Shown here: positions 1 to 64,000 of the stretch, piece by piece
How positions within the stretch are numbered: the first letter of the stretch is position 1
Layout of the letters: every line of letters starts with the position of its first letter
NCBI GenBank assembly: GCA_913776245.1
Contig: CAJYLO010000020.1
Location: 1-64,000, forward strand
From: an uncultured Chryseobacterium sp.
Lineage (GTDB): Bacteria; Bacteroidota; Bacteroidia; Flavobacteriales; Weeksellaceae
Length of the DNA stretch: 64,000 bases
Direction of reading: 5' to 3'
Made by a program: the position numbers and the translations under genes
The notes under the pieces: model-generated
What the model saw: only the letters and a program-made list of their open reading frames with translations
What the model was told of the DNA's origin: nothing
The model's database searches: none

Positions 1-1
1 T

Positions 2-811
2 GAGATGGATAATATTACAAGTTCTCCCGGAGGAAGTGTCTATGTTCCGGATAATCAATTAACTTCAAACCGGATTTTTGATGGCAGGCTGACCTATACC
101 AAAGGCGGTTATGTTCTCAGGATGATCAAATGGATTCTGGGAGACGATCAGTTCTATGCAATGCTGAAAGCGTATCAGAATAATCCAGCCTTCGCTTATA
201 ATTATGTCAAAACAAATGATTTCAGGGATTTTTTATCATCTTACACAGGTCGAAACTTTACGGAATTTTTTAATGATTGGATCTATGGTGAAGGTTATCC
301 GACTTACCAAATCCGTTGGACACAAAATGCAACATCTAAAAAACTGACCTTCCGTGTGGCGCAGACAAGAAGCAGTTCTACAGTAAGTTTCTTTGAAATG
401 CCACTGCCAATAAAAGTTTCCGGCGCCGGCGGACAGACTGCTTATTTGGTTTTGGATAATACTTTTAACAACCAATATTTTACTAATGATGTCAATTTCG
501 ATGTGACGAGTGTAACCTTTAATTATGACAAACAAATTGTGACCAAAGGCTCAACAGTTACAAAAGATAATACCCTGGCTGTAGATGATGCTAAACAAAA
601 AGCGATCAATGTGTATCCCAATCCTGCAAAATCAGTAATTAAAATTTCAGGTCTGGAAAAATCAGCGGATTTTGAGATTTATGCCAGCGATGGTAGATTG
701 GTCAGAAAAGGAAAAACAGAAGCAGACTCAGAAATCAATATTTCCACAATGGAAAAAGGAACCTACATTCTTAAGTTTAATAACCAGTCGGTTAAGATCA
801 TAAAAGACTAG
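2..811 (+). CDS. Secreted M1-family metallopeptidase, C-terminal part with type IX sorting domain (5' end outside window)
   Basis: This frame is already open at the left edge, so only the C-terminal 270 residues are present. The segment around residues 20-100 (TYTKGGYVLRMIKWILGDD, then EFFNDWIYGEGYPTY) matches the region after the zinc site in M1 aminopeptidases and resembles the full-length M1 protein at 14859-17369. The zinc-binding HExxH would lie upstream and cannot be seen. The last 70 residues (YPNPAKSVIKISGL to KFNNQSVKIIKD) form a type A sorting domain of the type IX secretion system, so the enzyme is probably exported to the cell surface or the medium. Established: M1 enzymes remove N-terminal residues from peptides. 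Inferred: extracellular peptide use. Confidence 0.85.
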   Translation, partial: EMDNITSSPGGSVYVPDNQLTSNRIFDGRLTYTKGGYVLRMIKWILGDDQFYAMLKAYQNNPAFAYNYVKTNDFRDFLSSYTGRNFTEFFNDWIYGEGYPTYQIRWTQNATSKKLTFRVAQTRSSSTVSFFEMPLPIKVSGAGGQTAYLVLDNTFNNQYFTNDVNFDVTSVTFNYDKQIVTKGSTVTKDNTLAVDDAKQKAINVYPNPAKSVIKISGLEKSADFEIYASDGRLVRKGKTEADSEINISTMEKGTYILKFNNQSVKIIKD

Positions 812-827
812 CAAATTAAAATATCAT

Positions 828-857
828 AAAAAAGCACTTTATTACAGTGCTTTTTTT
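828..857 (+). terminator. Factor-independent terminator after the M1 peptidase gene
   Basis: A stem AAGCACT/AGTGCTT with a six-base loop is followed by a run of seven T. It starts about 17 bases after the stop codon. The T-run overlaps the likely -7 box of the next gene. Confidence 0.85.
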
Positions 858-864
858 ATTTTTG
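857..864 (+). promoter_or_regulatory. Probable -7 box for kbl
   Basis: TATTTTTG matches the Bacteroidota -7 consensus TAnnTTTG and lies 22 bases before the kbl start codon. It is embedded in the T-run of the preceding terminator. A clear -33 element was not assigned because the terminator stem occupies that position. Confidence 0.4.
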
Positions 865-886
865 TTAAAATCGAAAATCAATAAAA

Positions 887-2080
887 ATGATATCACAAAA
901 ATTTCTCGAAAACATTTCTAATGAACTAAAAAATATAGAAAACGACGGTCTTTACAAAAAGGAAAGAATCATTACCTCCCAGCAGAGTGCCGAAATAGAA
1001 GTGGGCGGAAAAAGACTTCTGAACTTCTGTGCCAATAATTATCTGGGATTGTCCAATCATCCCGAAGTGATGAAAGCCTCACAAGAAGCCATCGATTCTC
1101 ACGGTTACGGGATGTCTTCTGTCCGGTTTATTTGCGGAACTCAGGATATTCATAAAGATCTGGAAGCTAAGATTTCTAATTTCTTGGGAATGGAGGATAC
1201 AATTCTTTACGCCGCTTGTTTTGACGCCAATGGCGGTGTTTTCGAGCCATTATTCTCAGAAGAAGATGCGATTATTTCTGATGAGCTGAATCACGCTTCT
1301 ATTATTGATGGCGTGAGATTATGCAAAGCTGCCCGTTATCGGTACAAGAATAACAATATGCAGGATCTGGAAAACCAGTTGAAAGCTGCATCTGAAAAAA
1401 ATCATCGATTCAAAATCATTGTTACTGATGGTGTTTTCTCAATGGACGGCATTGTGGCAGATCTGAAAGGTGTTTGTGATTTAGCGGATAAATATGACGC
1501 TTTGGTGATGGTTGATGATTCTCACGCAACCGGGTTTATTGGTAAAACCGGACGTGGAACACACGAAGCTAATGATGTTATTGGCAGGGTTGATATCATT
1601 ACATCGACGTTAGGAAAGGCTTTGGGCGGTGCTTTGGGCGGATTTACTTCAGGAAAAAAGGAGATCATCGATATGCTGAGACAGCGTTCTCGTCCTTATT
1701 TATTTTCAAATTCTTTAGCTCCCGGAATTGTAGGCGCAGCTTCCAAAGTTTTAGATATGATTTCTAACGACACTTCGTTGAGAGACAAAGTGATGGAGAA
1801 TGCAGCATATTTCAGAACCGAAATGAAATCGAAAGGGTTTGATATTCCGGATGGTGATGCAGCTATTGTTCCGGTAATGCTTTATGATGCAAAATTAGCA
1901 CAAGAGATGGCGGAAAAGCTTTTATCTGAAGATATTTATGTGATTGGATTCTTTTATCCTGTGGTTCCAAAAGGAAAGGCGAGGATCAGGGTTCAGCTTT
2001 CTGCGGCGCATAGCAGGGAACATTTGGATAAAGCAATTGCAGCTTTTGAAAAAGTAGGGAAAGAATTAGGAATCATTTAG
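887..2080 (+). CDS. kbl: Glycine C-acetyltransferase (2-amino-3-ketobutyrate CoA ligase)
   Basis: This is a 397-residue PLP enzyme of the alpha-oxoamine synthase family, of normal length for Kbl. The PLP lysine is K244 in [14 protein letters not shown], the same position as in the E. coli enzyme, and [13 protein letters not shown] carries the cofactor-binding Asp. The family cleaves 2-amino-3-ketobutyrate with CoA to glycine and acetyl-CoA, the second step of threonine breakdown. No threonine dehydrogenase gene is adjacent. The close relatives BioF and serine palmitoyltransferase are less likely given the overall match. The protein should be cytosolic. It is followed after 10 bases by a small ORF that may be cotranscribed. 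Confidence 0.93.
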
Positions 2081-2090
2081 TTCATATATA

Positions 2091-2333
2091 ATGATAACAC
2101 CAGGTTGGAAGTTTATAACTGCAATTCCGGATGGCGAACCATTTTATTTAGATGGAATTAATATTTGGGATTTTAAATGGCAAAATACTAATGAAACTAT
2201 TGAGGTGAAAGATCCTTTATATCAACAAGATTTTGTTTTGGATATTTATAAAATAAATGCAGTTGGAAAGGATATTGCTTTTGCAGCGGGAGAATTTTCT
2301 AATTGTATTTGGGGTATTTATCAAAAAAAATAA
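2091..2333 (+). CDS. Hypothetical protein, 80 residues
   Basis: I do not recognise this protein. It starts 10 bases after the kbl stop, runs in the same direction and ends just before a strong terminator, so it is probably the last gene of a kbl transcript. It is rich in aromatic residues (four Trp, five Tyr) and has no signal peptide or membrane segment. Base composition is AT-rich, like the neighbours. The intact reading frame and its placement between a stop codon and a terminator support it being real, but no function can be given. Confidence 0.55.
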   Translation: MITPGWKFITAIPDGEPFYLDGINIWDFKWQNTNETIEVKDPLYQQDFVLDIYKINAVGKDIAFAAGEFSNCIWGIYQKK

Positions 2334-2337
2334 AGTA

Positions 2338-2369
2338 AAAAAACCAGCAAATTAATTTGCTGGTTTTTA
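2338..2369. terminator. Bidirectional terminator between the kbl unit and rplS
   Basis: The perfect stem AAAACCAGCAAAT/ATTTGCTGGTTTT has A- and T-runs on both sides, so it can end transcription from both directions. It lies between convergent genes. Confidence 0.85.
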
Positions 2370-2392
2370 TATGGTTCTGAGAAGGCTCAGGA

Positions 2393-2749
2393 TTATTTCT
2401 TAGCGTAAGATTTATCCTTGATTCTTGCTTTTTTACCTCTAAGATCACGGAAGTAGTAGATTCTTGCTCTTCTAACTTTACCTTGTCTGTTCACTTCAAT
2501 TTTCTGAAGCGCTGGCATGTTAATTGGGAAAACTCTTTCTACACCAACATCACCACTCATTTTTCTGATCGTGAAAGTTTTAGTAGCACCAGTTCCTCTC
2601 AACTGAATTACAGTTCCTTTGAAGAACTGCGTTCTAGTTTTCTGGCCTTCTTTAATTTCGTAATAAACAGTGATAGTATCACCTGCTTTGAATTCCGGGA
2701 ATTCTTTTTTTGTAATGTACTTGTCTTGTACGTACTTAACTAAATCCAT
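2393..2749 (-). CDS. rplS: 50S ribosomal protein L19
   Basis: The protein is 118 residues from MDLVKYVQDKY, normal for bL19. I chose this Met rather than one 12 codons upstream because bL19 proteins of this group begin there and the upstream residues (MFNVKQFYLLNK) do not fit the family. Conserved segments include FKAGDTITVYYEI, FTIRKMSGDVGVERVFPIN and the basic tail RRARIYYFRDLRGKKARIK. bL19 sits at the 30S-50S interface of the ribosome. The gene has its own promoter and a 70-base leader that may carry a regulatory RNA; see the separate entries. Confidence 0.97.
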   Translation of the reverse strand: MDLVKYVQDKYITKKEFPEFKAGDTITVYYEIKEGQKTRTQFFKGTVIQLRGTGATKTFTIRKMSGDVGVERVFPINMPALQKIEVNRQGKVRRARIYYFRDLRGKKARIKDKSYAKK

Positions 2750-2819
2750 TTTGTTTAGCAAATAAAATTGTTTTACATTAAACAACGTTCACGTCTTTCG
2801 TCAGAGGTTGATTAACAGG
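2750..2819 (-). promoter_or_regulatory. Candidate ribosomal-protein leader of rplS
   Basis: The predicted transcript start near 2819 leaves about 70 untranslated bases before the L19 start codon. This stretch is less AT-rich than the flanks and can fold: CAAC and GTTG enclose GACGAAAGACGTGAACG, with ACGT/ACGT pairing inside. From memory, a bL19 leader RNA motif has been described in Flavobacteria; I could not align this one to it. Inference: autoregulation by L19. Confidence 0.4.
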
Positions 2820-2822
2820 TTG

Positions 2823-2852
2823 CAAAAATAAAAATAATTTTCATAACTACAA
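2823..2852 (-). promoter_or_regulatory. Promoter of rplS
   Basis: On the minus strand, TTG and TATTTTTG are separated by exactly 19 bases. This matches the Bacteroidota -33/-7 promoter. It predicts a transcript start near 2819. Confidence 0.7.
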
Positions 2853-2883
2853 TACAATCTGTACAATAAATTAATTTTTTTTG

Positions 2884-3045
2884 GGCGTGTCCCTCATTCC
2901 GTCATATCGGCGCTCGCTTCGCTCGCGCCTCTATTTCGTCATTCGGGCCGGTCTCCGGGCAGTCGCTTCACAGCAAAACTTGCAAGTTTTGCTGTGAGAG
3001 CTCCGGCAATGCCCTGCGCCCTCACGCAGCTGCGCAGAAAACATT
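2884..3045. repeat. GC-rich intergenic repeat with a 30-bp perfect palindrome
   Basis: The 336 bases between rplS and the ATPase gene hold this GC-rich block in an otherwise AT-rich gap. A perfect 30-bp palindrome (2968-2997, arms TCACAGCAAAACTTG) is flanked by near direct repeats, CTCCGGGCAGT at 2953 and CTCCGGCAAT just after the palindrome. Its right end (CGCAGCTGCGCA) recurs in reverse at 22340. It looks like the same class as the elements at 22331-22421 and 40038-40126. A short ORF that crosses it is not believed. Confidence 0.7.
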
Positions 3046-3121
3046 TTTTGGCATAAAATTCCTTTCTGAAAGTGAAAAGTACTGTTTTAAAATCGTAAAT
3101 TTGTTTAGAAACATTATAAAT

Positions 3122-5056
3122 ATGGCCAATTGTAGTAGCGGATGTTGCAACACGGAACAGCAGAAAGAACATTCTCACGATGAAGAACACGATCATAACC
3201 ACGGAAATTCCAAAGTTACATTAGTAATAAGTCTTGTGATTTTTTTCACAGGATTGGTGCTGGATTTCTGGCTCAAGGCAGATTGGTTTACCGGCAATCT
3301 TTGGCTGCGCTTTGGTTGGTATTTCGTTTCATATCTGTTGGTAGCTTTTTCAGTATTCAGAGAAGCATTTGAATTGGCTGCCAAGTCGGATTTCTTCAAT
3401 GAGTTTTCCCTGATGGGAATAGCCACAATCGGTGCTTTTGCAATCGGCGAATTTCCGGAAGGCGTCGCCGTGATGCTGTTTTATACCATTGGTGAGATGT
3501 TTCAGGAAGCTGCGGTCAACAGAGCCCGGAATAACATCAAAGCATTATTGGATGTTCGTCCGAAAGAAGCCACGGTTTTCAGAAACGAAAACTGGAACAC
3601 CGTTTCTCCGGAAGATGTGCAAATCGGCGAGAAAATCCAGGTGAAAGTAGGCGAGAAAATTCCTTTGGACGGTAAGCTATTATCGGAAAAAGCAAGTCTC
3701 AACACTTCAGCTTTGACAGGCGAGAGTAGGCCATCGTCCATCCAGAAATCAGATGAAGTGCTTGCCGGGATGCTGAATCTCGATCAGGTTATCGAAATCG
3801 AAACCACAAGGCTTTTTGAGAACAGCTCCATTGTCAGGATTTTGCAAATGGTACAGGATGCCAGTTCCAGAAAAGCAAAAACCGAATTGTTTATCAGGAG
3901 ATTTGCCAAGATTTATACGCCGATTGTCTTTGCTTTGGCAGTCTTGATTACTTTGATTCCTTATTTTTTTGTAGAAGACTATGTTTTCCGGAACTGGCTT
4001 TACAGAGGGTTGGTTTTCCTGGTGATTTCGTGTCCTTGTGCTTTGGTTATTTCCATTCCACTTGGTTATTTTGGGGGTATTGGTGCAGCCTCCAGAAATG
4101 GAATATTGTTCAAAGGTTCCAATTTTCTCGATATCATTTCGAACGTAACAACGGTTGTAATGGATAAAACGGGAACACTGACTAAAGGTGTTTTCAAGGT
4201 TCAGGACATTGTTCCGGAAGATATATCAAAAGATGATTTCCTTGCGGTTTTGTCATCGGTTGAGAGTCATTCCACGCACCCGATCGCCAAAGCGATTTCT
4301 CAGTTTCATCCGGCCAGTAAAATACCGGATTCCGTTGAGGAGATTTCGGGCAAAGGAATCAAAGCTTTGGTTGATGGAAAAAACGTTCTTGCGGGTAATA
4401 CAAATTTATTAAAGTCTTTCGGTATTCCATATCCCGATGAGCTGGATAAAATTGTGGAAACGACTGTTGTTCTGGCAATTGACAGCGTTTACAAAGGATA
4501 TGTGACGATTTCTGATGAGGTGAAGGAAGATGCGGAACCAGCGATTAATAATCTTCATAGAGCTGGCATCAAAACAATGATGCTGAGCGGCGATAAAGAT
4601 TCATTGACACAAAACATCGCTAAAAAGCTCGGAATTGATTCTGCGTTTGGCGGACTTCTTCCGGAAGGTAAAGTGGAAAAGCTTGAAGCCCTCAAGAAAA
4701 ATCCGAAAGAAGTGGTTGCTTTTGTAGGAGATGGGATCAATGATGCGCCGGTTTTAGCATTAAGCGATGTTGGAATGGCAATGGGAGGCTTGGGTTCTGA
4801 TGCGGCAATTGAAACTGCGGATGTGGTAATTCAGACAGACCAGCCGGCCAGGATTTCAACTGCTGTAAGAATAGGAAAAGCAACTAAGAAAATTGTTTAT
4901 CAGAATATAGGTCTGGCTTTTGGTGTAAAAGTTATTGTGCTTATTTTAGGCGCCGGCGGATTAGCCAATATGTGGGAAGCGGTTTTTGCAGATGTTGGTG
5001 TGGCACTTTTGGCTATTCTTAATGCTGTCAGGATACAGAACATGAAATTTTCATAA
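3122..5056 (+). CDS. Heavy-metal translocating P-type ATPase, Zn/Cd/Co/Pb type
   Basis: The protein is 644 residues from MANCSSGCC, a start preferred over one seven codons upstream because the MFRNIIN extension is not protein-like. Visible in order are a Cys- and His-rich N-terminus (CSSGCC, HSHDEEHDHNH) in place of a full metal-binding domain, TGES, the membrane metal site CPC at 304-306, the phosphorylation site DKTGT (Asp348), the HP motif in STHPIAKAIS, and GDGINDAPV. SCPCALVISIPLGYFGG and the C-terminal membrane pair fit the P1B-2 group (ZntA/CadA) better than copper pumps. Role: ATP-driven efflux of divalent soft metals across the inner membrane. No metal-responsive regulator is adjacent. 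Confidence 0.9.
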   Translation: MANCSSGCCNTEQQKEHSHDEEHDHNHGNSKVTLVISLVIFFTGLVLDFWLKADWFTGNLWLRFGWYFVSYLLVAFSVFREAFELAAKSDFFNEFSLMGIATIGAFAIGEFPEGVAVMLFYTIGEMFQEAAVNRARNNIKALLDVRPKEATVFRNENWNTVSPEDVQIGEKIQVKVGEKIPLDGKLLSEKASLNTSALTGESRPSSIQKSDEVLAGMLNLDQVIEIETTRLFENSSIVRILQMVQDASSRKAKTELFIRRFAKIYTPIVFALAVLITLIPYFFVEDYVFRNWLYRGLVFLVISCPCALVISIPLGYFGGIGAASRNGILFKGSNFLDIISNVTTVVMDKTGTLTKGVFKVQDIVPEDISKDDFLAVLSSVESHSTHPIAKAISQFHPASKIPDSVEEISGKGIKALVDGKNVLAGNTNLLKSFGIPYPDELDKIVETTVVLAIDSVYKGYVTISDEVKEDAEPAINNLHRAGIKTMMLSGDKDSLTQNIAKKLGIDSAFGGLLPEGKVEKLEALKKNPKEVVAFVGDGINDAPVLALSDVGMAMGGLGSDAAIETADVVIQTDQPARISTAVRIGKATKKIVYQNIGLAFGVKVIVLILGAGGLANMWEAVFADVGVALLAILNAVRIQNMKFS

Positions 5057-5086
5057 TTGTATTTATAAATCTTTATTTCAATATTA

Positions 5087-5117
5087 TTTGTCGGGTTAAT
5101 AAATAATCTTATCTTAG
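5087..5117 (+). promoter_or_regulatory. Promoter of the GH5 gene
   Basis: TTTG (5087-5090) and TATCTTAG (5110-5117) are separated by exactly 19 bases, close to the Bacteroidota consensus. The start codon follows 14 bases later. Confidence 0.6.
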
Positions 5118-5131
5118 TTCAAAATGAAATT

Positions 5132-6862
5132 ATGATAAGAACTGCCATATTTTGCACACTTTTATTGTCTCAATTTGGGACAGCTCAGGGATTTTTGAAG
5201 TCCCAGGGTCAAAAAATTGTCAATCCTAAAGGAGAAAATGTTTATCTGAAAGGTCTTGGTCTGGGCGGATGGATGCTTCAGGAAGGTTATATGCTAAAGA
5301 CAGCCGATTTTGCAGGACCACAATTTAAAATCAAGGAAAAGATTGCAGAAGTTGCTGGCGAAGACGGTAAAAATGCGTTCTATAAAGCTTATCTTAAAAA
5401 CGGGATAACTAAAAAAGATATTGATTCTTTAGCAAAATGGGGCTTCAATTCAATCCGGCTTCCAATGCATTATGATCTCTATACTTTACCTATTGAAAAA
5501 GAACCTGTTAAAGGGCAAAATACTTGGCTGGAAGAAGGATTTGTAATGACTGATAATCTTCTGAAATGGTGCGAGACGAACAAAATTTACCTGATTCTCG
5601 ATCTTCACGCCGCTCCGGGCGGACAAGGTAATGATGAAAACATATCCGATAATGATAAATCAAAACCAAATCTTTGGCAAAATGAAGAGAATCAGAAAAA
5701 AACTATTGCGCTCTGGAAAAAACTGGCGGAACGCTATAAAGATAAGGAATGGATTGGCGGATATGACCTTATAAACGAACCTAATTATCCCTTTACAGGA
5801 AAAAATCCGAATGGAACGGACGAGATGTCTAATGCGCCGCTCTGGAAACTTCAGAAAGATATCACAGAAGCCATCAGGCAGGTCGATAAGAAGCATATCA
5901 TCATCATAGAAGGGAATGGCTGGGGAAATAATTACAACGGACTTCCCGCGCTTTGGGATGACAATATGGTTTTGAGTTTTCATAAATACTGGACCAACAA
6001 CTCTCCCGAAGCGATCCAGAATATTCTGGATATGAGAAATAAACTCAATGTGCCGGTGTGGCTGGGAGAAACGGGTGAAAATTCCAATGTTTGGTTTACG
6101 GAGCTCAATCAGCTTCTTCTGAAAAACAACATTGGCTATGCTTACTGGCCAATGAAAAAAATTGATAATATCGCAGGCGTTACCAGCGTGAAGATCACAC
6201 CGGAATATCAGAAACTTCTGGATTATTGGAAAAACGGCGGCGAAAAACCCTCAAAGGATTTTGCTCAGAAAGCATTGCTGAAAATCGCGGACAACTACAA
6301 AATGGAAAATACGGAAGTGAAAAAAGATGTCATCGATGCGTTGTTCCGGCAAGTGAATGATGAAACCACAAAACCATTCAGAAATCACAATGTTCCGGGA
6401 AGAATCTTTGCTACGGAATATGATCTAGGTAGGATTGGGAAAGCTTATCAGGATAATGATTTTCAGAATCTCTGGGTAAGCTCTGGTCAGCACACCGAAT
6501 GGAACGCCGGCAATAAAATGCGTAACGATGGTGTTGATATTTATGCCTGCAATGATAAGGTTACCAATGGATATTATGTCGGGAAAACTGAAAACGGCGA
6601 ATGGCTGCAGTATACGTTGAAGGTTAATCAAACTAAAGAATATAAACTGGATATCCGGTATAACAATGAGTCTGCCGAAAGTTCCGGAGTCAGCATCAAA
6701 GATGAGTCCGGAGAAACACTGACACGAATTGATCTGCCGCCAACAGGAAAGGAATGGAAGACGGTTTCTTTGGAAAGAATCAATTTGTCAAAAGGGGAAA
6801 AGAAACTCAGATTATATTTTGATACAGGCAATGCAAACATCAATTTTTTTGAATTGAAATAA
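5132..6862 (+). CDS. Secreted glycoside hydrolase family 5 with C-terminal CBM6-like domain
   Basis: A signal peptide (residues 1-19, ending FGTAQG) leads into a GH5 (beta/alpha)8 domain of about 365 residues. The acid/base is Glu216 in DLINEPNYP and the nucleophile is Glu313 in WLGETGENSN; SIRLPMHYDL and LDLHAAPGGQG are also typical. Residues 425-576 (TEYDLGRIGKAYQDND to NINFFELK) look like a family 6 type carbohydrate-binding beta-sandwich. GH5 is polyspecific, with endo- and exo-beta-glucanases and mannanases, and the substrate cannot be read from sequence. No type IX sorting domain is visible, so the enzyme is probably periplasmic. It has its own promoter and terminator. Confidence 0.88.
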   Translation: MIRTAIFCTLLLSQFGTAQGFLKSQGQKIVNPKGENVYLKGLGLGGWMLQEGYMLKTADFAGPQFKIKEKIAEVAGEDGKNAFYKAYLKNGITKKDIDSLAKWGFNSIRLPMHYDLYTLPIEKEPVKGQNTWLEEGFVMTDNLLKWCETNKIYLILDLHAAPGGQGNDENISDNDKSKPNLWQNEENQKKTIALWKKLAERYKDKEWIGGYDLINEPNYPFTGKNPNGTDEMSNAPLWKLQKDITEAIRQVDKKHIIIIEGNGWGNNYNGLPALWDDNMVLSFHKYWTNNSPEAIQNILDMRNKLNVPVWLGETGENSNVWFTELNQLLLKNNIGYAYWPMKKIDNIAGVTSVKITPEYQKLLDYWKNGGEKPSKDFAQKALLKIADNYKMENTEVKKDVIDALFRQVNDETTKPFRNHNVPGRIFATEYDLGRIGKAYQDNDFQNLWVSSGQHTEWNAGNKMRNDGVDIYACNDKVTNGYYVGKTENGEWLQYTLKVNQTKEYKLDIRYNNESAESSGVSIKDESGETLTRIDLPPTGKEWKTVSLERINLSKGEKKLRLYFDTGNANINFFELK

Positions 6863-6888
6863 TTCTCACATTAACATTATTATTTTTG

Positions 6889-6918
6889 AACATTCCAAGT
6901 CACTTTGGAATGTTTTTT
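6889..6918 (+). terminator. Terminator after the GH5 gene
   Basis: The stem AACATTCCAA/TTGGAATGTT with a six-base loop is followed by a T-run. Confidence 0.85.
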
Positions 6919-7005
6919 ATTGGATATAAAGCTTTAAATTTACAAATGATAACAATTGAGCTTTTTAATAGACCTATTGTTATAAATAAAAACAATACAA
7001 TACCA

Positions 7006-9465
7006 ATGAAATTCTATTTTACGCTCTTTCTTTTTTATGTATCATTGCTTTTTTCACAAAGCACACTCAAGGTATACAGATCGGATAACCATTTACCGAT
7101 TAAAGGAGCTAAAGTTTATTGTAATGATAAACTTCTCGGGCATACCGATGAAAACGGGCTGCTTAACTTTACCACAAAATGCCCGAAAGTAGATGTGGAA
7201 GCAAATCAGTTCATTGGTGATGAAGTGGTGGTGGATAAAACGATGGAAATTGCACTGGATAAAGAAAGCTCCAGGACAAGAGAAATAGAAACGGTGACAC
7301 TTACCAATGAAAGCGATCCGCGTGCTCTGGCTATTCTGAATAAGGTTTTCAGAAGTTTTAAAGATAATTCACCGAATGCATTGGACTCTTACTCTTATAA
7401 ATCTTATGAAAAAATGTCTTTTGATCTGGATCAGGACAGCATCAGTGATTACAGCCGTTTTATGAGGTCCAGAAAGGATTCTCTTGCCAGGCTGTCAAAC
7501 CGTACTCTTCCGAAAGAAGACAAGCAGAAGAAAGATTCTATAGAAGGAGAAAAAGCAATGAGTGTTTTTACCAGGAGCAAGATGTTTCTCTGGGAACGCG
7601 CCACACAATTTTTATTTTCTAAAAAGTACGGTGAGAAGATCAATATTCTGGATAACAGGATTTCCGGATTGCAGGAGCCTATCTATGAAATGATAACTTT
7701 GAGATCTAACCGGAACAAGGTGCCGAGAGAAGTCTTGCCGGAAAACCGAAGTCTTTACAGGTATTTCCTTACAGATTCCATTATGATAGACGGCAGAGAA
7801 AATTACGTCATCAGATTCAGGCAGGTAGATTACAAAACGCCTGTTAACAGGAGAAAGTACAACGGCTATCTTTATATTGACAAAGCGACTTATGCTATTA
7901 AAAAAATAGAAAGTAACAGCAAAGTTAAGTCGGATGGCAGCATCACTTCTGTTTGGATTCCTATTGATAATAAATGGTTTCTGAAGTCCGAGAACCTGAA
8001 AATCAAAATGGGAACGTCTTCCTTCAACACGGTTGAGAAAAAAGAAAATGAAACTGCTGAGGAAAAAAAAGAACGTCTTGATAAGGTGAAGAAATTCGGG
8101 ACCTATGTTTATATGAAAGCAGATTATTTTGATTTCCAAAGTCCTGTTGAGGTCAAAGCCAATCAATTTAATGGCTATACAATGAGCGTTAAAAATTCTG
8201 ACGGTTCTCTTTTAGATAAATACAGAACAGACAGCCTCACAACAAGAGAAAAACTGACCTATACCAAAATCGATTCCATTGGAAAGAAATATAAGCTGGA
8301 TCAGAAAGCTAAAGTAATTACGGGTCTTTTGCGGGGCAAAATAAGAATCGGGATGATAGACATCAATCCACTTCAGACCAAATATAACAGATACGAAGGT
8401 TTTCGTCTGGGGGCAGGATTCAAGCTCAATGAAAGGTTCAATAAATACATCTCGCCGGATGTTTACCTGGCTTATGGCTTTAAGGACAAGGAATTTAAGT
8501 ACGGAGCAGGTGTAGATTTTAGAACAACTTTGGAGCGCAACTCCTTCTTCCGCATCGAATATTTTAATGATGTTGCTGCGTCCGGACTTTTTAACCAGAA
8601 CCTCTGGAATTTCAGAATGACCATTATGAATTCCGGGATGTCTATCCAGAATGATAAATATTATAAGTTTGAAGGATTCCGTGCAGGTTATGAAGTGGAT
8701 CTCAGCAATTCGCTGACGCTGAATGTATCGGCAAAAAGACAAAAGGAAGAAGCCGTTTTTGATTATGCTTACAGAAACAGAACGGGAAGTTTCGACAATT
8801 TCAGTTCTTTAGCGACCATCAAGTTCTCACCGAACAGCAAGAATATAATGACGCCGTCGGGAAAATATACTTTTGAACAAAACTTTCCGGAAGTTTACCT
8901 GAATTATGAACAGGGTTTTAAAACTCTGGGCAGCGAGTTAAACTATAGCCGCTTCGACATTCTCTACACGCACCAGTTCCGAACAGTTCTGGGTGTTACT
9001 GGGACAAGGGCTTATGGCGGCTACTTCACAGGCGATGCGCCGGTTTGGCATCAGTTTGAAATGGGTGGATTGGATTCCAGCAGGGAAAACAGTATTTTTT
9101 CTAACTTTAACCTGACAACATACCTGGGCTTTGCAACAATGACATCAGGGAAATATTTCAATGATAAATTTGCTGGCTATTATTTTACCCACCGTATTCC
9201 TTGGTATTTCAAAAGTATCGGGAAAAATACCTCCAGCTTTGATGTTGTTTATAAAGGAATCATCGGGAATATGAAAAACCCGGAATATCACCAGTTTGAC
9301 TACAGTCCGCTGAACCATCTTTACCAGGAAATAGGCTTGGAAAATAACAATTTCCTCAGCACCAAGTTCAACCTTGGACTATTTTACAGGGTTGGCTATT
9401 ATAATACCAGTAAGTTTGCCGATAATTTTGCGATACAGTTGAAATTAAAAATTTTAGGTTTTTAG
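7006..9465 (+). CDS. DUF5686 outer-membrane protein with carboxypeptidase-regulatory-like domain
   Basis: I use the Met at 7006 (MKFYFTLFLFYVSLLFSQS), which begins a clean signal peptide; the open frame extends 40 codons upstream but overlaps the previous terminator. After the signal, residues 20-90 (LKVYRSDNHLPIKGAKVYCND) form a carboxypeptidase-D-like beta-sandwich common at the N-terminus of Bacteroidota outer-membrane proteins. The rest fits DUF5686, with many alternating hydrophobic/aromatic strands in the last 350 residues and a terminal LKLKILGF ending typical of a beta-barrel. No substrate is known for the family. The stop is 2 bases before the next gene, so the two are probably cotranscribed. 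Confidence 0.85.
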   Translation: MKFYFTLFLFYVSLLFSQSTLKVYRSDNHLPIKGAKVYCNDKLLGHTDENGLLNFTTKCPKVDVEANQFIGDEVVVDKTMEIALDKESSRTREIETVTLTNESDPRALAILNKVFRSFKDNSPNALDSYSYKSYEKMSFDLDQDSISDYSRFMRSRKDSLARLSNRTLPKEDKQKKDSIEGEKAMSVFTRSKMFLWERATQFLFSKKYGEKINILDNRISGLQEPIYEMITLRSNRNKVPREVLPENRSLYRYFLTDSIMIDGRENYVIRFRQVDYKTPVNRRKYNGYLYIDKATYAIKKIESNSKVKSDGSITSVWIPIDNKWFLKSENLKIKMGTSSFNTVEKKENETAEEKKERLDKVKKFGTYVYMKADYFDFQSPVEVKANQFNGYTMSVKNSDGSLLDKYRTDSLTTREKLTYTKIDSIGKKYKLDQKAKVITGLLRGKIRIGMIDINPLQTKYNRYEGFRLGAGFKLNERFNKYISPDVYLAYGFKDKEFKYGAGVDFRTTLERNSFFRIEYFNDVAASGLFNQNLWNFRMTIMNSGMSIQNDKYYKFEGFRAGYEVDLSNSLTLNVSAKRQKEEAVFDYAYRNRTGSFDNFSSLATIKFSPNSKNIMTPSGKYTFEQNFPEVYLNYEQGFKTLGSELNYSRFDILYTHQFRTVLGVTGTRAYGGYFTGDAPVWHQFEMGGLDSSRENSIFSNFNLTTYLGFATMTSGKYFNDKFAGYYFTHRIPWYFKSIGKNTSSFDVVYKGIIGNMKNPEYHQFDYSPLNHLYQEIGLENNNFLSTKFNLGLFYRVGYYNTSKFADNFAIQLKLKILGF

Positions 9466-9467
9466 CA

Positions 9468-9767
9468 ATGGATGAGTTATTCAAAAAACAGGTTTACGAG
9501 GTCACCAGGCTAATCCCGAAAGGCAGGATTTCCACTTATGGCGCTATTGCAAAAGCTGTAGGCTATCCGAATCATTCCCGACACGTTGGTCATGCAATGG
9601 GCGGATGTCCGAAAGACGTTCCGGCACACCGCGTTATCAGCAGCTCAGGAAAACTATCAGTTCCGTCGTTCCGGGAAAGGCTGGAAAAAGAAAATGTCGT
9701 GGTACAGGACAACTGGAAGATCAAGGATTTTAAAACGCTCTTTTGGGATCCTTTGAAAGAGCTGTGA
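9468..9767 (+). CDS. Alkyltransferase-like (ATL) DNA-repair protein
   Basis: The protein is 99 residues and corresponds to the C-terminal DNA-binding domain of O6-alkylguanine-DNA alkyltransferase. The active-site motif, normally PCHR, reads VPAHRVI, so the alkyl-accepting Cys is replaced by Ala. Helix-turn-helix residues (YGAIAKAVGYPNHSRHVGHAM) and the Asn-hinge region are present. Established: ATL proteins have Trp or Ala in place of Cys, bind O6-alkylguanine without repairing it, and pass the lesion to nucleotide-excision repair. It starts 2 bases after the DUF5686 gene, so coupling is likely, though the two functions seem unrelated. Confidence 0.88.
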   Translation: MDELFKKQVYEVTRLIPKGRISTYGAIAKAVGYPNHSRHVGHAMGGCPKDVPAHRVISSSGKLSVPSFRERLEKENVVVQDNWKIKDFKTLFWDPLKEL

Positions 9768-9803
9768 TTTCAAATGCTTTACAGAATTTTTCATAAATAT
9801 TTT

Positions 9804-10640
9804 CTAATAATTCTTCTTGTACTTATTACCTTGTATCAGATACTTGGATTCTTTTCCATTATTAATACGGAAAAGTGTTTTTAAACTGATATTCCTACCT
9901 TTTGGTCTTGGTTGATAACACATAAAATGTAAATGAGGACCAGTGCTCCAGCCTGTGTTACCGCTAAGAGCTATAGTTTGTCCTTTTTGTACGGTATCTC
10001 CTGCATTAACTTTTGAGCCATTCATCTTTAAATGATAATAATCTGCTATGGTTCCATCTCTATGGATAATTTTTATGTAGTTACCATATTTTGCACACGA
10101 TTTATCCGTACAACCAGTATTGCTATCTTGTTTTACTTCCATCACAATGCCTTCTCTTGCTGCCAGAACCTCTGTTCCTACAGGCATCTCAAAATCTAAG
10201 GCATTCTGATTCTGATGAGAAAGTGAACCGTTATATCCCTGAGCTACAAGAAATATTTCTTTTGATTTATAAGGTAGGTCATATTCATAATTTTCTTCAT
10301 AGTTCGTATTCCAGATGTTTCCTTTACTAATTATAAATTTAGGGACTTTCTTAAATTCAAAAGGCTTGTTAATACTTAAAGGGACGAATTGTGCAAGCCT
10401 TTTTTTAAAGGTATTACCTTCTATTACACAGTTTGTTGCGAAATGCTCTCCTATAGAGCGCATATTTTCTCCTATCGGCTGCCCATCAAATTCAAAAGAG
10501 TAGGGGAAAGGATCTTGGTTATCCACAAGAAGCGTAATAGTATCTTCCTTCTTCTGATAGTAAATTTTGAAGTTAAGCGTAGTCTGCGCATACAGGAAAC
10601 TTTGGAAAGCTAAAATTAAGATGACTATTAACTTATTCAT
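9804..10640 (-). CDS. Secreted M23-family metallopeptidase (peptidoglycan endopeptidase-like)
   Basis: The protein is 278 residues with a signal peptide (MNKLIVILILAFQSFLYAQ). The C-terminal LytM domain shows the zinc ligands of M23: HQNQNALDF (His...Asp) and GPHLHF, with YYHLKMNGSKVNAGDTVQKGQ between them. Family members cut peptide cross-links in peptidoglycan or other glycine-rich peptides in the periplasm. The 110-residue N-terminal region is not recognised. The gene is last in a leftward run of envelope proteins starting at 13910, separated from the preceding gene by a hairpin, so it may be transcribed only partly with them. Confidence 0.85.
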   Translation of the reverse strand: MNKLIVILILAFQSFLYAQTTLNFKIYYQKKEDTITLLVDNQDPFPYSFEFDGQPIGENMRSIGEHFATNCVIEGNTFKKRLAQFVPLSINKPFEFKKVPKFIISKGNIWNTNYEENYEYDLPYKSKEIFLVAQGYNGSLSHQNQNALDFEMPVGTEVLAAREGIVMEVKQDSNTGCTDKSCAKYGNYIKIIHRDGTIADYYHLKMNGSKVNAGDTVQKGQTIALSGNTGWSTGPHLHFMCYQPRPKGRNISLKTLFRINNGKESKYLIQGNKYKKNY

Positions 10641-10649
10641 GATGTTAAT

Positions 10650-10672
10650 AAAGCCCCATTAAGGGGCTTTTA
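10650..10672 (-). terminator. Hairpin between a DUF6705 gene and the M23 gene
   Basis: The stem AAAGCCCC/GGGGCTTT with a five-base loop is followed by TTTATT on the minus strand. It probably terminates or attenuates the leftward transcript before the M23 gene. Confidence 0.65.
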
Positions 10673-10673
10673 A

Positions 10674-11249
10674 TTATTGCTTAGTAAAAATTAAGTCTTT
10701 TGTTTCAGGTAGATAGATCGTAATATCTGTTCCTTTAGGACACCTATTGGTAAAAGTTTCTTGTGGAAAATAATTCCATAACATATGCTTTGAGTTTATA
10801 ATTTCTAGATCTATTCCTCCTAAACCTACACTGCAAGCTACTCCGCTATAAAAAAAGTATGCTATTTTTCTTTTTTTATTAAAACCCTGTGATATAATTT
10901 TAGATATATTAGGATTGGGGTGCAAGTAATTTTCAATAACTTTTCCATTCTTGTCAGTAATTTTATGTTGTAATATAAGGGTATCTTCAAAGTAGTTAAC
11001 TTCTTTTTCTCTAAAACCTATTCTTGCCGGACGTTTGCTGACTTTAATTATTTTAATTAAAATAATCTTGTCATCGAATGCTGCTTTCCAGGTTCCTATA
11101 AAAGGTATATAATCATTATGTAAATCCTTTAAATAATCGCCCAATTTTATACTATCCTTTATTGTAGAGTCTAATGGTAATATTCTTTCTTGAGCCTTGT
11201 ACAAGAATAAAGGAAATAAAATTAATAATAAAAATATTTTTCTCATCAT
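10674..11249 (-). CDS. DUF6705-like secreted protein (third, most diverged member)
   Basis: The protein is 191 residues with a hydrophobic N-terminus (MMRKIFLLLILFPLFLYKAQ) and no lipobox Cys, unlike its two relatives at 11280 and 12001. The shared framework is clear: LPLDSTIKDSI...YLKDLHNDYIPFIGTWKAAF near the N-terminus, an ACSVGLGGIDL segment matching NCSIGNGLIKF, and the ending NRCPKGTDITIYLPETKDLIFTKQ. I associate this layout with DUF6705 of Flavobacteriia, from memory. Function is unknown. It probably folds as a small beta-rich periplasmic protein. Confidence 0.7.
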   Translation of the reverse strand: MMRKIFLLLILFPLFLYKAQERILPLDSTIKDSIKLGDYLKDLHNDYIPFIGTWKAAFDDKIILIKIIKVSKRPARIGFREKEVNYFEDTLILQHKITDKNGKVIENYLHPNPNISKIISQGFNKKRKIAYFFYSGVACSVGLGGIDLEIINSKHMLWNYFPQETFTNRCPKGTDITIYLPETKDLIFTKQ

Positions 11250-11279
11250 TTTTAGCGCAAAGTCTCGTGGAGCTTTTAA

Positions 11280-11846
11280 TTATTGCTTAGTAAAAACAAG
11301 GTTCTCTGTTTCTGGCAGATAGATTGTATAATCCAGATTTTTAGGACACATATTATCATTGAGAGTTGCAGAGCCGGGGTAATAGTTCCAGTAAAACTGT
11401 GTAGCACTTATTTTTTTAAATTTTATAAGTCCGTTTCCAATACTGCAATTACCTCCTGAAAATATTAATGTAACGACAGCACCATTATCCTCTGTCATTA
11501 AACCTTCTATACTCAAACTTGAGTCATTTGTAAAATCTTTTCCCAATGTAGACTGTGCCACTACACCATTGGTTTTGATTTCATATCTCACAATAAGCCG
11601 GTCTGTGAAATAGTTTTTACCAAGCAAATTAATAGGAACTTTTTCTTCTTTATTAATTACCAGTTTGATATTTTTTCCCTGATATGTTGCTGTCCAGGTT
11701 CCTATATAGGGATTAAACTCATTGTTGGTATCTTTAAAATAAGCATTTATTGGTACCGTAGTGATATTGGAGTTAATTGGAACAATTTGTTGTCCTTTGC
11801 AAGAAATGATTAAGCTGATGCTTAATATCAGTAATAGTTGTTTCAT
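11280..11846 (-). CDS. DUF6705-like lipoprotein, copy 1 of a tandem pair
   Basis: The protein is 188 residues from MKQLLLILSISLIISCKGQ, a lipoprotein signal with Cys16 as the acylated residue; the ORF can be extended 8 codons upstream but this start matches its twin. It is nearly identical to the protein at 12001-12567, with differences concentrated near residues 20-30 and 70-80 (INLLGKNYFTD here, FEMWDKNFYRD there). GTWTATYQGK and the C-terminus NMCPKNLDYTIYLPETENLVFTKQ are the same in both. No activity is known. The recent duplication and the local divergence suggest diversifying paralogues, for example immunity-like or ligand-binding proteins; this is inference. Confidence 0.78.
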   Translation of the reverse strand: MKQLLLILSISLIISCKGQQIVPINSNITTVPINAYFKDTNNEFNPYIGTWTATYQGKNIKLVINKEEKVPINLLGKNYFTDRLIVRYEIKTNGVVAQSTLGKDFTNDSSLSIEGLMTEDNGAVVTLIFSGGNCSIGNGLIKFKKISATQFYWNYYPGSATLNDNMCPKNLDYTIYLPETENLVFTKQ

Positions 11847-11865
11847 AATTATTTTTTTTTTTAGT

Positions 11866-11945
11866 AACAAAGAACAGCTGTATCTCTCACAGCCATCCGA
11901 AGTATATACCTTGTTATCATTTATTTTTGTGCAACAACTTTATCT
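11866..11945 (-). pseudogene. Remnant of the 3' end of the 443-residue lipoprotein gene
   Basis: This non-coding stretch aligns with the last 80 bases of the gene at 12579-13910. KINDNKVYT corresponds to KIDSNNKVYT, and the final bases ACAGCTGTTCTTTGTTAC match ACAGCTGTTCCTTGTTAT. Stops and frame changes break it. It lies directly before copy 1 of the DUF6705 pair, just as the intact gene's end lies before copy 2, so the duplication carried the tail of the upstream gene. Confidence 0.65.
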
Positions 11946-11969
11946 TTGTATATTTATTCTTACAAGTAA

Positions 11970-11995
11970 AAACCTCCTTTTTTACAGGAGGCTAT
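11970..11995 (-). terminator. Terminator after DUF6705 copy 2
   Basis: On the minus strand, CCTCCT/AGGAGG with a seven-base loop is followed by TTTTTAC, a few bases after the stop at 12001. Confidence 0.7.
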
Positions 11996-12000
11996 TTTAT

Positions 12001-12567
12001 TTACTGTTTAGTAAAAACAAGGTTCTCTGTTTCTGGCAGATAGATTGTATAATCCAGATTTTTAGGGCACATATTATCATTGAGAGTTGCAGAGCCGGGG
12101 TAATAGTTCCAGTAAAACTGTGTAGCACTTATTTTTTTAAATTTTATAAGTCCGTTTCCAATACTGCAATTACCCCCTGAAAAGATTAATGTAACGACAG
12201 CACCATTGGATTCTGTTTTTAAACCTTCTATACTCAAACTTGAGTCATTTGTAAAATCTTTTCCTAATGTAGATTGTGTCACTACACCATTGGTTTTGAT
12301 TTCATATCTCACAATAAGCCGGTCTCTGTAAAAATTTTTATCCCACATCTCAAAAGGAACTTTCTCTTCTTTATTAATTACCAGTTTGATACTTTTTCCT
12401 TGGTATGTTGCCGTCCAGGTTCCTATATAGGGATTAAACTCATTATTGGTATCTTTTAGATATGCATTGGCTGGTGCATCATACGCAGATGTATTAAGTG
12501 GAACAATTTGTTGTCCTTTGCAAGAAATGATTAAGCTTATGCTTAATATTAATAATAGTTGTTTCAT
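12001..12567 (-). CDS. DUF6705-like lipoprotein, copy 2 of a tandem pair
   Basis: The protein is 188 residues from MKQLLLILSISLIISCKGQ with the same lipobox as copy 1. The start lies 12 bases after the stop of the 443-residue lipoprotein gene upstream, so the two form a transcription unit. The DNA is almost identical to 11280-11846 over its whole length apart from two short variable patches, indicating a recent tandem duplication of about 650 bases that included the 3' end of the upstream gene. Expected location: lipid-anchored in the outer or inner membrane, facing the periplasm. Biochemical role unknown. Confidence 0.8.
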   Translation of the reverse strand: MKQLLLILSISLIISCKGQQIVPLNTSAYDAPANAYLKDTNNEFNPYIGTWTATYQGKSIKLVINKEEKVPFEMWDKNFYRDRLIVRYEIKTNGVVTQSTLGKDFTNDSSLSIEGLKTESNGAVVTLIFSGGNCSIGNGLIKFKKISATQFYWNYYPGSATLNDNMCPKNLDYTIYLPETENLVFTKQ

Positions 12568-12578
12568 ATTTATATTTT

Positions 12579-13910
12579 TTAATAACAAGGAACAGCTGTG
12601 GTAGAGCCGTCCGGATTTTTATTTACAGTATATACTTTGTTGTTACTGTCTATTTTCTGCAGGGTGATTTTATCCTGTAGCCCCATTTTTTTTAATGTCG
12701 CAAAAAACATCAATTCAATTTTTTTATCCATTGTCATATTAGGTTTTGTCACTAATTCCAAATATTGTTTCCATTGTTCTTGATTTAAATCCTTTAGCTG
12801 TTTTGGAGAAAAGCTTCCATAGGCAGGCAGGTCTGCCATACCACCGTTAAACTGGATCACATAGTTCATATCCCCCGGTATTACTACGCCTAAAAAAGCA
12901 TTAGTAGGATCAGATGCGCCATTGTACCTTGCAATATCAAGTAAAGTATTGATATCATTTGAAGAGAAGGTCTGGGCTCCTAATGCGGTATGGTTATGAT
13001 AACCGCCGTTTAATAAAGAGGGGTCACCAAACTCTACACTATGGGCTGCATTATTAGCAGTAACAGTTGGGTCTCCTGTTTTATTAAATTTCCATCCTTT
13101 TTCTCCGCTACCGGTTTTAATGAAATCCTTCAAATCCTTTATTTTTTCCAGTACTTTGGGATTTCCAATAATTTTTGTTTTTGTTTTCTCACACGGTGTT
13201 TTAGTCCCGGGCGTTCCGCCACCTCCTGAACCGGTGTTACCGTAGTTTGGTGTTCCTGTATCACCTTCATTACCGCTACAGTACATAAGCATAATTGGCT
13301 CAAAAGTTCCATCTTCATAAGCCCAGCCAAGGTATGTGCAGGTTACCGTGTCCGGTGCCTGGTTGCTGGTACCATCATTATTATTATGAGGGTTGTCCGG
13401 ACGGCGGAAGCCTTCATCATAATATCTGGCGAAAACCTTTTTGTTTTGAGAATCAATGATAATGATTTGTCCGCTGAATCGCTGACTGATGCTATAGAAG
13501 TTGAACCGTTTGTCCGTGTTCCTGAATTTTTTGTCCGCAGAGGCAAGCACCAGGTAGAAGATTTCAAAATCACCATTGTCCTTTTGCTTCATCAGAAGAC
13601 GGTGGAAGGCAGAGAAGGTTTCTCCGCTGCTGCTTTCTACGGTACCCAGCTTACTGGTTACCTCCAGCGGAATTTCTACATAAGTTCCATCAGCTCCGGT
13701 AGAAACAATAGCTCCATCCCAATTATAAGATGATACGTAAGAGAGCATTGCAATTTTAGTATTGGATTTTTGAAAAAAAGACCTGGCGTCAGATACCAGC
13801 CGGATATTATTGTTTTCTGTGGTATTGTGGAAATCATCCTGTCGACATCCAAATAAAAGTAGTAGAAGCAAAGAGGCAAAAATGCCCTTGCGCAATAAAA
13901 TTTTCATCAT
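12579..13910 (-). CDS. Large lipoprotein with a C-terminal JAMM-like HxH...SxxD motif
   Basis: This is a 443-residue protein with a lipoprotein signal (LLLLLLFGCRQDD, Cys22). Residues 25-210 form an N-terminal domain I do not recognise. A Gly/Thr/Pro linker (about 214-238) leads to a separate C-terminal domain (240-443). That domain contains GGYHNHTALGAQTFSSNDIN with His305, His307, Ser316 or Ser317 and Asp319, plus Glu293 just before, resembling the metal site of JAB/MPN (JAMM) metallopeptidases, where HxH is followed by seven residues and SxxD. The spacing here is one residue longer and the Glu is unusually close, so the assignment is tentative. The modular layout and the lipoprotein pair downstream recall effector-immunity loci. 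Start could be either of two adjacent Met. Confidence 0.75.
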   Translation of the reverse strand: MMKILLRKGIFASLLLLLLFGCRQDDFHNTTENNNIRLVSDARSFFQKSNTKIAMLSYVSSYNWDGAIVSTGADGTYVEIPLEVTSKLGTVESSSGETFSAFHRLLMKQKDNGDFEIFYLVLASADKKFRNTDKRFNFYSISQRFSGQIIIIDSQNKKVFARYYDEGFRRPDNPHNNNDGTSNQAPDTVTCTYLGWAYEDGTFEPIMLMYCSGNEGDTGTPNYGNTGSGGGGTPGTKTPCEKTKTKIIGNPKVLEKIKDLKDFIKTGSGEKGWKFNKTGDPTVTANNAAHSVEFGDPSLLNGGYHNHTALGAQTFSSNDINTLLDIARYNGASDPTNAFLGVVIPGDMNYVIQFNGGMADLPAYGSFSPKQLKDLNQEQWKQYLELVTKPNMTMDKKIELMFFATLKKMGLQDKITLQKIDSNNKVYTVNKNPDGSTTAVPCY

Positions 13911-13985
13911 AGGTTTTTAATGTTTAAATTAATAGTTTTCTATAGGCAAATATGGAAAAAATATTTTCTTGTTGTCATTATTATT

Positions 13986-14010
13986 TTAATATTTTTGATT
14001 AAAATATTAA
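13986..14010 (+). promoter_or_regulatory. Promoter and likely autoregulatory operator of the XRE gene
   Basis: TATTTTTG at 13990-13997 is a good -7 box, 18 bases before the XRE start. It sits inside a perfect inverted repeat, TTAATATT (13986-13993) and AATATTAA (14003-14010). An operator overlapping the -7 box would fit self-repression, and the same spot could control the divergent lipoprotein gene. Confidence 0.5.
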
Positions 14011-14014
14011 TAAA

Positions 14015-14368
14015 ATGAGCTTAGGAACCAAAGTGAGACGCTACCGCGAAGCTAAAAACTGGTCACAGAACGATCTGGTACTGCGCCTGGATGTGACGCA
14101 AGGGACTATTTCCAATATAGAATCGGACAAGAGCATTCCCAATTCGCTCCTTCTCAACAGCATTGCCAAAGCGCTGGAGGTGGATATGAATGACTTACTA
14201 AGTGATGCTAATAATATTATGACAAACAGTGATTTTAGTGATAGTGCTGTTGCTGCTGTCAATCAATATAATCCTACTTTTAATATGCAGTCTCCGGAAC
14301 TGATGGAAAGTATCCTCAAAAACCAGGAGCAGATCGCTAAACTGATCGAGTCCAGAACAAGCTTATAG
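14015..14368 (+). CDS. XRE-family helix-turn-helix regulator
   Basis: The protein is 117 residues. Residues 6-62 form a Cro/CI-type HTH (VRRYREAKNWSQNDLVLRLDVTQGTISNIESDKSIPNSLLLNSIAKALEVDMNDLL) with the usual SQ...D and ISNIE recognition elements; that stretch is listed here as motif pieces spanning residues 7-63. The C-terminal 50 residues are polar and may mediate oligomerisation. It is divergent from the lipoprotein gene at 13910, with an inverted repeat over its own promoter, so it probably controls that locus, itself, or both. The small size is like regulators of mobile or toxin-antitoxin loci. Confidence 0.85.
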   Translation: MSLGTKVRRYREAKNWSQNDLVLRLDVTQGTISNIESDKSIPNSLLLNSIAKALEVDMNDLLSDANNIMTNSDFSDSAVAAVNQYNPTFNMQSPELMESILKNQEQIAKLIESRTSL

Positions 14369-14394
14369 AAGGTCTTCTGAAGAAGTAAAAAAGA

Positions 14395-14443
14395 CAAAAA
14401 AAACACCCCTCTGCAAGTCCGATGAACAGGGCGTTTGCAGGGG
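14395..14443 (-). terminator. Hairpin with minus-strand T-run, no minus gene upstream
   Basis: ACCCCTCTGCAA (14404-14415) pairs with TTGCAGGGGT (14434-14443). On the minus strand the stem is followed by a run of T, as in a factor-independent terminator. No minus-strand gene lies between here and the terminator at 14801. Confidence 0.55.
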
Positions 14444-14484
14444 TAGTCAAAAACGTGCTTACGTTTCAATTAAAACGCACGTAT

Positions 14485-14524
14485 GTTCCTTTTTGTAAAA
14501 ACTTACGTTTTTACAAAAAGGAAC
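14485..14524. repeat. Perfect 18-bp inverted repeat with four-base loop
   Basis: Arms at 14485-14502 and 14507-14524 (GTTCCTTTTTGTAAAAAC and its complement) are perfect. Outside them, TAAAACGCACGTAT and GTACGTTTTAG extend the symmetry imperfectly. Nearby ACGTGCTTACGTTT can pair with AAACGCACGT, giving a competing fold. It has the features of a structured RNA or a protein-binding site. Confidence 0.6.
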
Positions 14525-14677
14525 GTACGTTTTAGTGAAATATACCTTTCTTATTTTTATGTTGTATTTGTAGATTTTTTTCTACAAACTAAAATATTTA
14601 ATAAAATATACTTTTTTATTTGATTAAAATTTATAATTTTACCTCAATCAATTTAATTTTAATTAAAAATACAAAAG

Positions 14678-14791
14678 ATGCCAATTAACAATTTTCCCGT
14701 AGATCCTTAGTATTGGTTGATGAGTACTTGGTGCCCATTTGTGTTTTTTACTTTCTGCTACGTTCTGCGGGATTTATTTTTTAAACGGTAA
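14678..14791 (+). other. Tiny ORF pair in one frame, split by an in-frame TAG
   Basis: ATG at 14678 gives MPINNFPVDP and a TAG stop (14708-14710). The same frame continues YWL and an ATG at 14720 giving a 23-residue hydrophobic peptide (MSTWCPFVFFTFCYVLRDLF...) to 14791. A terminator follows 10 bases later and an AT-rich promoter-like stretch precedes. It could be a small membrane peptide or part of a small RNA; nothing in the sequence decides this. Confidence 0.25.
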
Positions 14792-14800
14792 TAATTGAAG

Positions 14801-14826
14801 AAAGCCATCTCAGCGAGATGGCTTTT
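14801..14826. terminator. Bidirectional terminator before the M1 peptidase gene end
   Basis: AAGCCATCTC/GAGATGGCTT with a three-base loop is flanked by T on both strands. It can end the leftward M1 transcript and any rightward transcript from the 14.4-14.8 kb stretch. Confidence 0.8.
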
Positions 14827-14858
14827 TCATGTAAATACATCAGAATCTGTAAGCCTGA

Positions 14859-17369
14859 TTACTTATAAGATTCAATGGTTTTGTTAATGGCATCAATCTG
14901 CTGGTGGATGGTCGGGCTGTTCGGATTGTTTTTCAGCACCTCCATCTTTTTGGCAAGACCATCCTTTAGCATTTGTGAAATCATCATCCTGACCTGCGGA
15001 TTATCCGGGATCTGGGATTTTGCCTGTACCAGCACTTTGGTAATCTTTTCAGTAGCCTTCAGATTATCAGAAGACATGATCCAGTTATAACCGTCTTCTG
15101 CAGATTTACCAAGCTTCGCATCCTGGAATTTGATGAAAGGGTAGAATGCCACGGTCTGTCCTATGGCAGGCATTTGTTTCTCTACTTTATTCTCTACAAT
15201 AATCGGGAGCAGTTTTGCCATCAGGTCTTCTGATGCGCCATCCAGATCAATATTAGCAATAGCTGCCGCCGCTTTTTTAGGGTCAAGTTCTGCAATTCCG
15301 GCTAAGGATGAGCCTTTTACAGCATTAGACACAGCGTTCAGTCCTTTTTCGTAGAGAGTTGTGTATTTGGCATTTTTAGTTTTTGCTAAAGCTGAAACTG
15401 CTGCCGCCTGAACCAGAGTTTTTGGATCGCCAATAGATAATTTTTCAACTTCCGCAGTCAATGCTTTTGCCTGTTCAGGAATTGTTAAGTCGATTTGTTC
15501 CAATGCCTGTTCTCTGATTCTGAAGAAAGGATCTTTTAGTGCTGCTGCCAATAATTTGATGCCAGCAGCATTTTTTCCCGCCTCTTCTTTGATATTGCTT
15601 AGCGCAATCGATTTGCTTTTATACTCTTTGGAGCCCAGAAATTGCAGCAGGCTTTGTTCCGGAGTTTTAGTTTCGGTAATATCTGCCACCAGGATTCCGT
15701 CTGCATTAACGTTAATCAAATCCGGATTTTTGGAAACATCAAAAGTAAAAGTGTTTTTCGCTTTGGCATCTACCCAAACTTTTTGTCTAACGGGCTTGCC
15801 ATTGTCATAGACATCGATAACTAATGGAAATTCGAAAGGCTGATCCTGGGATTGATTGATGACAACAGTGACCTGTTTTTTAACCGGCTCAAAATTATAA
15901 GTGTAGTTCAGCTTAGGATGTCCGCTGCCGAAATACCATTGATTAAAGAACCAGTTCAGGTCTTTCCCGGAAACTTTCTCAAATGATAACCTGAGCTGAT
16001 GTGCTTCTGCATTTTGGTATTCATAAGTTTTCAGATAATCATTCATCCCGGCAAAGAACGCATCATCGCCAAGATAATTTCGCAACATATGCAAGATTCC
16101 GCCCCCTTTCTGATAAGTTACCAAGTCAAAAACATCCTCACGGGAAGCATAATTAAATCTTACTAAGTCTTTTTTGAAATCTCCGGGATTGTGAATGTAA
16201 TGATTTACATCTTCCATTTGATGATAATCGGCCTGATCTTTTCCGTACTTATATTCATTCCAAAGGTATTCTGAGTAATTGGCAAAAGATTCGTTCACAG
16301 TCAGGTTGCTCCAGCTTTCTGCGGTAACCAGATCTCCGAACCAATGGTGGAACAATTCGTGGGCGATGGTGTCTTCCCATTTGTTCTCATCAATCAGTTG
16401 TCCTGGTTTTTGAAGAATATCACTTCCGTGAAGGGTGGCAGTCGTATTTTCCATTGCTCCTGAAACATAGTCTCTGCCGGAAATCTGAGCGTATTTTGCC
16501 CAAGGATAATCATAGCCTAATTTTTTAGAAAAGAACTCGATCATCTCCGGCGTATTACCATAGATTTGCTTCGCGTAAGGTTCATATTCCTTCTCAATGT
16601 AGTAATCGACAGGGATATTTCTCCACTTGTCTTTTACAACAGCATATTCTCCAACGCCCATAAAGAAAAGATAGGTTGAATGTCTCTTATCCATCACCCA
16701 ATGGTCGGTTCTCATATTTCCGGATTCCTTTTGAGAGTCCTTCAGTACGCCGTTGGAAAGCGTGACGTATTTATCAGGAACGGTCATATAGATTTCCTGA
16801 GTTGTTTTTTGGTTGGATTTATCAATGGTGGGAAACCATGCTGAGGAAGATTCGGTTTCACCCTGAGTCCAGATCTGTGTTGGCTTATCCGGATCTTTAC
16901 CTTGTGCGTTGATGAAATAAAGTCCTTTGGCATCATTAATAGCTGCACTTCCTTCCTGTTTCACCTCATTAGGACGGGCTGTATATTTGATGTAAACCGT
17001 GTACTCCTGATTCTTCTGATAGGTTTTATCCAACGTGATTTTCAGAACATCATTTTTATAATCGAATTTAAGAGGGGATTTTGCTCCGTTTTTGTCCAGC
17101 GCAACCTCGTGGATCAGCATTCCCTTGGCGTCAAGAACCAATTCATTAGTCGCATAAAAGAAAGGACTAGCTGTGAGCCATTCTTCACCGTTCATCTGTT
17201 CTTTTTGGTAATCAAAATTAACTTTCAGTTTGGTGTGTTTCAGTTCTGTCGTTTTGGTATGCGTCGCTCTGTAAGGAACATTTCTGCCAGAAGTTTCTGT
17301 CTGTGCAAAAGTTACAGTTGAATTAAAAATTGCACTCAGAAATAGTGCAGCAATGAATATTTTTTTCAT
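14859..17369 (-). CDS. M1-family metallopeptidase (aminopeptidase N-like)
   Basis: The protein is 836 residues with a signal peptide ending near FAQTET (residue 24). The exopeptidase motif GAMEN is at 304-308. The zinc site is HELFH at 337-341 with the third ligand Glu360 in WSNLTVNESFANY. The conserved Tyr region DLVTYQKGGGILHMLRNYLG follows. After about residue 600 comes an alanine-rich, HEAT-like helical stretch, as in ERAP-type enzymes. It is a periplasmic zinc aminopeptidase that acts on peptide N-termini. Unlike the truncated M1 gene at the left edge it has no type IX sorting domain, so the two paralogues go to different places. Confidence 0.93.
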   Translation of the reverse strand: MKKIFIAALFLSAIFNSTVTFAQTETSGRNVPYRATHTKTTELKHTKLKVNFDYQKEQMNGEEWLTASPFFYATNELVLDAKGMLIHEVALDKNGAKSPLKFDYKNDVLKITLDKTYQKNQEYTVYIKYTARPNEVKQEGSAAINDAKGLYFINAQGKDPDKPTQIWTQGETESSSAWFPTIDKSNQKTTQEIYMTVPDKYVTLSNGVLKDSQKESGNMRTDHWVMDKRHSTYLFFMGVGEYAVVKDKWRNIPVDYYIEKEYEPYAKQIYGNTPEMIEFFSKKLGYDYPWAKYAQISGRDYVSGAMENTTATLHGSDILQKPGQLIDENKWEDTIAHELFHHWFGDLVTAESWSNLTVNESFANYSEYLWNEYKYGKDQADYHQMEDVNHYIHNPGDFKKDLVRFNYASREDVFDLVTYQKGGGILHMLRNYLGDDAFFAGMNDYLKTYEYQNAEAHQLRLSFEKVSGKDLNWFFNQWYFGSGHPKLNYTYNFEPVKKQVTVVINQSQDQPFEFPLVIDVYDNGKPVRQKVWVDAKAKNTFTFDVSKNPDLINVNADGILVADITETKTPEQSLLQFLGSKEYKSKSIALSNIKEEAGKNAAGIKLLAAALKDPFFRIREQALEQIDLTIPEQAKALTAEVEKLSIGDPKTLVQAAAVSALAKTKNAKYTTLYEKGLNAVSNAVKGSSLAGIAELDPKKAAAAIANIDLDGASEDLMAKLLPIIVENKVEKQMPAIGQTVAFYPFIKFQDAKLGKSAEDGYNWIMSSDNLKATEKITKVLVQAKSQIPDNPQVRMMISQMLKDGLAKKMEVLKNNPNSPTIHQQIDAINKTIESYK

Positions 17370-17439
17370 TCTTCCGAATTTATAATCGATGTTATTTTAA
17401 AGCTTTATAAGTGTTGGATTTTAGAAGATTGTTACAAAA

Positions 17440-17466
17440 AAAGTGAAGGTTTAGGCTTCACTTTAT
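17440..17466 (-). terminator. Terminator after the toxin-antitoxin unit
   Basis: AAGTGAAG/CTTCACTT is followed on the minus strand by TTTTTTT. It begins directly after the restored stop codon of the toxin frame (17467), supporting the longer toxin frame as the original gene. Confidence 0.8.
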
Positions 17467-17771
17467 TTACTTACCAAGTAGTTTTCTTAAATTTTTAGGA
17501 TTACCTTTTGAATGCCAAAATGCAAGTACTTCTATTTCATTATTTTTCTTTAAGTAAAAAATCTTTACTTGTCTCTTGCAATCAACATAAATCTTATTTC
17601 AGTTGCTTTTGAATAAAATTGATGAGCAATCAGATTATCAAAAATTGTTTGTTCAAATTTGAAGATGTCATTTTTTAAATTTTCAATCTGCTTTGAAGTC
17701 CATTTTTTTTCTAAAAATTCAATAATTAAGTCCAGTGTTTTCAGTGCGGTTTGCGAATAGATTATTTTCAT
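17467..17771 (-). pseudogene. ParE/RelE-family toxin gene broken by a one-base frameshift
   Basis: The first frame gives 68 residues (MKIIYSQTALKTLDLIIEFL to IRFMLIARDK) and a stop at 17565-17567. Shifting by -1 there continues the family fold as VKIFYLKKNNEIEVLAFW and then HSKGNPKNLRKLLGK, stopping at 17467 directly before a terminator. The joined product would be 101 residues, normal for ParE/RelE. The missing C-terminal strands are needed for activity in this family, so the toxin is probably inactive. A sequencing error or programmed slippage is possible, but the shift site (GACAAGTAA) is not a classic slippery heptamer. The start overlaps the antitoxin stop by four bases (ATGA). Confidence 0.8.
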
Positions 17772-18010
17772 TTATTTCTTTGAAATATTGAATCTATTAA
17801 TTTCTTTGAATGTTCAACATATCGCCCTTCTTCAATATCTTTTTTACTCTGTTCAATTAATTGTTGAAATTCTTCAGAATTCTCAATCTCTTCCCAAGAA
17901 TAAGTTTCATCCTCATCAGTTTCCACACTTACAACACCTTTTACTTTTGATAAAAGATTTTTGATATAGGAAACATCTGCATATTCATTAATATTAATTC
18001 TAATTTCCAT
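17768..18010 (-). CDS. Antitoxin partner of the broken ParE/RelE toxin
   Basis: The protein is 80 residues, acidic, and lies directly upstream of the toxin with ATGA overlap, the usual order for type II modules. The N-terminus (MEIRININEYADVSYIKNLLSKVKGVVSVE) looks like a small beta-alpha domain and the acidic C-terminal helix (EEFQQLIEQSKKDIEEGRYVEHSK) fits the toxin-binding tail. It should neutralise the toxin and repress its own promoter. With the toxin frame broken it may persist without a target, or as an anti-addiction protein; that is inference. Confidence 0.78.
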   Translation of the reverse strand: MEIRININEYADVSYIKNLLSKVKGVVSVETDEDETYSWEEIENSEEFQQLIEQSKKDIEEGRYVEHSKKLIDSIFQRNK

Positions 18011-18055
18011 AATTTCAGGATTTTAATCAAATTTAATCAATTTATTTAAAAGAAC

Positions 18056-18850
18056 TTATATCGCTACCGGCGCTTTAATCCCAGGATGCGGATCGTAATT
18101 TTCCAAAGTAAAATCCTCGAAATCAAAATCAAAAATATCTTTTATTTCCGCATTGAGTTTCATCGTCGGTAAAGGTCTCGGCTCTCTCGAAAGCTGTTTC
18201 TGAACCTGCTCAAAATGATTGTTATAGATATGAACGTCGCCAAAAGTATGAACATAATCGCCAACTTCTAGCCCTGTAACCTGTGCAACCATCATCAAAA
18301 GAAGCGCATAACTTGCGATGTTAAAAGGAACACCCAGGAAAACATCCGCACTTCTCTGGTACAGCTGAAGCGACAGTTTTCCATCCGCTACATAAAACTG
18401 AAACAAGGCGTGGCAAGGCGCTAAAGCCATATTTGGGATTTCTGCAGCGTTCCAGGCAGAAACAATTAATCTTCGGGAATCCGGATTTTTTTTAATCTGC
18501 TCAATCACTTCAGAAAACTGGTCAACTACTTTTCCGTCGGCACCTCTCCAGCTTCTCCATTGTGCACCGTAAACAGGACCAAGATCTCCGTTTTCGTCGG
18601 CCCATTCGTCCCAAATAGAAACGCCGTTGTCTTTCAGGTATTTGATATTCGTATCGCCTTTGATGAACCAAAGCAATTCATAAATAATCGATTTCAGATG
18701 CACTTTTTTAGTGGTTACCAAAGGAAATCCTTTCGATAGATCATAACGCAGCTGGTAACCAAAAACACTGCGTGTCCCGGTTCCGGTTCTGTCGGTTTTG
18801 TCGGTTCCGTTGTCTAAAATATGTTGGAGCAGATCAAGATAGTTTTGCAT
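18056..18850 (-). CDS. thyA: Thymidylate synthase
   Basis: The protein is 264 residues, the same size as E. coli ThyA, with the catalytic Cys in [12 protein letters not shown], the phosphate-binding Arg pair ([13 protein letters not shown]-type segment with SRRL) and the ending IKAPVAI. It converts dUMP and methylenetetrahydrofolate to dTMP and dihydrofolate in the cytosol. The usual neighbour folA is not present. Start [12 protein letters not shown] agrees with the family. The gene runs with the toxin-antitoxin genes downstream, with 45 bases between. Confidence 0.97.
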
Positions 18851-18885
18851 TGAGATGAAATTTGACTTACAAAATACGGTAATTT

Positions 18886-19326
18886 TTACCAGATATTTTC
18901 AATTTTTTGATTGATGTTATTGATAGCGAATACTTCATTTTTTCTCTTGCCGTGTATTGCTTTTGCCAAAGGAGATTCCGGAGAAATACAAATGATTTTC
19001 TGATTTTCAGAAGTGATTTCGCCCAAAGAAACCGAAATGAAAAATAACCCTTTTTCTGTTTTTACAATAGCTCCTTTTTCTGCTTTATCACAAGGTTTTA
19101 TGAGGAAGGTTTTTAAAAAATTCAGCTGATTCAAAACTTCATTCAGCTGAACTTGGAGGTTATTGATTTCCTGCTGAAGCATTTCTCTTCCAGTTTCGTA
19201 CTTATCACCCATCGAACTTTTTGTATCGTTGTTGGAAGCCCGGGTTTCGGCAATCAGCTTTTCCAGATTCCGGATTTTTTCGGAGAGTTTTTGATTGATT
19301 AATTGTAATAATTTTTGTTTATCCAT
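18886..19326 (-). CDS. GreA/GreB-like C-terminal domain protein
   Basis: The protein is 146 residues from [14 protein letters not shown]; a start nine codons upstream is possible but the extension is not protein-like. The N-terminal half is a long coiled coil (residues 5-80, [20 protein letters not shown]). The C-terminal half has the Gre-factor signature region [19 protein letters not shown]. Gre factors bind in the RNA polymerase secondary channel and stimulate cleavage of backtracked RNA. The N-terminal coiled coil here lacks the usual acidic tip in a clear form, so a true Gre activity is unproven. It starts 4 bases after the GT-C gene stop and may be cotranscribed. Confidence 0.7.
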
Positions 19327-19330
19327 CCCG

Positions 19331-20728
19331 TTAATTTTTATATTGATATACAAAAAGATAAAAATTACTATCCATAGGTAATCTGTAAAGTAGTTTTTTA
19401 TGATTAAGATTTAAACTTTTAAAGGTAAAATCAGAATCAATTCTGGGCTTAAAAATCAATGGATCTTTGGAGACAACTGAAACTATATTGATGTTCCTTG
19501 CTTCCACATAATTTCTGTAAGCTGCACTGTCACTGTGTTTTCTGGCCAGTAACATAGTTGCATCATTCAGTCCATAGCCATCATAAACGGTGGCTGCAGA
19601 AAAGTAGGCAACATGACCGGCATCCATTATGATTACCTTATCTGTTTTCTTTAGTTTTTTAGCAAGTACACCATAACTGCTGTAAAATCCTTCATTATCA
19701 GTTATGACACCATTTCTGTCATTATAGAAATTTGTACATAAATCGATCATCCTGAACGATGAAGCTATTAACACAAAACTTAGAATAAATTTCGTCGCTT
19801 TTGTATAAAAATTACGAGATGAGAAATCAAAATCGATTGTTAAAAAATAAGCTGTCAAAGGGAAAAAATATCGAATATAGATCCCCGAAGAATAGCTGTT
19901 AATATTAAAAGTGTAAAAGAAAATCAGAAAAACCAAAGGTATGAGATGAAAATAGTTTCTCTTGTAAAATAAAGTTAAAATAACAGGAGAAAACAAAATG
20001 AATCTTCCCAGAAAAACTTTGATTCCTAAATAACTGTAAGTGTTGAAATTAGATTTCAGAATAAAAGGAAGCGGGATATAAAATTTGTAAAAAAGAAGAT
20101 AAAATAAAGCAAATATTAAGATGCCGGAAAATGAATAAACGAATTTAGAAATAATTTCTTTCTTTTGACGGAAATTCGTGTCAAGAAACCAGAAAAGTAA
20201 AAAAACACCAAATTCAGGACGAACTAAAACAAGTAGTATAGAGTAGGGATTTCTATTGTTTTTCCAATCTTTTAAAAACATAAAAAGAATAAAAGTGGCT
20301 AAAATAGTTTCCAATCCGTGTGTGGAGTTGAGCGCCATCCAGTAGGTGAAAAATAGACTGAATATCAATCTGAATGCCTTTTTCAGTGGCTTTTGTTCTT
20401 TTAATATTAAAGAAACGGATTGTATTATTAAAAATATCCCTATTAAAATATTGATAATGTAAAATATATTTTCAGATTTCAGGCCCATCCAATTGAATAC
20501 TGATAAAACCCACATCCAGAGCAAACTTGTTTGTCCATTGCCTTGATAAAAAGAGTCGAGATTGTACCAAGGTTTCAGATAATCCGCAAAGTTCTTGGAA
20601 TATTGAAATGTTATATAAGCATCATCTATAATTAATGTTCTGTTCAGTATTACTAAAACACAGAAAACGAAACATAAGATTAAGGTCAATGGTATTTGGA
20701 TGGGATTTTGTAAAAATTTTATATTCAA
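19331..20728 (-). CDS. Multi-pass membrane glycosyltransferase, GT-C superfamily-like
   Basis: The protein is 465 residues with about ten hydrophobic segments. Near the N-terminus, just after the first membrane helix, DDAYITFQYSKNFADYL contains the DDxY motif of GT-C enzymes that use lipid-phosphate sugars, and GNGQTSLLWMWVL resembles the following loop of AftB-like and GT39-like proteins. The C-terminal soluble part (TDKVIIMDAGHVAYFS) faces the periplasm in this fold. It probably transfers a sugar from a polyprenyl carrier to an envelope glycan or protein; donor and acceptor are unknown. It is packed 4 bases after cca and 4 before the Gre-like gene. Confidence 0.75.
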   Translation of the reverse strand: MNIKFLQNPIQIPLTLILCFVFCVLVILNRTLIIDDAYITFQYSKNFADYLKPWYNLDSFYQGNGQTSLLWMWVLSVFNWMGLKSENIFYIINILIGIFLIIQSVSLILKEQKPLKKAFRLIFSLFFTYWMALNSTHGLETILATFILFMFLKDWKNNRNPYSILLVLVRPEFGVFLLFWFLDTNFRQKKEIISKFVYSFSGILIFALFYLLFYKFYIPLPFILKSNFNTYSYLGIKVFLGRFILFSPVILTLFYKRNYFHLIPLVFLIFFYTFNINSYSSGIYIRYFFPLTAYFLTIDFDFSSRNFYTKATKFILSFVLIASSFRMIDLCTNFYNDRNGVITDNEGFYSSYGVLAKKLKKTDKVIIMDAGHVAYFSAATVYDGYGLNDATMLLARKHSDSAAYRNYVEARNINIVSVVSKDPLIFKPRIDSDFTFKSLNLNHKKLLYRLPMDSNFYLFVYQYKN

Positions 20729-20732
20729 ACGG

Positions 20733-22172
20733 TTATTTTTTTTGCTGTTTTTTTATATAATCAAGTCCAATTTTTGAAGCCTCAGCAATCACAAAATCCT
20801 TAGCTTCTGATTTATCATTCCTGATTTCACCTTCCAGAATGGCTTCCTTTACTTTTTCTTTCAGGATTCCGATTTCTCTTCCGGGTTTCAGATTGAACAT
20901 TTCCATAATCTCTTCTCCCGAAATAGGTGGCTGGAAATTACGAACCTGGTCTTTTTCCTCTACTTCTTTGATTTTTTGCGCAACGTATTCGAAGTTCTTT
21001 TTGAAACGGGTCTGTTTAGAATAATTTTTAGTCGTGATGTCCGATTTGCAAAGCGTGAAAAGGTCTTCCAAGTCTTCCCCGGAATCAAAAAGCAATCTTC
21101 TCAGCGCAGAATCCGAAGCATCATCCGTAATCAAGGCAATTGGCCTGGCGTGCATTCTCACCAGTTTTTCTACATATTTTTGTTCGTTTCCCAGGGGAAG
21201 TTTCAGTCTTTTAAAAATTGATTTTATCATTTTCGAACCCACAAACTCGTGTCCGTGAAACGTCCAGCCTATTTCGTTAACAAACTTTTTAGTCGGCGCT
21301 TTCCCGATGTCGTGGAGCAAAGCTGACCAACGCAACCAAAGTTTATCTGTGTTTTCAGAAATATTATCGACGACTGCCAACGTGTGGTAAAAATTATCTT
21401 TATGCGTTTGTCCATCAATATCTTCGATGCCTTTCAGAGCAATTAGTTCCGGGAGAATATAATTCAAGAGTCCGGTCTCTTCCAGTAATTTCAAACCTTT
21501 TGAAGGTCTTTCTGAAAGCATTATTTTATTGAACTCCACCATAATCCGTTCGATAGAAACGATTTTCATTCGCTCAGCTTCTTCTTTAATCGCTTTCAAA
21601 GAATTGTCTTCAATATCGAAATCCAGGGTGGTTGCAAATCTAATAGCGCGCATCATCCGCAGAGGATCGTCAGAATAGGTTTGATGAGGTTCTAAAGGTG
21701 TTCTCAGGATTTTGTCGGAAAGATCCTGCATTCCGCCAAATGGATCAATCAATTCTCCGAAATTATCCTTATTAAGAGAGATCGCCATTGCATTGATGGT
21801 AAAATCCCGGCGTTTCTGGTCATCTTCCAAAGTTCCGGTTTCCACAGATGGTTTTCTGGAATCTTCGCTGTAACTTTCTTTTCGGGCACCTACAAATTCC
21901 AGCTCCAGATCTTTGTATTTGAACATTGCTGTTCCATAAGTTTTGAAAACCGCGACTTTTGTTTTAGGGTCAATCTCTTTGGCAATGCTTTCAGCGAGTT
22001 CTATGCCGCTGGATTCCGTCACGAAATCGATGTCGGTTGGCGCCTTTCTTTTCATCAGCAAGTCTCTTACGAATCCGCCCACAGCGTAAACAGATTGTCC
22101 GTTTCTGGCGGCCACTTCAGAAATGATTTTAAAAAGTTTGAGATTTTTATTTTGATTGAGGTTGATAAACAT
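20733..22172 (-). CDS. CCA tRNA nucleotidyltransferase with HD domain
   Basis: The protein is 479 residues. The class II nucleotidyltransferase head shows GGFVRDLL, the metal-binding DIDFV, and RRDFTINAMA. The central helical domain includes ERIMVEFNKIM. A C-terminal HD domain (RWSALLHDIGKAPT) may give phosphodiesterase or phosphatase activity. The enzyme builds or repairs the 3' CCA end of tRNAs in the cytosol. It is the first gene of a tight leftward run with the GT-C and Gre-like genes. Bacteroidota usually have one such enzyme, so it is probably essential. Confidence 0.93.
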   Translation of the reverse strand: MFINLNQNKNLKLFKIISEVAARNGQSVYAVGGFVRDLLMKRKAPTDIDFVTESSGIELAESIAKEIDPKTKVAVFKTYGTAMFKYKDLELEFVGARKESYSEDSRKPSVETGTLEDDQKRRDFTINAMAISLNKDNFGELIDPFGGMQDLSDKILRTPLEPHQTYSDDPLRMMRAIRFATTLDFDIEDNSLKAIKEEAERMKIVSIERIMVEFNKIMLSERPSKGLKLLEETGLLNYILPELIALKGIEDIDGQTHKDNFYHTLAVVDNISENTDKLWLRWSALLHDIGKAPTKKFVNEIGWTFHGHEFVGSKMIKSIFKRLKLPLGNEQKYVEKLVRMHARPIALITDDASDSALRRLLFDSGEDLEDLFTLCKSDITTKNYSKQTRFKKNFEYVAQKIKEVEEKDQVRNFQPPISGEEIMEMFNLKPGREIGILKEKVKEAILEGEIRNDKSEAKDFVIAEASKIGLDYIKKQQKK

Positions 22173-22198
22173 TTTATTATTTGAAAATGAGTATTTAA

Positions 22199-22253
22199 AC
22201 GCAAAGTCCGCAAAGATTCATTTGAACTACTAACTGCTTTTAAGTCCGCAAAG
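22199..22253 (-). repeat. CTTTGCG-type intergenic repeat, copy 1
   Basis: Read on the minus strand it starts CTTTGCGGACTT and ends CTTTGCGGACTTTGCGTT after a variable middle of about 25 bases. The same layout recurs at 38997-39051 and 40260-40315. Confidence 0.7.
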
Positions 22254-22330
22254 CCGTTTACTTAGCAAATAATATAATTGGAGCTCTTGTTTATTATTTA
22301 ATTGCAAAGATAATTCTTTTGGGAAAAGTT

Positions 22331-22421
22331 TCTACTATGCGCAGCTGCGTAAGCGATAGTAGCGGATATCCTTTTTTGTCGGCTTGCGAGCCGACGAAAA
22401 AGATAGTAGCGGATAGCGCGG
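22331..22421 (-). repeat. Variable-palindrome element flanked by direct repeats
   Basis: GATAGTAGCGGATA occurs twice (22355-22368 and 22401-22414) around a hairpin whose core is GTCGGCT/AGCCGAC (22378-22395) extended by T/A runs. The outer end holds GCGCAGCTGCGTAAGCG. On the minus strand its direct repeat reads CCGCTACTATC, as in the element at 40038-40126, but the palindrome sequence differs. Confidence 0.7.
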
Positions 22422-22581
22422 TCTTTATATTTTTATTTTGGAAAAGCTGTTGGAAAAAATATGAAGATACGCCCAAATTTTTGAAAATCAGGACTTTTTG
22501 GCTTTTAATTATTGATTGTAAATCAGGAATCAGACATTTTGCTATGAAAATAGCTGCGGTATTCTTTTTGAGATTATGCTA

Positions 22582-22604
22582 ACTACAAAAAGTAGTTTTT
22601 TTTC
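22582..22604 (+). terminator. Rightward terminator with no gene upstream
   Basis: AACTAC/GTAGTT with a five-base loop is followed by TTTTTT on the plus strand. The nearest upstream gene is on the minus strand, so this points to an unannotated plus-strand transcript. Confidence 0.6.
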
Positions 22605-22617
22605 ATAGTTTATTTTT

Positions 22618-22658
22618 CCGGCGGATGGTCTTACAAAAGGTCATCCGCCGGTTTTTTT
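22618..22658 (+). terminator. Strong rightward terminator beside tsaC
   Basis: A ten-base perfect stem, CCGGCGGATG/CATCCGCCGG, is followed by seven T on the plus strand only. On the minus strand, where tsaC is transcribed, it is followed by A. It therefore fits a rightward transcript, or protects tsaC from antisense reading. Confidence 0.75.
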
Positions 22659-23211
22659 ACTCACGAAGAACTTTGATCTGGTTATTGTTCCAAACTTTGA
22701 TTACAGATGAACCTGAAAATTCCGAAACCTTATTATCGGGATCTTCCACAATATAATCAACGGCTTTCCTTATCTCTTCTGAGATTTCACTGAATTTCAT
22801 AGGGGATTTCTGTCCGCTGAGATTTGCCGATGTTGAAACGAGAGGTTTATTAAGCTTTGAAATCAGTTTTTTGCAGTAATCGTTTTTCACGATTCGGATG
22901 CCGACGCTTCCGTCTTCTGCTAATAGTTCTTTGGGAAGATTTTTCGGATTTTCATAAACTATTGTTACAGGTTTCTCGCTGAGGTCAATGATTTGCCAGG
23001 CCATTTCCGGAACGTCAACTAAATCCTGCAATCTTTTTTCAGACTCTACTAATATAATAAGAGACTTGTTCGGTTCTCTTTTTTTGATGTCGAATATCTT
23101 TTTTATGCCTTCAGGATTGGTCGCATCGCAGCCGATTCCCCATATCGTATCGGTAGGATAGAGTATGGTTCCGCCGGATTGTAGTATTTCTATTGTGTGA
23201 TTTAAGTCCAT
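22657..23211 (-). CDS. tsaC: L-threonylcarbamoyladenylate synthase (TsaC/Sua5/YrdC family)
   Basis: The protein is 184 residues, short like TsaC and without the Sua5 C-terminal domain. GGTILYPTDTIWGIGCDATN and the KxR...SxN pattern (KKREPNKSLIILVES, LVSTSANLSG) mark the YrdC fold that binds threonine, bicarbonate and ATP. The product threonylcarbamoyl-AMP is the donor for the t6A37 modification of ANN-decoding tRNAs. The partner ATPase gene tsaE is also in this window at 56060. The enzyme should be cytosolic. Confidence 0.93.
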   Translation of the reverse strand: MDLNHTIEILQSGGTILYPTDTIWGIGCDATNPEGIKKIFDIKKREPNKSLIILVESEKRLQDLVDVPEMAWQIIDLSEKPVTIVYENPKNLPKELLAEDGSVGIRIVKNDYCKKLISKLNKPLVSTSANLSGQKSPMKFSEISEEIRKAVDYIVEDPDNKVSEFSGSSVIKVWNNNQIKVLRE

Positions 23212-23493
23212 ATAAGTTCAAATTTTGGTGAAAATCAAATATTAAAGAATGTTAAAGTTTTTAATGCTTTAATTTTCAGATGATTGTTTGTTTCAGGTGT
23301 AATTTTCAGTAAAAATTATCTGGTGCAAATTTAATGATAAATGAACAGATTTTTAAATCGTATTAACCTGTTAAGGTTGATTTAACATAACCCGGCTTTT
23401 CTTAACAGGATATTAAAAAATAGTTGATATTTCTTATACATTCGGATTACTTTCCAAATTATTTCTTTACGCCAGATAAAAATTAAGAGAAAA

Positions 23494-26280
23494 ATGGAAA
23501 TTCACCAGACCTATCGTAAGATATATATTGCGGGAGCATTTTTATGCGGCACTTTTATTTTTGCACAAACTCATATATTGGAGGGTAGGGTTTTAGATGA
23601 CAAAGATAATTCTCCTGTAGAAGGAGTTACAGTTAGTATTAATGATAAACAGGTTACAACCGATGTTTCCGGGAATTTTTCTGTTTCTCTGGATCCAAAG
23701 CTTACTTATACTTTAAAAATTAGTAATGCCCAATATCAGAGTAAAGAGATTTCGGACGTTTCTGTAAGTGAGGAAAATACCCATCTGGATATATTGCTTC
23801 ATAGACTGGAAGCTAAAGAATCTAACATAGAAGGTGTTGTACTAAAATCAAGTGCCAAAAAAGAATCAATTGCCGCCACTATTGCTTTGCAAAAAAATTC
23901 TGCAGTGGTGTCACAGGTTATTGGGGTGGAAGCCATCAAAAAAAGTCCTGACAGAAATACCGGCGAGGTTCTGAAAAGAGTTTCGGGCGTGAGTTTGCTG
24001 GATGGTAAATACATTGTTGTAAGAGGACTTTCTGATCGTTATAATCAGGCGATGCTGAATGGGATTCAGCTTTCCAGCACTGAGCCGGATAAAAAAACCT
24101 TCTCATTCGATCTTTTTCCTGCGAATGTCATAGAAACGCTGGTAATTAATAAAGCCTTTATCCCGGAATATACCGGAGAATGGGCAGGCGGTCTGATCCA
24201 GGTCAATACCAAAGACATACCTGCCAAAAACTTTTTTAATATGCAGGTTGGCGTTGGTGCAAACAGCATCACAATCAACAGAGAATTTGCAATACAGAAA
24301 TCGGGAAAATATGATTTTCTGGGAATTGATGACAAAGGAAGAGCTTTACCGGCCGGATTTCCTACAAAAAATGCATTCGGAATTCTTTCTGAAGATCAGA
24401 AAACAGAATTTGGCAAAGGATATGTAAAGAATTTTGGCTATAACAACCTGAGCTGGCCGGAGAATTTGTCTTTGCAGGCAGACGGCGGTTTCAATACTAA
24501 AGTTTTCGGGAAGGAATTGGGTGTTATTGCTGTGCTTAATTACAGTAATCTTAAAAGAAGAACCGATACCAAAAACCGTTTCTTTACGATTAATGGTGAA
24601 AATGCAGATGTCAATTTCGATTACAGCACTGATAAATATACCAATGAAGTCATTTTGGGAAGTATGTTGAACTTATCTTTAAAGCTGAATGCCAACAACA
24701 AGATTTCCATCAAAAATATTATTACGCATACTGGTGTCAATCACGTTTCTCTTCGGACAGGTAAGGATTTTGAGTTTGATCCTATTAATGGAACTAACAT
24801 TATTGCGAGAGAATTGGGCTTTAAGGAAACAACTTTTTATAATTCTACCATCAATGGTAATCATAAATTTGCAGGACTCAATCTGAACTGGTACGGAAGT
24901 TTTGGGATTCTGGATCAATACGTGCCGATGTTGCAGCGTTTGCAATATAATGAATATACCAATCTTCCCGGAAGTCCTTATCTGGCTTTGATTTCTAATG
25001 GACTGTCTCAGAAATCGGGAAGTTTCTTTAACTCAAATCTGAACGATTATCTTTATAATGCCGGTGCAGATTTGTCAAAATCATTTGAACTCTTTGGTCA
25101 GAAACAAACGGTGAAAGCAGGATACTTGTTTCAGGTAAAAGACAGGATGTATAACGCAAGACCTTTTTCAGTACAACTCCAGGGATTCAATCAGGCACTG
25201 CTTGCACAGCCTTTTGAAACTATTTTTAATCCTTCAAATTTTGGCAGTAACAGTAATCAGTTCACTTTTAACGAAATCGCTGGTAACCAGTACCGTTATA
25301 TTGCCAATACGATTCTCAACGCAGGATTTTTACAATTGGACAATAATATCACCGATTGGATGAGAGCGGTTTGGGGCGTGAGAATAGAAAACTTCGATCA
25401 GTTAATCGGGAGCATCAAAAAATCGGATGATCGTTTTGTATATTCCAAAGTGACGGATTTCCTTCCCGCATTGAATCTTACCTTCAAGTTGAATGATAAA
25501 ATGAATGTGCGTATTGCCGGCTCACAAACCGTTGTAAGACCAGAGTTCCGGGAACTTTCGCCATTGGCCTACTATGATTTTGATCTTGGCGCAACAGTTA
25601 TAGGAAATAAGGATCTGCAAAGAACAAAAATTACAAACGCCGATTTGCGTTGGGAGTTTTACCCAAGAACCGGCGAAATTATTTCTGTAGCAGGTTTTTA
25701 TAAAAATTTCAAAAATCCTATCGAAGTTTACTTCAATCAGTCCGGTGCGGGAACAAGTAATACATTCAATTTCCTGAATGCCGAAAAAGCAAATGCTTAC
25801 GGAGCGGAATTCGAATTCAGAAGAAAATTAGACTTCGCAGGTTTCTTACAGAATTTTACGGCTGGCGGTAATTTTTCATACATCCACAATCGTGTAAAAG
25901 ACACAAAAACCAATACAGACCGTCCAATGCAGGGACAGTCTCCTTATACAGTGAATGCAAGCCTGCAGTATGATAACAGCAAACTTGGACTTTCTTCTAC
26001 TGTTTTGTTTAATGTGATCGGACGTAGAATATTGTATGTAGGAAATGATCAGGTTCCGCCAATCTGGGAAGCACCAAGACCGCTTTTGGATTATCAGATC
26101 GCCAAAAAAATATGGAAGAATAAGGCGGAGATAAAATTAAACATCTCAGATATATTAAACCAGCGAGCAAAATATTATCACGATCTGAATAACAATGAAA
26201 AATATGACAAAACAGATGCTTTAGCAATCGAACGATTGACAGGAACTAATATCAGCTTAACATTAGGCTACAGCTTTTAA
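23494..26280 (+). CDS. TonB-dependent outer-membrane receptor with carboxypeptidase-regulatory-like domain
   Basis: The protein is 928 residues. A signal region ends near IFAQTH (residue 27). A carboxypeptidase-D-like domain (28-115, EGRVLDDKDNSPVEGVTVSI) precedes the plug (about 130-240, VIGVEAIKKSPDRNTGEVLKRVSGVSLL, with VRGLSDRYN) and a 22-strand-type barrel that ends LTGTNISLTLGYSF with the terminal Phe. The VRGLSDRY plug variant is common in receptors paired with a downstream lipoprotein, as here. Transport is driven by TonB-ExbBD; the ligand is unknown. The 282 bases upstream hold AT-rich promoter-like sequence but no site I can assign with confidence. Confidence 0.9.
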   Translation: MEIHQTYRKIYIAGAFLCGTFIFAQTHILEGRVLDDKDNSPVEGVTVSINDKQVTTDVSGNFSVSLDPKLTYTLKISNAQYQSKEISDVSVSEENTHLDILLHRLEAKESNIEGVVLKSSAKKESIAATIALQKNSAVVSQVIGVEAIKKSPDRNTGEVLKRVSGVSLLDGKYIVVRGLSDRYNQAMLNGIQLSSTEPDKKTFSFDLFPANVIETLVINKAFIPEYTGEWAGGLIQVNTKDIPAKNFFNMQVGVGANSITINREFAIQKSGKYDFLGIDDKGRALPAGFPTKNAFGILSEDQKTEFGKGYVKNFGYNNLSWPENLSLQADGGFNTKVFGKELGVIAVLNYSNLKRRTDTKNRFFTINGENADVNFDYSTDKYTNEVILGSMLNLSLKLNANNKISIKNIITHTGVNHVSLRTGKDFEFDPINGTNIIARELGFKETTFYNSTINGNHKFAGLNLNWYGSFGILDQYVPMLQRLQYNEYTNLPGSPYLALISNGLSQKSGSFFNSNLNDYLYNAGADLSKSFELFGQKQTVKAGYLFQVKDRMYNARPFSVQLQGFNQALLAQPFETIFNPSNFGSNSNQFTFNEIAGNQYRYIANTILNAGFLQLDNNITDWMRAVWGVRIENFDQLIGSIKKSDDRFVYSKVTDFLPALNLTFKLNDKMNVRIAGSQTVVRPEFRELSPLAYYDFDLGATVIGNKDLQRTKITNADLRWEFYPRTGEIISVAGFYKNFKNPIEVYFNQSGAGTSNTFNFLNAEKANAYGAEFEFRRKLDFAGFLQNFTAGGNFSYIHNRVKDTKTNTDRPMQGQSPYTVNASLQYDNSKLGLSSTVLFNVIGRRILYVGNDQVPPIWEAPRPLLDYQIAKKIWKNKAEIKLNISDILNQRAKYYHDLNNNEKYDKTDALAIERLTGTNISLTLGYSF

Positions 26281-26393
26281 AATAAATAATAAAAAAATCC
26301 AATAAAATGAAATCCTGTGATCTACAAATACAATTGATAAAAAATGAAGATAACGGGATTGCAATGACCTCTAAAAACGATAAATACATACAT

Positions 26394-27824
26394 ATGAAAC
26401 TTAACAAAATCTTAATCAGTGCTTTAACGGTAGGTGTGATAGCCTTTACCACAAACTCTTGCAGAAAAATAGAAGAAGACGGAGAAGTGATTACTCAGGG
26501 TGGAACAGGCACAGGAACGGGCACAACGGAAAACTTGATCCTGACTGGAAAAATAACATCAAACCTAACTCTGAAAGCTAACAACACTTATAAATTGAGA
26601 GGATTGGTTTATGTAACCAATGGTGCAACATTAACCATAGAACCTGGAACTAAAATAGTAGGTGAAGCGGATAAAAATGGCGGATTGATCATCACAAGAG
26701 GCTCAAAAATCATGGCGGAAGGAACGGTCAATAATCCGATAATCTTTACATCGGAAAAACCAGTTCCAAAGCGGGGCGATTGGGCAGGAGTGGTGCTTTT
26801 GGGAGCTGCACCAACCAACTCTTCTTATAATGGGCAGCAAGGTATCGGCGAGATTGAAGGTGGTATAAATAATGCTGCCGGAGACGGATTATATGGCGGA
26901 ACAAATGCCGCAGATAATAGCGGGGTTTTAAAATACGTAAGAATAGAATATGCGGGTTACGCTTTTCTGCCGGATAAAGAGATCAACGGGCTTACTTTCG
27001 GAGGTGTTGGAAGCGGAACGACTGTAGACTATGTGCAGGTTTCTTATGCCAATGATGACAGCTTCGAATGGTTCGGGGGCACTGTAAATTGTACACACCT
27101 TATTGCTTATAAAGGTCTGGATGATGATTTCGATACAGACAACGGGTTTTCCGGGAAAGTACAATTTGGAATTGCTGTAAGAGATCCATTGGTAGCAGAC
27201 GTTTCCGGTTCTAATGCTTTTGAATCTGATAACGATGCCAATGGTTCTGCTCTCACGCCGCAGACATCCGCAGTATTTTCTAATATGACGATTATTGGTC
27301 CTATCCAGTCTACTGCAACTTCTACCAATGCTGCAAATGTTAATATTTTGTTTCAGAATGGTGCGCAGATCAGAAGAAATTCTGCGATGTCTTTATTCAA
27401 CTCTTTGATTATGGGTTATCCTTTGGCGGGATTATTTGTGGATGCTACGAAAGGAACAGCAACGGATGCCAATATTACCAGCGGAAAATTGGTGTTCCAG
27501 AACAATATCATTGCAGGATGCCCGGTTCCATTGAAATATGGTGCTGCTGCAACGCCGACAGGCTTCAATCTGGCTGCATTACAAACGTACTTTGATGCCA
27601 ATAATAATTCAATCCTTGCTTTTGGATCGGATGCCAAAATTACCGGACCTTGGAACCCTGCCGGAACAACACCGAATTTCTCTCCTGCTGCCGGCTCTCC
27701 ATTGTTAACAGGTGGTGTTTTCACCAATCCTTTACTTGCAGGGTTTACACCTGTAACTTACAGAGGCGCTGTTAAAGATGCCAATGATTTCTGGTACGCA
27801 AGCTGGACCAATTTTAATTTGTAA
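26394..27824 (+). CDS. Predicted beta-helix-like lipoprotein, partner of the TonB receptor
   Basis: I use the start at 26394 (MKLNKILISALTVGVIAFTTNSCRK), which gives a lipoprotein-like signal with Cys23; the open frame begins 29 codons earlier but that segment lacks signal features. The mature protein (about 450 residues) starts with a Gly/Thr-rich spacer, then GTKIVGEADKNGGLIITRGSKIMAEGTVNNPIIFTSEK, given here as two short motifs around residues 80-110, typical of parallel beta-helix repeats. DDSFEWFGGTVNC and DDDFDTDNG are acidic and may bind cations. It follows the receptor by about 110 bases and ends at a terminator. Probable role: surface capture of the receptor's ligand. Confidence 0.75.
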   Translation: MKLNKILISALTVGVIAFTTNSCRKIEEDGEVITQGGTGTGTGTTENLILTGKITSNLTLKANNTYKLRGLVYVTNGATLTIEPGTKIVGEADKNGGLIITRGSKIMAEGTVNNPIIFTSEKPVPKRGDWAGVVLLGAAPTNSSYNGQQGIGEIEGGINNAAGDGLYGGTNAADNSGVLKYVRIEYAGYAFLPDKEINGLTFGGVGSGTTVDYVQVSYANDDSFEWFGGTVNCTHLIAYKGLDDDFDTDNGFSGKVQFGIAVRDPLVADVSGSNAFESDNDANGSALTPQTSAVFSNMTIIGPIQSTATSTNAANVNILFQNGAQIRRNSAMSLFNSLIMGYPLAGLFVDATKGTATDANITSGKLVFQNNIIAGCPVPLKYGAAATPTGFNLAALQTYFDANNNSILAFGSDAKITGPWNPAGTTPNFSPAAGSPLLTGGVFTNPLLAGFTPVTYRGAVKDANDFWYASWTNFNL

Positions 27825-27856
27825 AAGTTAATTTATTTCATAAAAATTTTTCAATG

Positions 27857-27889
27857 AAATCCCCTGGATTTTTTTCCAGGGGATTTTTT
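27857..27889 (+). terminator. Terminator of the TonB receptor/lipoprotein unit
   Basis: AAATCCCCTGG/CCAGGGGATTT with a T-rich loop is followed by TTTTTT. Confidence 0.88.
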
Positions 27890-28056
27890 ACTGGAGTCAA
27901 AGACTATTCTTTGTTCCTCAAACTTACATTGGAGTATCCGGAAACAGTATTTTTGCTTTTTAAAGTTATATTGGAGCTTCAAGAAATTAAATTAAATAAT
28001 TGAAAGAAACTTCAAAATATTTTCTACCCACAACAAAACATTTTCCCGAAATTTGC

Positions 28057-28102
28057 CTAACATCTAACATCTAACATCTAACATCTAACATCTAACATCT
28101 AA
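28057..28102 (+). repeat. Heptamer tandem array CATCTAA x6 abutting a start codon
   Basis: Six exact copies of CATCTAA (28061-28102), preceded by a partial unit CTAA, run directly into the ATG of pepE with no gap. The rest of the 278-base gap (27825-28060) holds the previous terminator and a possible -7 box TATTTTTG at 27948-27955. Related 7-base-period arrays are at 42875, 43297 and 63697. Confidence 0.9.
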
Positions 28103-28795
28103 ATGAACATAATCCTTGCATCCACATCCACACTTTACGGCGGTCAATATCTGGAATACCTGAAAGCAGAATTAGTGAACCTGTTTGCAGGAATCGATGA
28201 AATTATTTTTATTCCCTTTGCAAGACCTGGCGGTATCTCCCACGAGGACTACACCAAAAAAGCAAAAGATTTTTTCTCAACAATCAGTATCAATGTAAGG
28301 GATATTCATGAATATCAGGATAAAGCTGCTGCAATTCATTCCGCAAAAGGATTCTTCACGGGCGGAGGAAACACTTTTCTCCTCGTTAAAACCCTTCACG
28401 AGTCGGGATTAATGACTATATTAAAAGACAATGTAGAATCAGGGAAACCATATCTAGGTTGCAGCGCGGGCAGTAATATCGGCGGCATCAATATGAAAAC
28501 CACCAATGATATGCCAATTGTCTATCCACCAAGCTTCGATTGTATGGGATTGGTGCCGTTCAATATCAATCCGCATTATTTAGACCCGAATCCGGAAATA
28601 AAACATAACGGAGAAACCCGCGAAACAAGAATCAAAGAATTTCTTACCCAAAATGATATTAAAGTGGTTGGTCTCAGAGAAGGCAGTTGGATCAGAAGAA
28701 TTAATAACAGAATTACTGTTGAAGGTTCAGAACTGACCCGGATTTTTGAGAAAGGGAAAGAACCTTATGAAATAAAACCGGGAACTGAACTTTAA
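28103..28795 (+). CDS. pepE: Dipeptidase E (alpha-aspartyl dipeptidase, peptidase family S51)
   Basis: The protein is 230 residues, normal for PepE. The nucleophile Ser is in YLGCSAGSNI, preceded by GFFTGGGNTF, and the class I amidotransferase-like fold is supported by INPHYLDP with the family His and Asp. It cleaves N-terminal Asp-Xaa dipeptides in the cytosol. The 42-base heptamer array directly before the ATG means that the ribosome-binding region consists of repeat DNA. It is followed after 9 bases by an HD hydrolase gene, so the two form an operon. Confidence 0.92.
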   Translation: MNIILASTSTLYGGQYLEYLKAELVNLFAGIDEIIFIPFARPGGISHEDYTKKAKDFFSTISINVRDIHEYQDKAAAIHSAKGFFTGGGNTFLLVKTLHESGLMTILKDNVESGKPYLGCSAGSNIGGINMKTTNDMPIVYPPSFDCMGLVPFNINPHYLDPNPEIKHNGETRETRIKEFLTQNDIKVVGLREGSWIRRINNRITVEGSELTRIFEKGKEPYEIKPGTEL

Positions 28796-28804
28796 AATAT
28801 TATA

Positions 28805-29392
28805 ATGAAAATACAGAAAGAAATAGATTTTATCCTGGCGGTTGATGCGCTGAAAAATGTCCAGAGAAGAAATTACAATGCCGATGATTCCCGAAGAGAA
28901 AACACAGCGGAACACAGCTGGCAGATCATCATCCTGGCACAGATCCTTTATCCATACGCTAAAAATAGTGCGAATATCAATTTGCTGCGGGTAATCAGGA
29001 TGTTATCAATACACGATCTGGTAGAGATCGATGCTGGCGATACTTTTCTTTTTGATGAAGAAGGAATGAAAGGCAAGTTCGAAAGAGAAAAACTGGCAGC
29101 CAAAAAGATTTTCGGAATATTGGATGAGCCGTTATCCTCAGAGCTTTATAATCTTTGGATCGAATTTGAAGAAGAAGAAACGCCGGATGCAATTTTCGCT
29201 TGTGCTATAGACAGGATAATGCCTTTTATTCTCAATTCATATACTTCTGGTAAAAGCTGGACAGAAGCCGGCGTTACGGAAAAACAAGTCAGGAATATGC
29301 TGGAAAGTGCCATTAGCAGAGCATCTGACGAAATGGATGAATGTTTTCAGCTGCTGATGAAAAAATGTTTTGATGAGAAAAAGCTTTCTTAG
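28805..29392 (+). CDS. HD-domain hydrolase, YfbR/HDDC2-like (5'-deoxynucleotidase-like)
   Basis: The protein is 195 residues. The HD motif pieces are RRENTAEHSWQ (His), LSIHDLVEIDAGDTF (His-Asp) and the later Asp in FACAIDRIMPF, the order seen in YfbR and HDDC2, which dephosphorylate deoxynucleoside monophosphates using divalent metal. Specific substrate cannot be read from sequence. It starts 9 bases after pepE and ends in a strong bidirectional terminator. No membrane or signal segment, so cytosolic. Confidence 0.82.
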   Translation: MKIQKEIDFILAVDALKNVQRRNYNADDSRRENTAEHSWQIIILAQILYPYAKNSANINLLRVIRMLSIHDLVEIDAGDTFLFDEEGMKGKFEREKLAAKKIFGILDEPLSSELYNLWIEFEEEETPDAIFACAIDRIMPFILNSYTSGKSWTEAGVTEKQVRNMLESAISRASDEMDECFQLLMKKCFDEKKLS

Positions 29393-29397
29393 GAATA

Positions 29398-29430
29398 AAA
29401 AAACGCTTCCAATTTGGAAGCGTTTTTTTT
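29398..29430. terminator. Bidirectional terminator between the HD gene and secG
   Basis: AAAAACGCTTCC/GGAAGCGTTTTT with a five-base loop lies between convergent genes and has T-runs on both strands. Confidence 0.88.
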
Positions 29431-29445
29431 ATAAATAATTTCTGA

Positions 29446-29787
29446 TTACTTAGTTGCTGGAACCTGTGTAGCCGGAGTATTATTGGCCGGAGCCTGTTTT
29501 GCAGGTGCTTCGGTTTTTACCGGAGTTGGCATTGCTGGTGCAGTTTGGGAAGGTTTTCCTGTAAGAATAATGCTTAGCAGAATTAAAACTACAATTACAG
29601 TTCCCAGAGTCCAGGTTGCTTTTTCCATAAAATCATTGGTTCTCTGTACTCCGAATGTAGCAGAAGAAGCTCCTCCAAAAGTACCGGAAAGGCCGCCGCC
29701 TTTCGGATTTTGCGCCATTATAATGATAACTAATAAAATGCTAGCAATGATTATAAGAATCATAAACAGCGTAAATATTGTACTCAT
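29446..29787 (-). CDS. secG: Preprotein translocase subunit SecG
   Basis: The protein is 113 residues with two membrane helices (about 3-23 and 54-73) around the conserved loop NPKGGGLSGTFGGASSATFGV. The C-terminal 40 residues are a Pro/Ala/Thr-rich tail (TPVKTEAPAKQAPANN), common in Bacteroidota SecG. It joins SecY and SecE in the inner-membrane translocon and helps SecA-driven export. It is monocistronic here. Confidence 0.95.
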   Translation of the reverse strand: MSTIFTLFMILIIIASILLVIIIMAQNPKGGGLSGTFGGASSATFGVQRTNDFMEKATWTLGTVIVVLILLSIILTGKPSQTAPAMPTPVKTEAPAKQAPANNTPATQVPATK

Positions 29788-29851
29788 AGTATCGTCTTAA
29801 TAATAAATTTTGAAGCGCAAATATAATGATTATAAATCAATAATTAAAATC

Positions 29852-30685
29852 TTATTTTTTAATAAATTTTACAACATTCGTTTCATTGCTTAATGATTTT
29901 AATTTGATAAAGTAAACACCCGTTTTCAGATTACTAATGTCAATTTTGTTACTTTTAAAATCATTATTCAAAATCAATTTTCCGGATTCATCAATAATCT
30001 CGTAAGCTGTAAAATTCTTATCAGATTCTATAGTCACATAATCCTGCACTGGATTTGGAAAAATTTTAACAATAGCAATTTTTTTCGATGGGTCATTTAC
30101 AGCTAATAAACAAGCTGGCGGATTAGAAATTGGTCCCTCAGAATAATCATAAAAAACAGTGTTTTCTGTAAGTATATTTGCGCCTTGATAATATGGAGGT
30201 GGTCCAGGCGAGCAATTGTTAAAATAAACATGAGCTTCGTAAAAACCAAAAATAGTTTTATACCAACCCTCGCAGACTGCTGTCATTTTATCTCCTGGTC
30301 CAAAAAAATCTACATTAGTTTCAGGTTGAACATAGTTCATATAAGAACAAACATTATTAGGATCCCAAGTAGTAGGTGGTTTGAAATACATTGATTTTAA
30401 AGGTATTTCTCCAACAAAATATTTTCTAGAAAAGATTTGACCATTACCCAATCTCGCTTTCAATATAATATTCTGATTTACAGGAACATTCACTTGATTA
30501 ACTCCTGATGGGGAGTTGCTAGATGGATCAGTTCCATCTGTAGTGTAATAGATTGTACCATTACCTGTTATTGTAGCATTGTAGGGTTCTAAGTTATGAT
30601 TTGTATAACTATAGGGACCAAACTCTATTTGACCAAAAAAAGATTGAAATACAGTAATTAAAAAAAGAAGTAAAAGTTTTTTCAT
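29852..30685 (-). CDS. Type IX secretion cargo protein with chitobiase/beta-hexosaminidase C-terminal-like domain
   Basis: I start at MKKLLLLFLITVFQSFFGQ (30685), a clean signal peptide; the open frame has 13 further upstream codons. Residues 30-90 (TITGNGTIYYTTDGTDPSSN) match the small beta domain found at the C-terminus of chitobiases, often used for attachment. The middle region (PETNVDFFGPGDKMTAV, three Cys) is not recognised. The end (IVKIFPNPVQDYVTIES to VVKFIKK) is a type A sorting domain for type IX secretion, so it is exported through the outer membrane. No catalytic residues can be named. Confidence 0.82.
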   Translation of the reverse strand: MKKLLLLFLITVFQSFFGQIEFGPYSYTNHNLEPYNATITGNGTIYYTTDGTDPSSNSPSGVNQVNVPVNQNIILKARLGNGQIFSRKYFVGEIPLKSMYFKPPTTWDPNNVCSYMNYVQPETNVDFFGPGDKMTAVCEGWYKTIFGFYEAHVYFNNCSPGPPPYYQGANILTENTVFYDYSEGPISNPPACLLAVNDPSKKIAIVKIFPNPVQDYVTIESDKNFTAYEIIDESGKLILNNDFKSNKIDISNLKTGVYFIKLKSLSNETNVVKFIKK

Positions 30686-30772
30686 AATAATTAGTTTTAA
30701 TGAGTTATCTTCAAATTTACACAATAATTTAATACCTTCGTCCGAGTTTTTCTCAAATCAATTATTTATATA

Positions 30773-32770
30773 ATGAAACTAAAAAATATTCTTGCTGTAG
30801 CCATTGCAGCGCCATTTATGATGAATGCACAACAGGTAATGACACCGGAAATAATGTGGACGCTTAACAGGCTTGGCGTGCAATCCGTTTCTCCGGATAA
30901 TTCTTCCTTGATTTACAAGATCAGCAAAACAGACCTGAAGACTGAAAAATCTAATTCTGAAACTTTTTGGTTAGATCTTTCCGGAAAATCGACCAAAATT
31001 GATATAGGAAAGAAAAGCTTGATTCAATGGGATAATAACGGAATTTATGCTTTAGAAAATAATAAGATTTTCTTGTCAAAAGATTCAGGAAAAACCTGGA
31101 CTGAATTCTATAATATTGGCGAAGCAGATAATATCGTAATTTCTCCGGACGGGAAAAAAGTTGCTTTTAGTAAGGCCGTTCACATTGAAAATCTTTTAGG
31201 AAAAGATAAATACAAAGACTTACCAAAAACTACTGCTCAGATTTATACAGACCTTAATCACAGACATTGGGACGCTTGGAATGAAGGTTCTTATAATCAC
31301 GTTTTTGTGGTTAATGTTTCTGATTCGGCAGATAAAGCCAAAGATCTTTTGGAAGGAAAAGCTTTTGATTCGCCTCAGAAACCATTTGGTGGCGCAGAAG
31401 ATTTTGTCTGGAGTCCGGATTCTTCGGAGTTGCTTTATGTAACAAAGGCAAAATCAGGCGCTGAATATGCCAAAAGTACCAACACGGATATTTTCGCATA
31501 TAATCTGGCTTCCGGTAAAACTACAAATTTAACGGAAGGAATGATGGGTTACGATGTGAATCCGAAATTCAGTAATGATGGGAAATTCCTGCTTTGGAAC
31601 TCGATGGAAAGAGATGGTTACGAGGCGGATAAAAATGACATTATCATTATGGATTGGAAGTCCAGAGCAAAAACCAACCTGACGAAAGCCTGGGACGAAA
31701 GTGTAACTGGTGATGTTAAATGGGCTTCGGATTCCAAGCTGATTTATTTTACTTCCGCTTTCAGAGGAACGAAACAGTTGTTTTCTATTGATGTTAAAAA
31801 CAAAACTGTAAAACAATTGACCAAAGGGGATTTTGATATTAATGATATTATTCTTGAAAATAAAGGCAAACTCTGGGTAACGAAAACGGACATTAACCAC
31901 AATGCAGATTTGTTCGAGGTTGATTTGAAAAACGCTTCATTGAAACCAATCACAGACATTAATAAAGACAATTATTCCAAATTAGTTCCAGGAAAATCCG
32001 AACTGAAAATGGTGGAAACCACGGACGGAAAAGAAATGGGCGTTTGGTTCCATTATCCACCAAATTTTGATCCGAATAAAAAATATCCGACTCTGGTTTA
32101 TTGCCAAGGCGGTCCGCAATCTGCATTGACACAATTTTTCTCCACAAGATGGAATTTTGCTTTAATGGCGGCCAACGGCTACATCGTAGTGGCGCCAAAC
32201 AGACGAGGAATGCCGGGCTGGGGTGTGAAATGGAACGAAGAAATCAGCGGTGATTGGGGCGGACAACCGATTAAAGATTATTTGTCCGCAACCGATTTTG
32301 CAAAAACTCTGCCTTACGTTGATAGCGACAGAGTCGCAGCAGTGGGCGCAAGTTATGGCGGCTATTCTGTATTTATGCTGGCAGGTGTTCATAAGAACAG
32401 ATTCAAAACTTTCATTGCACACGATGGTTTGTTTGATATGAAATCCTGGTACGGAACGACTGAAGAGCTTTGGTTTGCCAATTGGGATTTAGGCGGAAGC
32501 TACTGGCAAAAGCCAACACCGAAAGCTTATTCAGAATTTAATCCGAGTAATTTTGTAGACCAATGGAACAAACCGATTATGATTATCCAGGGCGGAATCG
32601 ATTTCCGTGTTCCTTACGAGCAGGGTCAGGAAGCGTTCCAGGCTGCAAAGCTGAAAGGTCTGAAAACCAAATTCCTTTATTTCCCTAATGAAAACCATTG
32701 GGTGCTTCATCCGCAGAATGGTTTGGTTTGGCAGAGAGAGTTCTTTGATTGGTTGAAGGAGACTTTGTAA
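30773..32770 (+). CDS. S9-family serine peptidase (prolyl oligopeptidase/acylaminoacyl peptidase-like)
   Basis: The protein is 665 residues with a signal peptide (MKLKNILAVAIAAPFMMNAQQ). Residues 25-400 form a beta-propeller of WD40-like repeats (VISPDGKKVAFSKA, FVWSPDSSELLYVTKA). The C-terminal 250 residues are an alpha/beta hydrolase with Ser in VGASYGGYSVFM, Asp in GGIDFRVPYEQG and His in NENHWVLHPQ. Family members cut dipeptides or acylated residues from short peptides, here probably in the periplasm. A -7-like box TACCTTCG lies about 40 bases upstream of the ATG. Confidence 0.92.
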   Translation: MKLKNILAVAIAAPFMMNAQQVMTPEIMWTLNRLGVQSVSPDNSSLIYKISKTDLKTEKSNSETFWLDLSGKSTKIDIGKKSLIQWDNNGIYALENNKIFLSKDSGKTWTEFYNIGEADNIVISPDGKKVAFSKAVHIENLLGKDKYKDLPKTTAQIYTDLNHRHWDAWNEGSYNHVFVVNVSDSADKAKDLLEGKAFDSPQKPFGGAEDFVWSPDSSELLYVTKAKSGAEYAKSTNTDIFAYNLASGKTTNLTEGMMGYDVNPKFSNDGKFLLWNSMERDGYEADKNDIIIMDWKSRAKTNLTKAWDESVTGDVKWASDSKLIYFTSAFRGTKQLFSIDVKNKTVKQLTKGDFDINDIILENKGKLWVTKTDINHNADLFEVDLKNASLKPITDINKDNYSKLVPGKSELKMVETTDGKEMGVWFHYPPNFDPNKKYPTLVYCQGGPQSALTQFFSTRWNFALMAANGYIVVAPNRRGMPGWGVKWNEEISGDWGGQPIKDYLSATDFAKTLPYVDSDRVAAVGASYGGYSVFMLAGVHKNRFKTFIAHDGLFDMKSWYGTTEELWFANWDLGGSYWQKPTPKAYSEFNPSNFVDQWNKPIMIIQGGIDFRVPYEQGQEAFQAAKLKGLKTKFLYFPNENHWVLHPQNGLVWQREFFDWLKETL

Positions 32771-32795
32771 AGTACTAAACAATTTGTATCACAAA

Positions 32796-33524
32796 ATGAA
32801 AAAAAAATCACTAATAGTTATTACTTTTTTCTTGTTAAATAATATTTTCTCACAAACTTATCAGTTTGATTATTTGATTAAATATGCAATGGCAAATCAT
32901 AAGAATGGTTTCTCAAAATCCAATGATCAATTTGTAAATCCCAAAGAGTTATTTTATTATGGTAGTTTTTCGCCTACAATTGATAAACAAGGGTATAATC
33001 TTATTGTTTATGATTATAGAACTCATTTGATGCATACTTTTCGAATTTCTAAAACAGATTCACCAAGTGATAGTTCTAAATATATTTATGTCAGCTCAGG
33101 GTATCTTCTTCCAAACGAAAAACTAGAAAAAGAACAAAAAGCACAAGTTTACACTCACACTTTTATTGAAGATATTTCTGGAGGAAAAAAAATGATTCTG
33201 AAGAAATTTAAAAACGAAAAAGCTAAAAAAGCCGATGTTGAAATGACCGGAGATTTTATTAAAATAGATTCTGATTTGAGAGCTTTTTCTTATGTAGAAT
33301 TGTTTAATACAAGAGCAGATTTAGTGAAATTAGAGGATAATGAAACTTATTATCTTCGTGATGCAAAATGGAAAGTTAAAGATTCTGAGGGAGAATATCA
33401 CACGAATATTTACAAAATTCCTTTGACATTAACTTTGGACTCTAGTAAAATAAAACTTCCAAAGGAAAAACCAAAAAGTGCCGAAGAACAAATTGAAGAA
33501 TGGAAAAAAACAATTGTAAGGTAA
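32796..33524 (+). CDS. Secreted hypothetical protein, 242 residues
   Basis: I do not recognise this protein. The start at MKKKSLIVITFFLLNNIFSQ gives a signal peptide; a start four codons earlier is less likely. The mature part is Lys-rich and polar with short beta-like stretches and ends in a charged helix (KSAEEQIEEWKKTIVR). It begins 25 bases after the S9 peptidase stop and ends at a strong terminator, so it is probably cotranscribed with the peptidase. The DNA is more AT-rich than the peptidase gene. No catalytic motif is visible. Confidence 0.65.
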   Translation: MKKKSLIVITFFLLNNIFSQTYQFDYLIKYAMANHKNGFSKSNDQFVNPKELFYYGSFSPTIDKQGYNLIVYDYRTHLMHTFRISKTDSPSDSSKYIYVSSGYLLPNEKLEKEQKAQVYTHTFIEDISGGKKMILKKFKNEKAKKADVEMTGDFIKIDSDLRAFSYVELFNTRADLVKLEDNETYYLRDAKWKVKDSEGEYHTNIYKIPLTLTLDSSKIKLPKEKPKSAEEQIEEWKKTIVR

Positions 33525-33526
33525 AT

Positions 33527-33556
33527 AAAAAGTGTCAGAATTTCTGACACTTTTTA
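33527..33556. terminator. Bidirectional terminator between convergent genes
   Basis: AAAAAGTGTCAG/CTGACACTTTTT with a five-base loop lies between the secreted hypothetical gene and the epimerase gene. Confidence 0.88.
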
Positions 33557-33558
33557 TT

Positions 33559-34425
33559 TTACTCAATTTCCACAGCCCAATCTGCTTTCCAGTTCTCGTT
33601 TTGGTTCAATTTCAGAATCCCGAATTTCTCTGTTAGCTGCTGGTTGTGATTTTCCAGATCGGCAATGCCTTGCCAAGGTTCCAGACAGACGAAATCTGCA
33701 TTTTTTGCCGCCCAAATCCCGAAATACGGAAAATTGGTAAACGAAAAAATAACTTTTCGATTGTTTTTATTATTTCTCAAAACCAATTTCCTGCTTTTCA
33801 TTGTTGTCATTACCAAAGCATCTTTGGAAAATAATTCGTAGGATAAAGGCAAAGTTCTATTTTCAAGTTCTATATTTTTTGTTTCATTGCTGATAAGATT
33901 ATCTACCAAAGGATGGATATCCAGCTTTTCATCATCAGAAAAAACAATTTCATAATCACTGTAGTTCAAGCCGTTTTCTGTGTCAATCGCAAATCCCGGA
34001 TGTGCGCCAAGAGAAAAATACATTTCTTTTTCAGCCGTATTTTTTACTCTATAGGAAACCGTGAGTTTATTTTCAGTTAAAGTATATTTGATTTCCAGAT
34101 TGAATTCAAAAGGATAGATTTTCAGCGTTTCTTCATCCGACTTTAATTCAAAAACGACGTCATTTTCAGAAGATTCTTTTACTGTGAAAATTCGTTTCCT
34201 TGCAAAACCATGACGCGGCAATTCATAAGTTTGACCTTCAAAAATGTATTTGTCATTTTTCAAAGCGCCAACTGTTGGAAAAAGAACAGGACTTTGACCA
34301 CCCCAGAAATCAGGATTTCCGCTCCACATTATTTCTTCTCCGGTTTCGAGGTTAATGAGCGAAACCAATTCTGCTCCAAGTTCGTTAAAAGTTGCTTTAA
34401 GTTTATTGTTTTGAACCGTTATCAT
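33559..34425 (-). CDS. Aldose 1-epimerase family protein
   Basis: The protein is 288 residues, a galactose-mutarotase-like beta-sandwich of the YeaD/LacX-like group. LGAELVSLINLETGEEIMW, RHGFARKR and SLGAHPGFAID carry the conserved His and Arg residues, and FVCLEPWQGIAD contains the catalytic Glu. These enzymes interconvert alpha and beta anomers of sugars or sugar phosphates. No signal peptide, so cytosolic. It is monocistronic, and the sugar cannot be predicted from context. Confidence 0.85.
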   Translation of the reverse strand: MITVQNNKLKATFNELGAELVSLINLETGEEIMWSGNPDFWGGQSPVLFPTVGALKNDKYIFEGQTYELPRHGFARKRIFTVKESSENDVVFELKSDEETLKIYPFEFNLEIKYTLTENKLTVSYRVKNTAEKEMYFSLGAHPGFAIDTENGLNYSDYEIVFSDDEKLDIHPLVDNLISNETKNIELENRTLPLSYELFSKDALVMTTMKSRKLVLRNNKNNRKVIFSFTNFPYFGIWAAKNADFVCLEPWQGIADLENHNQQLTEKFGILKLNQNENWKADWAVEIE

Positions 34426-34537
34426 TTTTATAATTTATATTGATACAAATATCCATATTAATCTTCAAATTAAAAGAAGTCTGTTAACTATCGTCTGAAC
34501 TATTGCAATATTTTCCTAAATTGCCGTTTTATAAGCA

Positions 34538-35707
34538 ATGATAAAAGGATTTAATTTTCTCAAGCGCATCAACAGTTGGGTGGTTTATATGATCCTGACG
34601 GCTATTGTGTTCGGGATTGCGATTTCATCTTTCCTGATGATTGACCAATTGCGTAAACAGGAGATTCAGAAAATCAATCTGATTGCAACAGCACTCAAAG
34701 CTTATACAGATGACGAAATTTCTGCCGATCCGAAAATTCAGGAATTATATCTCGCGGTGATGCAGGATAATACCAATCTCCCGATTGTGGTAACGGATAA
34801 AAAGAAAAATCCGATTTTCCAGGCTAATATTCCGCCTAATATTGAACAGGACTCTATAAAGCTGAAAAATCTTATTCGGAAGATGGAAAATTCTTATGAA
34901 CCTTTCGTTGTAGAACTGCCATCCGGACAAAATCAGTATATTTATTACGATAACTCAGATTTGCTGAATTATTTCCGGTATTATCCATACATTTTAGCCT
35001 TGTTCATCGGTGCCTATCTGCTTTTTTCCTTTTGGTTTCTTAGAACACTAAAAAAAACGGACGAGGGTTTTGTCTGGGCTGGTCTGGCCAAAGAAACGGC
35101 CCACCAGATCGGAACGCCGCTTTCATCTATGATTGGATGGGTAGAAATTATGAAGCTTGAAGATGAAAACAGTTTAGGTGTCAAAGAGCTGGAGATGGAT
35201 GTTAACCGACTGAAAACCATTTCCGAACGTTTTTCAAAAATAGGATCCATTCCTGAACTCACAGATCTTGATATTAATGAAACAGTTCAGCAAAACTTTG
35301 ATTACCTGAAAAAAAGAATTTCAACAAGGGTACATTTTACATTGAGAAAAACATATGAGCCTGTTTTAGTGCCTCACAGCCGGATCCTGATGAGCTGGGT
35401 GATTGAGAACCTTGTAAAAAATGCCGTGGATGCTATGAAAGGCGAGGGAAAACTGGAATTGGCATTATACAAAAAAAACAGAAATATTTACATCGATGTG
35501 ACCGATACCGGAAGCGGAATGACCAAACAACAGATCCGAAATGCCTTCAAGCCTGGGTTTTCTACGAAAAAACGGGGTTGGGGCTTAGGATTATCGTTGA
35601 CGAAAAGAGTAGTAACAGAATACCACCGTGGTGATGTCAGAATTGCACATTCGGAAGTTGGGAAAGGAACGACTTTCAGGATTATTCTGAAGGAAAATCA
35701 AAAATAA
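34538..35707 (+). CDS. Membrane sensor histidine kinase
   Basis: The protein is 389 residues. Transmembrane helices at about 17-35 and 148-168 enclose a 110-residue periplasmic sensor domain. The phospho-acceptor is His189 in AKETAHQIGTPLSS, followed by the N box (ENLVKNAVDAM), G1 (DTGSGM), F box (FKPGFSTK) and G2 (GWGLGLSLTKR). No HAMP domain is obvious. No response regulator gene is adjacent, so it is an orphan kinase in this window. The signal is unknown. The gene is followed after 32 bases by the helicase gene, which has its own promoter. Confidence 0.92.
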   Translation: MIKGFNFLKRINSWVVYMILTAIVFGIAISSFLMIDQLRKQEIQKINLIATALKAYTDDEISADPKIQELYLAVMQDNTNLPIVVTDKKKNPIFQANIPPNIEQDSIKLKNLIRKMENSYEPFVVELPSGQNQYIYYDNSDLLNYFRYYPYILALFIGAYLLFSFWFLRTLKKTDEGFVWAGLAKETAHQIGTPLSSMIGWVEIMKLEDENSLGVKELEMDVNRLKTISERFSKIGSIPELTDLDINETVQQNFDYLKKRISTRVHFTLRKTYEPVLVPHSRILMSWVIENLVKNAVDAMKGEGKLELALYKKNRNIYIDVTDTGSGMTKQQIRNAFKPGFSTKKRGWGLGLSLTKRVVTEYHRGDVRIAHSEVGKGTTFRIILKENQK

Positions 35708-35727
35708 TTTCAACAAAAAAATAAGCT

Positions 35728-35735
35728 TATCTTTG
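35728..35735 (+). promoter_or_regulatory. -7 box four bases from the helicase start codon
   Basis: TATCTTTG is a full match to TAnnTTTG, and the ATG follows after only CAAA. Transcription would start almost at the ATG, giving a leaderless or nearly leaderless mRNA. Confidence 0.5.
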
Positions 35736-35739
35736 CAAA

Positions 35740-37092
35740 ATGAATAAAACCACTTTTGCAGATTTCGAGTTACCGGAAAAGATTCTGGATGTTTTAGCAG
35801 ACCTTAATCTTTTTGAACCAACGCCAATCCAGGAAAAAAGCCTGAAGCCAATTCTTTCCGGCCGCGACGTGATGGGAATTGCTCAGACCGGAACCGGAAA
35901 AACGCTGGCTTATTTACTTCCTGTTCTCAAAACCTGGAAATACAATAAAACCGGAAATCCTACAGTCCTGGTTCTGGTTCCTACAAGAGAATTGGTAGTT
36001 CAGGTTACTGAGATCCTTGAGAAGCTGACGGAAAATCTGACTGCAAGAGTTATTGGCGTTTATGGTGGTAAAAATATTAACACTCAAAAGCTGCTGTTCA
36101 ATGACGGATGTGATATTTTGGTGGGAACTCCTGGTCGTGTAATGGATTTGTCGATTGATAATGCCATTTCGCTAAGAGAAGTTAACAAACTGATCATCGA
36201 CGAGTTCGACGAAATGCTGAATCTCGGTTTCCGTCCTCAGCTGACGCATATTTTTGAGATGATGAAGGAAAAGCGTCAGAACATTCTTTTTTCTGCGACG
36301 ATGACGGAAGCACTGGACGAGATATTGAATGAATATTTTGCAATTCCTGTTGAAATCTCATTAGCACGTTCCGGAACACCTTTGGAAAAGATTGCACAGT
36401 CTGCGGTTCCTGTTGAGAATTTTAATACAAAACTCAATCTGTTGATTCATCTTCTGAAAACTGAGGATAATCTTGAGAAAATCCTGATTTTTGCAAACAA
36501 TAAAAAACACGCCGATTTAATTTTTGATAAACTGGATCACGAATTTCCCGGTGAGTTTGGCGTTATTCATTCCAATAAGTCCCAAAACTTCCGTTTAAGA
36601 GTGATGCAGGAATTCAGTAACGAAGAATTGCGGGGTGTTATTACAACAGATATAATGGCGAGAGGTCTGGATATTCCGGATATTTCGCACGTTTTCAACT
36701 TCGAAGTTCCGGAAGTTCCTGAGCAATACATCCACAGAATTGGTAGGACAGGACGTGCAGACAAAGACGGAATCGCAGTGACTTTCTATACCAAAAAAGA
36801 AGAAGCTCAGCTTCTTGATATCGAATTGTTGATGGACAAAGAAATCAAAAAAGTTGCATTCCCAGAAGAAGTAGCAATCTCAAAAGTCAAAATAGCTTCT
36901 GAGCAGGACGAAGTAAAAATGAAGTTCCTGACAACTGCTAAACTTAACGAAGGCGAATCTGCTTTCCACGAGAAAAAAGACAAGAACAAAAAAATCAATC
37001 TTGGCGGACCAAGCAAGCGAAAAGCACCTAAAAAATTCGGTGCGAATAGAGCGCAGCAAAAAGCGAAGTCGAAAGCTAAGAGAAAGAAATAG
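35740..37092 (+). CDS. DEAD-box ATP-dependent RNA helicase
   Basis: The protein is 450 residues. Motifs in order: Q motif (FADFELPEKIL...PTPIQEKS), I AQTGTGKT, Ia PTREL, II DEFD in IIDEFDEML instead of DEAD, III SAT, and VI HRIGRTGR. The change of the third motif II residue from Ala to Phe keeps both catalytic acidic residues. The tail (390-450) is Lys/Arg-rich and probably binds RNA. Such helicases act in ribosome assembly, RNA decay or cold adaptation. The terminator follows at once, so it is probably monocistronic. Confidence 0.92.
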   Translation: MNKTTFADFELPEKILDVLADLNLFEPTPIQEKSLKPILSGRDVMGIAQTGTGKTLAYLLPVLKTWKYNKTGNPTVLVLVPTRELVVQVTEILEKLTENLTARVIGVYGGKNINTQKLLFNDGCDILVGTPGRVMDLSIDNAISLREVNKLIIDEFDEMLNLGFRPQLTHIFEMMKEKRQNILFSATMTEALDEILNEYFAIPVEISLARSGTPLEKIAQSAVPVENFNTKLNLLIHLLKTEDNLEKILIFANNKKHADLIFDKLDHEFPGEFGVIHSNKSQNFRLRVMQEFSNEELRGVITTDIMARGLDIPDISHVFNFEVPEVPEQYIHRIGRTGRADKDGIAVTFYTKKEEAQLLDIELLMDKEIKKVAFPEEVAISKVKIASEQDEVKMKFLTTAKLNEGESAFHEKKDKNKKINLGGPSKRKAPKKFGANRAQQKAKSKAKRKK

Positions 37093-37093
37093 A

Positions 37094-37123
37094 AAAACGC
37101 CTCAGAATTTTTTGAGGCGTTTT
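37094..37123. terminator. Bidirectional terminator between the helicase and lipocalin-like genes
   Basis: AACGCCTCA/TGAGGCGTT with a T-rich loop is flanked by T-runs on both strands and touches the stop codon of the leftward gene. Confidence 0.85.
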
Positions 37124-37591
37124 TTATTGTTTTTTAATATAAATTCTAAGTATTTTATCAGGAGTTCCATCACCGTTTTCATCCATTTTATCATTTACTA
37201 AAATTTGCATTTCAGTTTTAGTTAAGGAATAAACATTTTTTATATCATGAGTGATTCCATCTATTTTATAATAAATTGTTTTTTCAGAATCATTATAAAT
37301 ATAATTCATCTCTTCTTGATAAGCAATATTTCCGCATTCTCCCGTTTGCGAATTACGGAAATATTCTCCTATAAAAATTCCATTATTTTTATAAATGTAG
37401 TTTGACTTTCTGATACAGTCTGATACAGGAATTGTATTAGAATAGAGAACCGAACCGTCTTTTCCGGAAATTGTTTTCTGATCAATGAGTTTCCATGTTC
37501 CCACAATCAGTGATTCTGGCTTTTCATCATCATCTTTTCGACAAGAAATAATTATTAATGAAGCTAAAGCAAATAGAATTATTTTTTTCAC
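37124..37591 (-). CDS. Lipocalin-like lipoprotein
   Basis: The protein is 155 residues with a lipoprotein signal (MKKIILFALASLIIISCRKDDD, Cys17). IVGTWKLIDQKTISGKDGS at about 29-48 is the opening GxW strand of small lipocalin-like domains of Bacteroidota, followed by strands with YIYKNNGIFIGEY and MNYIYNDSEKTIYYKI. Such proteins are thought to bind small hydrophobic ligands at the membrane, but no ligand is known here. Asp/Glu residues after the Cys fit surface export signals of Bacteroidota lipoproteins only loosely. Confidence 0.78.
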   Translation of the reverse strand: MKKIILFALASLIIISCRKDDDEKPESLIVGTWKLIDQKTISGKDGSVLYSNTIPVSDCIRKSNYIYKNNGIFIGEYFRNSQTGECGNIAYQEEMNYIYNDSEKTIYYKIDGITHDIKNVYSLTKTEMQILVNDKMDENGDGTPDKILRIYIKKQ

Positions 37592-37638
37592 GGTATTAAT
37601 TTTCTACAAATAAAATGAAAATTGATTAATAATGAAAA

Positions 37639-38949
37639 TCAACTCCTGATCCACTTCCAGATCTCCTTCAAAGTCGCTTTATTCCCGTACATCAAAATTC
37701 CCACTCTGTAGATTTTAGCCGCAATATAAACCATTAGTAGAGTAGAAGCAATCAATAGGAAAATTGATAACAAAATCTGCCAAAGCGGCACACCAAAAGG
37801 AATCCTCGCAATCATCGCAACAGGCGAAGTAAACGGGATAATTGACAACCAAAAAGCCATTGGTCCGTCCGGGTTATTCATAATTGTGAAGCTTCCGTAA
37901 AGTCCCAGCATCAATGGAACGATCGCGAACATTGTGAATTGCTGAGTTTCCGTTTCGTTGTCAACTGCACTACCAATTGCAGCATACATCGAGCTGTAAA
38001 AGATGTACCCGAACAAAAAGAAGAACACAAAAACACCGATAATTCCTATATAATTCATATCCAGAAGAATATGAGAAACTTCGGTTGCCATTTGCTGAAA
38101 ATCCAGGTTTTTCAGCATTTCTTCCTGTCCTGCAGGAATATTTTTCTGCATTGCAGCAAATCCTGTATTAAGAAAAAAAGCTGCAGTTACAGACATCGCA
38201 ATCCAAATGATAAATTGAGTCAAGGCTACCAAAGTGACACCCAAGATTTTTCCCATCATCAGCTCAAATGGCTTTACAGATGAAATGATGATTTCCACAA
38301 CACGGTTGTTTTTCTCTTCCAAAACGCTTCTCATTACTCTGACACCGTAAATAATGATGAACATAAAAACAACATACATCAACCCAAAACTCAGTGCTGT
38401 CTTGATTCCGAAAGCCATATCACTTTCCGGCCGGTCACTTTCAGTCACGTTTTGAGAAATGATTTTGAAGCTTTTATCAAGATTGACGATTCGGTCTTCG
38501 GAAATCCCAAGCATTTTGATTTTTTCCTTTTTCAAGATATTGCTTAGGTCGGCAGAAATCATCATTTTAGTATCGACACCCACTTTTTTATTGGTTAATA
38601 GTTTTGTTCCATTTTCCAAAGCATCAAAATTCTTGTCTTTCAGTTCCGGAATGATGAGGATTCCGTCCGAGCCTTTCAGTTCTTTAAGATTTTTAACCAA
38701 AGCATTTTCGGTGTTGGTAGGAACAAAAGTGTAAGTAATATCTTTTGTAGATTTTAACTGGCCTGCAAAAATCCCGCTTTTGTCAACCACTTCAAACTTG
38801 TATTCCGCTTCGTTGGCTTTGAACATAAAGCCAATCAAAGCACCAAATCCAATAATCAGCAACGGCGCTAAAAGCGTCAGAATAATAAAAGATTTTTTCT
38901 TGACCTGCGTCAGGAATTCTCTTTTCGTTATGAGGAATATATTTTTCAT
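37639..38949 (-). CDS. ABC transporter permease, ABC-2/NatB type
   Basis: The protein is 436 residues. A helix at 21-41 is followed by a large periplasmic domain (50-180) and then five or six helices (about 188-420), with VVEIIISSVKPFELMMGKILGV between helices as in NatB/YhaP proteins. The ATPase gene lies directly upstream on the same strand. NatAB-like exporters move sodium ions or drugs; substrate here is unknown. A CTTTGCG-type repeat (38997-39051) sits in the 117-base space between the ATPase and permease genes, inside the presumed operon. Confidence 0.87.
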   Translation of the reverse strand: MKNIFLITKREFLTQVKKKSFIILTLLAPLLIIGFGALIGFMFKANEAEYKFEVVDKSGIFAGQLKSTKDITYTFVPTNTENALVKNLKELKGSDGILIIPELKDKNFDALENGTKLLTNKKVGVDTKMMISADLSNILKKEKIKMLGISEDRIVNLDKSFKIISQNVTESDRPESDMAFGIKTALSFGLMYVVFMFIIIYGVRVMRSVLEEKNNRVVEIIISSVKPFELMMGKILGVTLVALTQFIIWIAMSVTAAFFLNTGFAAMQKNIPAGQEEMLKNLDFQQMATEVSHILLDMNYIGIIGVFVFFFLFGYIFYSSMYAAIGSAVDNETETQQFTMFAIVPLMLGLYGSFTIMNNPDGPMAFWLSIIPFTSPVAMIARIPFGVPLWQILLSIFLLIASTLLMVYIAAKIYRVGILMYGNKATLKEIWKWIRS

Positions 38950-38996
38950 TATAAAATTTAAATATTAAAAAAATGAACTTTTGCTGAGCGAAGCGC

Positions 38997-39051
38997 CTTT
39001 GCGAACCTTAAAACATTTAGTTGTCAAAAAAACTTTGCGAGCTTTGCGTTC
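38997..39051 (+). repeat. CTTTGCG-type intergenic repeat, copy 2, inside an operon
   Basis: It starts CTTTGCGAACCTT and ends ACTTTGCGAGCTTTGCGTTC around a variable middle. It lies between an ABC ATPase gene and its permease gene. Confidence 0.7.
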
Positions 39052-39066
39052 AAACAAAATCGATTA

Positions 39067-39972
39067 TCAACCACGAACAGCATTGATGAAAACCTCATTC
39101 ATACTCGGGATTTTTTCATTGAAGGTTCTTATCGTTCCGGTTTTCAGAAGGTCTTGCAAAAGAATATTCTGATTCTCTGTGTTTTTCAACTCAAAATTGA
39201 ACAAACCATTTGTAGTTCCAAGATTTTCGATTTGATATTTTCTCGTCAGTTCTTCCAGATTTTCAGAATTAACATCCGACAAAACCACAGAAAAAACATT
39301 CTGTTTGAATTGCTCCCGAACATCAAAAACTTTTCCGTCCAGAACTTTCTTGGAATTGTTTATCAATGCTACAAAATCACACATTTCTTCCACGCTTTCC
39401 ATTCGGTGTGTCGACAGGATAATTGTTGTTCCTTCGTTTTTCAGGCGGATGATTTGGTCTTTGATGAGGTTCGCATTTACGGGGTCAAAACCAGAAAATG
39501 GCTCATCCAGAATCAATAATTTCGGACGATGTAGAACCGTTACCACAAACTGGATTTTCTGCGCCATACCTTTCGAAAGTTCACTCAGTTTTTTCTTCCA
39601 CCATTGGTCGATATTCAGTTGCTCGAACCAGAATTTCGCTTGCGAAAGCGCTTCCTGCCGGGACATTCCTTTCAGTTCCCCAAAATACAGAAGCTGGTCG
39701 CCCACCGTCATATTCTTGTAAAGACCACGTTCTTCCGGCATATAACCGATGTTTTTGATGTGTTCCGGATTCAGTTTTTCGCCATCAATCCATACATTTC
39801 CCTCATCAGCTTGGGTGATTTGATTAATGATTCGGATAAACGATGTTTTTCCGGCGCCGTTTGGACCCAAAAGCCCATAAATACTTGCAGTAGGAACTTC
39901 AATCGAGAAGTCCTGGAGCGCAATTTTTTTTCCGGCGTTGTATGTTTTTTTAATATGTTCTGCTCTCAGCAT
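39067..39972 (-). CDS. ABC transporter ATP-binding protein, NatA type
   Basis: The protein is 301 residues from MLRAEHIKKTY; the open frame extends 10 codons upstream but the chosen start aligns with the family. Walker A is LLGPNGAGKTS, the signature LSKGMAQKIQF replaces the usual LSGGQ, Walker B is LLILDEPFSGFD and the switch His is in ILSTHRMES. The C-terminal 80 residues are a DUF4162-like tail. It powers the permease encoded downstream. The gene is preceded by a 370-base stretch with two repeat elements. Confidence 0.92.
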   Translation of the reverse strand: MLRAEHIKKTYNAGKKIALQDFSIEVPTASIYGLLGPNGAGKTSFIRIINQITQADEGNVWIDGEKLNPEHIKNIGYMPEERGLYKNMTVGDQLLYFGELKGMSRQEALSQAKFWFEQLNIDQWWKKKLSELSKGMAQKIQFVVTVLHRPKLLILDEPFSGFDPVNANLIKDQIIRLKNEGTTIILSTHRMESVEEMCDFVALINNSKKVLDGKVFDVREQFKQNVFSVVLSDVNSENLEELTRKYQIENLGTTNGLFNFELKNTENQNILLQDLLKTGTIRTFNEKIPSMNEVFINAVRG

Positions 39973-40037
39973 ACAGATGTTTTTTATTTTTAGGAGCAAC
40001 AAGATTGGTCCTTTGGTTCACTTTTCCAACCCGCTGT

Positions 40038-40126
40038 CCGCTATATCTTTTTTCCCCGGCTAAACCTCACAGGTTTTAAAAACCTGTGAGGTTTCCTCCA
40101 GCGCAAAAAAAGATGCCGCTACCATC
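40038..40126 (+). repeat. Variable-palindrome element flanked by direct repeats
   Basis: CCGCTATATC (40038-40047) and CCGCTACCATC (40116-40126) flank a perfect hairpin at 40062-40094 with 16-base arms (AAACCTCACAGGTTTT) and a one-base loop. Runs of T and A next to the direct repeats pair as in the element at 22331-22421, while the palindrome itself is unrelated in sequence. Confidence 0.75.
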
Positions 40127-40259
40127 GGGGCTATGTTGAGGTTTCGTCTTTACTTTTAAACGGTTTTTTAAACCACACAAAATTAGTTTAAAAAAGGTAA
40201 AAATGTTACAGAATACGAAATTCAAAATATAATATTAATTCTTTGATGAGCGTGAGCGT

Positions 40260-40315
40260 CTTTGCGGACTTTATAGTTTGAGATTTATAAAAAAAACTTT
40301 GTGGACTTTGCGTTC
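40260..40315 (+). repeat. CTTTGCG-type intergenic repeat, copy 3
   Basis: It starts CTTTGCGGACTTTA and ends ACTTTGTGGACTTTGCGTTC. It lies about 135 bases from a variable-palindrome element, the same pairing of repeat types as at 22.2-22.4 kb. Confidence 0.7.
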
Positions 40316-40372
40316 AAAATTCCCATAAACAACTATTTTATTTTAAATTTGCCTAAGCCAAAAGCCAACCAT

Positions 40373-41428
40373 ATGACTCAAGAATTTTTGGGAAATCCCC
40401 AATTCCAGATATCCAATCAACTCGTTTCCGCAAGCTGTCCTTCTAATATCGCATTGATTAAATATTGGGGAAAATACGACAATCAGATTCCTGCCAATCC
40501 AAGTATCAGCTATACTTTGAACCATTGCAGAACCAATACGATGATGGAGTTTTTTGCCGGAGAAGATTTTTCTGTCCAGACTTTTTTAGCAGGAAACGAA
40601 GAGCAAAAATTCGCTGAGAAAATTGAAAAATATTTCAAAAATATTGAGCCATATCTGCCTTGGATTCTGAAGGGAAAATACATCATCAGAACCGAAAATA
40701 CATTTCCTCACAGTTCAGGAATTGCAAGTTCGGCTTCCGGTTTTGGCGCAATTGCAAAATGTCTGATGAATTTTGATGATATTTTTAGTAATAATTCTGA
40801 TGAAGATTTCAAAATAAAAAAAGAAAGTTTCCTGGCAAGATTAGGAAGCGGAAGTGCCTGCAGAAGTCTTTATGAAGGTTTGGTAGTCTGGGGAAAAACT
40901 GAAGAAGTAATTGGCAGCTCGGATTTGTTTGCTGTTCAATATCCCAATGCGGAAATTCATCCGATTTTCAAAAATTTCAACGATTGGGTTTTGCTGATTC
41001 ACGAAGGTCAGAAGTCGGTTTCTTCTACGGTTGGTCACGGCTTGATGAACACTAATCCTTATGCAGAAAGACGTTTCCAGGAAGCTCACGAAAATTTCAC
41101 CAAACTGAAAACGATTCTTTCATCAGGCGATATGGAAGGTTTCATCAAACTCGTTGAGCACGAAGCTTTGACACTTCACGCCATGATGATGATGAGTGAT
41201 CCGGCATTTATCCTGATGAAAACCGGAACTCTGGAGGTCATCAATAAGATTTGGGATTTCAGGAGAATTACAGGTTTGTCATTGTTTTTTACACTAGATG
41301 CCGGTGCTAATGTTCATTTGCTGTTCCCAAATGACATCGACAATGACAGAATTACAGATTTCATCAAAACAGAACTGATTCCGCTCACTCAGAAAGGCGG
41401 AGTAGTGAAAGATGTGATGAGATTTTAA
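40373..41428 (+). CDS. mvaD: Diphosphomevalonate decarboxylase
   Basis: The protein is 351 residues from MTQEFLGNPQ; an upstream extension of 24 codons overlaps repeat DNA and is rejected. GHMP-family features include SCPSNIALIKYWGKYD, the ATP-binding PHSSGIASSASGFGAIAK and SGSACRSLYEG. It decarboxylates mevalonate 5-diphosphate with ATP to isopentenyl diphosphate, so the organism uses the mevalonate pathway, as Chryseobacterium and other Flavobacteriia do. No other pathway gene is adjacent in the window. Confidence 0.92.
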   Translation: MTQEFLGNPQFQISNQLVSASCPSNIALIKYWGKYDNQIPANPSISYTLNHCRTNTMMEFFAGEDFSVQTFLAGNEEQKFAEKIEKYFKNIEPYLPWILKGKYIIRTENTFPHSSGIASSASGFGAIAKCLMNFDDIFSNNSDEDFKIKKESFLARLGSGSACRSLYEGLVVWGKTEEVIGSSDLFAVQYPNAEIHPIFKNFNDWVLLIHEGQKSVSSTVGHGLMNTNPYAERRFQEAHENFTKLKTILSSGDMEGFIKLVEHEALTLHAMMMMSDPAFILMKTGTLEVINKIWDFRRITGLSLFFTLDAGANVHLLFPNDIDNDRITDFIKTELIPLTQKGGVVKDVMRF

Positions 41429-41486
41429 AAAGCCGAAGATTGAAGCTGGAGTTGGAAGTGAAATTATAACGCAAAAGTTAACCCGT

Positions 41487-41558
41487 ATTATTGTCATTCC
41501 GGAGGAATCTAAACTGATATATTTTTCTATGTTGAGATTACTCCGGAATGACAATAAT
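41487..41558. repeat. GTCATTCC-type palindromic repeat, copy 1
   Basis: Inverted arms at 41487-41510 and 41535-41558 are 24 bases each with one mismatch; the core is GTCATTCCGGAGGAATCT. It lies upstream of the GIY-YIG gene. Copies 2 and 3 are at 41921-41977 and 49111-49162. Confidence 0.85.
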
Positions 41559-41590
41559 CTAGAAATATTTATGATAAAAAAACAATATAA

Positions 41591-41911
41591 ATGATTGAAT
41601 TTCCAGAAGGAGCTTATACTTTTTATGTTTACATTTTGACCAATAAAACCAGAACAGTTCTTTACACTGGAGTTACGAACAATCTTCATATAAGACTAAA
41701 TCAACATCAAACGAAATCCAATCCAAACAGTTTTACAGCAAAATATAATGTTAAGTTTTTAATTTATTATGAAAAATTTGGTTGGATTCAGCAAGCGATT
41801 GAAAGAGAAAAAGAAATTAAGACTCTTTCAAGAAATAAAAAATTAGAATTGATAAGATTTCAGAATCCTAATTTAGATTTTTTGAATCATTTGTTTCAAC
41901 AGAAATTTTAA
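41591..41911 (+). CDS. GIY-YIG nuclease family protein
   Basis: The protein is 106 residues, like the free-standing YhbQ/UPF0213 type. YVYIL at 12-16 stands for GIY, YTG at 25-27 for YIG, with Arg35 in NLHIRLNQH and Glu71 in AIEREKEIK as the catalytic Arg and metal-binding Glu. The fold makes single-strand breaks in DNA; the role of these small proteins is unclear. The gene is enclosed by two copies of the GTCATTCC palindrome, 32 bases upstream and 9 bases downstream, which suggests a link between gene and repeat. Confidence 0.9.
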   Translation: MIEFPEGAYTFYVYILTNKTRTVLYTGVTNNLHIRLNQHQTKSNPNSFTAKYNVKFLIYYEKFGWIQQAIEREKEIKTLSRNKKLELIRFQNPNLDFLNHLFQQKF

Positions 41912-41920
41912 ATAACCACG

Positions 41921-41977
41921 AATTTTGCCATTCCTTAGGAATTTCGACAGTTTAGATTCCTCCGGAATGACAAAAAT
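41921..41977. repeat. GTCATTCC-type palindromic repeat, copy 2
   Basis: AATTTTGCCATTCCTTAGG pairs imperfectly with the right arm ending GGAATGACAAAAATT; the centre is shorter than in copy 1. It closes the GIY-YIG unit on the right. Confidence 0.75.
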
Positions 41978-42007
41978 TGAGTATAAATTTAATATCATAA
42001 ATCAACA

Positions 42008-42874
42008 ATGAAAAAACTAACGATACTATTCTTACTAATCATTTCCTTTTTAGGAAATGCGCAAACCGTAACCGAACCAAAAAATAATCCTGAAAAATGG
42101 TCTCAGCCTTATGAACCGTTCAGAATCGTCGGGAATTTGTACTATGTTGGAACTTATGATCTGGCATCTTACCTTATCGTAACGAATAAAGGAAATATCC
42201 TTATCAATACAGGATTAGCCGATTCTTATCCGCAAATCAAAGCAAATATCGAGAAATTAGGATTCAAATATAAAGACATCAAAATCCTGACATTGACTCA
42301 GGCGCATTTTGATCATATGGGTGCAATGGCCGACATCAAAAAAGATACGGGTGCAAAACTTTATGTTGACGAAGCCGAATTAGCAGAACTGAAATCCGGT
42401 GGAAAATCTGACTATGAATTAGGGAAATATGGCGTGACATTTAAGCCTCTCACGCCTGATTTTCTTTTGAAAAATAATGAAAAAATAAAATTAGGCAATA
42501 CAACTTTGACTTTACTCCATCATCCGGGACATACAAAAGGTTCTTGTAGTTTTATCTTCGAAACGAAAGATAAAGACAGAACTTATAAAGTTTTGATTGC
42601 AAATATGCCATCCATTATTATTGACCACAAATTTTCCGATGTCCATTCTTATCCAACGATGCAGAAAGATTATGCGTATACTTTTGATGCGATGAAAAAG
42701 CTGGATTTCGATGTTTGGGTCGCTTCACACGCCAGCCAATTCGATTTGCACGAGAAACGTAAACCCGGCGATGCTTATAATCCGAAAGTATTTATGGATA
42801 AGGAGAATTATTTTAAAGGTTTGAAAGAATTGGAAGGTGATTATTGGGAAAAAGTGAAAGAGGAATCGAAATAG
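42008..42874 (+). CDS. Subclass B3 metallo-beta-lactamase, GOB-like
   Basis: The protein is 288 residues with a signal peptide (MKKLTILFLLIISFLGNAQ). The first zinc site starts with Gln98 rather than His in TQAHFDHMGAM (Gln98, His100, Asp102, His103), the hallmark of GOB enzymes from Elizabethkingia. His175 in HHPGHTKGSCSF and His241 in ASHASQFDLHEKRK complete the sites, and Met200 in IANMPS is also GOB-like. Long stretches such as NLYYVGTYDLASYLIVT agree with GOB as I remember it. The enzyme would hydrolyse penicillins, cephalosporins and carbapenems in the periplasm. The setting is chromosomal with no IS or integron, so it is probably an intrinsic gene. Confidence 0.92.
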   Translation: MKKLTILFLLIISFLGNAQTVTEPKNNPEKWSQPYEPFRIVGNLYYVGTYDLASYLIVTNKGNILINTGLADSYPQIKANIEKLGFKYKDIKILTLTQAHFDHMGAMADIKKDTGAKLYVDEAELAELKSGGKSDYELGKYGVTFKPLTPDFLLKNNEKIKLGNTTLTLLHHPGHTKGSCSFIFETKDKDRTYKVLIANMPSIIIDHKFSDVHSYPTMQKDYAYTFDAMKKLDFDVWVASHASQFDLHEKRKPGDAYNPKVFMDKENYFKGLKELEGDYWEKVKEESK

Positions 42875-42917
42875 AAATACTTTGTACTTAATACATTTTA
42901 CTTTTTACACTTAAACT
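42875..42917 (+). repeat. Degenerate 7-base-period array between two genes
   Basis: The 43-base gap reads as successive heptamers TTTGTAC, TTAATAC, ATTTTAC, TTTTTAC, ACTTAAA, ending two bases before the next ATG. The period is exact although the unit drifts. Confidence 0.6.
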
Positions 42918-43295
42918 ATGCAAATCCATCATATCGCCATCATCTGTTCCAATTACGCAGTTTCCAAGAAATTCTACACAGAAGTTTTGGGACTCAACAT
43001 CATTCGTGAAGTTTACCGTGAAGAGAGACAATCGTATAAGCTGGATTTAGCAATCGGAAACCATTATGTGATTGAATTGTTTTCTTTTCCTGACCCGCCA
43101 AAACGTGCTTCACATCCGGAAAGTTGTGGGCTTCGTCATCTCGCTTTTTCGGTTGAGAATGTTGATGAACAGAGGAATGGATTAATCCAAAAAGGCCTGA
43201 ACTGCGAAGAAATCAGAATCGATGAATTTACCGATAAGAAATTCTTTTTCACCTCAGATCCGGACAATCTGCCTTTGGAATTTTATGAGATGTAA
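42918..43295 (+). CDS. gloA2: VOC-family metalloenzyme, glyoxalase I-like (GloA2/YaeR group)
   Basis: The protein is 125 residues in two beta-alpha-beta-beta-beta modules. QIHHIAIICSNYAVSKKFYTEVLGL has the first metal His, YVIELFSFPDPP the Glu, LRHLAFSVENV the second His, and PLEFYEM the final Glu. The ending LPLEFYE and small size fit the GloA2/YaeR group rather than classical lactoylglutathione lyase. The substrate is unknown; detoxification of an aldehyde adduct is possible. It is downstream of the beta-lactamase gene, separated by a 7-base-period array. Confidence 0.78.
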   Translation: MQIHHIAIICSNYAVSKKFYTEVLGLNIIREVYREERQSYKLDLAIGNHYVIELFSFPDPPKRASHPESCGLRHLAFSVENVDEQRNGLIQKGLNCEEIRIDEFTDKKFFFTSDPDNLPLEFYEM

Positions 43296-43296
43296 G

Positions 43297-43376
43297 AAGT
43301 TGAAAGTTAGAAGTAAGAGGTTAGATGTGATCAAACATCATCCATCATTTAACATCACTCATACAACATTATCTAT
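43297..43376. repeat. Degenerate 7-base-period stretch between convergent genes
   Basis: After the gloA2 stop, GTTGAAA GTTAGAA GTAAGAG GTTAGAT shows four heptamers in phase, then ATCATCCATCATTTAACATC is on the opposite sense. TTAGATG is the complement of CATCTAA, the unit at 28061. Confidence 0.5.
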
Positions 43377-43378
43377 CA

Positions 43379-43765
43379 TCAATGTGCATAACCTGTCAGA
43401 AAGCTGACAATCATAATCGTCAGAACAATCATAGAAATCACAACATAAGTGTAATCTTTTTCTTTCAGATAACCGATCAATGCAAAGACAATTCTTACAA
43501 GCGGTGTCAGGATCAGGAGTAAAATGCCCAATTGAATAATTGCCATTCCTTCACCCTTTATGAGCGAATTCCAGAAACTTCCCCAGACTTTTTCGGAAGA
43601 ATCACCCATCTCCAGCAGATTATATTTTCTAGGCATTTTAAAGCCTTCTGTAAAGAGTTTGATAAAGCCAATCAGGGAAGTTGCTACAGACAGAATAACA
43701 CCTAATCTCAACAGATTCCCAACGGAACGGTTCAGGTCTACATCGGTAAAAGGTCTGGTTCTCAT
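43379..43765 (-). CDS. DUF1634 membrane protein
   Basis: The protein is 128 residues with three membrane helices (about 17-37, 72-92, 104-124) and the family opening RPFTDVDLNRSVGNLLRLGVILS. DUF1634 genes are typically next to TauE/SafE genes, as here, where the stop of the TauE gene and this start overlap by one base (TAATG). The family is thought to assist the transporter, but no activity has been shown. Inner membrane. Confidence 0.85.
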   Translation of the reverse strand: MRTRPFTDVDLNRSVGNLLRLGVILSVATSLIGFIKLFTEGFKMPRKYNLLEMGDSSEKVWGSFWNSLIKGEGMAIIQLGILLLILTPLVRIVFALIGYLKEKDYTYVVISMIVLTIMIVSFLTGYAH

Positions 43766-44595
43766 TACTGGAAATTTTTGGTAACGCCGTTATACATCAT
43801 ATAAATAGAAAGCAGCGTGATGACGATCGCGAAAAATGTCTTTAGTTTTTTTGTCTTGGAAACCATCAGGGTTTTTGAACCTATGAAACTGCCCACTACA
43901 ACACCAATCAGAACCGGAGCTGCGATCACCGGAATAATCTGTCCCCTCTGGAAATAAATCAAAGCGCCTGCAACAGCCGTCACACCAATCATAAAATTAC
44001 TTGTGGTAGTAGAAACCTTGAACGGTAATTTCATCATATTATCCATTGCCAGAACCTTCAATGCGCCGGAACCGATTCCCAGAAGTCCGGACATTGCGCC
44101 TGCAAAAACCATCATCAGAAATCCGGGAACACTGTTTCTGGCAGCATAACTTTTGATGCCGTCTTTATCGGGAAATGTTCCATAGAGTTTAAGTTTATGT
44201 TCCAGGCTGCCTTTAATTAATTCTTCCTGATGATCTGGCTTTCCCCGTAGATTAAGCAATACTGTCAGAATCAGAATACTTGCGAAGATAATTCCAATGG
44301 TATTGGGATTCAGAAAACCGGAAACCAATGCACCAACAACAGCTCCCATTGTAGTGGCAATTTCAAGGAACATCCCGATCCGCATATTGGTAAAGCCTTC
44401 CTTTACAAAAGCAACTGCAGCGCCGGAGGAAGTTCCGATCACAGACACAAGAGAAGCACCAATTGCATAATGCATGGGAACGCCAAAACCGAGAGTAAGA
44501 AGGGGAATAATGATAACACCGCCGCCAAGGCCTGTAAGAGAACCCATCAATCCGGCAGCGATAGCTCCAATAAATAGAATAATGATTTCTGACAT
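43765..44595 (-). CDS. TauE/SafE-family sulfite/organosulfonate exporter
   Basis: The protein is 276 residues with about eight membrane helices in two repeats. The repeated glycine-rich motifs GSLTGLGGGVIIIPLL and GLLGIGSGALKVLAM are characteristic of the family. Members move sulfite, sulfoacetate or other small anions across the inner membrane; substrate here is unknown. It is translationally coupled to the DUF1634 gene. No sulfur-metabolism gene is nearby. Confidence 0.9.
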   Translation of the reverse strand: MSEIIILFIGAIAAGLMGSLTGLGGGVIIIPLLTLGFGVPMHYAIGASLVSVIGTSSGAAVAFVKEGFTNMRIGMFLEIATTMGAVVGALVSGFLNPNTIGIIFASILILTVLLNLRGKPDHQEELIKGSLEHKLKLYGTFPDKDGIKSYAARNSVPGFLMMVFAGAMSGLLGIGSGALKVLAMDNMMKLPFKVSTTTSNFMIGVTAVAGALIYFQRGQIIPVIAAPVLIGVVVGSFIGSKTLMVSKTKKLKTFFAIVITLLSIYMMYNGVTKNFQ

Positions 44596-44778
44596 AGCAC
44601 AAATATAAACTTTTGAACCATATTTTTCCGTTGAAAAACTAATTTTTTTTTAAATAATTAATTCATATATAGTTGATTAATATTATAGGAATTGATGTTT
44701 TTGTTTCTTCTGGAACGGCGGTCTAAGGATTGTATTTTACATATTATTTTAAGTATTTTTGTAGAACATTTTTTCGGA

Positions 44779-45312
44779 ATGAAATTATTCTACGTTATTC
44801 TTGGTGCAACACCAAAAGGCAGAAATATTGAACAGCACGATGTTTTCTTCGGAATTGCAGAACGTTTCGAGGACTTGATTCCCGAGATGAAAAATTTTTG
44901 GGAAGATGCCAGAATCCATACCGATTGTTATCAGGAGGTCCGGTTTGCGGATGGTTATGAAGTTAGGATTGTTCCAAAAACTGATGATAAAACGGATTTG
45001 CAATTGTTCTTTATTAATCTGGGAGGTTACAAACCAGGATATTTTGAGGAATTTCATGAACAGCATCTGATGGTTGGGAAATCGCTCAGCGATGTTATCA
45101 AGAGAGTGAAGCAGACCCCATTTTATAAAACAATGGGCTTTACGAATGCTGTAAGTCATATTGATGATAAGCACGGTGTTGATATCGATGATATTTACAA
45201 TATCAACGATTTATTATCAAAGAATGCCAAAGAAAAATATTCCATTGTTCTGGAAAAATCTGATGCAGAAAATCAGGAAAATAAAATGAAAATCGGATAT
45301 ATTAAGATTTAG
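44779..45312 (+). CDS. DUF1543 domain protein
   Basis: I start at MKLFYVILGATPKGRNIEQHD; the open frame extends 29 codons upstream into a hydrophobic stretch that is not typical of the family. The protein is 177 residues, with FFINLGGYKPGYFEEFHEQHLMVG (in pieces around residues 75-98) repeating elements of the first half, so DUF1543 appears as two related alpha/beta modules. It is cytosolic and of unknown function. The next gene starts 5 bases later. Confidence 0.78.
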   Translation: MKLFYVILGATPKGRNIEQHDVFFGIAERFEDLIPEMKNFWEDARIHTDCYQEVRFADGYEVRIVPKTDDKTDLQLFFINLGGYKPGYFEEFHEQHLMVGKSLSDVIKRVKQTPFYKTMGFTNAVSHIDDKHGVDIDDIYNINDLLSKNAKEKYSIVLEKSDAENQENKMKIGYIKI

Positions 45313-45317
45313 CAACT

Positions 45318-45758
45318 ATGAAAATATTGTCTTTAATTTTTATTCTGGCATCCTCATTTTTCTTCGGCCAGAAAACCGAGGAAGATGCTGTGAAATCAAC
45401 AGTTAATCAATTGTTTACAGGAATGAAAAATTCTGATTCTTTATTGATTAGAAACTCATTTTCTAAAAATGCTGTTTTGCAGACGATAACCAAAACTGGA
45501 GAAGTAAAAAATGAAAGCATTGATAATTTTGTACGAAGCATTTCTAAAGCAGAAAAGCAAAGCCTCGACGAAAGAATCACCTTTTCAAATATACTGATTG
45601 ACGGGAATCTCGCTTCGGCCTGGACCCCTTATGAGTTTTATTACAAAGGTCAGTTCTCACATTGTGGTGTTAATTCTTTTCAATTGGTGAAATCGAACAA
45701 TGAATGGAAAATTCAGTACATCATTGATACCAGAAGAAAGGATAACTGTAAAAAATAA
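45318..45758 (+). CDS. Secreted NTF2-like (SnoaL/DUF4440-type) protein
   Basis: The protein is 146 residues with a signal peptide (MKILSLIFILASSFFFGQ). The mature part has the cone-shaped NTF2-like layout: helix EEDAVKSTVNQLFTGMKNSD, strand FSKNAVLQTI, then curved-sheet strands (ITFSNILIDGNLASAWTPYEFY, given as residues 82-103) and SFQLVKSNNEWKIQYIID. Members may be enzymes or binding proteins; no catalytic His/Asp pair is certain. It is 5 bases after the DUF1543 gene and ends before a terminator, so the two form an operon. Confidence 0.8.
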   Translation: MKILSLIFILASSFFFGQKTEEDAVKSTVNQLFTGMKNSDSLLIRNSFSKNAVLQTITKTGEVKNESIDNFVRSISKAEKQSLDERITFSNILIDGNLASAWTPYEFYYKGQFSHCGVNSFQLVKSNNEWKIQYIIDTRRKDNCKK

Positions 45759-45768
45759 ATATCAATTA

Positions 45769-45792
45769 GGAATGGGCTTTAGCCCATTTTTT
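45769..45792 (+). terminator. Terminator between the NTF2-like gene and purK
   Basis: AATGGGCT/AGCCCATT with a two-base loop is followed by TTTTAA. Confidence 0.75.
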
Positions 45793-45834
45793 AATTTTGC
45801 GATTAAAATAAATCTAAAAAATAAAAAGAAAATT

Positions 45835-46944
45835 ATGAAAATCGGAATTCTAGGTGGTGGGCAACTTGGGCGGATGTTCATTCAGGAAGCTTTAAAATAT
45901 GATGATGAATTCTATGTTCTGGATCCAAATCCGGAGTGTTCCTGCGCACATATTTCGCATTTTACAAGAGGAGATTTCAATGATTACGATAGCGTTCTGG
46001 AATTTGGAAGAGATAAGGATGTTGTAACAATTGAAATCGAACATGTCAATGCTGATGCGCTGGAAGAGCTGGAAAACCAAGGCGTTAAGGTAGTTCCGGG
46101 TTCTAAAATTATCAAAACCATTCAACAGAAAATTCTTCAGAAACAATTTTATGAAGACCACAGAATTCCATCACCTCAATTCGAAATTATGGACGGAAGT
46201 GATGACGAGATCAAGATACAGTTACCATTTGTTCAGAAATTGAATACCGGCGGTTATGACGGAAAAGGTGTTCAGCTGCTAAAAACAGCACAAGATTGGA
46301 GAAATCTTTGGACACAGGAATCGGTTTTGGAAAATCTCGTCGATATTGATAAAGAATTGTCTGTAATTGTTGCTAAAAATGAAAACGGCGAAATCAAGAC
46401 ATTTCCGGTAACGGAAATGGTTGCAGATCCCAAACTTAATCTTCTGGATTTCAACATTTGCCCGGCTGATATTTCTGATGAAACTCAAAAACAAATTGAT
46501 ACAATTGCCGGTCAGTTTATCAGGAGCGCAGATTCTGCAGGGCTTTTTGCCATAGAGTTATTTCTGGATAAAAATGGTAAAGTCTGGGTAAACGAAACTG
46601 CACCAAGGCTACATAATTCCGGGCATCAATCACAGGAAGGCAATGTCAATTCCCAGTTCGAGCAATTTTACAGAGTTGTGACAAATCAACCTTTAGCTGA
46701 TACGGATAATTTCGGATTTTCCGGTATGCTGAATCTTGTCGGAGAAGACAATTATTCAGGACAAGTGAAATATGAAGGGCTAGAAGAAGTTCTGAAACTT
46801 CCAAAAACTTACGTTCATCTCTATGGAAAAAAGGAAACCAAACCCGGAAGAAAAATGGGACACATTAATGTTCTGGCAGATTCCAGAGAAGAGCTGATGG
46901 AAAAGCTGATTCAGATAAAATCGCTGGTGAGAGTTATTGCATAA
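45835..46944 (+). CDS. purK: 5-(carboxyamino)imidazole ribonucleotide synthase
   Basis: The protein is 369 residues from MKIGILGGGQLGRM, the normal family start; upstream codons overlap the previous gene and its terminator and are rejected. ATP-grasp features include PFVQKLNTGGYDGKGVQ and NETAPRLHNSGHQS. It uses ATP and bicarbonate to carboxylate aminoimidazole ribonucleotide at N5 in purine synthesis; PurE, encoded 1.6 kb downstream, then rearranges the product. Two minus-strand genes separate the two steps. Confidence 0.95.
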   Translation: MKIGILGGGQLGRMFIQEALKYDDEFYVLDPNPECSCAHISHFTRGDFNDYDSVLEFGRDKDVVTIEIEHVNADALEELENQGVKVVPGSKIIKTIQQKILQKQFYEDHRIPSPQFEIMDGSDDEIKIQLPFVQKLNTGGYDGKGVQLLKTAQDWRNLWTQESVLENLVDIDKELSVIVAKNENGEIKTFPVTEMVADPKLNLLDFNICPADISDETQKQIDTIAGQFIRSADSAGLFAIELFLDKNGKVWVNETAPRLHNSGHQSQEGNVNSQFEQFYRVVTNQPLADTDNFGFSGMLNLVGEDNYSGQVKYEGLEEVLKLPKTYVHLYGKKETKPGRKMGHINVLADSREELMEKLIQIKSLVRVIA

Positions 46945-46946
46945 AA

Positions 46947-46986
46947 AGCGAAAGCAAGGTCAAAAACCTTGCTTTCGTTGCATTTT
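46947..46986 (+). terminator. Terminator after purK
   Basis: CGAAAGCAAGGT/ACCTTGCTTTCG with a four- to five-base loop is followed, after GTTGCA, by TTTTT. Confidence 0.75.
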
Positions 46987-46996
46987 TAAATTGAAA

Positions 46997-47497
46997 TTAT
47001 TTTGCTTTCAATTTGTCAAGTGTATTGTTATAGGCTTCTTTAGTATCATCGGCTGCTTTCTTGCTGGCTTCTTTTGCATCCTGAGTTGTTTTATTGATAG
47101 CTTCTTTGGTATCCTGAGCTGCATCTTTCATATCTTGTTTGGCATTTTCAGCGGCAACTTTTGTTTTGTCAACAGCCTGATCCACGCCTTCTTTCACATC
47201 CTGGGCTGCATTTCCCATTGCTGCTTTTGCATTGTCCCAAGCCATATTAGCATCTGCCAATGCTTTTCGGGCTGCAGTTTCTGCCTCTTTGTCGCCTTTT
47301 TTGATAGCCGCATCCAGGTCAGCCTGTGCTTTGTCTACAGCTGCTTTTGCATCGGTTTCTGATAGTGTGGAGGTTTCTGTAGTAACTACAGCAACAGTGT
47401 CTTTGTTATCATCTGTGACAACAGTCTGTTCTTTTTTGGTGCAGGAAACTGTAAGTAATAATGCAGCTGCGGAAGCTGTAAATAAGATTTTTTTCAT
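46997..47497 (-). CDS. Helical lipoprotein with LEA/YtxH-like repeats
   Basis: The protein is 166 residues with a lipoprotein signal (MKKILFTASAAALLLTVSCTK, Cys19). The remainder is almost entirely Ala/Lys/Asp/Glu/Gln. Residues 95-160 repeat an 11-residue pattern like AAQDTKEAINK, TTQDAKEASKK, AADDTKEAYNN, as in LEA and apolipoprotein-like amphipathic helices. Such proteins are linked to desiccation or osmotic stress and to membrane association; this assignment is by composition only. Monocistronic. Confidence 0.72.
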   Translation of the reverse strand: MKKILFTASAAALLLTVSCTKKEQTVVTDDNKDTVAVVTTETSTLSETDAKAAVDKAQADLDAAIKKGDKEAETAARKALADANMAWDNAKAAMGNAAQDVKEGVDQAVDKTKVAAENAKQDMKDAAQDTKEAINKTTQDAKEASKKAADDTKEAYNNTLDKLKAK

Positions 47498-47579
47498 TGT
47501 AAGATTTTTTTTTGTTAATAAATGTGTTTTAAATATTAAGATAAATATATAAAATTAATGCAGATCTGTATAAATAATT

Positions 47580-48497
47580 TTATCGGTTGAGGTATTTTTT
47601 CATCAGCCTGAATTTTAGCATTCCTGGTTTATAATTAATAATAAATACACCACTGATGATGCAGGCTGTCGCAATGATAAACTTCGCTGAAATGGTTTCT
47701 CCCAAAATCAGCCAGCTTAAAAAGATACTGATAATTGTATTGACGTAAGACAAAATTGATACCTGTGTAGGAAGCAGGTTTTTTAACAGATAATGATAAG
47801 AGAAAAATGCAATCACAGAACCAAAAACGGCCAGATAAATGATGGCAATAATGCTTTTTAAAGACCAGGCTGATATATCAATATGGTCTGAAAATGAAAA
47901 TGCGAATATCAGCTGAACAATGCCTGCAAAAGCAAACTGGTAGAAAAGATTCAGGAAAAGATTATGATTTTCCAGCTGTATTTTTTTGGTATAGATTGTT
48001 CCTAAGCCCCAGCTCATCAGCGCAATGATCAGAATCAGTAATCCCATTCTGTAATTCGGATTCATCAGGTCATCAAAACCATCCCAAAAAATGAAAACAA
48101 CTCCGGAAAATCCCATCAGCAGACCAATCATCGTTCGGAAGGTAAATTTTTCCATTCCTATGGCCATACTTGCAATAAAAATAAAGATCGGAGATAATGC
48201 ACTGATCAGGGATGTAAGGCTGCTTGTCAGGTTTTCTTCTGCAACTGTGGTAAGTCCATTGGCACCAATCAGCATCAATGTCGAAAGTGTCGTCTGGATC
48301 CTGAAATTTCGCCATCCGATCCATTTCAGGTTTTTTGAATAAAGTAAAATCGGAAGTAAGATCAATGCGGCTAAAAACTGGCGCAATCCTGCAACAAACC
48401 ATGGCGGAACGGTTTCTACTCCTATTTTGATGCCGAGAAACGTTGTTCCCCAGACTACAGCAACAATACAAATGGCAATAATGGTTTTTGAGCTCAA
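47580..48497 (-). CDS. EamA-family (drug/metabolite) transporter
   Basis: The protein is 305 residues with ten membrane helices in two EamA repeats, starting with ICIVAVVWGTTFLGIKIG in the first and LILIIALMSWGLGTIYTK in the second. The family exports amino acids, nucleobases or other metabolites across the inner membrane. It lies head-to-head with purE, with the purE promoter in the 93-base gap. A link to purine metabolism is possible only by position. Confidence 0.88.
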   Translation of the reverse strand: MSSKTIIAICIVAVVWGTTFLGIKIGVETVPPWFVAGLRQFLAALILLPILLYSKNLKWIGWRNFRIQTTLSTLMLIGANGLTTVAEENLTSSLTSLISALSPIFIFIASMAIGMEKFTFRTMIGLLMGFSGVVFIFWDGFDDLMNPNYRMGLLILIIALMSWGLGTIYTKKIQLENHNLFLNLFYQFAFAGIVQLIFAFSFSDHIDISAWSLKSIIAIIYLAVFGSVIAFFSYHYLLKNLLPTQVSILSYVNTIISIFLSWLILGETISAKFIIATACIISGVFIINYKPGMLKFRLMKKYLNR

Positions 48498-48562
48498 AGT
48501 TTTTATTTGAAAATCTTAAAGCCAAAGGTATTCCAAAAACTCTGAATTTGCCTATAAATTTT

Positions 48563-48570
48563 TATCTTTG
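48563..48570 (+). promoter_or_regulatory. -7 box of purE
   Basis: TATCTTTG matches TAnnTTTG fully and lies 20 bases before the purE start codon. No good -33 element is present at the 19-base spacing. Confidence 0.5.
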
Positions 48571-48590
48571 AACATCTAATAAAAAATGAA

Positions 48591-49094
48591 ATGGTAGGAA
48601 TAATAATGGGCAGCCAAAGCGATTTGCCGATAATGCAACAAGCGGCAGATTTTCTTAAATCTCTGGAAATTCCATACGAATTAACTGTGGTTTCCGCACA
48701 CAGAACGCCTGAGCGAATGTTTGATTATGCAAAAACGGCGAAAGAGAGAGATTTGAAAGTGATTATTGCCGGAGCCGGCGGCGCAGCGCATCTTCCGGGA
48801 ATGGTAGCGAGTTGTACCACTTTGCCTGTGATTGGCGTTCCTATTTTGTCCAGCAATTCTATTGACGGTTGGGATTCGGTGTTGTCGATTCTGCAGATGC
48901 CTTCCGGAATTCCTGTTGCGACTGTCGCTCTCAATGGTGCTGCCAATGCCGGAATTCTTGCGGCTAAAATTATTGGAACTTCCGATTCCAAGATTTCTGA
49001 GAGATTGCAAAAATATCAGGATTCTCTTAAAGATAAAGTTCTCGGAACAGTCGAAGCTATCAAGAAGCAACATCCGAATGAGTTTGATAAGTAA
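48591..49094 (+). CDS. purE: N5-carboxyaminoimidazole ribonucleotide mutase
   Basis: The protein is 167 residues, normal for class I PurE. MGSQSDLPIMQQ, SAHRTPERMFDYA and GAGGAAHLPGMVAS are the substrate-binding and catalytic segments, including the key His of SAHRT. It converts N5-CAIR to CAIR in purine synthesis, acting after PurK (45835). The gene has its own promoter and is followed by a GTCATTCC-type palindrome. Confidence 0.96.
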   Translation: MVGIIMGSQSDLPIMQQAADFLKSLEIPYELTVVSAHRTPERMFDYAKTAKERDLKVIIAGAGGAAHLPGMVASCTTLPVIGVPILSSNSIDGWDSVLSILQMPSGIPVATVALNGAANAGILAAKIIGTSDSKISERLQKYQDSLKDKVLGTVEAIKKQHPNEFDK

Positions 49095-49110
49095 TTTCAA
49101 TAAACACAAT

Positions 49111-49162
49111 TTTGTCAGTCCGTAGTAATCTCAACTGCTTAGATTCCTACAGAATGACAAAT
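49111..49162. repeat. GTCATTCC-type palindromic repeat, copy 3
   Basis: TTTGTCAGTCCGTAGTAATC pairs with the right arm GATTCCTACAGAATGACAAA, leaving a short centre. It lies between purE and a leftward gene and may double as a terminator region. Confidence 0.78.
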
Positions 49163-49170
49163 ACAAATAA

Positions 49171-49473
49171 TTATTTTTGACGTTTAAAAACAAAACTTAT
49201 TTCGGAAGTTCTTACATTAGGTTGGATTCCAGTGACATATTCAGAGTTTCCGAAATTAGGATGCACAGTTTCTGTTTCTTCAAAAACGTCAACTAATTCC
49301 CAACCTTCATCACCTAAAGAATTAAGAGAACTATTAGAAATTGAAATTTTTTTTGATACAAATTTTTCTAATGCATCTTGTTCGTTTCCTTTGAAAATAA
49401 TTGTTTTATATTCCCATTTTGAATTGCAGGACGACAAAGAGAAAATTAATAGACACAGTAATAATTTTTTCAT
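49171..49473 (-). CDS. DUF4177-like lipoprotein
   Basis: The protein is 100 residues with a lipoprotein signal (MKKLLLCLLIFSLSSCNSK, Cys16). WEYKTIIFKGN followed by LNSLGDEGWELVDVFEE matches the WEYK...LGxEGWELV pattern of DUF4177, a small beta-alpha domain of unknown role. It ends in a strand with SEISFVFKRQK. It lies 80 bases downstream of tyrA on the same strand and could be part of that transcript. Confidence 0.75.
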   Translation of the reverse strand: MKKLLLCLLIFSLSSCNSKWEYKTIIFKGNEQDALEKFVSKKISISNSSLNSLGDEGWELVDVFEETETVHPNFGNSEYVTGIQPNVRTSEISFVFKRQK

Positions 49474-49552
49474 CTCGATTTGTTTTAAAAATCTTAGACA
49501 AAACTAAATTACTTGAGTATAATTTCTTTACGGATTTCCGTAAATCTAAAAA

Positions 49553-50398
49553 CTATTTATCCAAAATTCCTCTGATCTTATTTGCATTCACAATCAGCTC
49601 TTCCAAATAATCAAAATTCTCCTTCTCCAAAGCAGATTTGAATTTCCTCAGCTGCGTAATATGTTCATTCAGAACATCCAAGACATTTTCTTTGTTTTGA
49701 CGGAAAATAGGTACCCACATTTCCGGATGGGATTTTGCAAGACGAACGGTGCTGGAAAACCCGGAACTTGCCAATTGAAAAATCGTGTCTTCTTCCCGTT
49801 CTTTTTCCAAAACGGTATTGGCCAAAGCATAAGAAGTAATGTGAGATATATGTGAAATATAGGCTGTGTGAATGTCGTGAGAATCAGCATTCATATAAAT
49901 CGGGTGCATTTCCAGCGTTTTGATCACTTTTTCTACAGTTTCCAGCGCATCGTTGTCAGAGTCTTCTTTATTACAAATTACAGCAGCTTTTCCTGTAAAA
50001 CTGTCTTTGGTAGCGGCGTTCGGTCCGGAATTTTCCGTTCCCCACATCGGGTGGAAAGCCACAAAGCGCTTTCTGTCCGGATGATTTTTGATTGAATCTA
50101 CAATGCCGGATTTTGTAGAACCCACATCCATTACTACCTGCTTTTCATTGATCTGATCCAGCACTTGTGGTAAAATGTTTTTGGCAGCATCTACAGGTAT
50201 AGAAATGATAATCAGATGCGAATTTCTGATGCCTGCATGGAAATCTGTTTTTTCATCAATGATATTGAGTTCTAGCGCTTTATTTAGGTTGTCTTCATTT
50301 TGGTCAATTCCGTAAACAAAATCGGTAAAGTTTTTTTCTTTAAGTTTCAATGCAATGGAACCGCCAATGAGTCCTGTTCCGATAATTCCTAGCTTCAT
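49553..50398 (-). CDS. tyrA: Prephenate dehydrogenase
   Basis: The protein is 281 residues, a monofunctional TyrA without chorismate mutase or ACT domains. The dinucleotide-binding loop is GIIGTGLIGGS (residues 4-14), the Asp in VYGIDQNEDN suggests NAD, and AFHPMWGTENSG holds the catalytic His region. The reaction oxidatively decarboxylates prephenate to 4-hydroxyphenylpyruvate, the precursor of tyrosine. Upstream on the same strand lie a promoter, a Tyr-rich leader peptide and an attenuator, so expression should respond to tRNA-Tyr charging. Confidence 0.94.
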   Translation of the reverse strand: MKLGIIGTGLIGGSIALKLKEKNFTDFVYGIDQNEDNLNKALELNIIDEKTDFHAGIRNSHLIIISIPVDAAKNILPQVLDQINEKQVVMDVGSTKSGIVDSIKNHPDRKRFVAFHPMWGTENSGPNAATKDSFTGKAAVICNKEDSDNDALETVEKVIKTLEMHPIYMNADSHDIHTAYISHISHITSYALANTVLEKEREEDTIFQLASSGFSSTVRLAKSHPEMWVPIFRQNKENVLDVLNEHITQLRKFKSALEKENFDYLEELIVNANKIRGILDK

Positions 50399-50430
50399 TT
50401 TATAAAGTTTTCTATTAATTACTTAAAAAC

Positions 50431-50459
50431 AAAAAACCCCGTCATCAGGACGAGGTTTT
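50431..50459 (-). terminator. tyrA attenuator (factor-independent terminator)
   Basis: On the minus strand AAAACCTCGTC and GACGGGGTTTT pair around a five-base loop (50444-50448) with one wobble, followed by TTTTTTG. It lies between the leader peptide and tyrA. Its 5' arm (CCTCGTCCTG, 50446-50455) can instead pair with CAGGATTAGG at the end of the leader ORF (50479-50488). Confidence 0.85.
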
Positions 50460-50479
50460 GATATTGATACATACGAATC

Positions 50480-50536
50480 CTAATCCTGTTTCAGGTTTTG
50501 AATTGCGTAATAATATGTTCTGTTTATTGTTTTCAC
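50480..50536 (-). CDS. Tyr-rich leader peptide of tyrA
   Basis: The ORF encodes 18 residues, MKTINRTYYYAIQNLKQD, from a GTG start to TAG, with three consecutive Tyr codons (8-10). No ATG is in frame, so GTG is the only plausible start. It sits 33 bases before the attenuator and 82 bases before tyrA, a prephenate dehydrogenase gene that makes the tyrosine precursor. Ribosome stalling at the Tyr codons would leave codons 17-19 (CAGGATTAG) free to form the antiterminator. This is the standard layout of amino-acid attenuation; it is inferred, not proven. Confidence 0.82.
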   Translation of the reverse strand: MKTINRTYYYAIQNLKQD

Positions 50537-50540
50537 AAAA

Positions 50541-50572
50541 CGAAGATAGAAATTAATTTTGTTAAAATCAAA
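50541..50572 (-). promoter_or_regulatory. Promoter of the tyrA leader
   Basis: On the minus strand TTTG is followed after 20 bases by TATCTTCG, near the TAnnTTTG consensus. The GTG of the leader peptide starts only four bases after the -7 box, so the leader would be translated from a leaderless or nearly leaderless RNA. Confidence 0.55.
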
Positions 50573-50578
50573 AAAAAA

Positions 50579-52861
50579 TTAAGGATTCGAAATAATCAAA
50601 GTTGATGGAATATCCGATAACCAGAGACTTTTGGTGTCTATGAGATTCTTCCAGCTTTTGCTGCTGATGAGCATCAGATCCTGAGATTCCAGGAAATCTT
50701 TCTCAATGGTTTTTTCATTGTAAAGTGTGATATGATTAGGCGCAATTTGTTCGATGGTTCTTATCAGCTCACGGATTTCTGTGTTTTTCCTGATTTGTCC
50801 GGCAGCATCCAGGATGATCACCTGGGAATCATTGTTGTTGATGAGTCGCTTGGCATATTCAACCAGATAAAAATCATTCAGATCAAAAACGGGAATAAAA
50901 ATCTTGTCAGCGCTTTCAAAGTTTTTGTCTACCATTATTCCCACAGGAATATTGGTTCTATTCAGGATGCTCAATGTAAAATCATCAAAAGGCGAGGTAT
51001 TAAAAATATATGATTTTCCTTTTACGGTATTCAGTAATTTTTCCGGGTTGATGATCTTCGTTGTGAAACCCAACAGTTTACCCAGCAGTGTCCCTTCATA
51101 GATGGATTTGCGTATCATCACAAGCAGCAGATCATAATTGCCTTTGTTGGAAATGCTGATCAAATCATTTTCGATATCATTAGATGCCTTGAAAAGAGTA
51201 GTTACCTGCAGTTTCAGTTCCTGCGAAGTGTTGATAATGTCTGAAAATAATTCGGTCTCGTAATTTTCAGAGTCAAATGCGTGCAGACCGTCTACCGGCG
51301 AAATATTCATCGCAGTAATACTTTTATTAGCGTTCATTTTATGGGTAAAATTGTCGGCTAATTTTAACAAAGTGCTTCCGGCTTCCGGGTTTTCAAATGA
51401 TAAAAGAACTTTGTACTTAGCACTTTCCTGCTCATCAATGTCATCGGTCATTGACATCTTTCCTTTGAACAGAAAATTGATGAAATCCAGCGAAGGACCT
51501 GTCATAAAGGTTGTAAATAAAGCCATTATAACCATCATTGCAAAAATCTCAGGACTCAGAACGCCGAGATCATAACCGATGTTGAGGACGATCAGTTCCA
51601 TCAAGCCGCGCGTGTTCATCAGTGCACCGATTGTAAGGCTGTCTTTCCAATTAATTTTAAGGAATTTTGCAGTCAATGCACTCCCCACGAATTTTCCTGT
51701 AACAGCAATAAGGATGATCAGGACTGCTGTCATCCAGAGATGTCCGTCATTCAGCAATCCGATCTGGGTTCTTAATCCTGTAAAAACGAAAAATAACGGA
51801 AGTAGTAAAACCAAAGCAACATCTTCAACCTTCTCGATAAAAAGATTCCTGAATTTTGCATTTTCCGGCATTATCGCACCAGCCATAAAAGCGCCGAAAA
51901 GCGCATGGATACCGATAACTTCCGTCGCATAGGCAGAAATAATCAACGTAAGAAAGAAAATGGCAACAATGGATTTATTGATGAGTCCTTTCCCAGCTTG
52001 TAACTCTCCAACTCTTTTCAGGAAGGGTCTCACGATTTTTATCATCAGGAAAACATAGGCAATAGCCATCAAGATCACATAAATAGAGCTGGCAAAGGAG
52101 CCGGCTTTTACAATCGCAATGACAGCTGCAAGAATGCACCAGGCGGTGATGTCATCCGCAGCTGCACAAGTGATGACTATGGTTCCGAGTTTGGTTTTCT
52201 GAAGATTCCGCTCCTGAACAATTCTTGCTAAAACAGGGAACGCTGTGATGCTCATTGCAATGGCTATAAACAGAGCAAATGAGCTGAACTGCACACCGTC
52301 CGGCGCAAATTCCTTATAAATAAAATAAGATAGCCCGATTCCTAATGCAAATGGAATGATGATGCTGGCGTGGCTGATGACAACGGCATCGTGTGCTCTT
52401 TTTCTCAGCACACTCAAATCCAGTTCCATTCCCACGATATACATAAAAAGTATTAATCCTATCTGGCTTAGAAACTGCAGATTTCCCAAAGATTCTTTCG
52501 GGAATAAAAATGTTGAAAACTCAGGGAAATATAAGCCCAAAAGGGAAGGGCCAAGAACAATGCCTGCAATCATCTCACCGATAACGGAAGGCTGTTTCAT
52601 CTTCATACAGATCCACCCAAAAAGCCTTGCTACAAAGATAATGGTCACAATCTGAGCGAGAAGAAGTGCCAGCGGATGATGGAGATTAATCATAAAAGAC
52701 TCCGCAAAATTATCCCACATTGTGCCGGTTGGGTTATGACGGACAATTTTTTCACCGGCTTCAAGCGTTTTACCTTCGATGAAAAACCAATACATCAAAA
52801 CAGAGAAAACTACAATTGTTGCAACGTAAAATATAATATTCCTGTACTTTGCCATAATCAT
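50579..52861 (-). CDS. Cation/proton antiporter (CPA2/Kef-type) with C-terminal regulatory domain
   Basis: The protein is 760 residues. After an N-terminal helix comes a 12-13 helix Na+/H+ exchanger domain (about 60-480) with QPSVIGEMIAGIVLGPSLLG, the ion-binding AADDITAW and NTRGLMELIVLNIGYDLG. The last 250 residues are soluble and resemble paired UspA-like folds (KYKVLLSFENPEAGSTLL, VMIRKSIYEGTLLGKLLG) that may bind nucleotides. It should exchange Na+ or K+ for protons at the inner membrane. Start may be the Met at 52861 or the one two codons later. Confidence 0.9.
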   Translation of the reverse strand: MIMAKYRNIIFYVATIVVFSVLMYWFFIEGKTLEAGEKIVRHNPTGTMWDNFAESFMINLHHPLALLLAQIVTIIFVARLFGWICMKMKQPSVIGEMIAGIVLGPSLLGLYFPEFSTFLFPKESLGNLQFLSQIGLILFMYIVGMELDLSVLRKRAHDAVVISHASIIIPFALGIGLSYFIYKEFAPDGVQFSSFALFIAIAMSITAFPVLARIVQERNLQKTKLGTIVITCAAADDITAWCILAAVIAIVKAGSFASSIYVILMAIAYVFLMIKIVRPFLKRVGELQAGKGLINKSIVAIFFLTLIISAYATEVIGIHALFGAFMAGAIMPENAKFRNLFIEKVEDVALVLLLPLFFVFTGLRTQIGLLNDGHLWMTAVLIILIAVTGKFVGSALTAKFLKINWKDSLTIGALMNTRGLMELIVLNIGYDLGVLSPEIFAMMVIMALFTTFMTGPSLDFINFLFKGKMSMTDDIDEQESAKYKVLLSFENPEAGSTLLKLADNFTHKMNANKSITAMNISPVDGLHAFDSENYETELFSDIINTSQELKLQVTTLFKASNDIENDLISISNKGNYDLLLVMIRKSIYEGTLLGKLLGFTTKIINPEKLLNTVKGKSYIFNTSPFDDFTLSILNRTNIPVGIMVDKNFESADKIFIPVFDLNDFYLVEYAKRLINNNDSQVIILDAAGQIRKNTEIRELIRTIEQIAPNHITLYNEKTIEKDFLESQDLMLISSKSWKNLIDTKSLWLSDIPSTLIISNP

Positions 52862-52968
52862 TGACTTAAATTTTACCAGATTTCGAGATGTAAAGTTGAG
52901 AAGTTTTTGAATATGAATTTTACCTCACATTCAGAAATGTAATGAAATGACCTTTTTCTGCACTGAAA

Positions 52969-53673
52969 TTATTCCGAAAGTTTTTCAGAAACCTTATTTC
53001 TGAAAGTATCGCTCACATTTAATTTTAAAGGAGCTTCGTCTGAAGAAATTATGTCCAGAATGATTTCCGAGGAAGAAAAAATTTTGATAAAATTAACATT
53101 AACCATTTCCTTTTTGTTGATCTGGACAAAGATTTTATCGGGAAGTAATTCGGCTAGATTTTTAAAACTCAGATTTTTAAGTGTGATCTCGGAATTGCTT
53201 TTAATTTTGAGATCTTTATCCCGGCTGTCAATCTCGGAAGTTTTAATGTATATGATGTCATTGATGAAAATCCGGGTTTTTCCAAGATTAGTGTTCCATT
53301 CAAAAAACCGGTTTTTTTTCTGATCACCCAGTTTTTCTGCCTTTTCAAAAGCCTGCTGAAGCCGTTCTTTTTTAATCGGTTTTCGGACATAATCTACCAC
53401 ATCCAGGTCAAAAGCTTCCGCTGCGTATTCTTTGTAAGCCGTTGTAAAAATGATTTTTTTGTCCCGGATAAATTCTGCAACCTGAAGACCATTCATTCCG
53501 GGCATTTCGATATCAAGAATGCAAACATCACAATCAATATTATGGATTTCCTGTAAAAAAATTTTCGGATTATTGAACGCTTTTACGACTTCAATATTTT
53601 CAATCTGTTCACAAAGCAACTTTAAATAACTGATTGCTAATAGTTCATCATCCAGAATAACGCATTTTATCAT
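52969..53673 (-). CDS. LytTR-family response regulator
   Basis: The protein is 234 residues. The receiver domain has the acidic pocket DDE (8-10), phospho-acceptor Asp54 in CILDIEMPGMNG and the Lys of VRKPIKKERL. Residues 125-234 form a LytTR DNA-binding domain (FFEWNTNLGKTRIFINDIIYIKT; INKKEMVNVNFIKIF). It is the partner of the kinase encoded directly upstream, whose stop codon it overlaps by 26 bases, so the two are translationally coupled. Target genes unknown. Confidence 0.93.
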   Translation of the reverse strand: MIKCVILDDELLAISYLKLLCEQIENIEVVKAFNNPKIFLQEIHNIDCDVCILDIEMPGMNGLQVAEFIRDKKIIFTTAYKEYAAEAFDLDVVDYVRKPIKKERLQQAFEKAEKLGDQKKNRFFEWNTNLGKTRIFINDIIYIKTSEIDSRDKDLKIKSNSEITLKNLSFKNLAELLPDKIFVQINKKEMVNVNFIKIFSSSEIILDIISSDEAPLKLNVSDTFRNKVSEKLSE

Positions 53674-54421
53674 AAAATTCGGAAAGATTAATGGTTAGTT
53701 GGGCGGTGTAACAATTGTTGCTGACGTTTTTTGAAAGTTTATAATGATTCTTATAAATCAGTTTAAGCCTTTGATCAAAAGACTGACTTCCGAAACCACT
53801 GTTTTCTTTTTGTAATGGCATTTTTTCTGAAATTTTATTGGAAACTTTCATTTCAAATGTTCCGTCATCCAAAACTAAACTAACAGAAATAAAAGAATCC
53901 TGCGCCAAAAAATCCGTGTGTTTAAAAGCGTTCTCAATCAAATCAACAGAGATCAGCGGTGCAAAAACTTTCTCCTGATAAACCGAATCTTCTTTGTTGA
54001 TTTTTGTTTTGATCCTGAAATCAAATAACGGATTGATTTTGATTTTGTTGATTTCAATAAGATTCATTGCAAAATTCAGTTCTTCTTTTGGAGTGACAAA
54101 CTTGTTACCACTTTCGTAGAGAATATAATCCAGAATATTGGCCAGTTTATCAAGCGAAATGTACGTCTGATAAGCGTGCGATTGTACTGAATTCAGGATG
54201 TTTTTGAAAAGATGAGGATTAAGTTTGGTCTCGATATGCTCCAGTCTCACATTGTCTAGCTTGCTCTCAATCGCTTTATAATTGTCTTCGAGAAGCTTGT
54301 TTTTAGTTGTAACCGATTTGTATTTTCCAAAGAGAAAAAAACTAAGAACCAACAGGAAAAAGATGACAAAAATCCCACCAAATAAGAGATAATCGGGTAG
54401 AAGGAGATTTTTGCCGTTCAT
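53648..54421 (-). CDS. LytS-type sensor histidine kinase
   Basis: The protein is 257 residues with one N-terminal helix (12-32) and a short linker coiled coil. The His-kinase motif LNPHLFKNILNSVQ has phospho-acceptor His70, typical of the LytS/AlgZ (HPK8-like) family, followed by the N box ENAFKHTD and GSQSFDQRLKLIYKN. There is almost no extracytoplasmic domain, so the signal is probably sensed in or near the membrane. It phosphorylates the coupled LytTR regulator. Confidence 0.92.
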   Translation of the reverse strand: MNGKNLLLPDYLLFGGIFVIFFLLVLSFFLFGKYKSVTTKNKLLEDNYKAIESKLDNVRLEHIETKLNPHLFKNILNSVQSHAYQTYISLDKLANILDYILYESGNKFVTPKEELNFAMNLIEINKIKINPLFDFRIKTKINKEDSVYQEKVFAPLISVDLIENAFKHTDFLAQDSFISVSLVLDDGTFEMKVSNKISEKMPLQKENSGFGSQSFDQRLKLIYKNHYKLSKNVSNNCYTAQLTINLSEFYDKMRYSG

Positions 54422-54424
54422 CGT

Positions 54425-54796
54425 TTATTTTATTTTTTTCAAATCCAGGAATTCCGCTTTATCCTTGCATTTGGAATAGTGGATTTCATAAGTAGGATTA
54501 TTCTTGGGATAGTTCAGAATATATTCCGGACAAGGTTTTTTCTGGGCGTTGCTTTTATCAAAATTAATTGTTCCGTTGGGAATTATATTATCTTTTAACT
54601 CTTTTTCGGAAATCTTATTGACTTCGAGTGCTTTTTTAAATTGCTCTGAATAAGAAAAATCTTTGGTTAGCGTTTCTGCAATAACTCTATCGGTCGGGAA
54701 ATAAGAGCAGCTCGTTCCTTTCTGATTCAGGATAAAAAACACGATGATTAGGCCTGGAACAAAGCCTATCAGATAAAATTTTAATTTTTTGAGCAT
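54425..54796 (-). CDS. Single-pass membrane protein of unknown function (DUF4258-like)
   Basis: The protein is 123 residues with one N-terminal helix (6-24, FYLIGFVPGLIIVFFIL) and a soluble part with conserved-looking GTSCSYFPTDRVIAETL, IPNGTINFDKSNAQKKPCPEYIL and YEIHYSKCKD; three Cys could bind metal or form disulfides. I associate this pattern with small proteins near alanine dehydrogenase in Flavobacteriia, labelled DUF4258, but from memory only. It lies 9 bases after ald and 3 before the kinase gene, so it is within one operon. Confidence 0.6.
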   Translation of the reverse strand: MLKKLKFYLIGFVPGLIIVFFILNQKGTSCSYFPTDRVIAETLTKDFSYSEQFKKALEVNKISEKELKDNIIPNGTINFDKSNAQKKPCPEYILNYPKNNPTYEIHYSKCKDKAEFLDLKKIK

Positions 54797-54805
54797 TATT
54801 TGATT

Positions 54806-56002
54806 TTAAAAAATCAGAAGGTTAATATCGTGATAAGGAAGGTCAAACTTATTGCAGATCATCAGTTTGGTATGTCTTCCTTTATACATATACAGGGATT
54901 GCTTGATTTCGTTTTTGTGAACCAGCATATTTTCAAAACCGCCTTCTTCATCATAACCTAAAAGATAACTTAGGAAGAAGTTACTAATAGCTTTGGTCGT
55001 TGTTCTCGGCATTTTGGAGGTCAGGTTCGGTAGTCCGCAATGGATAACGCCGTGTTTAATAATAAAAGGTTTTTCTGTAGAAGTCAGTTCAGACGTCTCA
55101 ATCACTTTCCCGTTATCAATGGTAATATCAATGATTACGCTTCCTTTTTTCATTTTCATCACCATATCTTCCGTCACGATTGGCGACAGGTTGAGTCTTG
55201 GCAAAGCACCGATGACGACATCTGCACGTCTGAGCGATTTTGTAAGTTCTTTCGGATCAATGATGGAAGTCGGAACGCGGCTGTCTACCAAAGTGTGCAG
55301 CCTTCTCAGCTTTGACAACGAGTTATCAAAAACTTTGACACTTGCGCCTAATCCAATTGCTGCTTTTGTTGCAAATTCGCCTACGATTCCGGCTCCGAGA
55401 ATGACGACTTCCGTCGGACGAACACCTGTGATCCCGCCAAGCATCAAACCGTTGGACATCGCCAATAATTCTGAGGCATAAAGAATCGAAACACTTCCGG
55501 CAATTTCGCCAATCAATCTTACCAAAGAAAGCTGTTTATACTCATCCATAATGAACTCAAACGCAATAGCATTAACTTTCTTAGCTGCCAGTTTTATGAA
55601 ATAATCTTTTTCTCTGAGGTTGATTTGCAATGCAGAAATCAAATACGTCATTGGTCTGAGATATTCGATTTCTTCTTCCGTAGGCGGATTGATTTTCAGG
55701 ACCAGATCCTGCGAAAATGCCACTTTCGGGTCGTTCGTGATTTCTGCTCCGGCTTCGGAATAAAGAAGATCCGAGAAGTGCGAGCCTTCGCCGGCGCCGC
55801 TTTCTATGATCACTTTATGACCGTTATTGACCAATATCTGAACAGCATCAGGAATCAGACAGGTTCTTTTCTCACTCAGGCAGGTTTCCTTCGGAACACC
55901 GATGCTGAAGGTTTTTCCTTTTTTTACAACTTCCAGTTTTTCCTCTTTCGGAATCAGTTCTTCTTCGGAAAAAGGGGTGAATATGGTTGACGTGCTGCTC
56001 AT
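54806..56002 (-). CDS. ald: Alanine dehydrogenase
   Basis: The protein is 398 residues. Family motifs include the N-terminal substrate segment FSIGVPKETCLSEKRT, the Rossmann glycine loop ILGAGIVGEFATKAAIGLGA, the Asp after it (VKVFDNS) and GVIHCGLPNL. It interconverts L-alanine and pyruvate/ammonia with NAD. The protein is longer than typical Ald (about 370) by an N-terminal extension (MSSTSTIFTPFSEEELIPKE) and has an altered C-terminus, as in other Bacteroidota. It heads a run with the DUF4258-like, LytS and LytTR genes. Confidence 0.9.
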   Translation of the reverse strand: MSSTSTIFTPFSEEELIPKEEKLEVVKKGKTFSIGVPKETCLSEKRTCLIPDAVQILVNNGHKVIIESGAGEGSHFSDLLYSEAGAEITNDPKVAFSQDLVLKINPPTEEEIEYLRPMTYLISALQINLREKDYFIKLAAKKVNAIAFEFIMDEYKQLSLVRLIGEIAGSVSILYASELLAMSNGLMLGGITGVRPTEVVILGAGIVGEFATKAAIGLGASVKVFDNSLSKLRRLHTLVDSRVPTSIIDPKELTKSLRRADVVIGALPRLNLSPIVTEDMVMKMKKGSVIIDITIDNGKVIETSELTSTEKPFIIKHGVIHCGLPNLTSKMPRTTTKAISNFFLSYLLGYDEEGGFENMLVHKNEIKQSLYMYKGRHTKLMICNKFDLPYHDINLLIF

Positions 56003-56059
56003 AGAATCAAAACATTAATCAAAAACATTAGGCAAAGATAAAACAATTTACAGTATCTG

Positions 56060-56467
56060 TTAATTAAATTCGATTTCTCTTCCGGATTCGGTATTATTGA
56101 TTGTCATTTCGTGAAAATCATAACCTTCCAGCTCATCCATATAGATCTCCGGCCATTCTATGATGGATAGGAAACCGCTATCCAGATACTCCTCAATCCC
56201 GAAATCATACGCTTCCGAAACATTTTTCAGCCGGTACAAATCAAAGTGATAAACTTTCCCTTTTGATGTATCATATTCATTTACAATAGAATAAGTCGGC
56301 GACGAAATCTCATCCTCGCTCCCCAATTCTTTCAAAAAATATTGGGTGAAAGTCGTTTTTCCTGCGCCAAGATTGCCTTTCAGCAACAGGATGTTATGTT
56401 TAAGTTCTGGCGTGATTTTGTGAATGACATCATTCCACTCTTCAAGCTGATGAATTTTAAATCGCAT
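56060..56467 (-). CDS. tsaE: tRNA threonylcarbamoyladenosine biosynthesis ATPase TsaE
   Basis: The protein is 135 residues. Walker A is LKGNLGAGKTTFTQYF, and SPTYSIVNEY plus HFDLYRL are the conserved switch regions; EWPE follows. TsaE is the ATPase that works with TsaB and TsaD to put t6A on tRNA; TsaC in this window (22657) makes the donor. A -7-like box TAATTTTG (56481-56488, minus strand) lies 13 bases before the start. Cytosolic. Confidence 0.93.
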   Translation of the reverse strand: MRFKIHQLEEWNDVIHKITPELKHNILLLKGNLGAGKTTFTQYFLKELGSEDEISSPTYSIVNEYDTSKGKVYHFDLYRLKNVSEAYDFGIEEYLDSGFLSIIEWPEIYMDELEGYDFHEMTINNTESGREIEFN

Positions 56468-56595
56468 CGTGATTTTTTTGCAAAATTAAACTTTTCCGTT
56501 TTTTGTTGAGCGATTGTTTCCGATGATAATAAACTTATCTATAAATTTACGGTTTCAAATTGATTGGATTAAATTCTTAATACTCCCGTTCAGCG

Positions 56596-58518
56596 TTGAT
56601 TACTAAAGAAACCATAGACAAAATATTTTCTACCATCCGTGTAGAAGAGATCATTGGCGAATATGTCCAACTGAAAAGGGCCGGCTCCAATTTCAAGGGT
56701 CTGAGTCCTTTTCACGAAGAAAAATCGCCCAGTTTTGTAGTTTCGCCCAGTAAACAGATTTGGAAAGATTTCTCGTCGGGCAAAGGTGGGACTGCGATTT
56801 CTTTTCTGATGGAAATCGAGAATTTTACCTATCCGGAAGCGCTTCGTCACGCCGCCAAAAAATACGGCATCGAGATTGAAGAAAATGTGCGCGAATATTC
56901 CGAAGAAGAAAAACAATCTCAGACAGAAAGAGATCTCCTTTATAAAATCCATGAAGTTGCCAATGATTTTTTCCAGGAACAGCTTTGGGAATCGGAAGAA
57001 GGAAGAGCGATTGGTTTTTCTTATTTTAAGGAAAGGGAACTGCGGGACGACATCATCAAAAAATTCCAGTTAGGCTATTCTCCTGAAAAGAAAAATGCTT
57101 TTACGGAATTTGCGCTGGAAAAAGGCTATTCTAAGGAAATTCTTGAAAAATCCGGGTTGTCTATTTTTCCGGAAAATACACCTTCGGGAATTGACAGATT
57201 CCGAGACAGGGTTATTTTCCCGATTCATAGTTTCTCGGGAAGAGTGCTCGGCTTTGGTGCAAGGATTCTCAAGAACAATGTCAAAACGGCCAAATATCTT
57301 AACTCTCCGGAAACCGAAATTTATCATAAATCCAACGTTCTTTACGGGCTAAATCAGAGTAAACAGGCAATTTCCAGAAAGAATCTCTGTCTTTTGGTGG
57401 AAGGTTATATGGATGTTGTTTCACTTCATCAGTCGGGGATTGAAAATGTGGTGGCAAGTTCCGGAACATCGCTGACAACCGAGCAAATCAAGCTCATCAA
57501 AAGACTGACAGAAAATGTTACGATTCTTTTTGATGGTGATAATGCCGGGATCAAAGCCAGTTTCAGAAGCATCGATATGCTGTTGTCCGAAGGAATGAAC
57601 ATCCGTGTCTTATTATTTCCTGATGGCGATGATCCCGATTCTTTTGCCAGGAAACATCCGCAGGAATTTGTGGAAAATTTCATTGATAAGGAAGCTAAAG
57701 ATTTTATCGATTTTAAAGCGGAGATTCTTTTGAAAGATGCCGGCGATGATCCGATCAGAAAAGCGGAATCGATCCGGGATATTGTGAAGTCCGTATCGTT
57801 TGTTCAGAATGCGCTGAAACGTGAGGTCTATTTGAAAGAAGTTTCCAATAAATTTGGACTGAGCGAGCAGAGTTTGTTCAATGAGCTTCAGATTCAGACC
57901 AATGTAACGCAGCAGGAATCCAAACCGGCAATTGCGGAGAAAAAAAATCATCAAAAGCTGGAAGTGGTTCGTGAAGCTACAATTTCGGTTAATCCGCTTT
58001 TGGTACAGGAAGAAAAGCTGGTAGATCTGATGCTGAAATACGGTGATTTTGTTTTGGACCGAAAAGATGCGGAAGGCAATGATTATAAAATCACCGTCAT
58101 CGAAGAAATTCTGAATCATCTGGATGAAGACGATTGTGAAATCCAACTGGATATCAACAAAAAAATTGTCTCTGAGATCAAAGAAGGGATTTTGCAGAAT
58201 GAACTGCGCTCCGGTAATTTTTTCTTCGATTTTATGGATGAGGAAGTTTCCGGAAAACTGGCGAATGCACTCATAGAAAATTATCAGACCAGCAACTGGA
58301 ATAAATACAATATCTATTTTAGTAAAGAAGAAGAAGTGGTTCCCAAATTGGTTTCCGATATTGTACTGAGACATAAAAGAGAATATATTGTGAAACTCAT
58401 CAATGATCTTAAAAATTCTCTTGATGATGAGGCTGATAATACAGAAATCTATCAGAAAATTATTCTGCTTACCCAACTCAAAAACAAATTGGATCAGGAA
58501 TTATTTCGGATTTTGTGA
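56596..58518 (+). CDS. dnaG: DNA primase with substituted zinc ligands and TTG start
   Basis: The protein is 640 residues starting at TTG (56596); a stop lies in frame 16 bases upstream and no ATG is available before residue 74, so TTG is forced. The N-terminal zinc-ribbon layout is intact but its ligands are changed: Ser37, His40, Asp58 and Ser61 replace Cys, His, Cys, Cys (GLSPFHEEKSPSF, KDFSSGKGG). The TOPRIM core shows LLVEGYMDVVSLHQSG and ILFDGDNAG. A long C-terminal helicase-binding region follows. The protein makes RNA primers at the replication fork. The ligand loss may be common to Flavobacteriia. Confidence 0.94.
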   Translation: MITKETIDKIFSTIRVEEIIGEYVQLKRAGSNFKGLSPFHEEKSPSFVVSPSKQIWKDFSSGKGGTAISFLMEIENFTYPEALRHAAKKYGIEIEENVREYSEEEKQSQTERDLLYKIHEVANDFFQEQLWESEEGRAIGFSYFKERELRDDIIKKFQLGYSPEKKNAFTEFALEKGYSKEILEKSGLSIFPENTPSGIDRFRDRVIFPIHSFSGRVLGFGARILKNNVKTAKYLNSPETEIYHKSNVLYGLNQSKQAISRKNLCLLVEGYMDVVSLHQSGIENVVASSGTSLTTEQIKLIKRLTENVTILFDGDNAGIKASFRSIDMLLSEGMNIRVLLFPDGDDPDSFARKHPQEFVENFIDKEAKDFIDFKAEILLKDAGDDPIRKAESIRDIVKSVSFVQNALKREVYLKEVSNKFGLSEQSLFNELQIQTNVTQQESKPAIAEKKNHQKLEVVREATISVNPLLVQEEKLVDLMLKYGDFVLDRKDAEGNDYKITVIEEILNHLDEDDCEIQLDINKKIVSEIKEGILQNELRSGNFFFDFMDEEVSGKLANALIENYQTSNWNKYNIYFSKEEEVVPKLVSDIVLRHKREYIVKLINDLKNSLDDEADNTEIYQKIILLTQLKNKLDQELFRIL

Positions 58519-58572
58519 CAGAATGACTCAAAAATTTTATATATTTTTTTTAAATTTGATAAAAAATAAAAA

Positions 58573-58788
58573 ATGCAAATCTCAATTAATCTTCCTTTCG
58601 AAGAACTTTTAGCAATAATAAAGAAACTCAATCCTAAGGAAAAAGAAGAGGTTGCTAAACTTTTATTAGATGAAACAGAAGTTTCGGAGGAACAGTTGAA
58701 AACAGCTGTCAGTAGAAAGCAAGATTTTGAAAATGGAAATATTGATACGGAAAGCTGGAAGGATCTTAAAAAAAGACTTTTAAATTGA
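58573..58788 (+). CDS. Antitoxin of a type II module
   Basis: The protein is 71 residues. A short N-terminal strand (MQISINLPFEELLAIIKKL) is followed by charged helices (PKEKEEVAKLLLDETE, DTESWKDLKKRLLN), like small ParD/YefM-type antitoxins that wrap the partner toxin. It overlaps the toxin gene by four bases (TTGA). It should neutralise the toxin and repress the operon. AT-rich DNA (58540-58572) upstream contains no certain promoter. Confidence 0.78.
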   Translation: MQISINLPFEELLAIIKKLNPKEKEEVAKLLLDETEVSEEQLKTAVSRKQDFENGNIDTESWKDLKKRLLN

Positions 58789-59078
58789 GCTACCAAATTG
58801 TTTTCCTTAAACCAGCGTCACAGGAACTGGAGGATTCTTATTCTTGGTATGAAAACCGAAAATCAGGTTTGGGTGCCGAATTTTTAGAGGAAATTGAGCA
58901 GTATTTGCAAGCTATAGAAAAAAATCCATTTCTTTTTCAATCCTACAATGATAAAATAGATTTACGCAGAATTCCTCTATCACGTTTTCCATTTAACATT
59001 ATTTACTGGATTGCAGAACAGGAACAGATAGTTTACATAGATGCAGTATTTCACACAAAGCGAAAACCTAAATTCTAA
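58785..59078 (+). CDS. RelE/ParE-family toxin
   Basis: The protein is 97 residues. YQIVFLKPASQELEDSYSWYENRKSGLGAEFLEEIEQYL and LRRIPLSRFPFNIIYWIAEQEQIVYIDAVFHTKR, here as two segments of about residues 3-40 and 60-93, show the RelE/ParE fold; the FPFNIIYW ... IDAVFHTKR ending is typical of ParE. Its start codon is TTG (58785), overlapping the antitoxin stop, so its synthesis depends on antitoxin translation. Unlike the module at 17.5 kb this toxin is intact. ParE-like toxins poison gyrase and RelE-like ones cut mRNA; which applies is open. Confidence 0.85.
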   Translation: MSYQIVFLKPASQELEDSYSWYENRKSGLGAEFLEEIEQYLQAIEKNPFLFQSYNDKIDLRRIPLSRFPFNIIYWIAEQEQIVYIDAVFHTKRKPKF

Positions 59079-59154
59079 TGACAGAAAGTCCTAATTTCAG
59101 CAAAGGAACAAAAATTGCAAACTCAAACAAGATTAAAAAACAACCACAATTAGT

Positions 59155-59832
59155 ATGGACATTAAAAAAGAATTCAGAGATTTCTCAGTAAAACATATGG
59201 GAAACAACGGTTTGGTAACCGATCAATATATGGGAATGTTCAACCCAACCAATTTGACGCCTTACATTATGGAGGAAAGAAGAATGAACGTGGCCCAGAT
59301 GGACGTTTTTTCCCGATTAATGATGGACAGAATCATTTTCCTCGGAACTGGGATTGACGATCAGGTTGCTAATATAGTGACAGCTCAGCTTTTATTCCTG
59401 GAAAGTTCAGATCCAAGTAAAGATATTCAGATCTACATTAATTCTCCTGGTGGAAGCGTTTATGCAGGATTAGGGATTTATGACACAATGCAGATCATTA
59501 AGCCGGACGTAGCCACTATTTGTACAGGAATGGCAGCATCTATGGGTGCAGTTCTTTTGGTTGCGGGCGAGAAAGGAAAACGCTCTGCTCTGAAACATTC
59601 CAGAGTGATGATCCACCAGCCGAGCGGTGGTGCACAAGGCGTAGCTTCTGATATGGAAATCAACCTGAGAGAGATGCTAAAACTGAAGAAGGAATTGTAT
59701 GACATCATTTCCAACCATTCCGGTCAGACTTACGAATGGGTAGAAAAAGCGTCTGACAGAGATTACTGGATGACATCTGAAGAAGCGAAAAGCTTCGGAA
59801 TGGTAGATGAAGTTCTCGAAAGAAAAAAATAA
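59155..59832 (+). CDS. clpP: ATP-dependent Clp protease proteolytic subunit
   Basis: The protein is 225 residues with the catalytic triad Ser129 (GMAASMGAVLL), His154 (VMIHQPSGG) and Asp203 (DRDYWMTSEEA). YINSPGGSVYAGLGIYD is the oxyanion region. It forms the tetradecameric barrel that degrades proteins delivered by ClpX or ClpA/C. The N-terminus (MDIKKEFRDFSVKHMG) is longer than in E. coli. Monocistronic, with a terminator right after. Confidence 0.96.
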   Translation: MDIKKEFRDFSVKHMGNNGLVTDQYMGMFNPTNLTPYIMEERRMNVAQMDVFSRLMMDRIIFLGTGIDDQVANIVTAQLLFLESSDPSKDIQIYINSPGGSVYAGLGIYDTMQIIKPDVATICTGMAASMGAVLLVAGEKGKRSALKHSRVMIHQPSGGAQGVASDMEINLREMLKLKKELYDIISNHSGQTYEWVEKASDRDYWMTSEEAKSFGMVDEVLERKK

Positions 59833-59837
59833 CTATC

Positions 59838-59868
59838 AAACCTGGTTTCTATGAGCCAGGTTTTTTTA
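59838..59868 (+). terminator. Terminator after clpP
   Basis: AACCTGG/CCAGGTT with an eleven-base loop is followed by TTTTT. Confidence 0.8.
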
Positions 59869-59933
59869 TATCAGAATCCTGACTTCCATATTTTCTGGAT
59901 AATTTATAAACACTCTAAAGTTTAAAAAACATT

Positions 59934-59963
59934 TTGCAGAAAATATCAATTTCACTACTTTTG
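59934..59963 (+). promoter_or_regulatory. Promoter of the small lipoprotein gene
   Basis: TTG (59934-59936) and TACTTTTG (59956-59963) are separated by exactly 19 bases, a full match to the Bacteroidota promoter. The start codon is 19 bases further. Confidence 0.7.
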
Positions 59964-59982
59964 ACACATCAAATTTTTAAAA

Positions 59983-60240
59983 ATGAAAAAAACTCTGATA
60001 TTATTGGCATCCGCTGTATTAGTTGTTTCTTGTGATATCCCGGCAGGTGGGAATAAAGGACGTATTAAAAAAACGGAAGATGTGGTAAGATATGATGACC
60101 CGAATGCGCCGCACGGAACATACAAACCGACTGAGGACACTGTAAAAGCGACCGGTCAGGTAATAATGGTGGATTCTGCAAAAACCGTAAAGCCAGAAGC
60201 TAAGCCTGCAACTGCTGAAGAGCCGAAAGCGGCACACTAA
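59983..60240 (+). CDS. Small lipoprotein, Pro/Lys/Ala-rich
   Basis: The protein is 85 residues with a lipoprotein signal (MKKTLILLASAVLVVSCDIP, Cys17). The mature part is unstructured-looking, with YDDPNAPHGTYKPTEDTVKATGQ and a tail of repeated KPEAKPATAEEPKAAH, suggesting a flexible periplasmic spacer. Function unknown. The gene has its own good promoter and a terminator directly after, so it is probably expressed by itself. Confidence 0.72.
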   Translation: MKKTLILLASAVLVVSCDIPAGGNKGRIKKTEDVVRYDDPNAPHGTYKPTEDTVKATGQVIMVDSAKTVKPEAKPATAEEPKAAH

Positions 60241-60270
60241 TCAAGAAATTTATAAAAATATTATAATAAA

Positions 60271-60300
60271 AGATGTCTTGCGTTTGCAGGACATTTTTTA
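60271..60300 (+). terminator. Terminator after the small lipoprotein gene
   Basis: ATGTCTTGC/GCAGGACAT with a three- to four-base loop is followed by TTTTT. Confidence 0.75.
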
Positions 60301-60374
60301 TTTTTACGAACCTTAGATCGCTATATTTTGGTAGCATCAATTATCGTTTATCAATCATCATTTATAATTATAAA

Positions 60375-61757
60375 ATGAGTACAACACAAGATTACATCCG
60401 GGAAAACAAACAACGTTTTCTGGATGAATTATTTGACATTCTTAGAATTGCGTCCATCAGTGCAGATCCCGCCTACAAAGATGAGGTCTTAAAATGTGCA
60501 GACTCCGTAGCTAAACATCTTAAAGTTGCGGGAGCAGACAACGTAGAAATCTGCAAAACAAAAGGCTATCCCATTGTTTTCGGTGAGAAAATTATTGATG
60601 CTGGTTTGCCGACAGTTTTGGTTTATGGACATTATGATGTTCAGCCGGCTGATCCTTTGGAGTTGTGGACCAGCGACCCCTTCGAGCCGGTTGTGAAAAA
60701 GACAGAACTTCATCCGGAAGGCGCTGTTTTTGCAAGAGGCTCCGCTGATGATAAAGGCCAGTTCTTTATGCACGTTAAGGCTTTTGAAGCGATGATGCAA
60801 ACCAGCTCGCTGCCTTGTAATGTTAAGTTCATTATAGAAGGAGAGGAAGAAGTGGGATCAGCCAGCCTCGCAGATTTCCTTGAAGAAAATAAAGAAAAGC
60901 TGAGCTGTGACGTGATTTTGATTTCCGACACCCATATCTATTCTAATGAACAGCCGACTGTTACAACAGGTTTGCGCGGACTGAGCTATGTGGAAGTAGA
61001 AGTGGAAGGGCCAAACCGTGATCTGCACTCAGGGCTTTACGGTGGTGCTGTTCCTAATCCGATTAATGTTCTTTCAAAAATGATTGGAGATCTGATTGAT
61101 GACAAAGGACACATCACTATTGACGGATTTTATGACAATGTTCTGATTGTTTCAGATGAAGACCGGAAGGAAATGAATAAGCTGAAAGACGATCCGGAAG
61201 GCTATAAAAAATCGATCGGATTAAATGATATTCAGGGAGAAGAAGGCTACACCACTTTGGAAAGAGCATCGATCCGTCCGACTCTGGATGTTAACGGAAT
61301 CTGGGGCGGTTACACAGGCGAAGGTGCAAAAACGGTAATTGCTTCCAAAGCTTTCGCCAAGATTTCAATGCGCTTGGTTCCGAATCAGACACCGGAAGAG
61401 ATCACGGAAAAATTCACTCGATATTTTGAAAAAATTGCACCGAAAAGTGTTAAGGTAAAAGTGACGCCGCATCACGGCGGAATGCCGTATGTGCTGGAAA
61501 GCAACACCAAAGAATTTCTGGCTGCTAAAAAGGCAATGGAGAAAGCATTTGGCAAAGAAGTTTTGCCTTACAGAAGCGGCGGAAGCATTCCAATCACTTC
61601 ACTGTTTGAAAAAGTTTTGGGTGCAAAATCTGTGTTGATGGGATTTGGTCTGGATACAGACGCGATCCATTCACCAAATGAACATTACGGATTGTACAAC
61701 TACTACAAAGGAATCGAAAGCATTCCATATTTCTTTGAGTTTTATGCTCAGTCATAA
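60375..61757 (+). CDS. M20-family dipeptidase
   Basis: The protein is 460 residues from MSTTQDYIRENKQR; an upstream extension of 34 codons is rejected because it overlaps the previous terminator. Zinc ligands and neighbours: VLVYGHYDVQPADP (His, Asp), GSADDKGQFFMH, FIIEGEEEVGS (Glu pair), and DTHIYSNEQ; the lid/dimerisation domain (about 210-370) includes DLHSGLYGG. It resembles carnosinase-like peptidases that split a broad range of dipeptides in the cytosol. Monocistronic with a terminator. Confidence 0.9.
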   Translation: MSTTQDYIRENKQRFLDELFDILRIASISADPAYKDEVLKCADSVAKHLKVAGADNVEICKTKGYPIVFGEKIIDAGLPTVLVYGHYDVQPADPLELWTSDPFEPVVKKTELHPEGAVFARGSADDKGQFFMHVKAFEAMMQTSSLPCNVKFIIEGEEEVGSASLADFLEENKEKLSCDVILISDTHIYSNEQPTVTTGLRGLSYVEVEVEGPNRDLHSGLYGGAVPNPINVLSKMIGDLIDDKGHITIDGFYDNVLIVSDEDRKEMNKLKDDPEGYKKSIGLNDIQGEEGYTTLERASIRPTLDVNGIWGGYTGEGAKTVIASKAFAKISMRLVPNQTPEEITEKFTRYFEKIAPKSVKVKVTPHHGGMPYVLESNTKEFLAAKKAMEKAFGKEVLPYRSGGSIPITSLFEKVLGAKSVLMGFGLDTDAIHSPNEHYGLYNYYKGIESIPYFFEFYAQS

Positions 61758-61767
61758 GATTAAAATC

Positions 61768-61806
61768 TCACCCTTTCAGAGTTCCAAACTCTGAAAGGGT
61801 TTTTTG
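61768..61806 (+). terminator. Terminator after the M20 peptidase gene
   Basis: ACCCTTTCAGAGTT/AACTCTGAAAGGGT, 14 base pairs with a three-base loop, is followed by TTTTTT. Confidence 0.9.
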
Positions 61807-61853
61807 AATAATTTACTTAGAAATGTTCTTTTAATTTTAAATAAAATCTAATT

Positions 61854-62555
61854 ATGTCAAAAGTTATTTACATCACAGGCGGAACCAAGGGAATCGGATA
61901 CGGAATCGCAGAAGTTCTTCTGAAAAATGGTCATAAAGTTGCCATCAGCGGGAGAAAACAGGAAGATGTTGAAAAAGCAGTTGCAGAACTGAGCAAGATT
62001 TCCGGCGATATTTTTGGAGTTAGCTCGGATGTGAGGAAATTTGAAGATGAACAAAATGCCATTCAGAAAATTATAGGAAATTTCGGAAAAGTAGATGTAG
62101 TGATTGCAAATGCAGGCTTAGGGGTTTTCGGCTCTGTTGATGAACTGAGTCTGGAAGATTGGAATGCTATGATAGAAACTAATCTCACCGGCTGTTTCCA
62201 CACGCTGAAAGCTTCCGTAGATGAGTTGAAGAAAACGGAAGGTTATTACATCACGATTGCAAGTTTAGCAGGAACTAATTTCTTCGAAAATGGCGCGGGC
62301 TATAATGCGTCTAAATTTGGGGTAGTCGGTTTTACACAAGCTGCAATGATTGACCTTAGAAAATATAATATCAAGGCTTCTACAATAATGCCGGGTTCTG
62401 TTGCTACGTATTTTAATGGCAATATTCCTTCGGATAAGGATGACTGGAAAATTCAGCCGGAAGATATCGGAAATCTCATTCTGGATATGCTGAATATGAA
62501 TCCGAGAATGTTGCCGAGCAAAATAGAAATCAGGCCAAGTCAGGTCAGGAAATAA
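61854..62555 (+). CDS. Short-chain dehydrogenase/reductase (SDR)
   Basis: The protein is 233 residues. The Rossmann loop is ITGGTKGIGYGIAEVL, the NNAG-equivalent is IANAGLGVFG, and the catalytic Ser-Tyr-Lys are in ITIASLAGTNF and YNASKFGV. Arg in SGRKQED after the second strand suggests NADP. Substrate cannot be told; SDR enzymes reduce or oxidise many ketones and alcohols. Monocistronic; no pathway partner is adjacent. Confidence 0.9.
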   Translation: MSKVIYITGGTKGIGYGIAEVLLKNGHKVAISGRKQEDVEKAVAELSKISGDIFGVSSDVRKFEDEQNAIQKIIGNFGKVDVVIANAGLGVFGSVDELSLEDWNAMIETNLTGCFHTLKASVDELKKTEGYYITIASLAGTNFFENGAGYNASKFGVVGFTQAAMIDLRKYNIKASTIMPGSVATYFNGNIPSDKDDWKIQPEDIGNLILDMLNMNPRMLPSKIEIRPSQVRK

Positions 62556-62857
62556 TTAGTTTTGAGAAATCTGCTTTTTGATGACAGAAAATTGTGAATG
62601 ATTTAAGTCAATTATTGATATTTCTCAGTATTGTTTACATTGATTTTCTTCTGAAAAATCTTTTAAATAAAGGGTTTCATAATGTTATTTATAAAATAAC
62701 AATAAATTATGCATGCATAGTATTTTTTATATAAATTAGCCACGGTTAGTCAGTTGCGATTGTATTCCTGATATGCGAAACGGTTTAAGTCTGAATTATC
62801 ATCAATAGATATAATTGCAATTTCAAATAAACTTAAAAAAACAATAAATACTTACAT
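62556..62857. other. 302-base gap upstream of etfB
   Basis: The gap has a small perfect hairpin GTTATTT/AAATAAC near 62684 and a 12-bp palindrome TATGCATGCATA at 62708-62719, both in AT-rich DNA that should hold the etfB promoter. No TAnnTTTG box at good spacing and no coding frame were found. Confidence 0.45.
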
Positions 62858-63604
62858 ATGAAAATATTAGTTTGTATCAGTAGTGTTCCGGATACTACAA
62901 GTAAAATTAATTTCACGGCAGATAAGTCTGCTTTTGATAAAAACGGAATCCAATGGGTAATTAATCCTTTGGACGAATTTGCTTTGACAAAAGCTATAAA
63001 ATTACAAGAGTCTCAAGGTGCAACGGTAACGGTTGTGAACGTAGGCGATGCAGGAACAGAAGCTGTTATCAGAAAAGCTTTGGCAATCGGGGCAAATGAT
63101 GCGGTAAGAGTTAATACAGAAGCAAAAGACAGCTTTTCTGTAGCGAAAGAAATTGCTAAAATTGCTCAGGAAGGCAGTTATGATTTGATTCTTACAGGAA
63201 AAGAATCGATTGATTATAACGGTGGTGCGGTTCCGGGAATGGTTGCCCAGTTATTGAATTACGCCTTTGTGAACGCTGCTGTTGGATTAGATGTTAATGG
63301 TTCAGAAGCAACTGCCGTAAGAGAGATTGAAGGTGGGAAAGAAACGATTTCTGTAAAATTACCGGCTGTTGTAGCAGGACAGAAAGGCCTTGTGGATGAG
63401 AAAGATCTGATTATCCCGAATATGAGAGGAATTATGTCCGCAAGAACAAAACCTCTTCAGGTGGTAGAACCTTCAAATTCTGAAGTGAAAGTAGAGGCTG
63501 TTTCTTTTGACAGTGTTGCGCCGAGAGCAGCAGTAAAATTGGTTTCTGCAGATAACCTGGACGAATTGGTAAGACTACTTCACGAAGAAGCGAAAGTAAT
63601 CTAA
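62858..63604 (+). CDS. etfB: Electron transfer flavoprotein subunit beta
   Basis: The protein is 248 residues, normal for EtfB. ILVCISSVPDTTSKINF, WVINPLDEFALTKAIKLQE and the AMP-binding DLILTGKESIDYNGGAVPGMVAQLL are family features, as is the recognition segment KPLQVV. With EtfA it carries electrons from acyl-CoA dehydrogenases to the respiratory chain. etfA follows after 140 bases that contain 7-base-period repeats, unusual spacing inside what is normally a tight operon. Confidence 0.95.
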   Translation: MKILVCISSVPDTTSKINFTADKSAFDKNGIQWVINPLDEFALTKAIKLQESQGATVTVVNVGDAGTEAVIRKALAIGANDAVRVNTEAKDSFSVAKEIAKIAQEGSYDLILTGKESIDYNGGAVPGMVAQLLNYAFVNAAVGLDVNGSEATAVREIEGGKETISVKLPAVVAGQKGLVDEKDLIIPNMRGIMSARTKPLQVVEPSNSEVKVEAVSFDSVAPRAAVKLVSADNLDELVRLLHEEAKVI

Positions 63605-63744
63605 AGTTGGAAGTCGGAAGCTAAATTTCCGATGAAAATTCCACTTTAACAAAATATTATTTAATTAATCAAATCCACGATTTCAGAGTCAAGTTTGAAA
63701 ACTTCTGACTTCCGACATCTGACATCCGACAAAAATTAAAAATT
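63605..63744 (+). repeat. Heptamer-type repeats between etfB and etfA
   Basis: GTTGGAAGTCGGAAGC right after the etfB stop is answered, in inverse sense, by CTTCTGA CTTCCGA CATCTGA CATCCGA at about 63697-63730, four heptamers in phase. The last unit ends 14 bases before the etfA ATG. The unit resembles the CATCTAA array at 28061. Confidence 0.65.
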
Positions 63745-64000
63745 ATGGCAGTATTCGTATACGCAGAAAATATAAACGGAGTTTACAAGAAAGCAGCTTT
63801 CGAAGCAGTTTCTTATGCAAAAGCTATTGCAGCCAAAACCGGAGATTCAGTAACTGCAATTTCTATTAATCCTACAGATTCTTCGGATTTGCTTTATAAA
63901 TATGGAGCAGACAAAGTAGTGAATGTAAAAGACGCAGGTCTTAAAAACTTTAGTGCCAAGGCTTATGCAGAAGCGGTTAATCAGATTGCCGATGGAAACA
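63745..64000 (+). CDS. etfA: Electron transfer flavoprotein subunit alpha, 5' part
   Basis: The frame opens with MAVFVYAENINGVYKKAAFE and runs off the right edge after 85 codons. The opening and the stretch YAKAIAAKTGDSVTAIS match the N-terminal domain of EtfA; the FAD-binding domain lies outside the window. It pairs with EtfB encoded just upstream. The start is certain from the family match and the AT-rich region before it. Confidence 0.93.
   Translation, partial: MAVFVYAENINGVYKKAAFEAVSYAKAIAAKTGDSVTAISINPTDSSDLLYKYGADKVVNVKDAGLKNFSAKAYAEAVNQIADGN

Follow-up and report, generated by a model that had tools for sequence, protein, structure and literature searches.

How is tyrA, the gene for prephenate dehydrogenase, controlled in an uncultured Chryseobacterium sp. 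in which it is preceded by a short open reading frame (ORF) with three consecutive Tyr codons and by an intrinsic terminator? In the trp, his and pheA attenuators, a short ORF with codons for the end-product amino acid, mutually exclusive hairpins and a terminator stand before the biosynthetic gene. The same general scheme is described in the part of PMC2659441 that is used here. An earlier note on this DNA, which was made from the sequence alone, proposed that tyrA is governed by an attenuator of this kind and knew of no published description for this group. For the tyrA element itself, this last statement stands: no description of a Tyr-only leaderless attenuator for a tyrA that stands alone was found in the open-licence literature on Tyr leaders, on leader peptides of Chryseobacterium and on leaderless leader ORFs of Bacteroidota. 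For flavobacteria in general it is too broad. Parts of a study on Flavobacterium psychrophilum (PMC9723704) report strong clues to leader-peptide attenuation before amino acid operons and name conserved elements before pheA and hisG, so that the Flavobacteria are not wholly undescribed in this respect.

Organization of the tyrA leader

The window, the whole 64,000-nucleotide stretch of contig CAJYLO010000020.1 that was analysed, carries on its minus strand, from 50572 to 50424, a promoter of the Bacteroidota type, a leader ORF, an antiterminator and a terminator in this order, followed by tyrA. All elements named by the earlier note were found where it had placed them on this strand, whereas hairpin 1:2 had been overlooked. 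The features are listed below.

50569..50572, minus strand: possible -33 element TTTG, with a 20-nt gap to the -7 box; weakly conserved
50541..50548, minus strand: -7 promoter box TATCTTCG (TAnnTTTG type), from sequence and alignment
50536..50540, minus strand: spacer TTTT (50540-50537) and predicted transcript start at the first base of GTG (50536)
50480..50536, minus strand: leader peptide ORF of 18 codons with a GTG start and a TAG stop, MKTINRTYYYAIQNLKQD, from sequence
50507..50515, minus strand: consecutive Tyr codons TAT TAT TAC (putative sensor), from sequence
50472..50509, minus strand: hairpin 1:2 (anti-antiterminator), from folds and double-sided changes in the helices
50446..50488, minus strand: antiterminator 2:3, 50488-50479 with 50455-50446, from folds and conserved pairing
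50424..50459, minus strand: intrinsic terminator 3:4, stem 50459-50433, with a T run, from terminator scan and fold
49553..50398, minus strand: tyrA, prephenate dehydrogenase, the proposed regulated gene, from NCBIfam and Pfam

The TyrA protein matches the NCBIfam equivalog PRK08507 with 366 bits (cut-off, 295) and contains the Pfam domains PDH_N and PDH_C, and the gene downstream of the leader is thus one that makes the amino acid of the leader codons. Among the best 80 of 188 relatives, the closest TyrA matches come from Epilithonimonas, with 92% identity, and not from Chryseobacterium. The strand CAGGATTAGG (50488-50479) pairs with CCTCGTCCTG (50455-50446) through nine pairs, one of which is G-U, with one mismatch, as the earlier note had counted. 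The intrinsic terminator sits between the leader ORF and tyrA and folds at -14 kcal/mol (z -3.5). When a region of 601 bases was scanned on both strands, four terminator-like sites were found, two of them nested in the leader hairpin, against 0.2 expected from shuffles.

Elsewhere in the window, two matches to Flavo-1 RNA, a motif of unknown function, are located at 22339-22427 on the plus strand (56 bits) and at 40023-40136 on the minus strand (54.6 bits), and an L19-Flavobacteria ribosomal protein leader is located at 2783-2810 on the minus strand (40.7 bits).

Conservation among close relatives

One scan of genome contigs yielded 188 tyrA relatives; the best 80 of these and the window form a set of 81 sequences, which is not a random sample. 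Leaders were collected with a search expression that requires a -7 box of the form TAnnTTNG, followed after exactly 4 nt by an RTG start, and two Tyr codons side by side. The layout was found before tyrA in 77 of the 81 sequences, and in an alignment of 53 non-redundant sequences 32 of the 138 columns do not vary, indicating that it is kept by more than chance. The leader was absent at four of the 81 tyrA loci, namely in two sister Chryseobacterium species (L022 and L054), a Cloacibacterium (L043) and a Kaistella (L070), and inspection by eye of the 230 bases before tyrA revealed no leader at another spacing at these four loci. At L022 and L054, GGCGGAG or GGCGGGG followed by Ts is located before tyrA, which could be a remnant of the 3' arm of the terminator.

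The leader ORF comprises 16-18 codons in the 77 leaders. The Tyr run, whose conservation the earlier note had set as a check, is kept in these 77 of 81 sequences and reads TAT TAT TAC in 38, TAT TAT TAT in 35, TAT TAC TAT in three and TAT TAT GAC in one. Three Tyr codons are therefore present in 76 leaders, which vary at the third base only, and two in the remaining one. The GTG start, for which conservation was likewise expected, is found in 67 leaders, and the other 10 have ATG. The distance from the start codon to the Tyr run is 21 nt (70 leaders) or 18 nt (seven leaders), so that it shifts by a whole codon only. The strand-2 motif follows the Tyr run at a distance of 30 (54 leaders), 29 (19 leaders) or 27 (four leaders), so that in one group the frame of this motif relative to the ORF is shifted by a single base. 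Between the motif and the terminator arm all values from 29 to 35 occur, so that this last distance varies freely.

The consensus and position of the -7 box were taken from parts of PMC9723704 and PMC6847099. Positions 1, 2, 5, 6 and 8 of the box (T, A, T, T and G) are invariant in all 53 aligned relatives, positions 1, 2, 5 and 6 being already required by the expression that collected the leaders. The promoter had been described as TTTG-20-TATCTTCG. It is present in the window and its box is conserved, but TTTG lies 17-23 nt upstream of the -7 box in only 18 of the 77 leaders.

A codirectional gene for a cation/proton exchanger ends at 50579, just upstream of the leader, as would be expected if the hairpin were only the terminator of that gene and the short ORF were fortuitous. 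However, a promoter lies between this gene and the hairpin, and among 76 leader-bearing relatives the exchanger is the nearest upstream match within 1.5 kb in only 35, against six for the ORF at 54425 and 35 with neither, in a count that used two window proteins as queries and included some loci carrying less than 1.5 kb of upstream DNA. The leader is thus associated more closely with tyrA than with the neighbouring exchanger gene. Because the Tyr run, the position of the stop codon and the 1:2 stem are also conserved, we regard a mere terminator of the exchanger gene as extremely improbable.

Three mutually exclusive hairpins

Folding of each of the 77 leaders gave three hairpins that are unable to coexist. 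In hairpin 1:2, the 5' arm starts with Tyr codon 3 (50509), and the 3' arm contains the stop codon and ends at 50472; this hairpin overlaps the regulatory codons in the manner of a protecting hairpin. The presence of this third, anti-antiterminator hairpin assigns the leader to the full three-hairpin type of attenuator. The antiterminator 2:3 excludes the terminator because strand 50455-50446 is common to both. All three hairpins can form in 77 of 77 leaders, with mean energies of -11.1, -9.3 and -14.1 kcal/mol for 1:2, 2:3 and 3:4, respectively, and worst energies of -7.1, -5.4 and -11.0 kcal/mol. The mean z values against dinucleotide shuffles are -2.0, -1.6 and -4.0, which is only modestly below the shuffles for 1:2 and 2:3, and z falls below -2 in 44, 25 and 77 of the 77 leaders, respectively.

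A covariance model, R1, was built from 53 of the 77 leaders after 24 had been dropped at an identity of at least 93%. It was searched against 87 loci, and the 83 matches, including a decayed copy (L116), were aligned as A2; R1 gave no match at the four loci that lack the leader. On A2, which was fitted to the structure of 1:2 plus 3:4 and leans towards it, these helices are paired in 93.6% of the cells (at most 56.6% in slid versions). Fourteen of their 26 pairs are changed on both sides, compared with a mean of 6.6 in shuffles that keep shared ancestry, and none of 500 shuffles was as high. The terminator 3:4 alone is paired in 99.7% of the cells in the 83 sequences. For the antiterminator 2:3, 93.3% of the cells are paired in the same sequences (at most 60.3% in slid versions), but one double-changed pair of eight does not exceed the shuffle mean of 1.4; its conservation is therefore clear, whereas its covariation is not. 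The earlier note had suggested conservation and covariation of the two competing stems as a check. Both stems are kept; compensatory changes beyond the shuffles accompany 3:4 (together with 1:2), and those in 2:3 do not exceed the shuffles.

RNAalifold on the MAFFT alignment A1 gave the terminator only, and the structure-fitted alignment A2 resolved 1:2; we think that 1:2 was missed on A1 because MAFFT did not align it by structure. In the folds of single sequences, the third base of Tyr codon 3 forms a C-G pair in 27, a U-A pair in 27 and a U-G pair in three of the 77 leaders and is unpaired in 20, and on A2 the pair at this base is non-standard in 31 of 83 sequences. In four Chryseobacterium leaders (L020, L062, L064 and L073), a GCACAA/TTGTGC helix lengthens 1:2 and encloses the Tyr codons.

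A conserved structured leader ahead of an amino acid gene might also be sensed without a stalled ribosome, for example by a tyrosine-binding RNA fold or a T-box. The Rfam covariance-model scans of the leader, however, gave no family at the gathering threshold, and a T-box was not among their matches. The promoter, the ORF and the stems account for the conserved parts, and what is kept includes a start codon and an open frame of 16-18 codons with the Tyr run. Direct sensing by the RNA is thus very unlikely in our view, and the ribosome-mediated reading is followed in the next section.

Ribosome position and proposed mechanism

The effect of a ribosome was modeled by masking, in folds of leader RNA that was cut before strand 4 and with a given codon placed in the A site. 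With the ribosome at Tyr codon 1, 2 or 3, the 2:3 helix was formed in 77 of 77 leaders. With the ribosome at the stop codon, it was formed in 0 of 77, which is a direct consequence of the masking. These results suggest that stalling on the Tyr codons would favour antitermination and that completion of the leader peptide would favour termination. In the absence of a ribosome, 2:3 rather than 1:2 was formed in 18 of 77 leaders, including the window, so that an untranslated leader might read through in the window and in 17 others.

On the computed anatomy, its conservation, the exclusive folds and the compensatory changes in 1:2 and 3:4, we base a prediction of transcript start, translation, stalling and read-through. 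Transcription would start on the G of GTG and give a leader RNA without a 5' UTR, and the ribosome would consequently have to load on the 5' end of the RNA. When tRNA-Tyr is charged, the ribosome would reach the TAG stop and cover strand 2, the 5' strand of the antiterminator, which contains the stop codon; the terminator 3:4 would then form, and RNA polymerase would stop near 50430. When tyrosine is short, the ribosome would stall on TAT TAT TAC and block hairpin 1:2. Strand 2 would then pair with strand 3, no terminator would form, and tyrA would be transcribed. Most likely, tyrA would be transcribed only under such a shortage. The amino-acid attenuation scheme of the earlier note is supported by the Tyr run in 77 of 81 sequences and by both stems being kept in relatives. 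We consider it highly probable that the tyrA leader is a ribosome-mediated transcription attenuator, predicted to be leaderless, which couples the expression of tyrA to charged tRNA-Tyr.

Distant relatives of the leader

At E <= 0.01, R1 matches 137 of 246 genomes of the family. Twenty weaker or second matches were inspected. Nine of them, with E no higher than 1.8e-4, are all located before tyrA; the other eleven (L121-L131), with E of at least 3.8e-4, look like plain terminators and were rejected as attenuators. By this dividing line, 128 of 246 family genomes, belonging to four of 33 genera, match, a minority of these genomes having been inspected singly. One of them carries the decayed copy L116, in which GTA is found in place of the start codon.

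In two diverged genera, g23 and g32, both the Tyr run and the terminator have been kept, and a stop codon still falls within the antiterminator strand or beside it. In g23 (L118-L120), the leader ORF is VKMNNAYYYSNLNDH, VKMNNAYYYSNLNDR or VELNNTYYYSILKRT. The terminator arm reads CCCTGTCC or CTCCTGTCC in this genus, and the strand that matches it, GGACAAG or AAGGACAAGG, is located at the stop codon. In g32 (L112 and L113), the spacing is 5 nt and the start codon is ATG; the strand TAGGATG matches CGTCCTA and, in L113, is located directly 3' of the stop codon.

At E <= 5e-4, matches to R1 were found in 36 of 296 genomes sampled from the order and in six of 296 sampled from the phylum, all in the family of the window, in a scan from which diverged kin may escape because the model is tuned to its clade and the filters are strict. 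Among 38 tyrA loci outside and within the family, six remained unscanned because the tyrA motif search missed tyrA. A Tyr leader before tyrA was found at none of the 17 scanned loci (of 22) outside the family; within the family, two of 15 scanned loci (of 16) have one, those of g23 and g32, and 13 are without. In a TyrA tree of 50 hand-picked rows with a midpoint root and several weak supports, the leader-bearing g32 and g23 branch before several genera without the leader and before Epilithonimonas plus Chryseobacterium. This topology appears compatible with an early gain of the leader and later losses, though not only with that.

Leaders before pheA and hisG

A Phe/Tyr-rich ORF precedes pheA at four of four loci from other Flavobacteriales families (L188, L192, L193 and L194) and at two of 18 further loci within the family of the window (L222 and L224, both of genus g21). 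Its distance from a -7-like box is 29 nt in L193, 17 nt in L194, 18 nt in L222, 25 nt in L224 and 8 nt in L188, and L192 has no -7-like box in reach. The ORF of L188 may be nearly leaderless too. At 12 pheA loci of the window's genus, no Phe/Tyr-rich leader ORF was found; stretches containing Phe and Tyr codons at these loci were rejected because they look like tails of upstream genes or wrong-frame pieces. At 10 of the 12, L185 (G000:C20), L179, L181-L184, L186 and L189-L191, pheA is preceded by TAATTTCG, 4 nt and ATG, so that pheA of this genus may itself be leaderless.

Before hisG, a His-run leader ORF was found at 13 of 13 loci. It follows a -7-like box by 17-33 nt at 11 of them, and no box was found at the other two. 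In the genome of the window (L203), the His-run ORF of hisG is MSIQFMHHHHHFLAQTGR. It begins 18 nt downstream of a -7-like box, is followed by a terminator-like stretch and is likely to be part of a His attenuator in the same genome.

Start of the leader transcript

The predicted near-leaderless start is the most unusual feature of the tyrA leader. The earlier note had observed a GTG four bases after the -7 box and had predicted hardly any untranslated RNA before it. This prediction is supported by a spacing of 4 nt between box and start in 77 of 77 leaders (4 nt being required by the search expression); in genus g32, box and start are 5 nt apart. The spacer tetramer takes 30 different forms and is purine-free in 54 of the 77 leaders; in these 54, no purine occurs downstream of the box until the start codon opens with one. 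In Flavobacterium johnsoniae, 4-5 nt separate the -7 box from the transcript start (PMC6847099), and in F. psychrophilum the box occupies -12 to -5 (PMC9723704, in the part used here). Together with the 4-nt spacing, these published distances and positions predict +1 on RTG. The leader RNA would thus most likely begin at GTG or ATG.

Alternatively, the attenuator could have a transcription start farther upstream and an ordinary 5' UTR. The His leader of the same genome, with its 18 nt after the -7-like box, would have a UTR of about 14 nt, and in flavobacteria leaderless mRNAs make up a minority of 5.5% (PMC9723704, in the part used here). In addition, the pattern TANNTTYGYYYYRTG (-7 box, four pyrimidines and RTG) occurs nine times in the genome of the window and eight times in a reversed control, showing no genome-wide enrichment. 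Six of the eight other matches in this genome, however, open ORFs of 211-402 codons, which indicates that the arrangement does precede real genes. The 4-nt spacing also accompanies the leader in all 77 sequences despite the many tetramer forms, and 4-5 nt is the published distance from the -7 box to the start. On balance, a start farther upstream seems unlikely, and we retain the leaderless start for the comparisons below.

Discussion

Comparison of relatives strongly supports the view that the tyrA leader is a three-hairpin, Tyr-only attenuator, most likely a leaderless one. The scheme is common to the gamma-proteobacterial pheA leader (Rfam Phe_leader, RF01859) and the trp and his attenuators. 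In contrast to Phe_leader, the tyrA leader has Tyr instead of Phe codons, tyrA alone downstream and, by prediction, no 5' UTR; it scores only 25.2 bits, below the gathering score of 55, and is therefore not a member of that family. The aroF-tyrA operon of E. coli likewise belongs to the tyrosine pathway, and its main control is repression by TyrR. In the part of PMC2659441 used here, aroF is tabulated as an 'attenuator sensing tyr-tRNA', citing Camakaris 1980.

The flavobacterial pheA and hisG elements have the same order of elements, and attenuation is suggested for them in the relevant part of PMC9723704. Those leaders sense Phe plus Tyr, or His, whereas the tyrA leader is Tyr-only and located 4 nt from its box. 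An attenuator RNA that starts on the start codon of its leader ORF, as is predicted for the tyrA leader, is trpL (rnTrpL) of Sinorhizobium meliloti, which differs in sensing Trp, in its alpha-proteobacterial host and in its ATG start; in S. meliloti, the short RNA and the peptide also act in trans (PMC7298713, in part). The ilvBNC leader of Corynebacterium glutamicum likewise has three hairpins with an anti-antiterminator and is discussed as a leaderless mRNA, but it responds to branched-chain amino acids and belongs to the Actinobacteria (PMC11857589, in part).

For this clade of Weeksellaceae, we propose that a mixed Phe/Tyr attenuator of the pheA-tyrA operon may have become Tyr-only upon the separation of tyrA, and leaderless. 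In this phylum, which does not depend on Shine-Dalgarno pairing, direct loading of the ribosome on a 5'-terminal, mostly GUG codon would then set how the ribosome competes with RNA polymerase; we give this scenario an even chance of being correct. The leader would be an amino-acid sensor that is both compact and open to testing, in a phylum, the Bacteroidota, for which attenuation has been proposed but is little studied in the literature that we found. The conserved leaderless GUG start, if true, would provide a clean handle on ribosome initiation without Shine-Dalgarno pairing. The contrast with the Phe/Tyr-rich pheA leaders of other families suggests how the specificity of such a sensor may shift when an operon splits.
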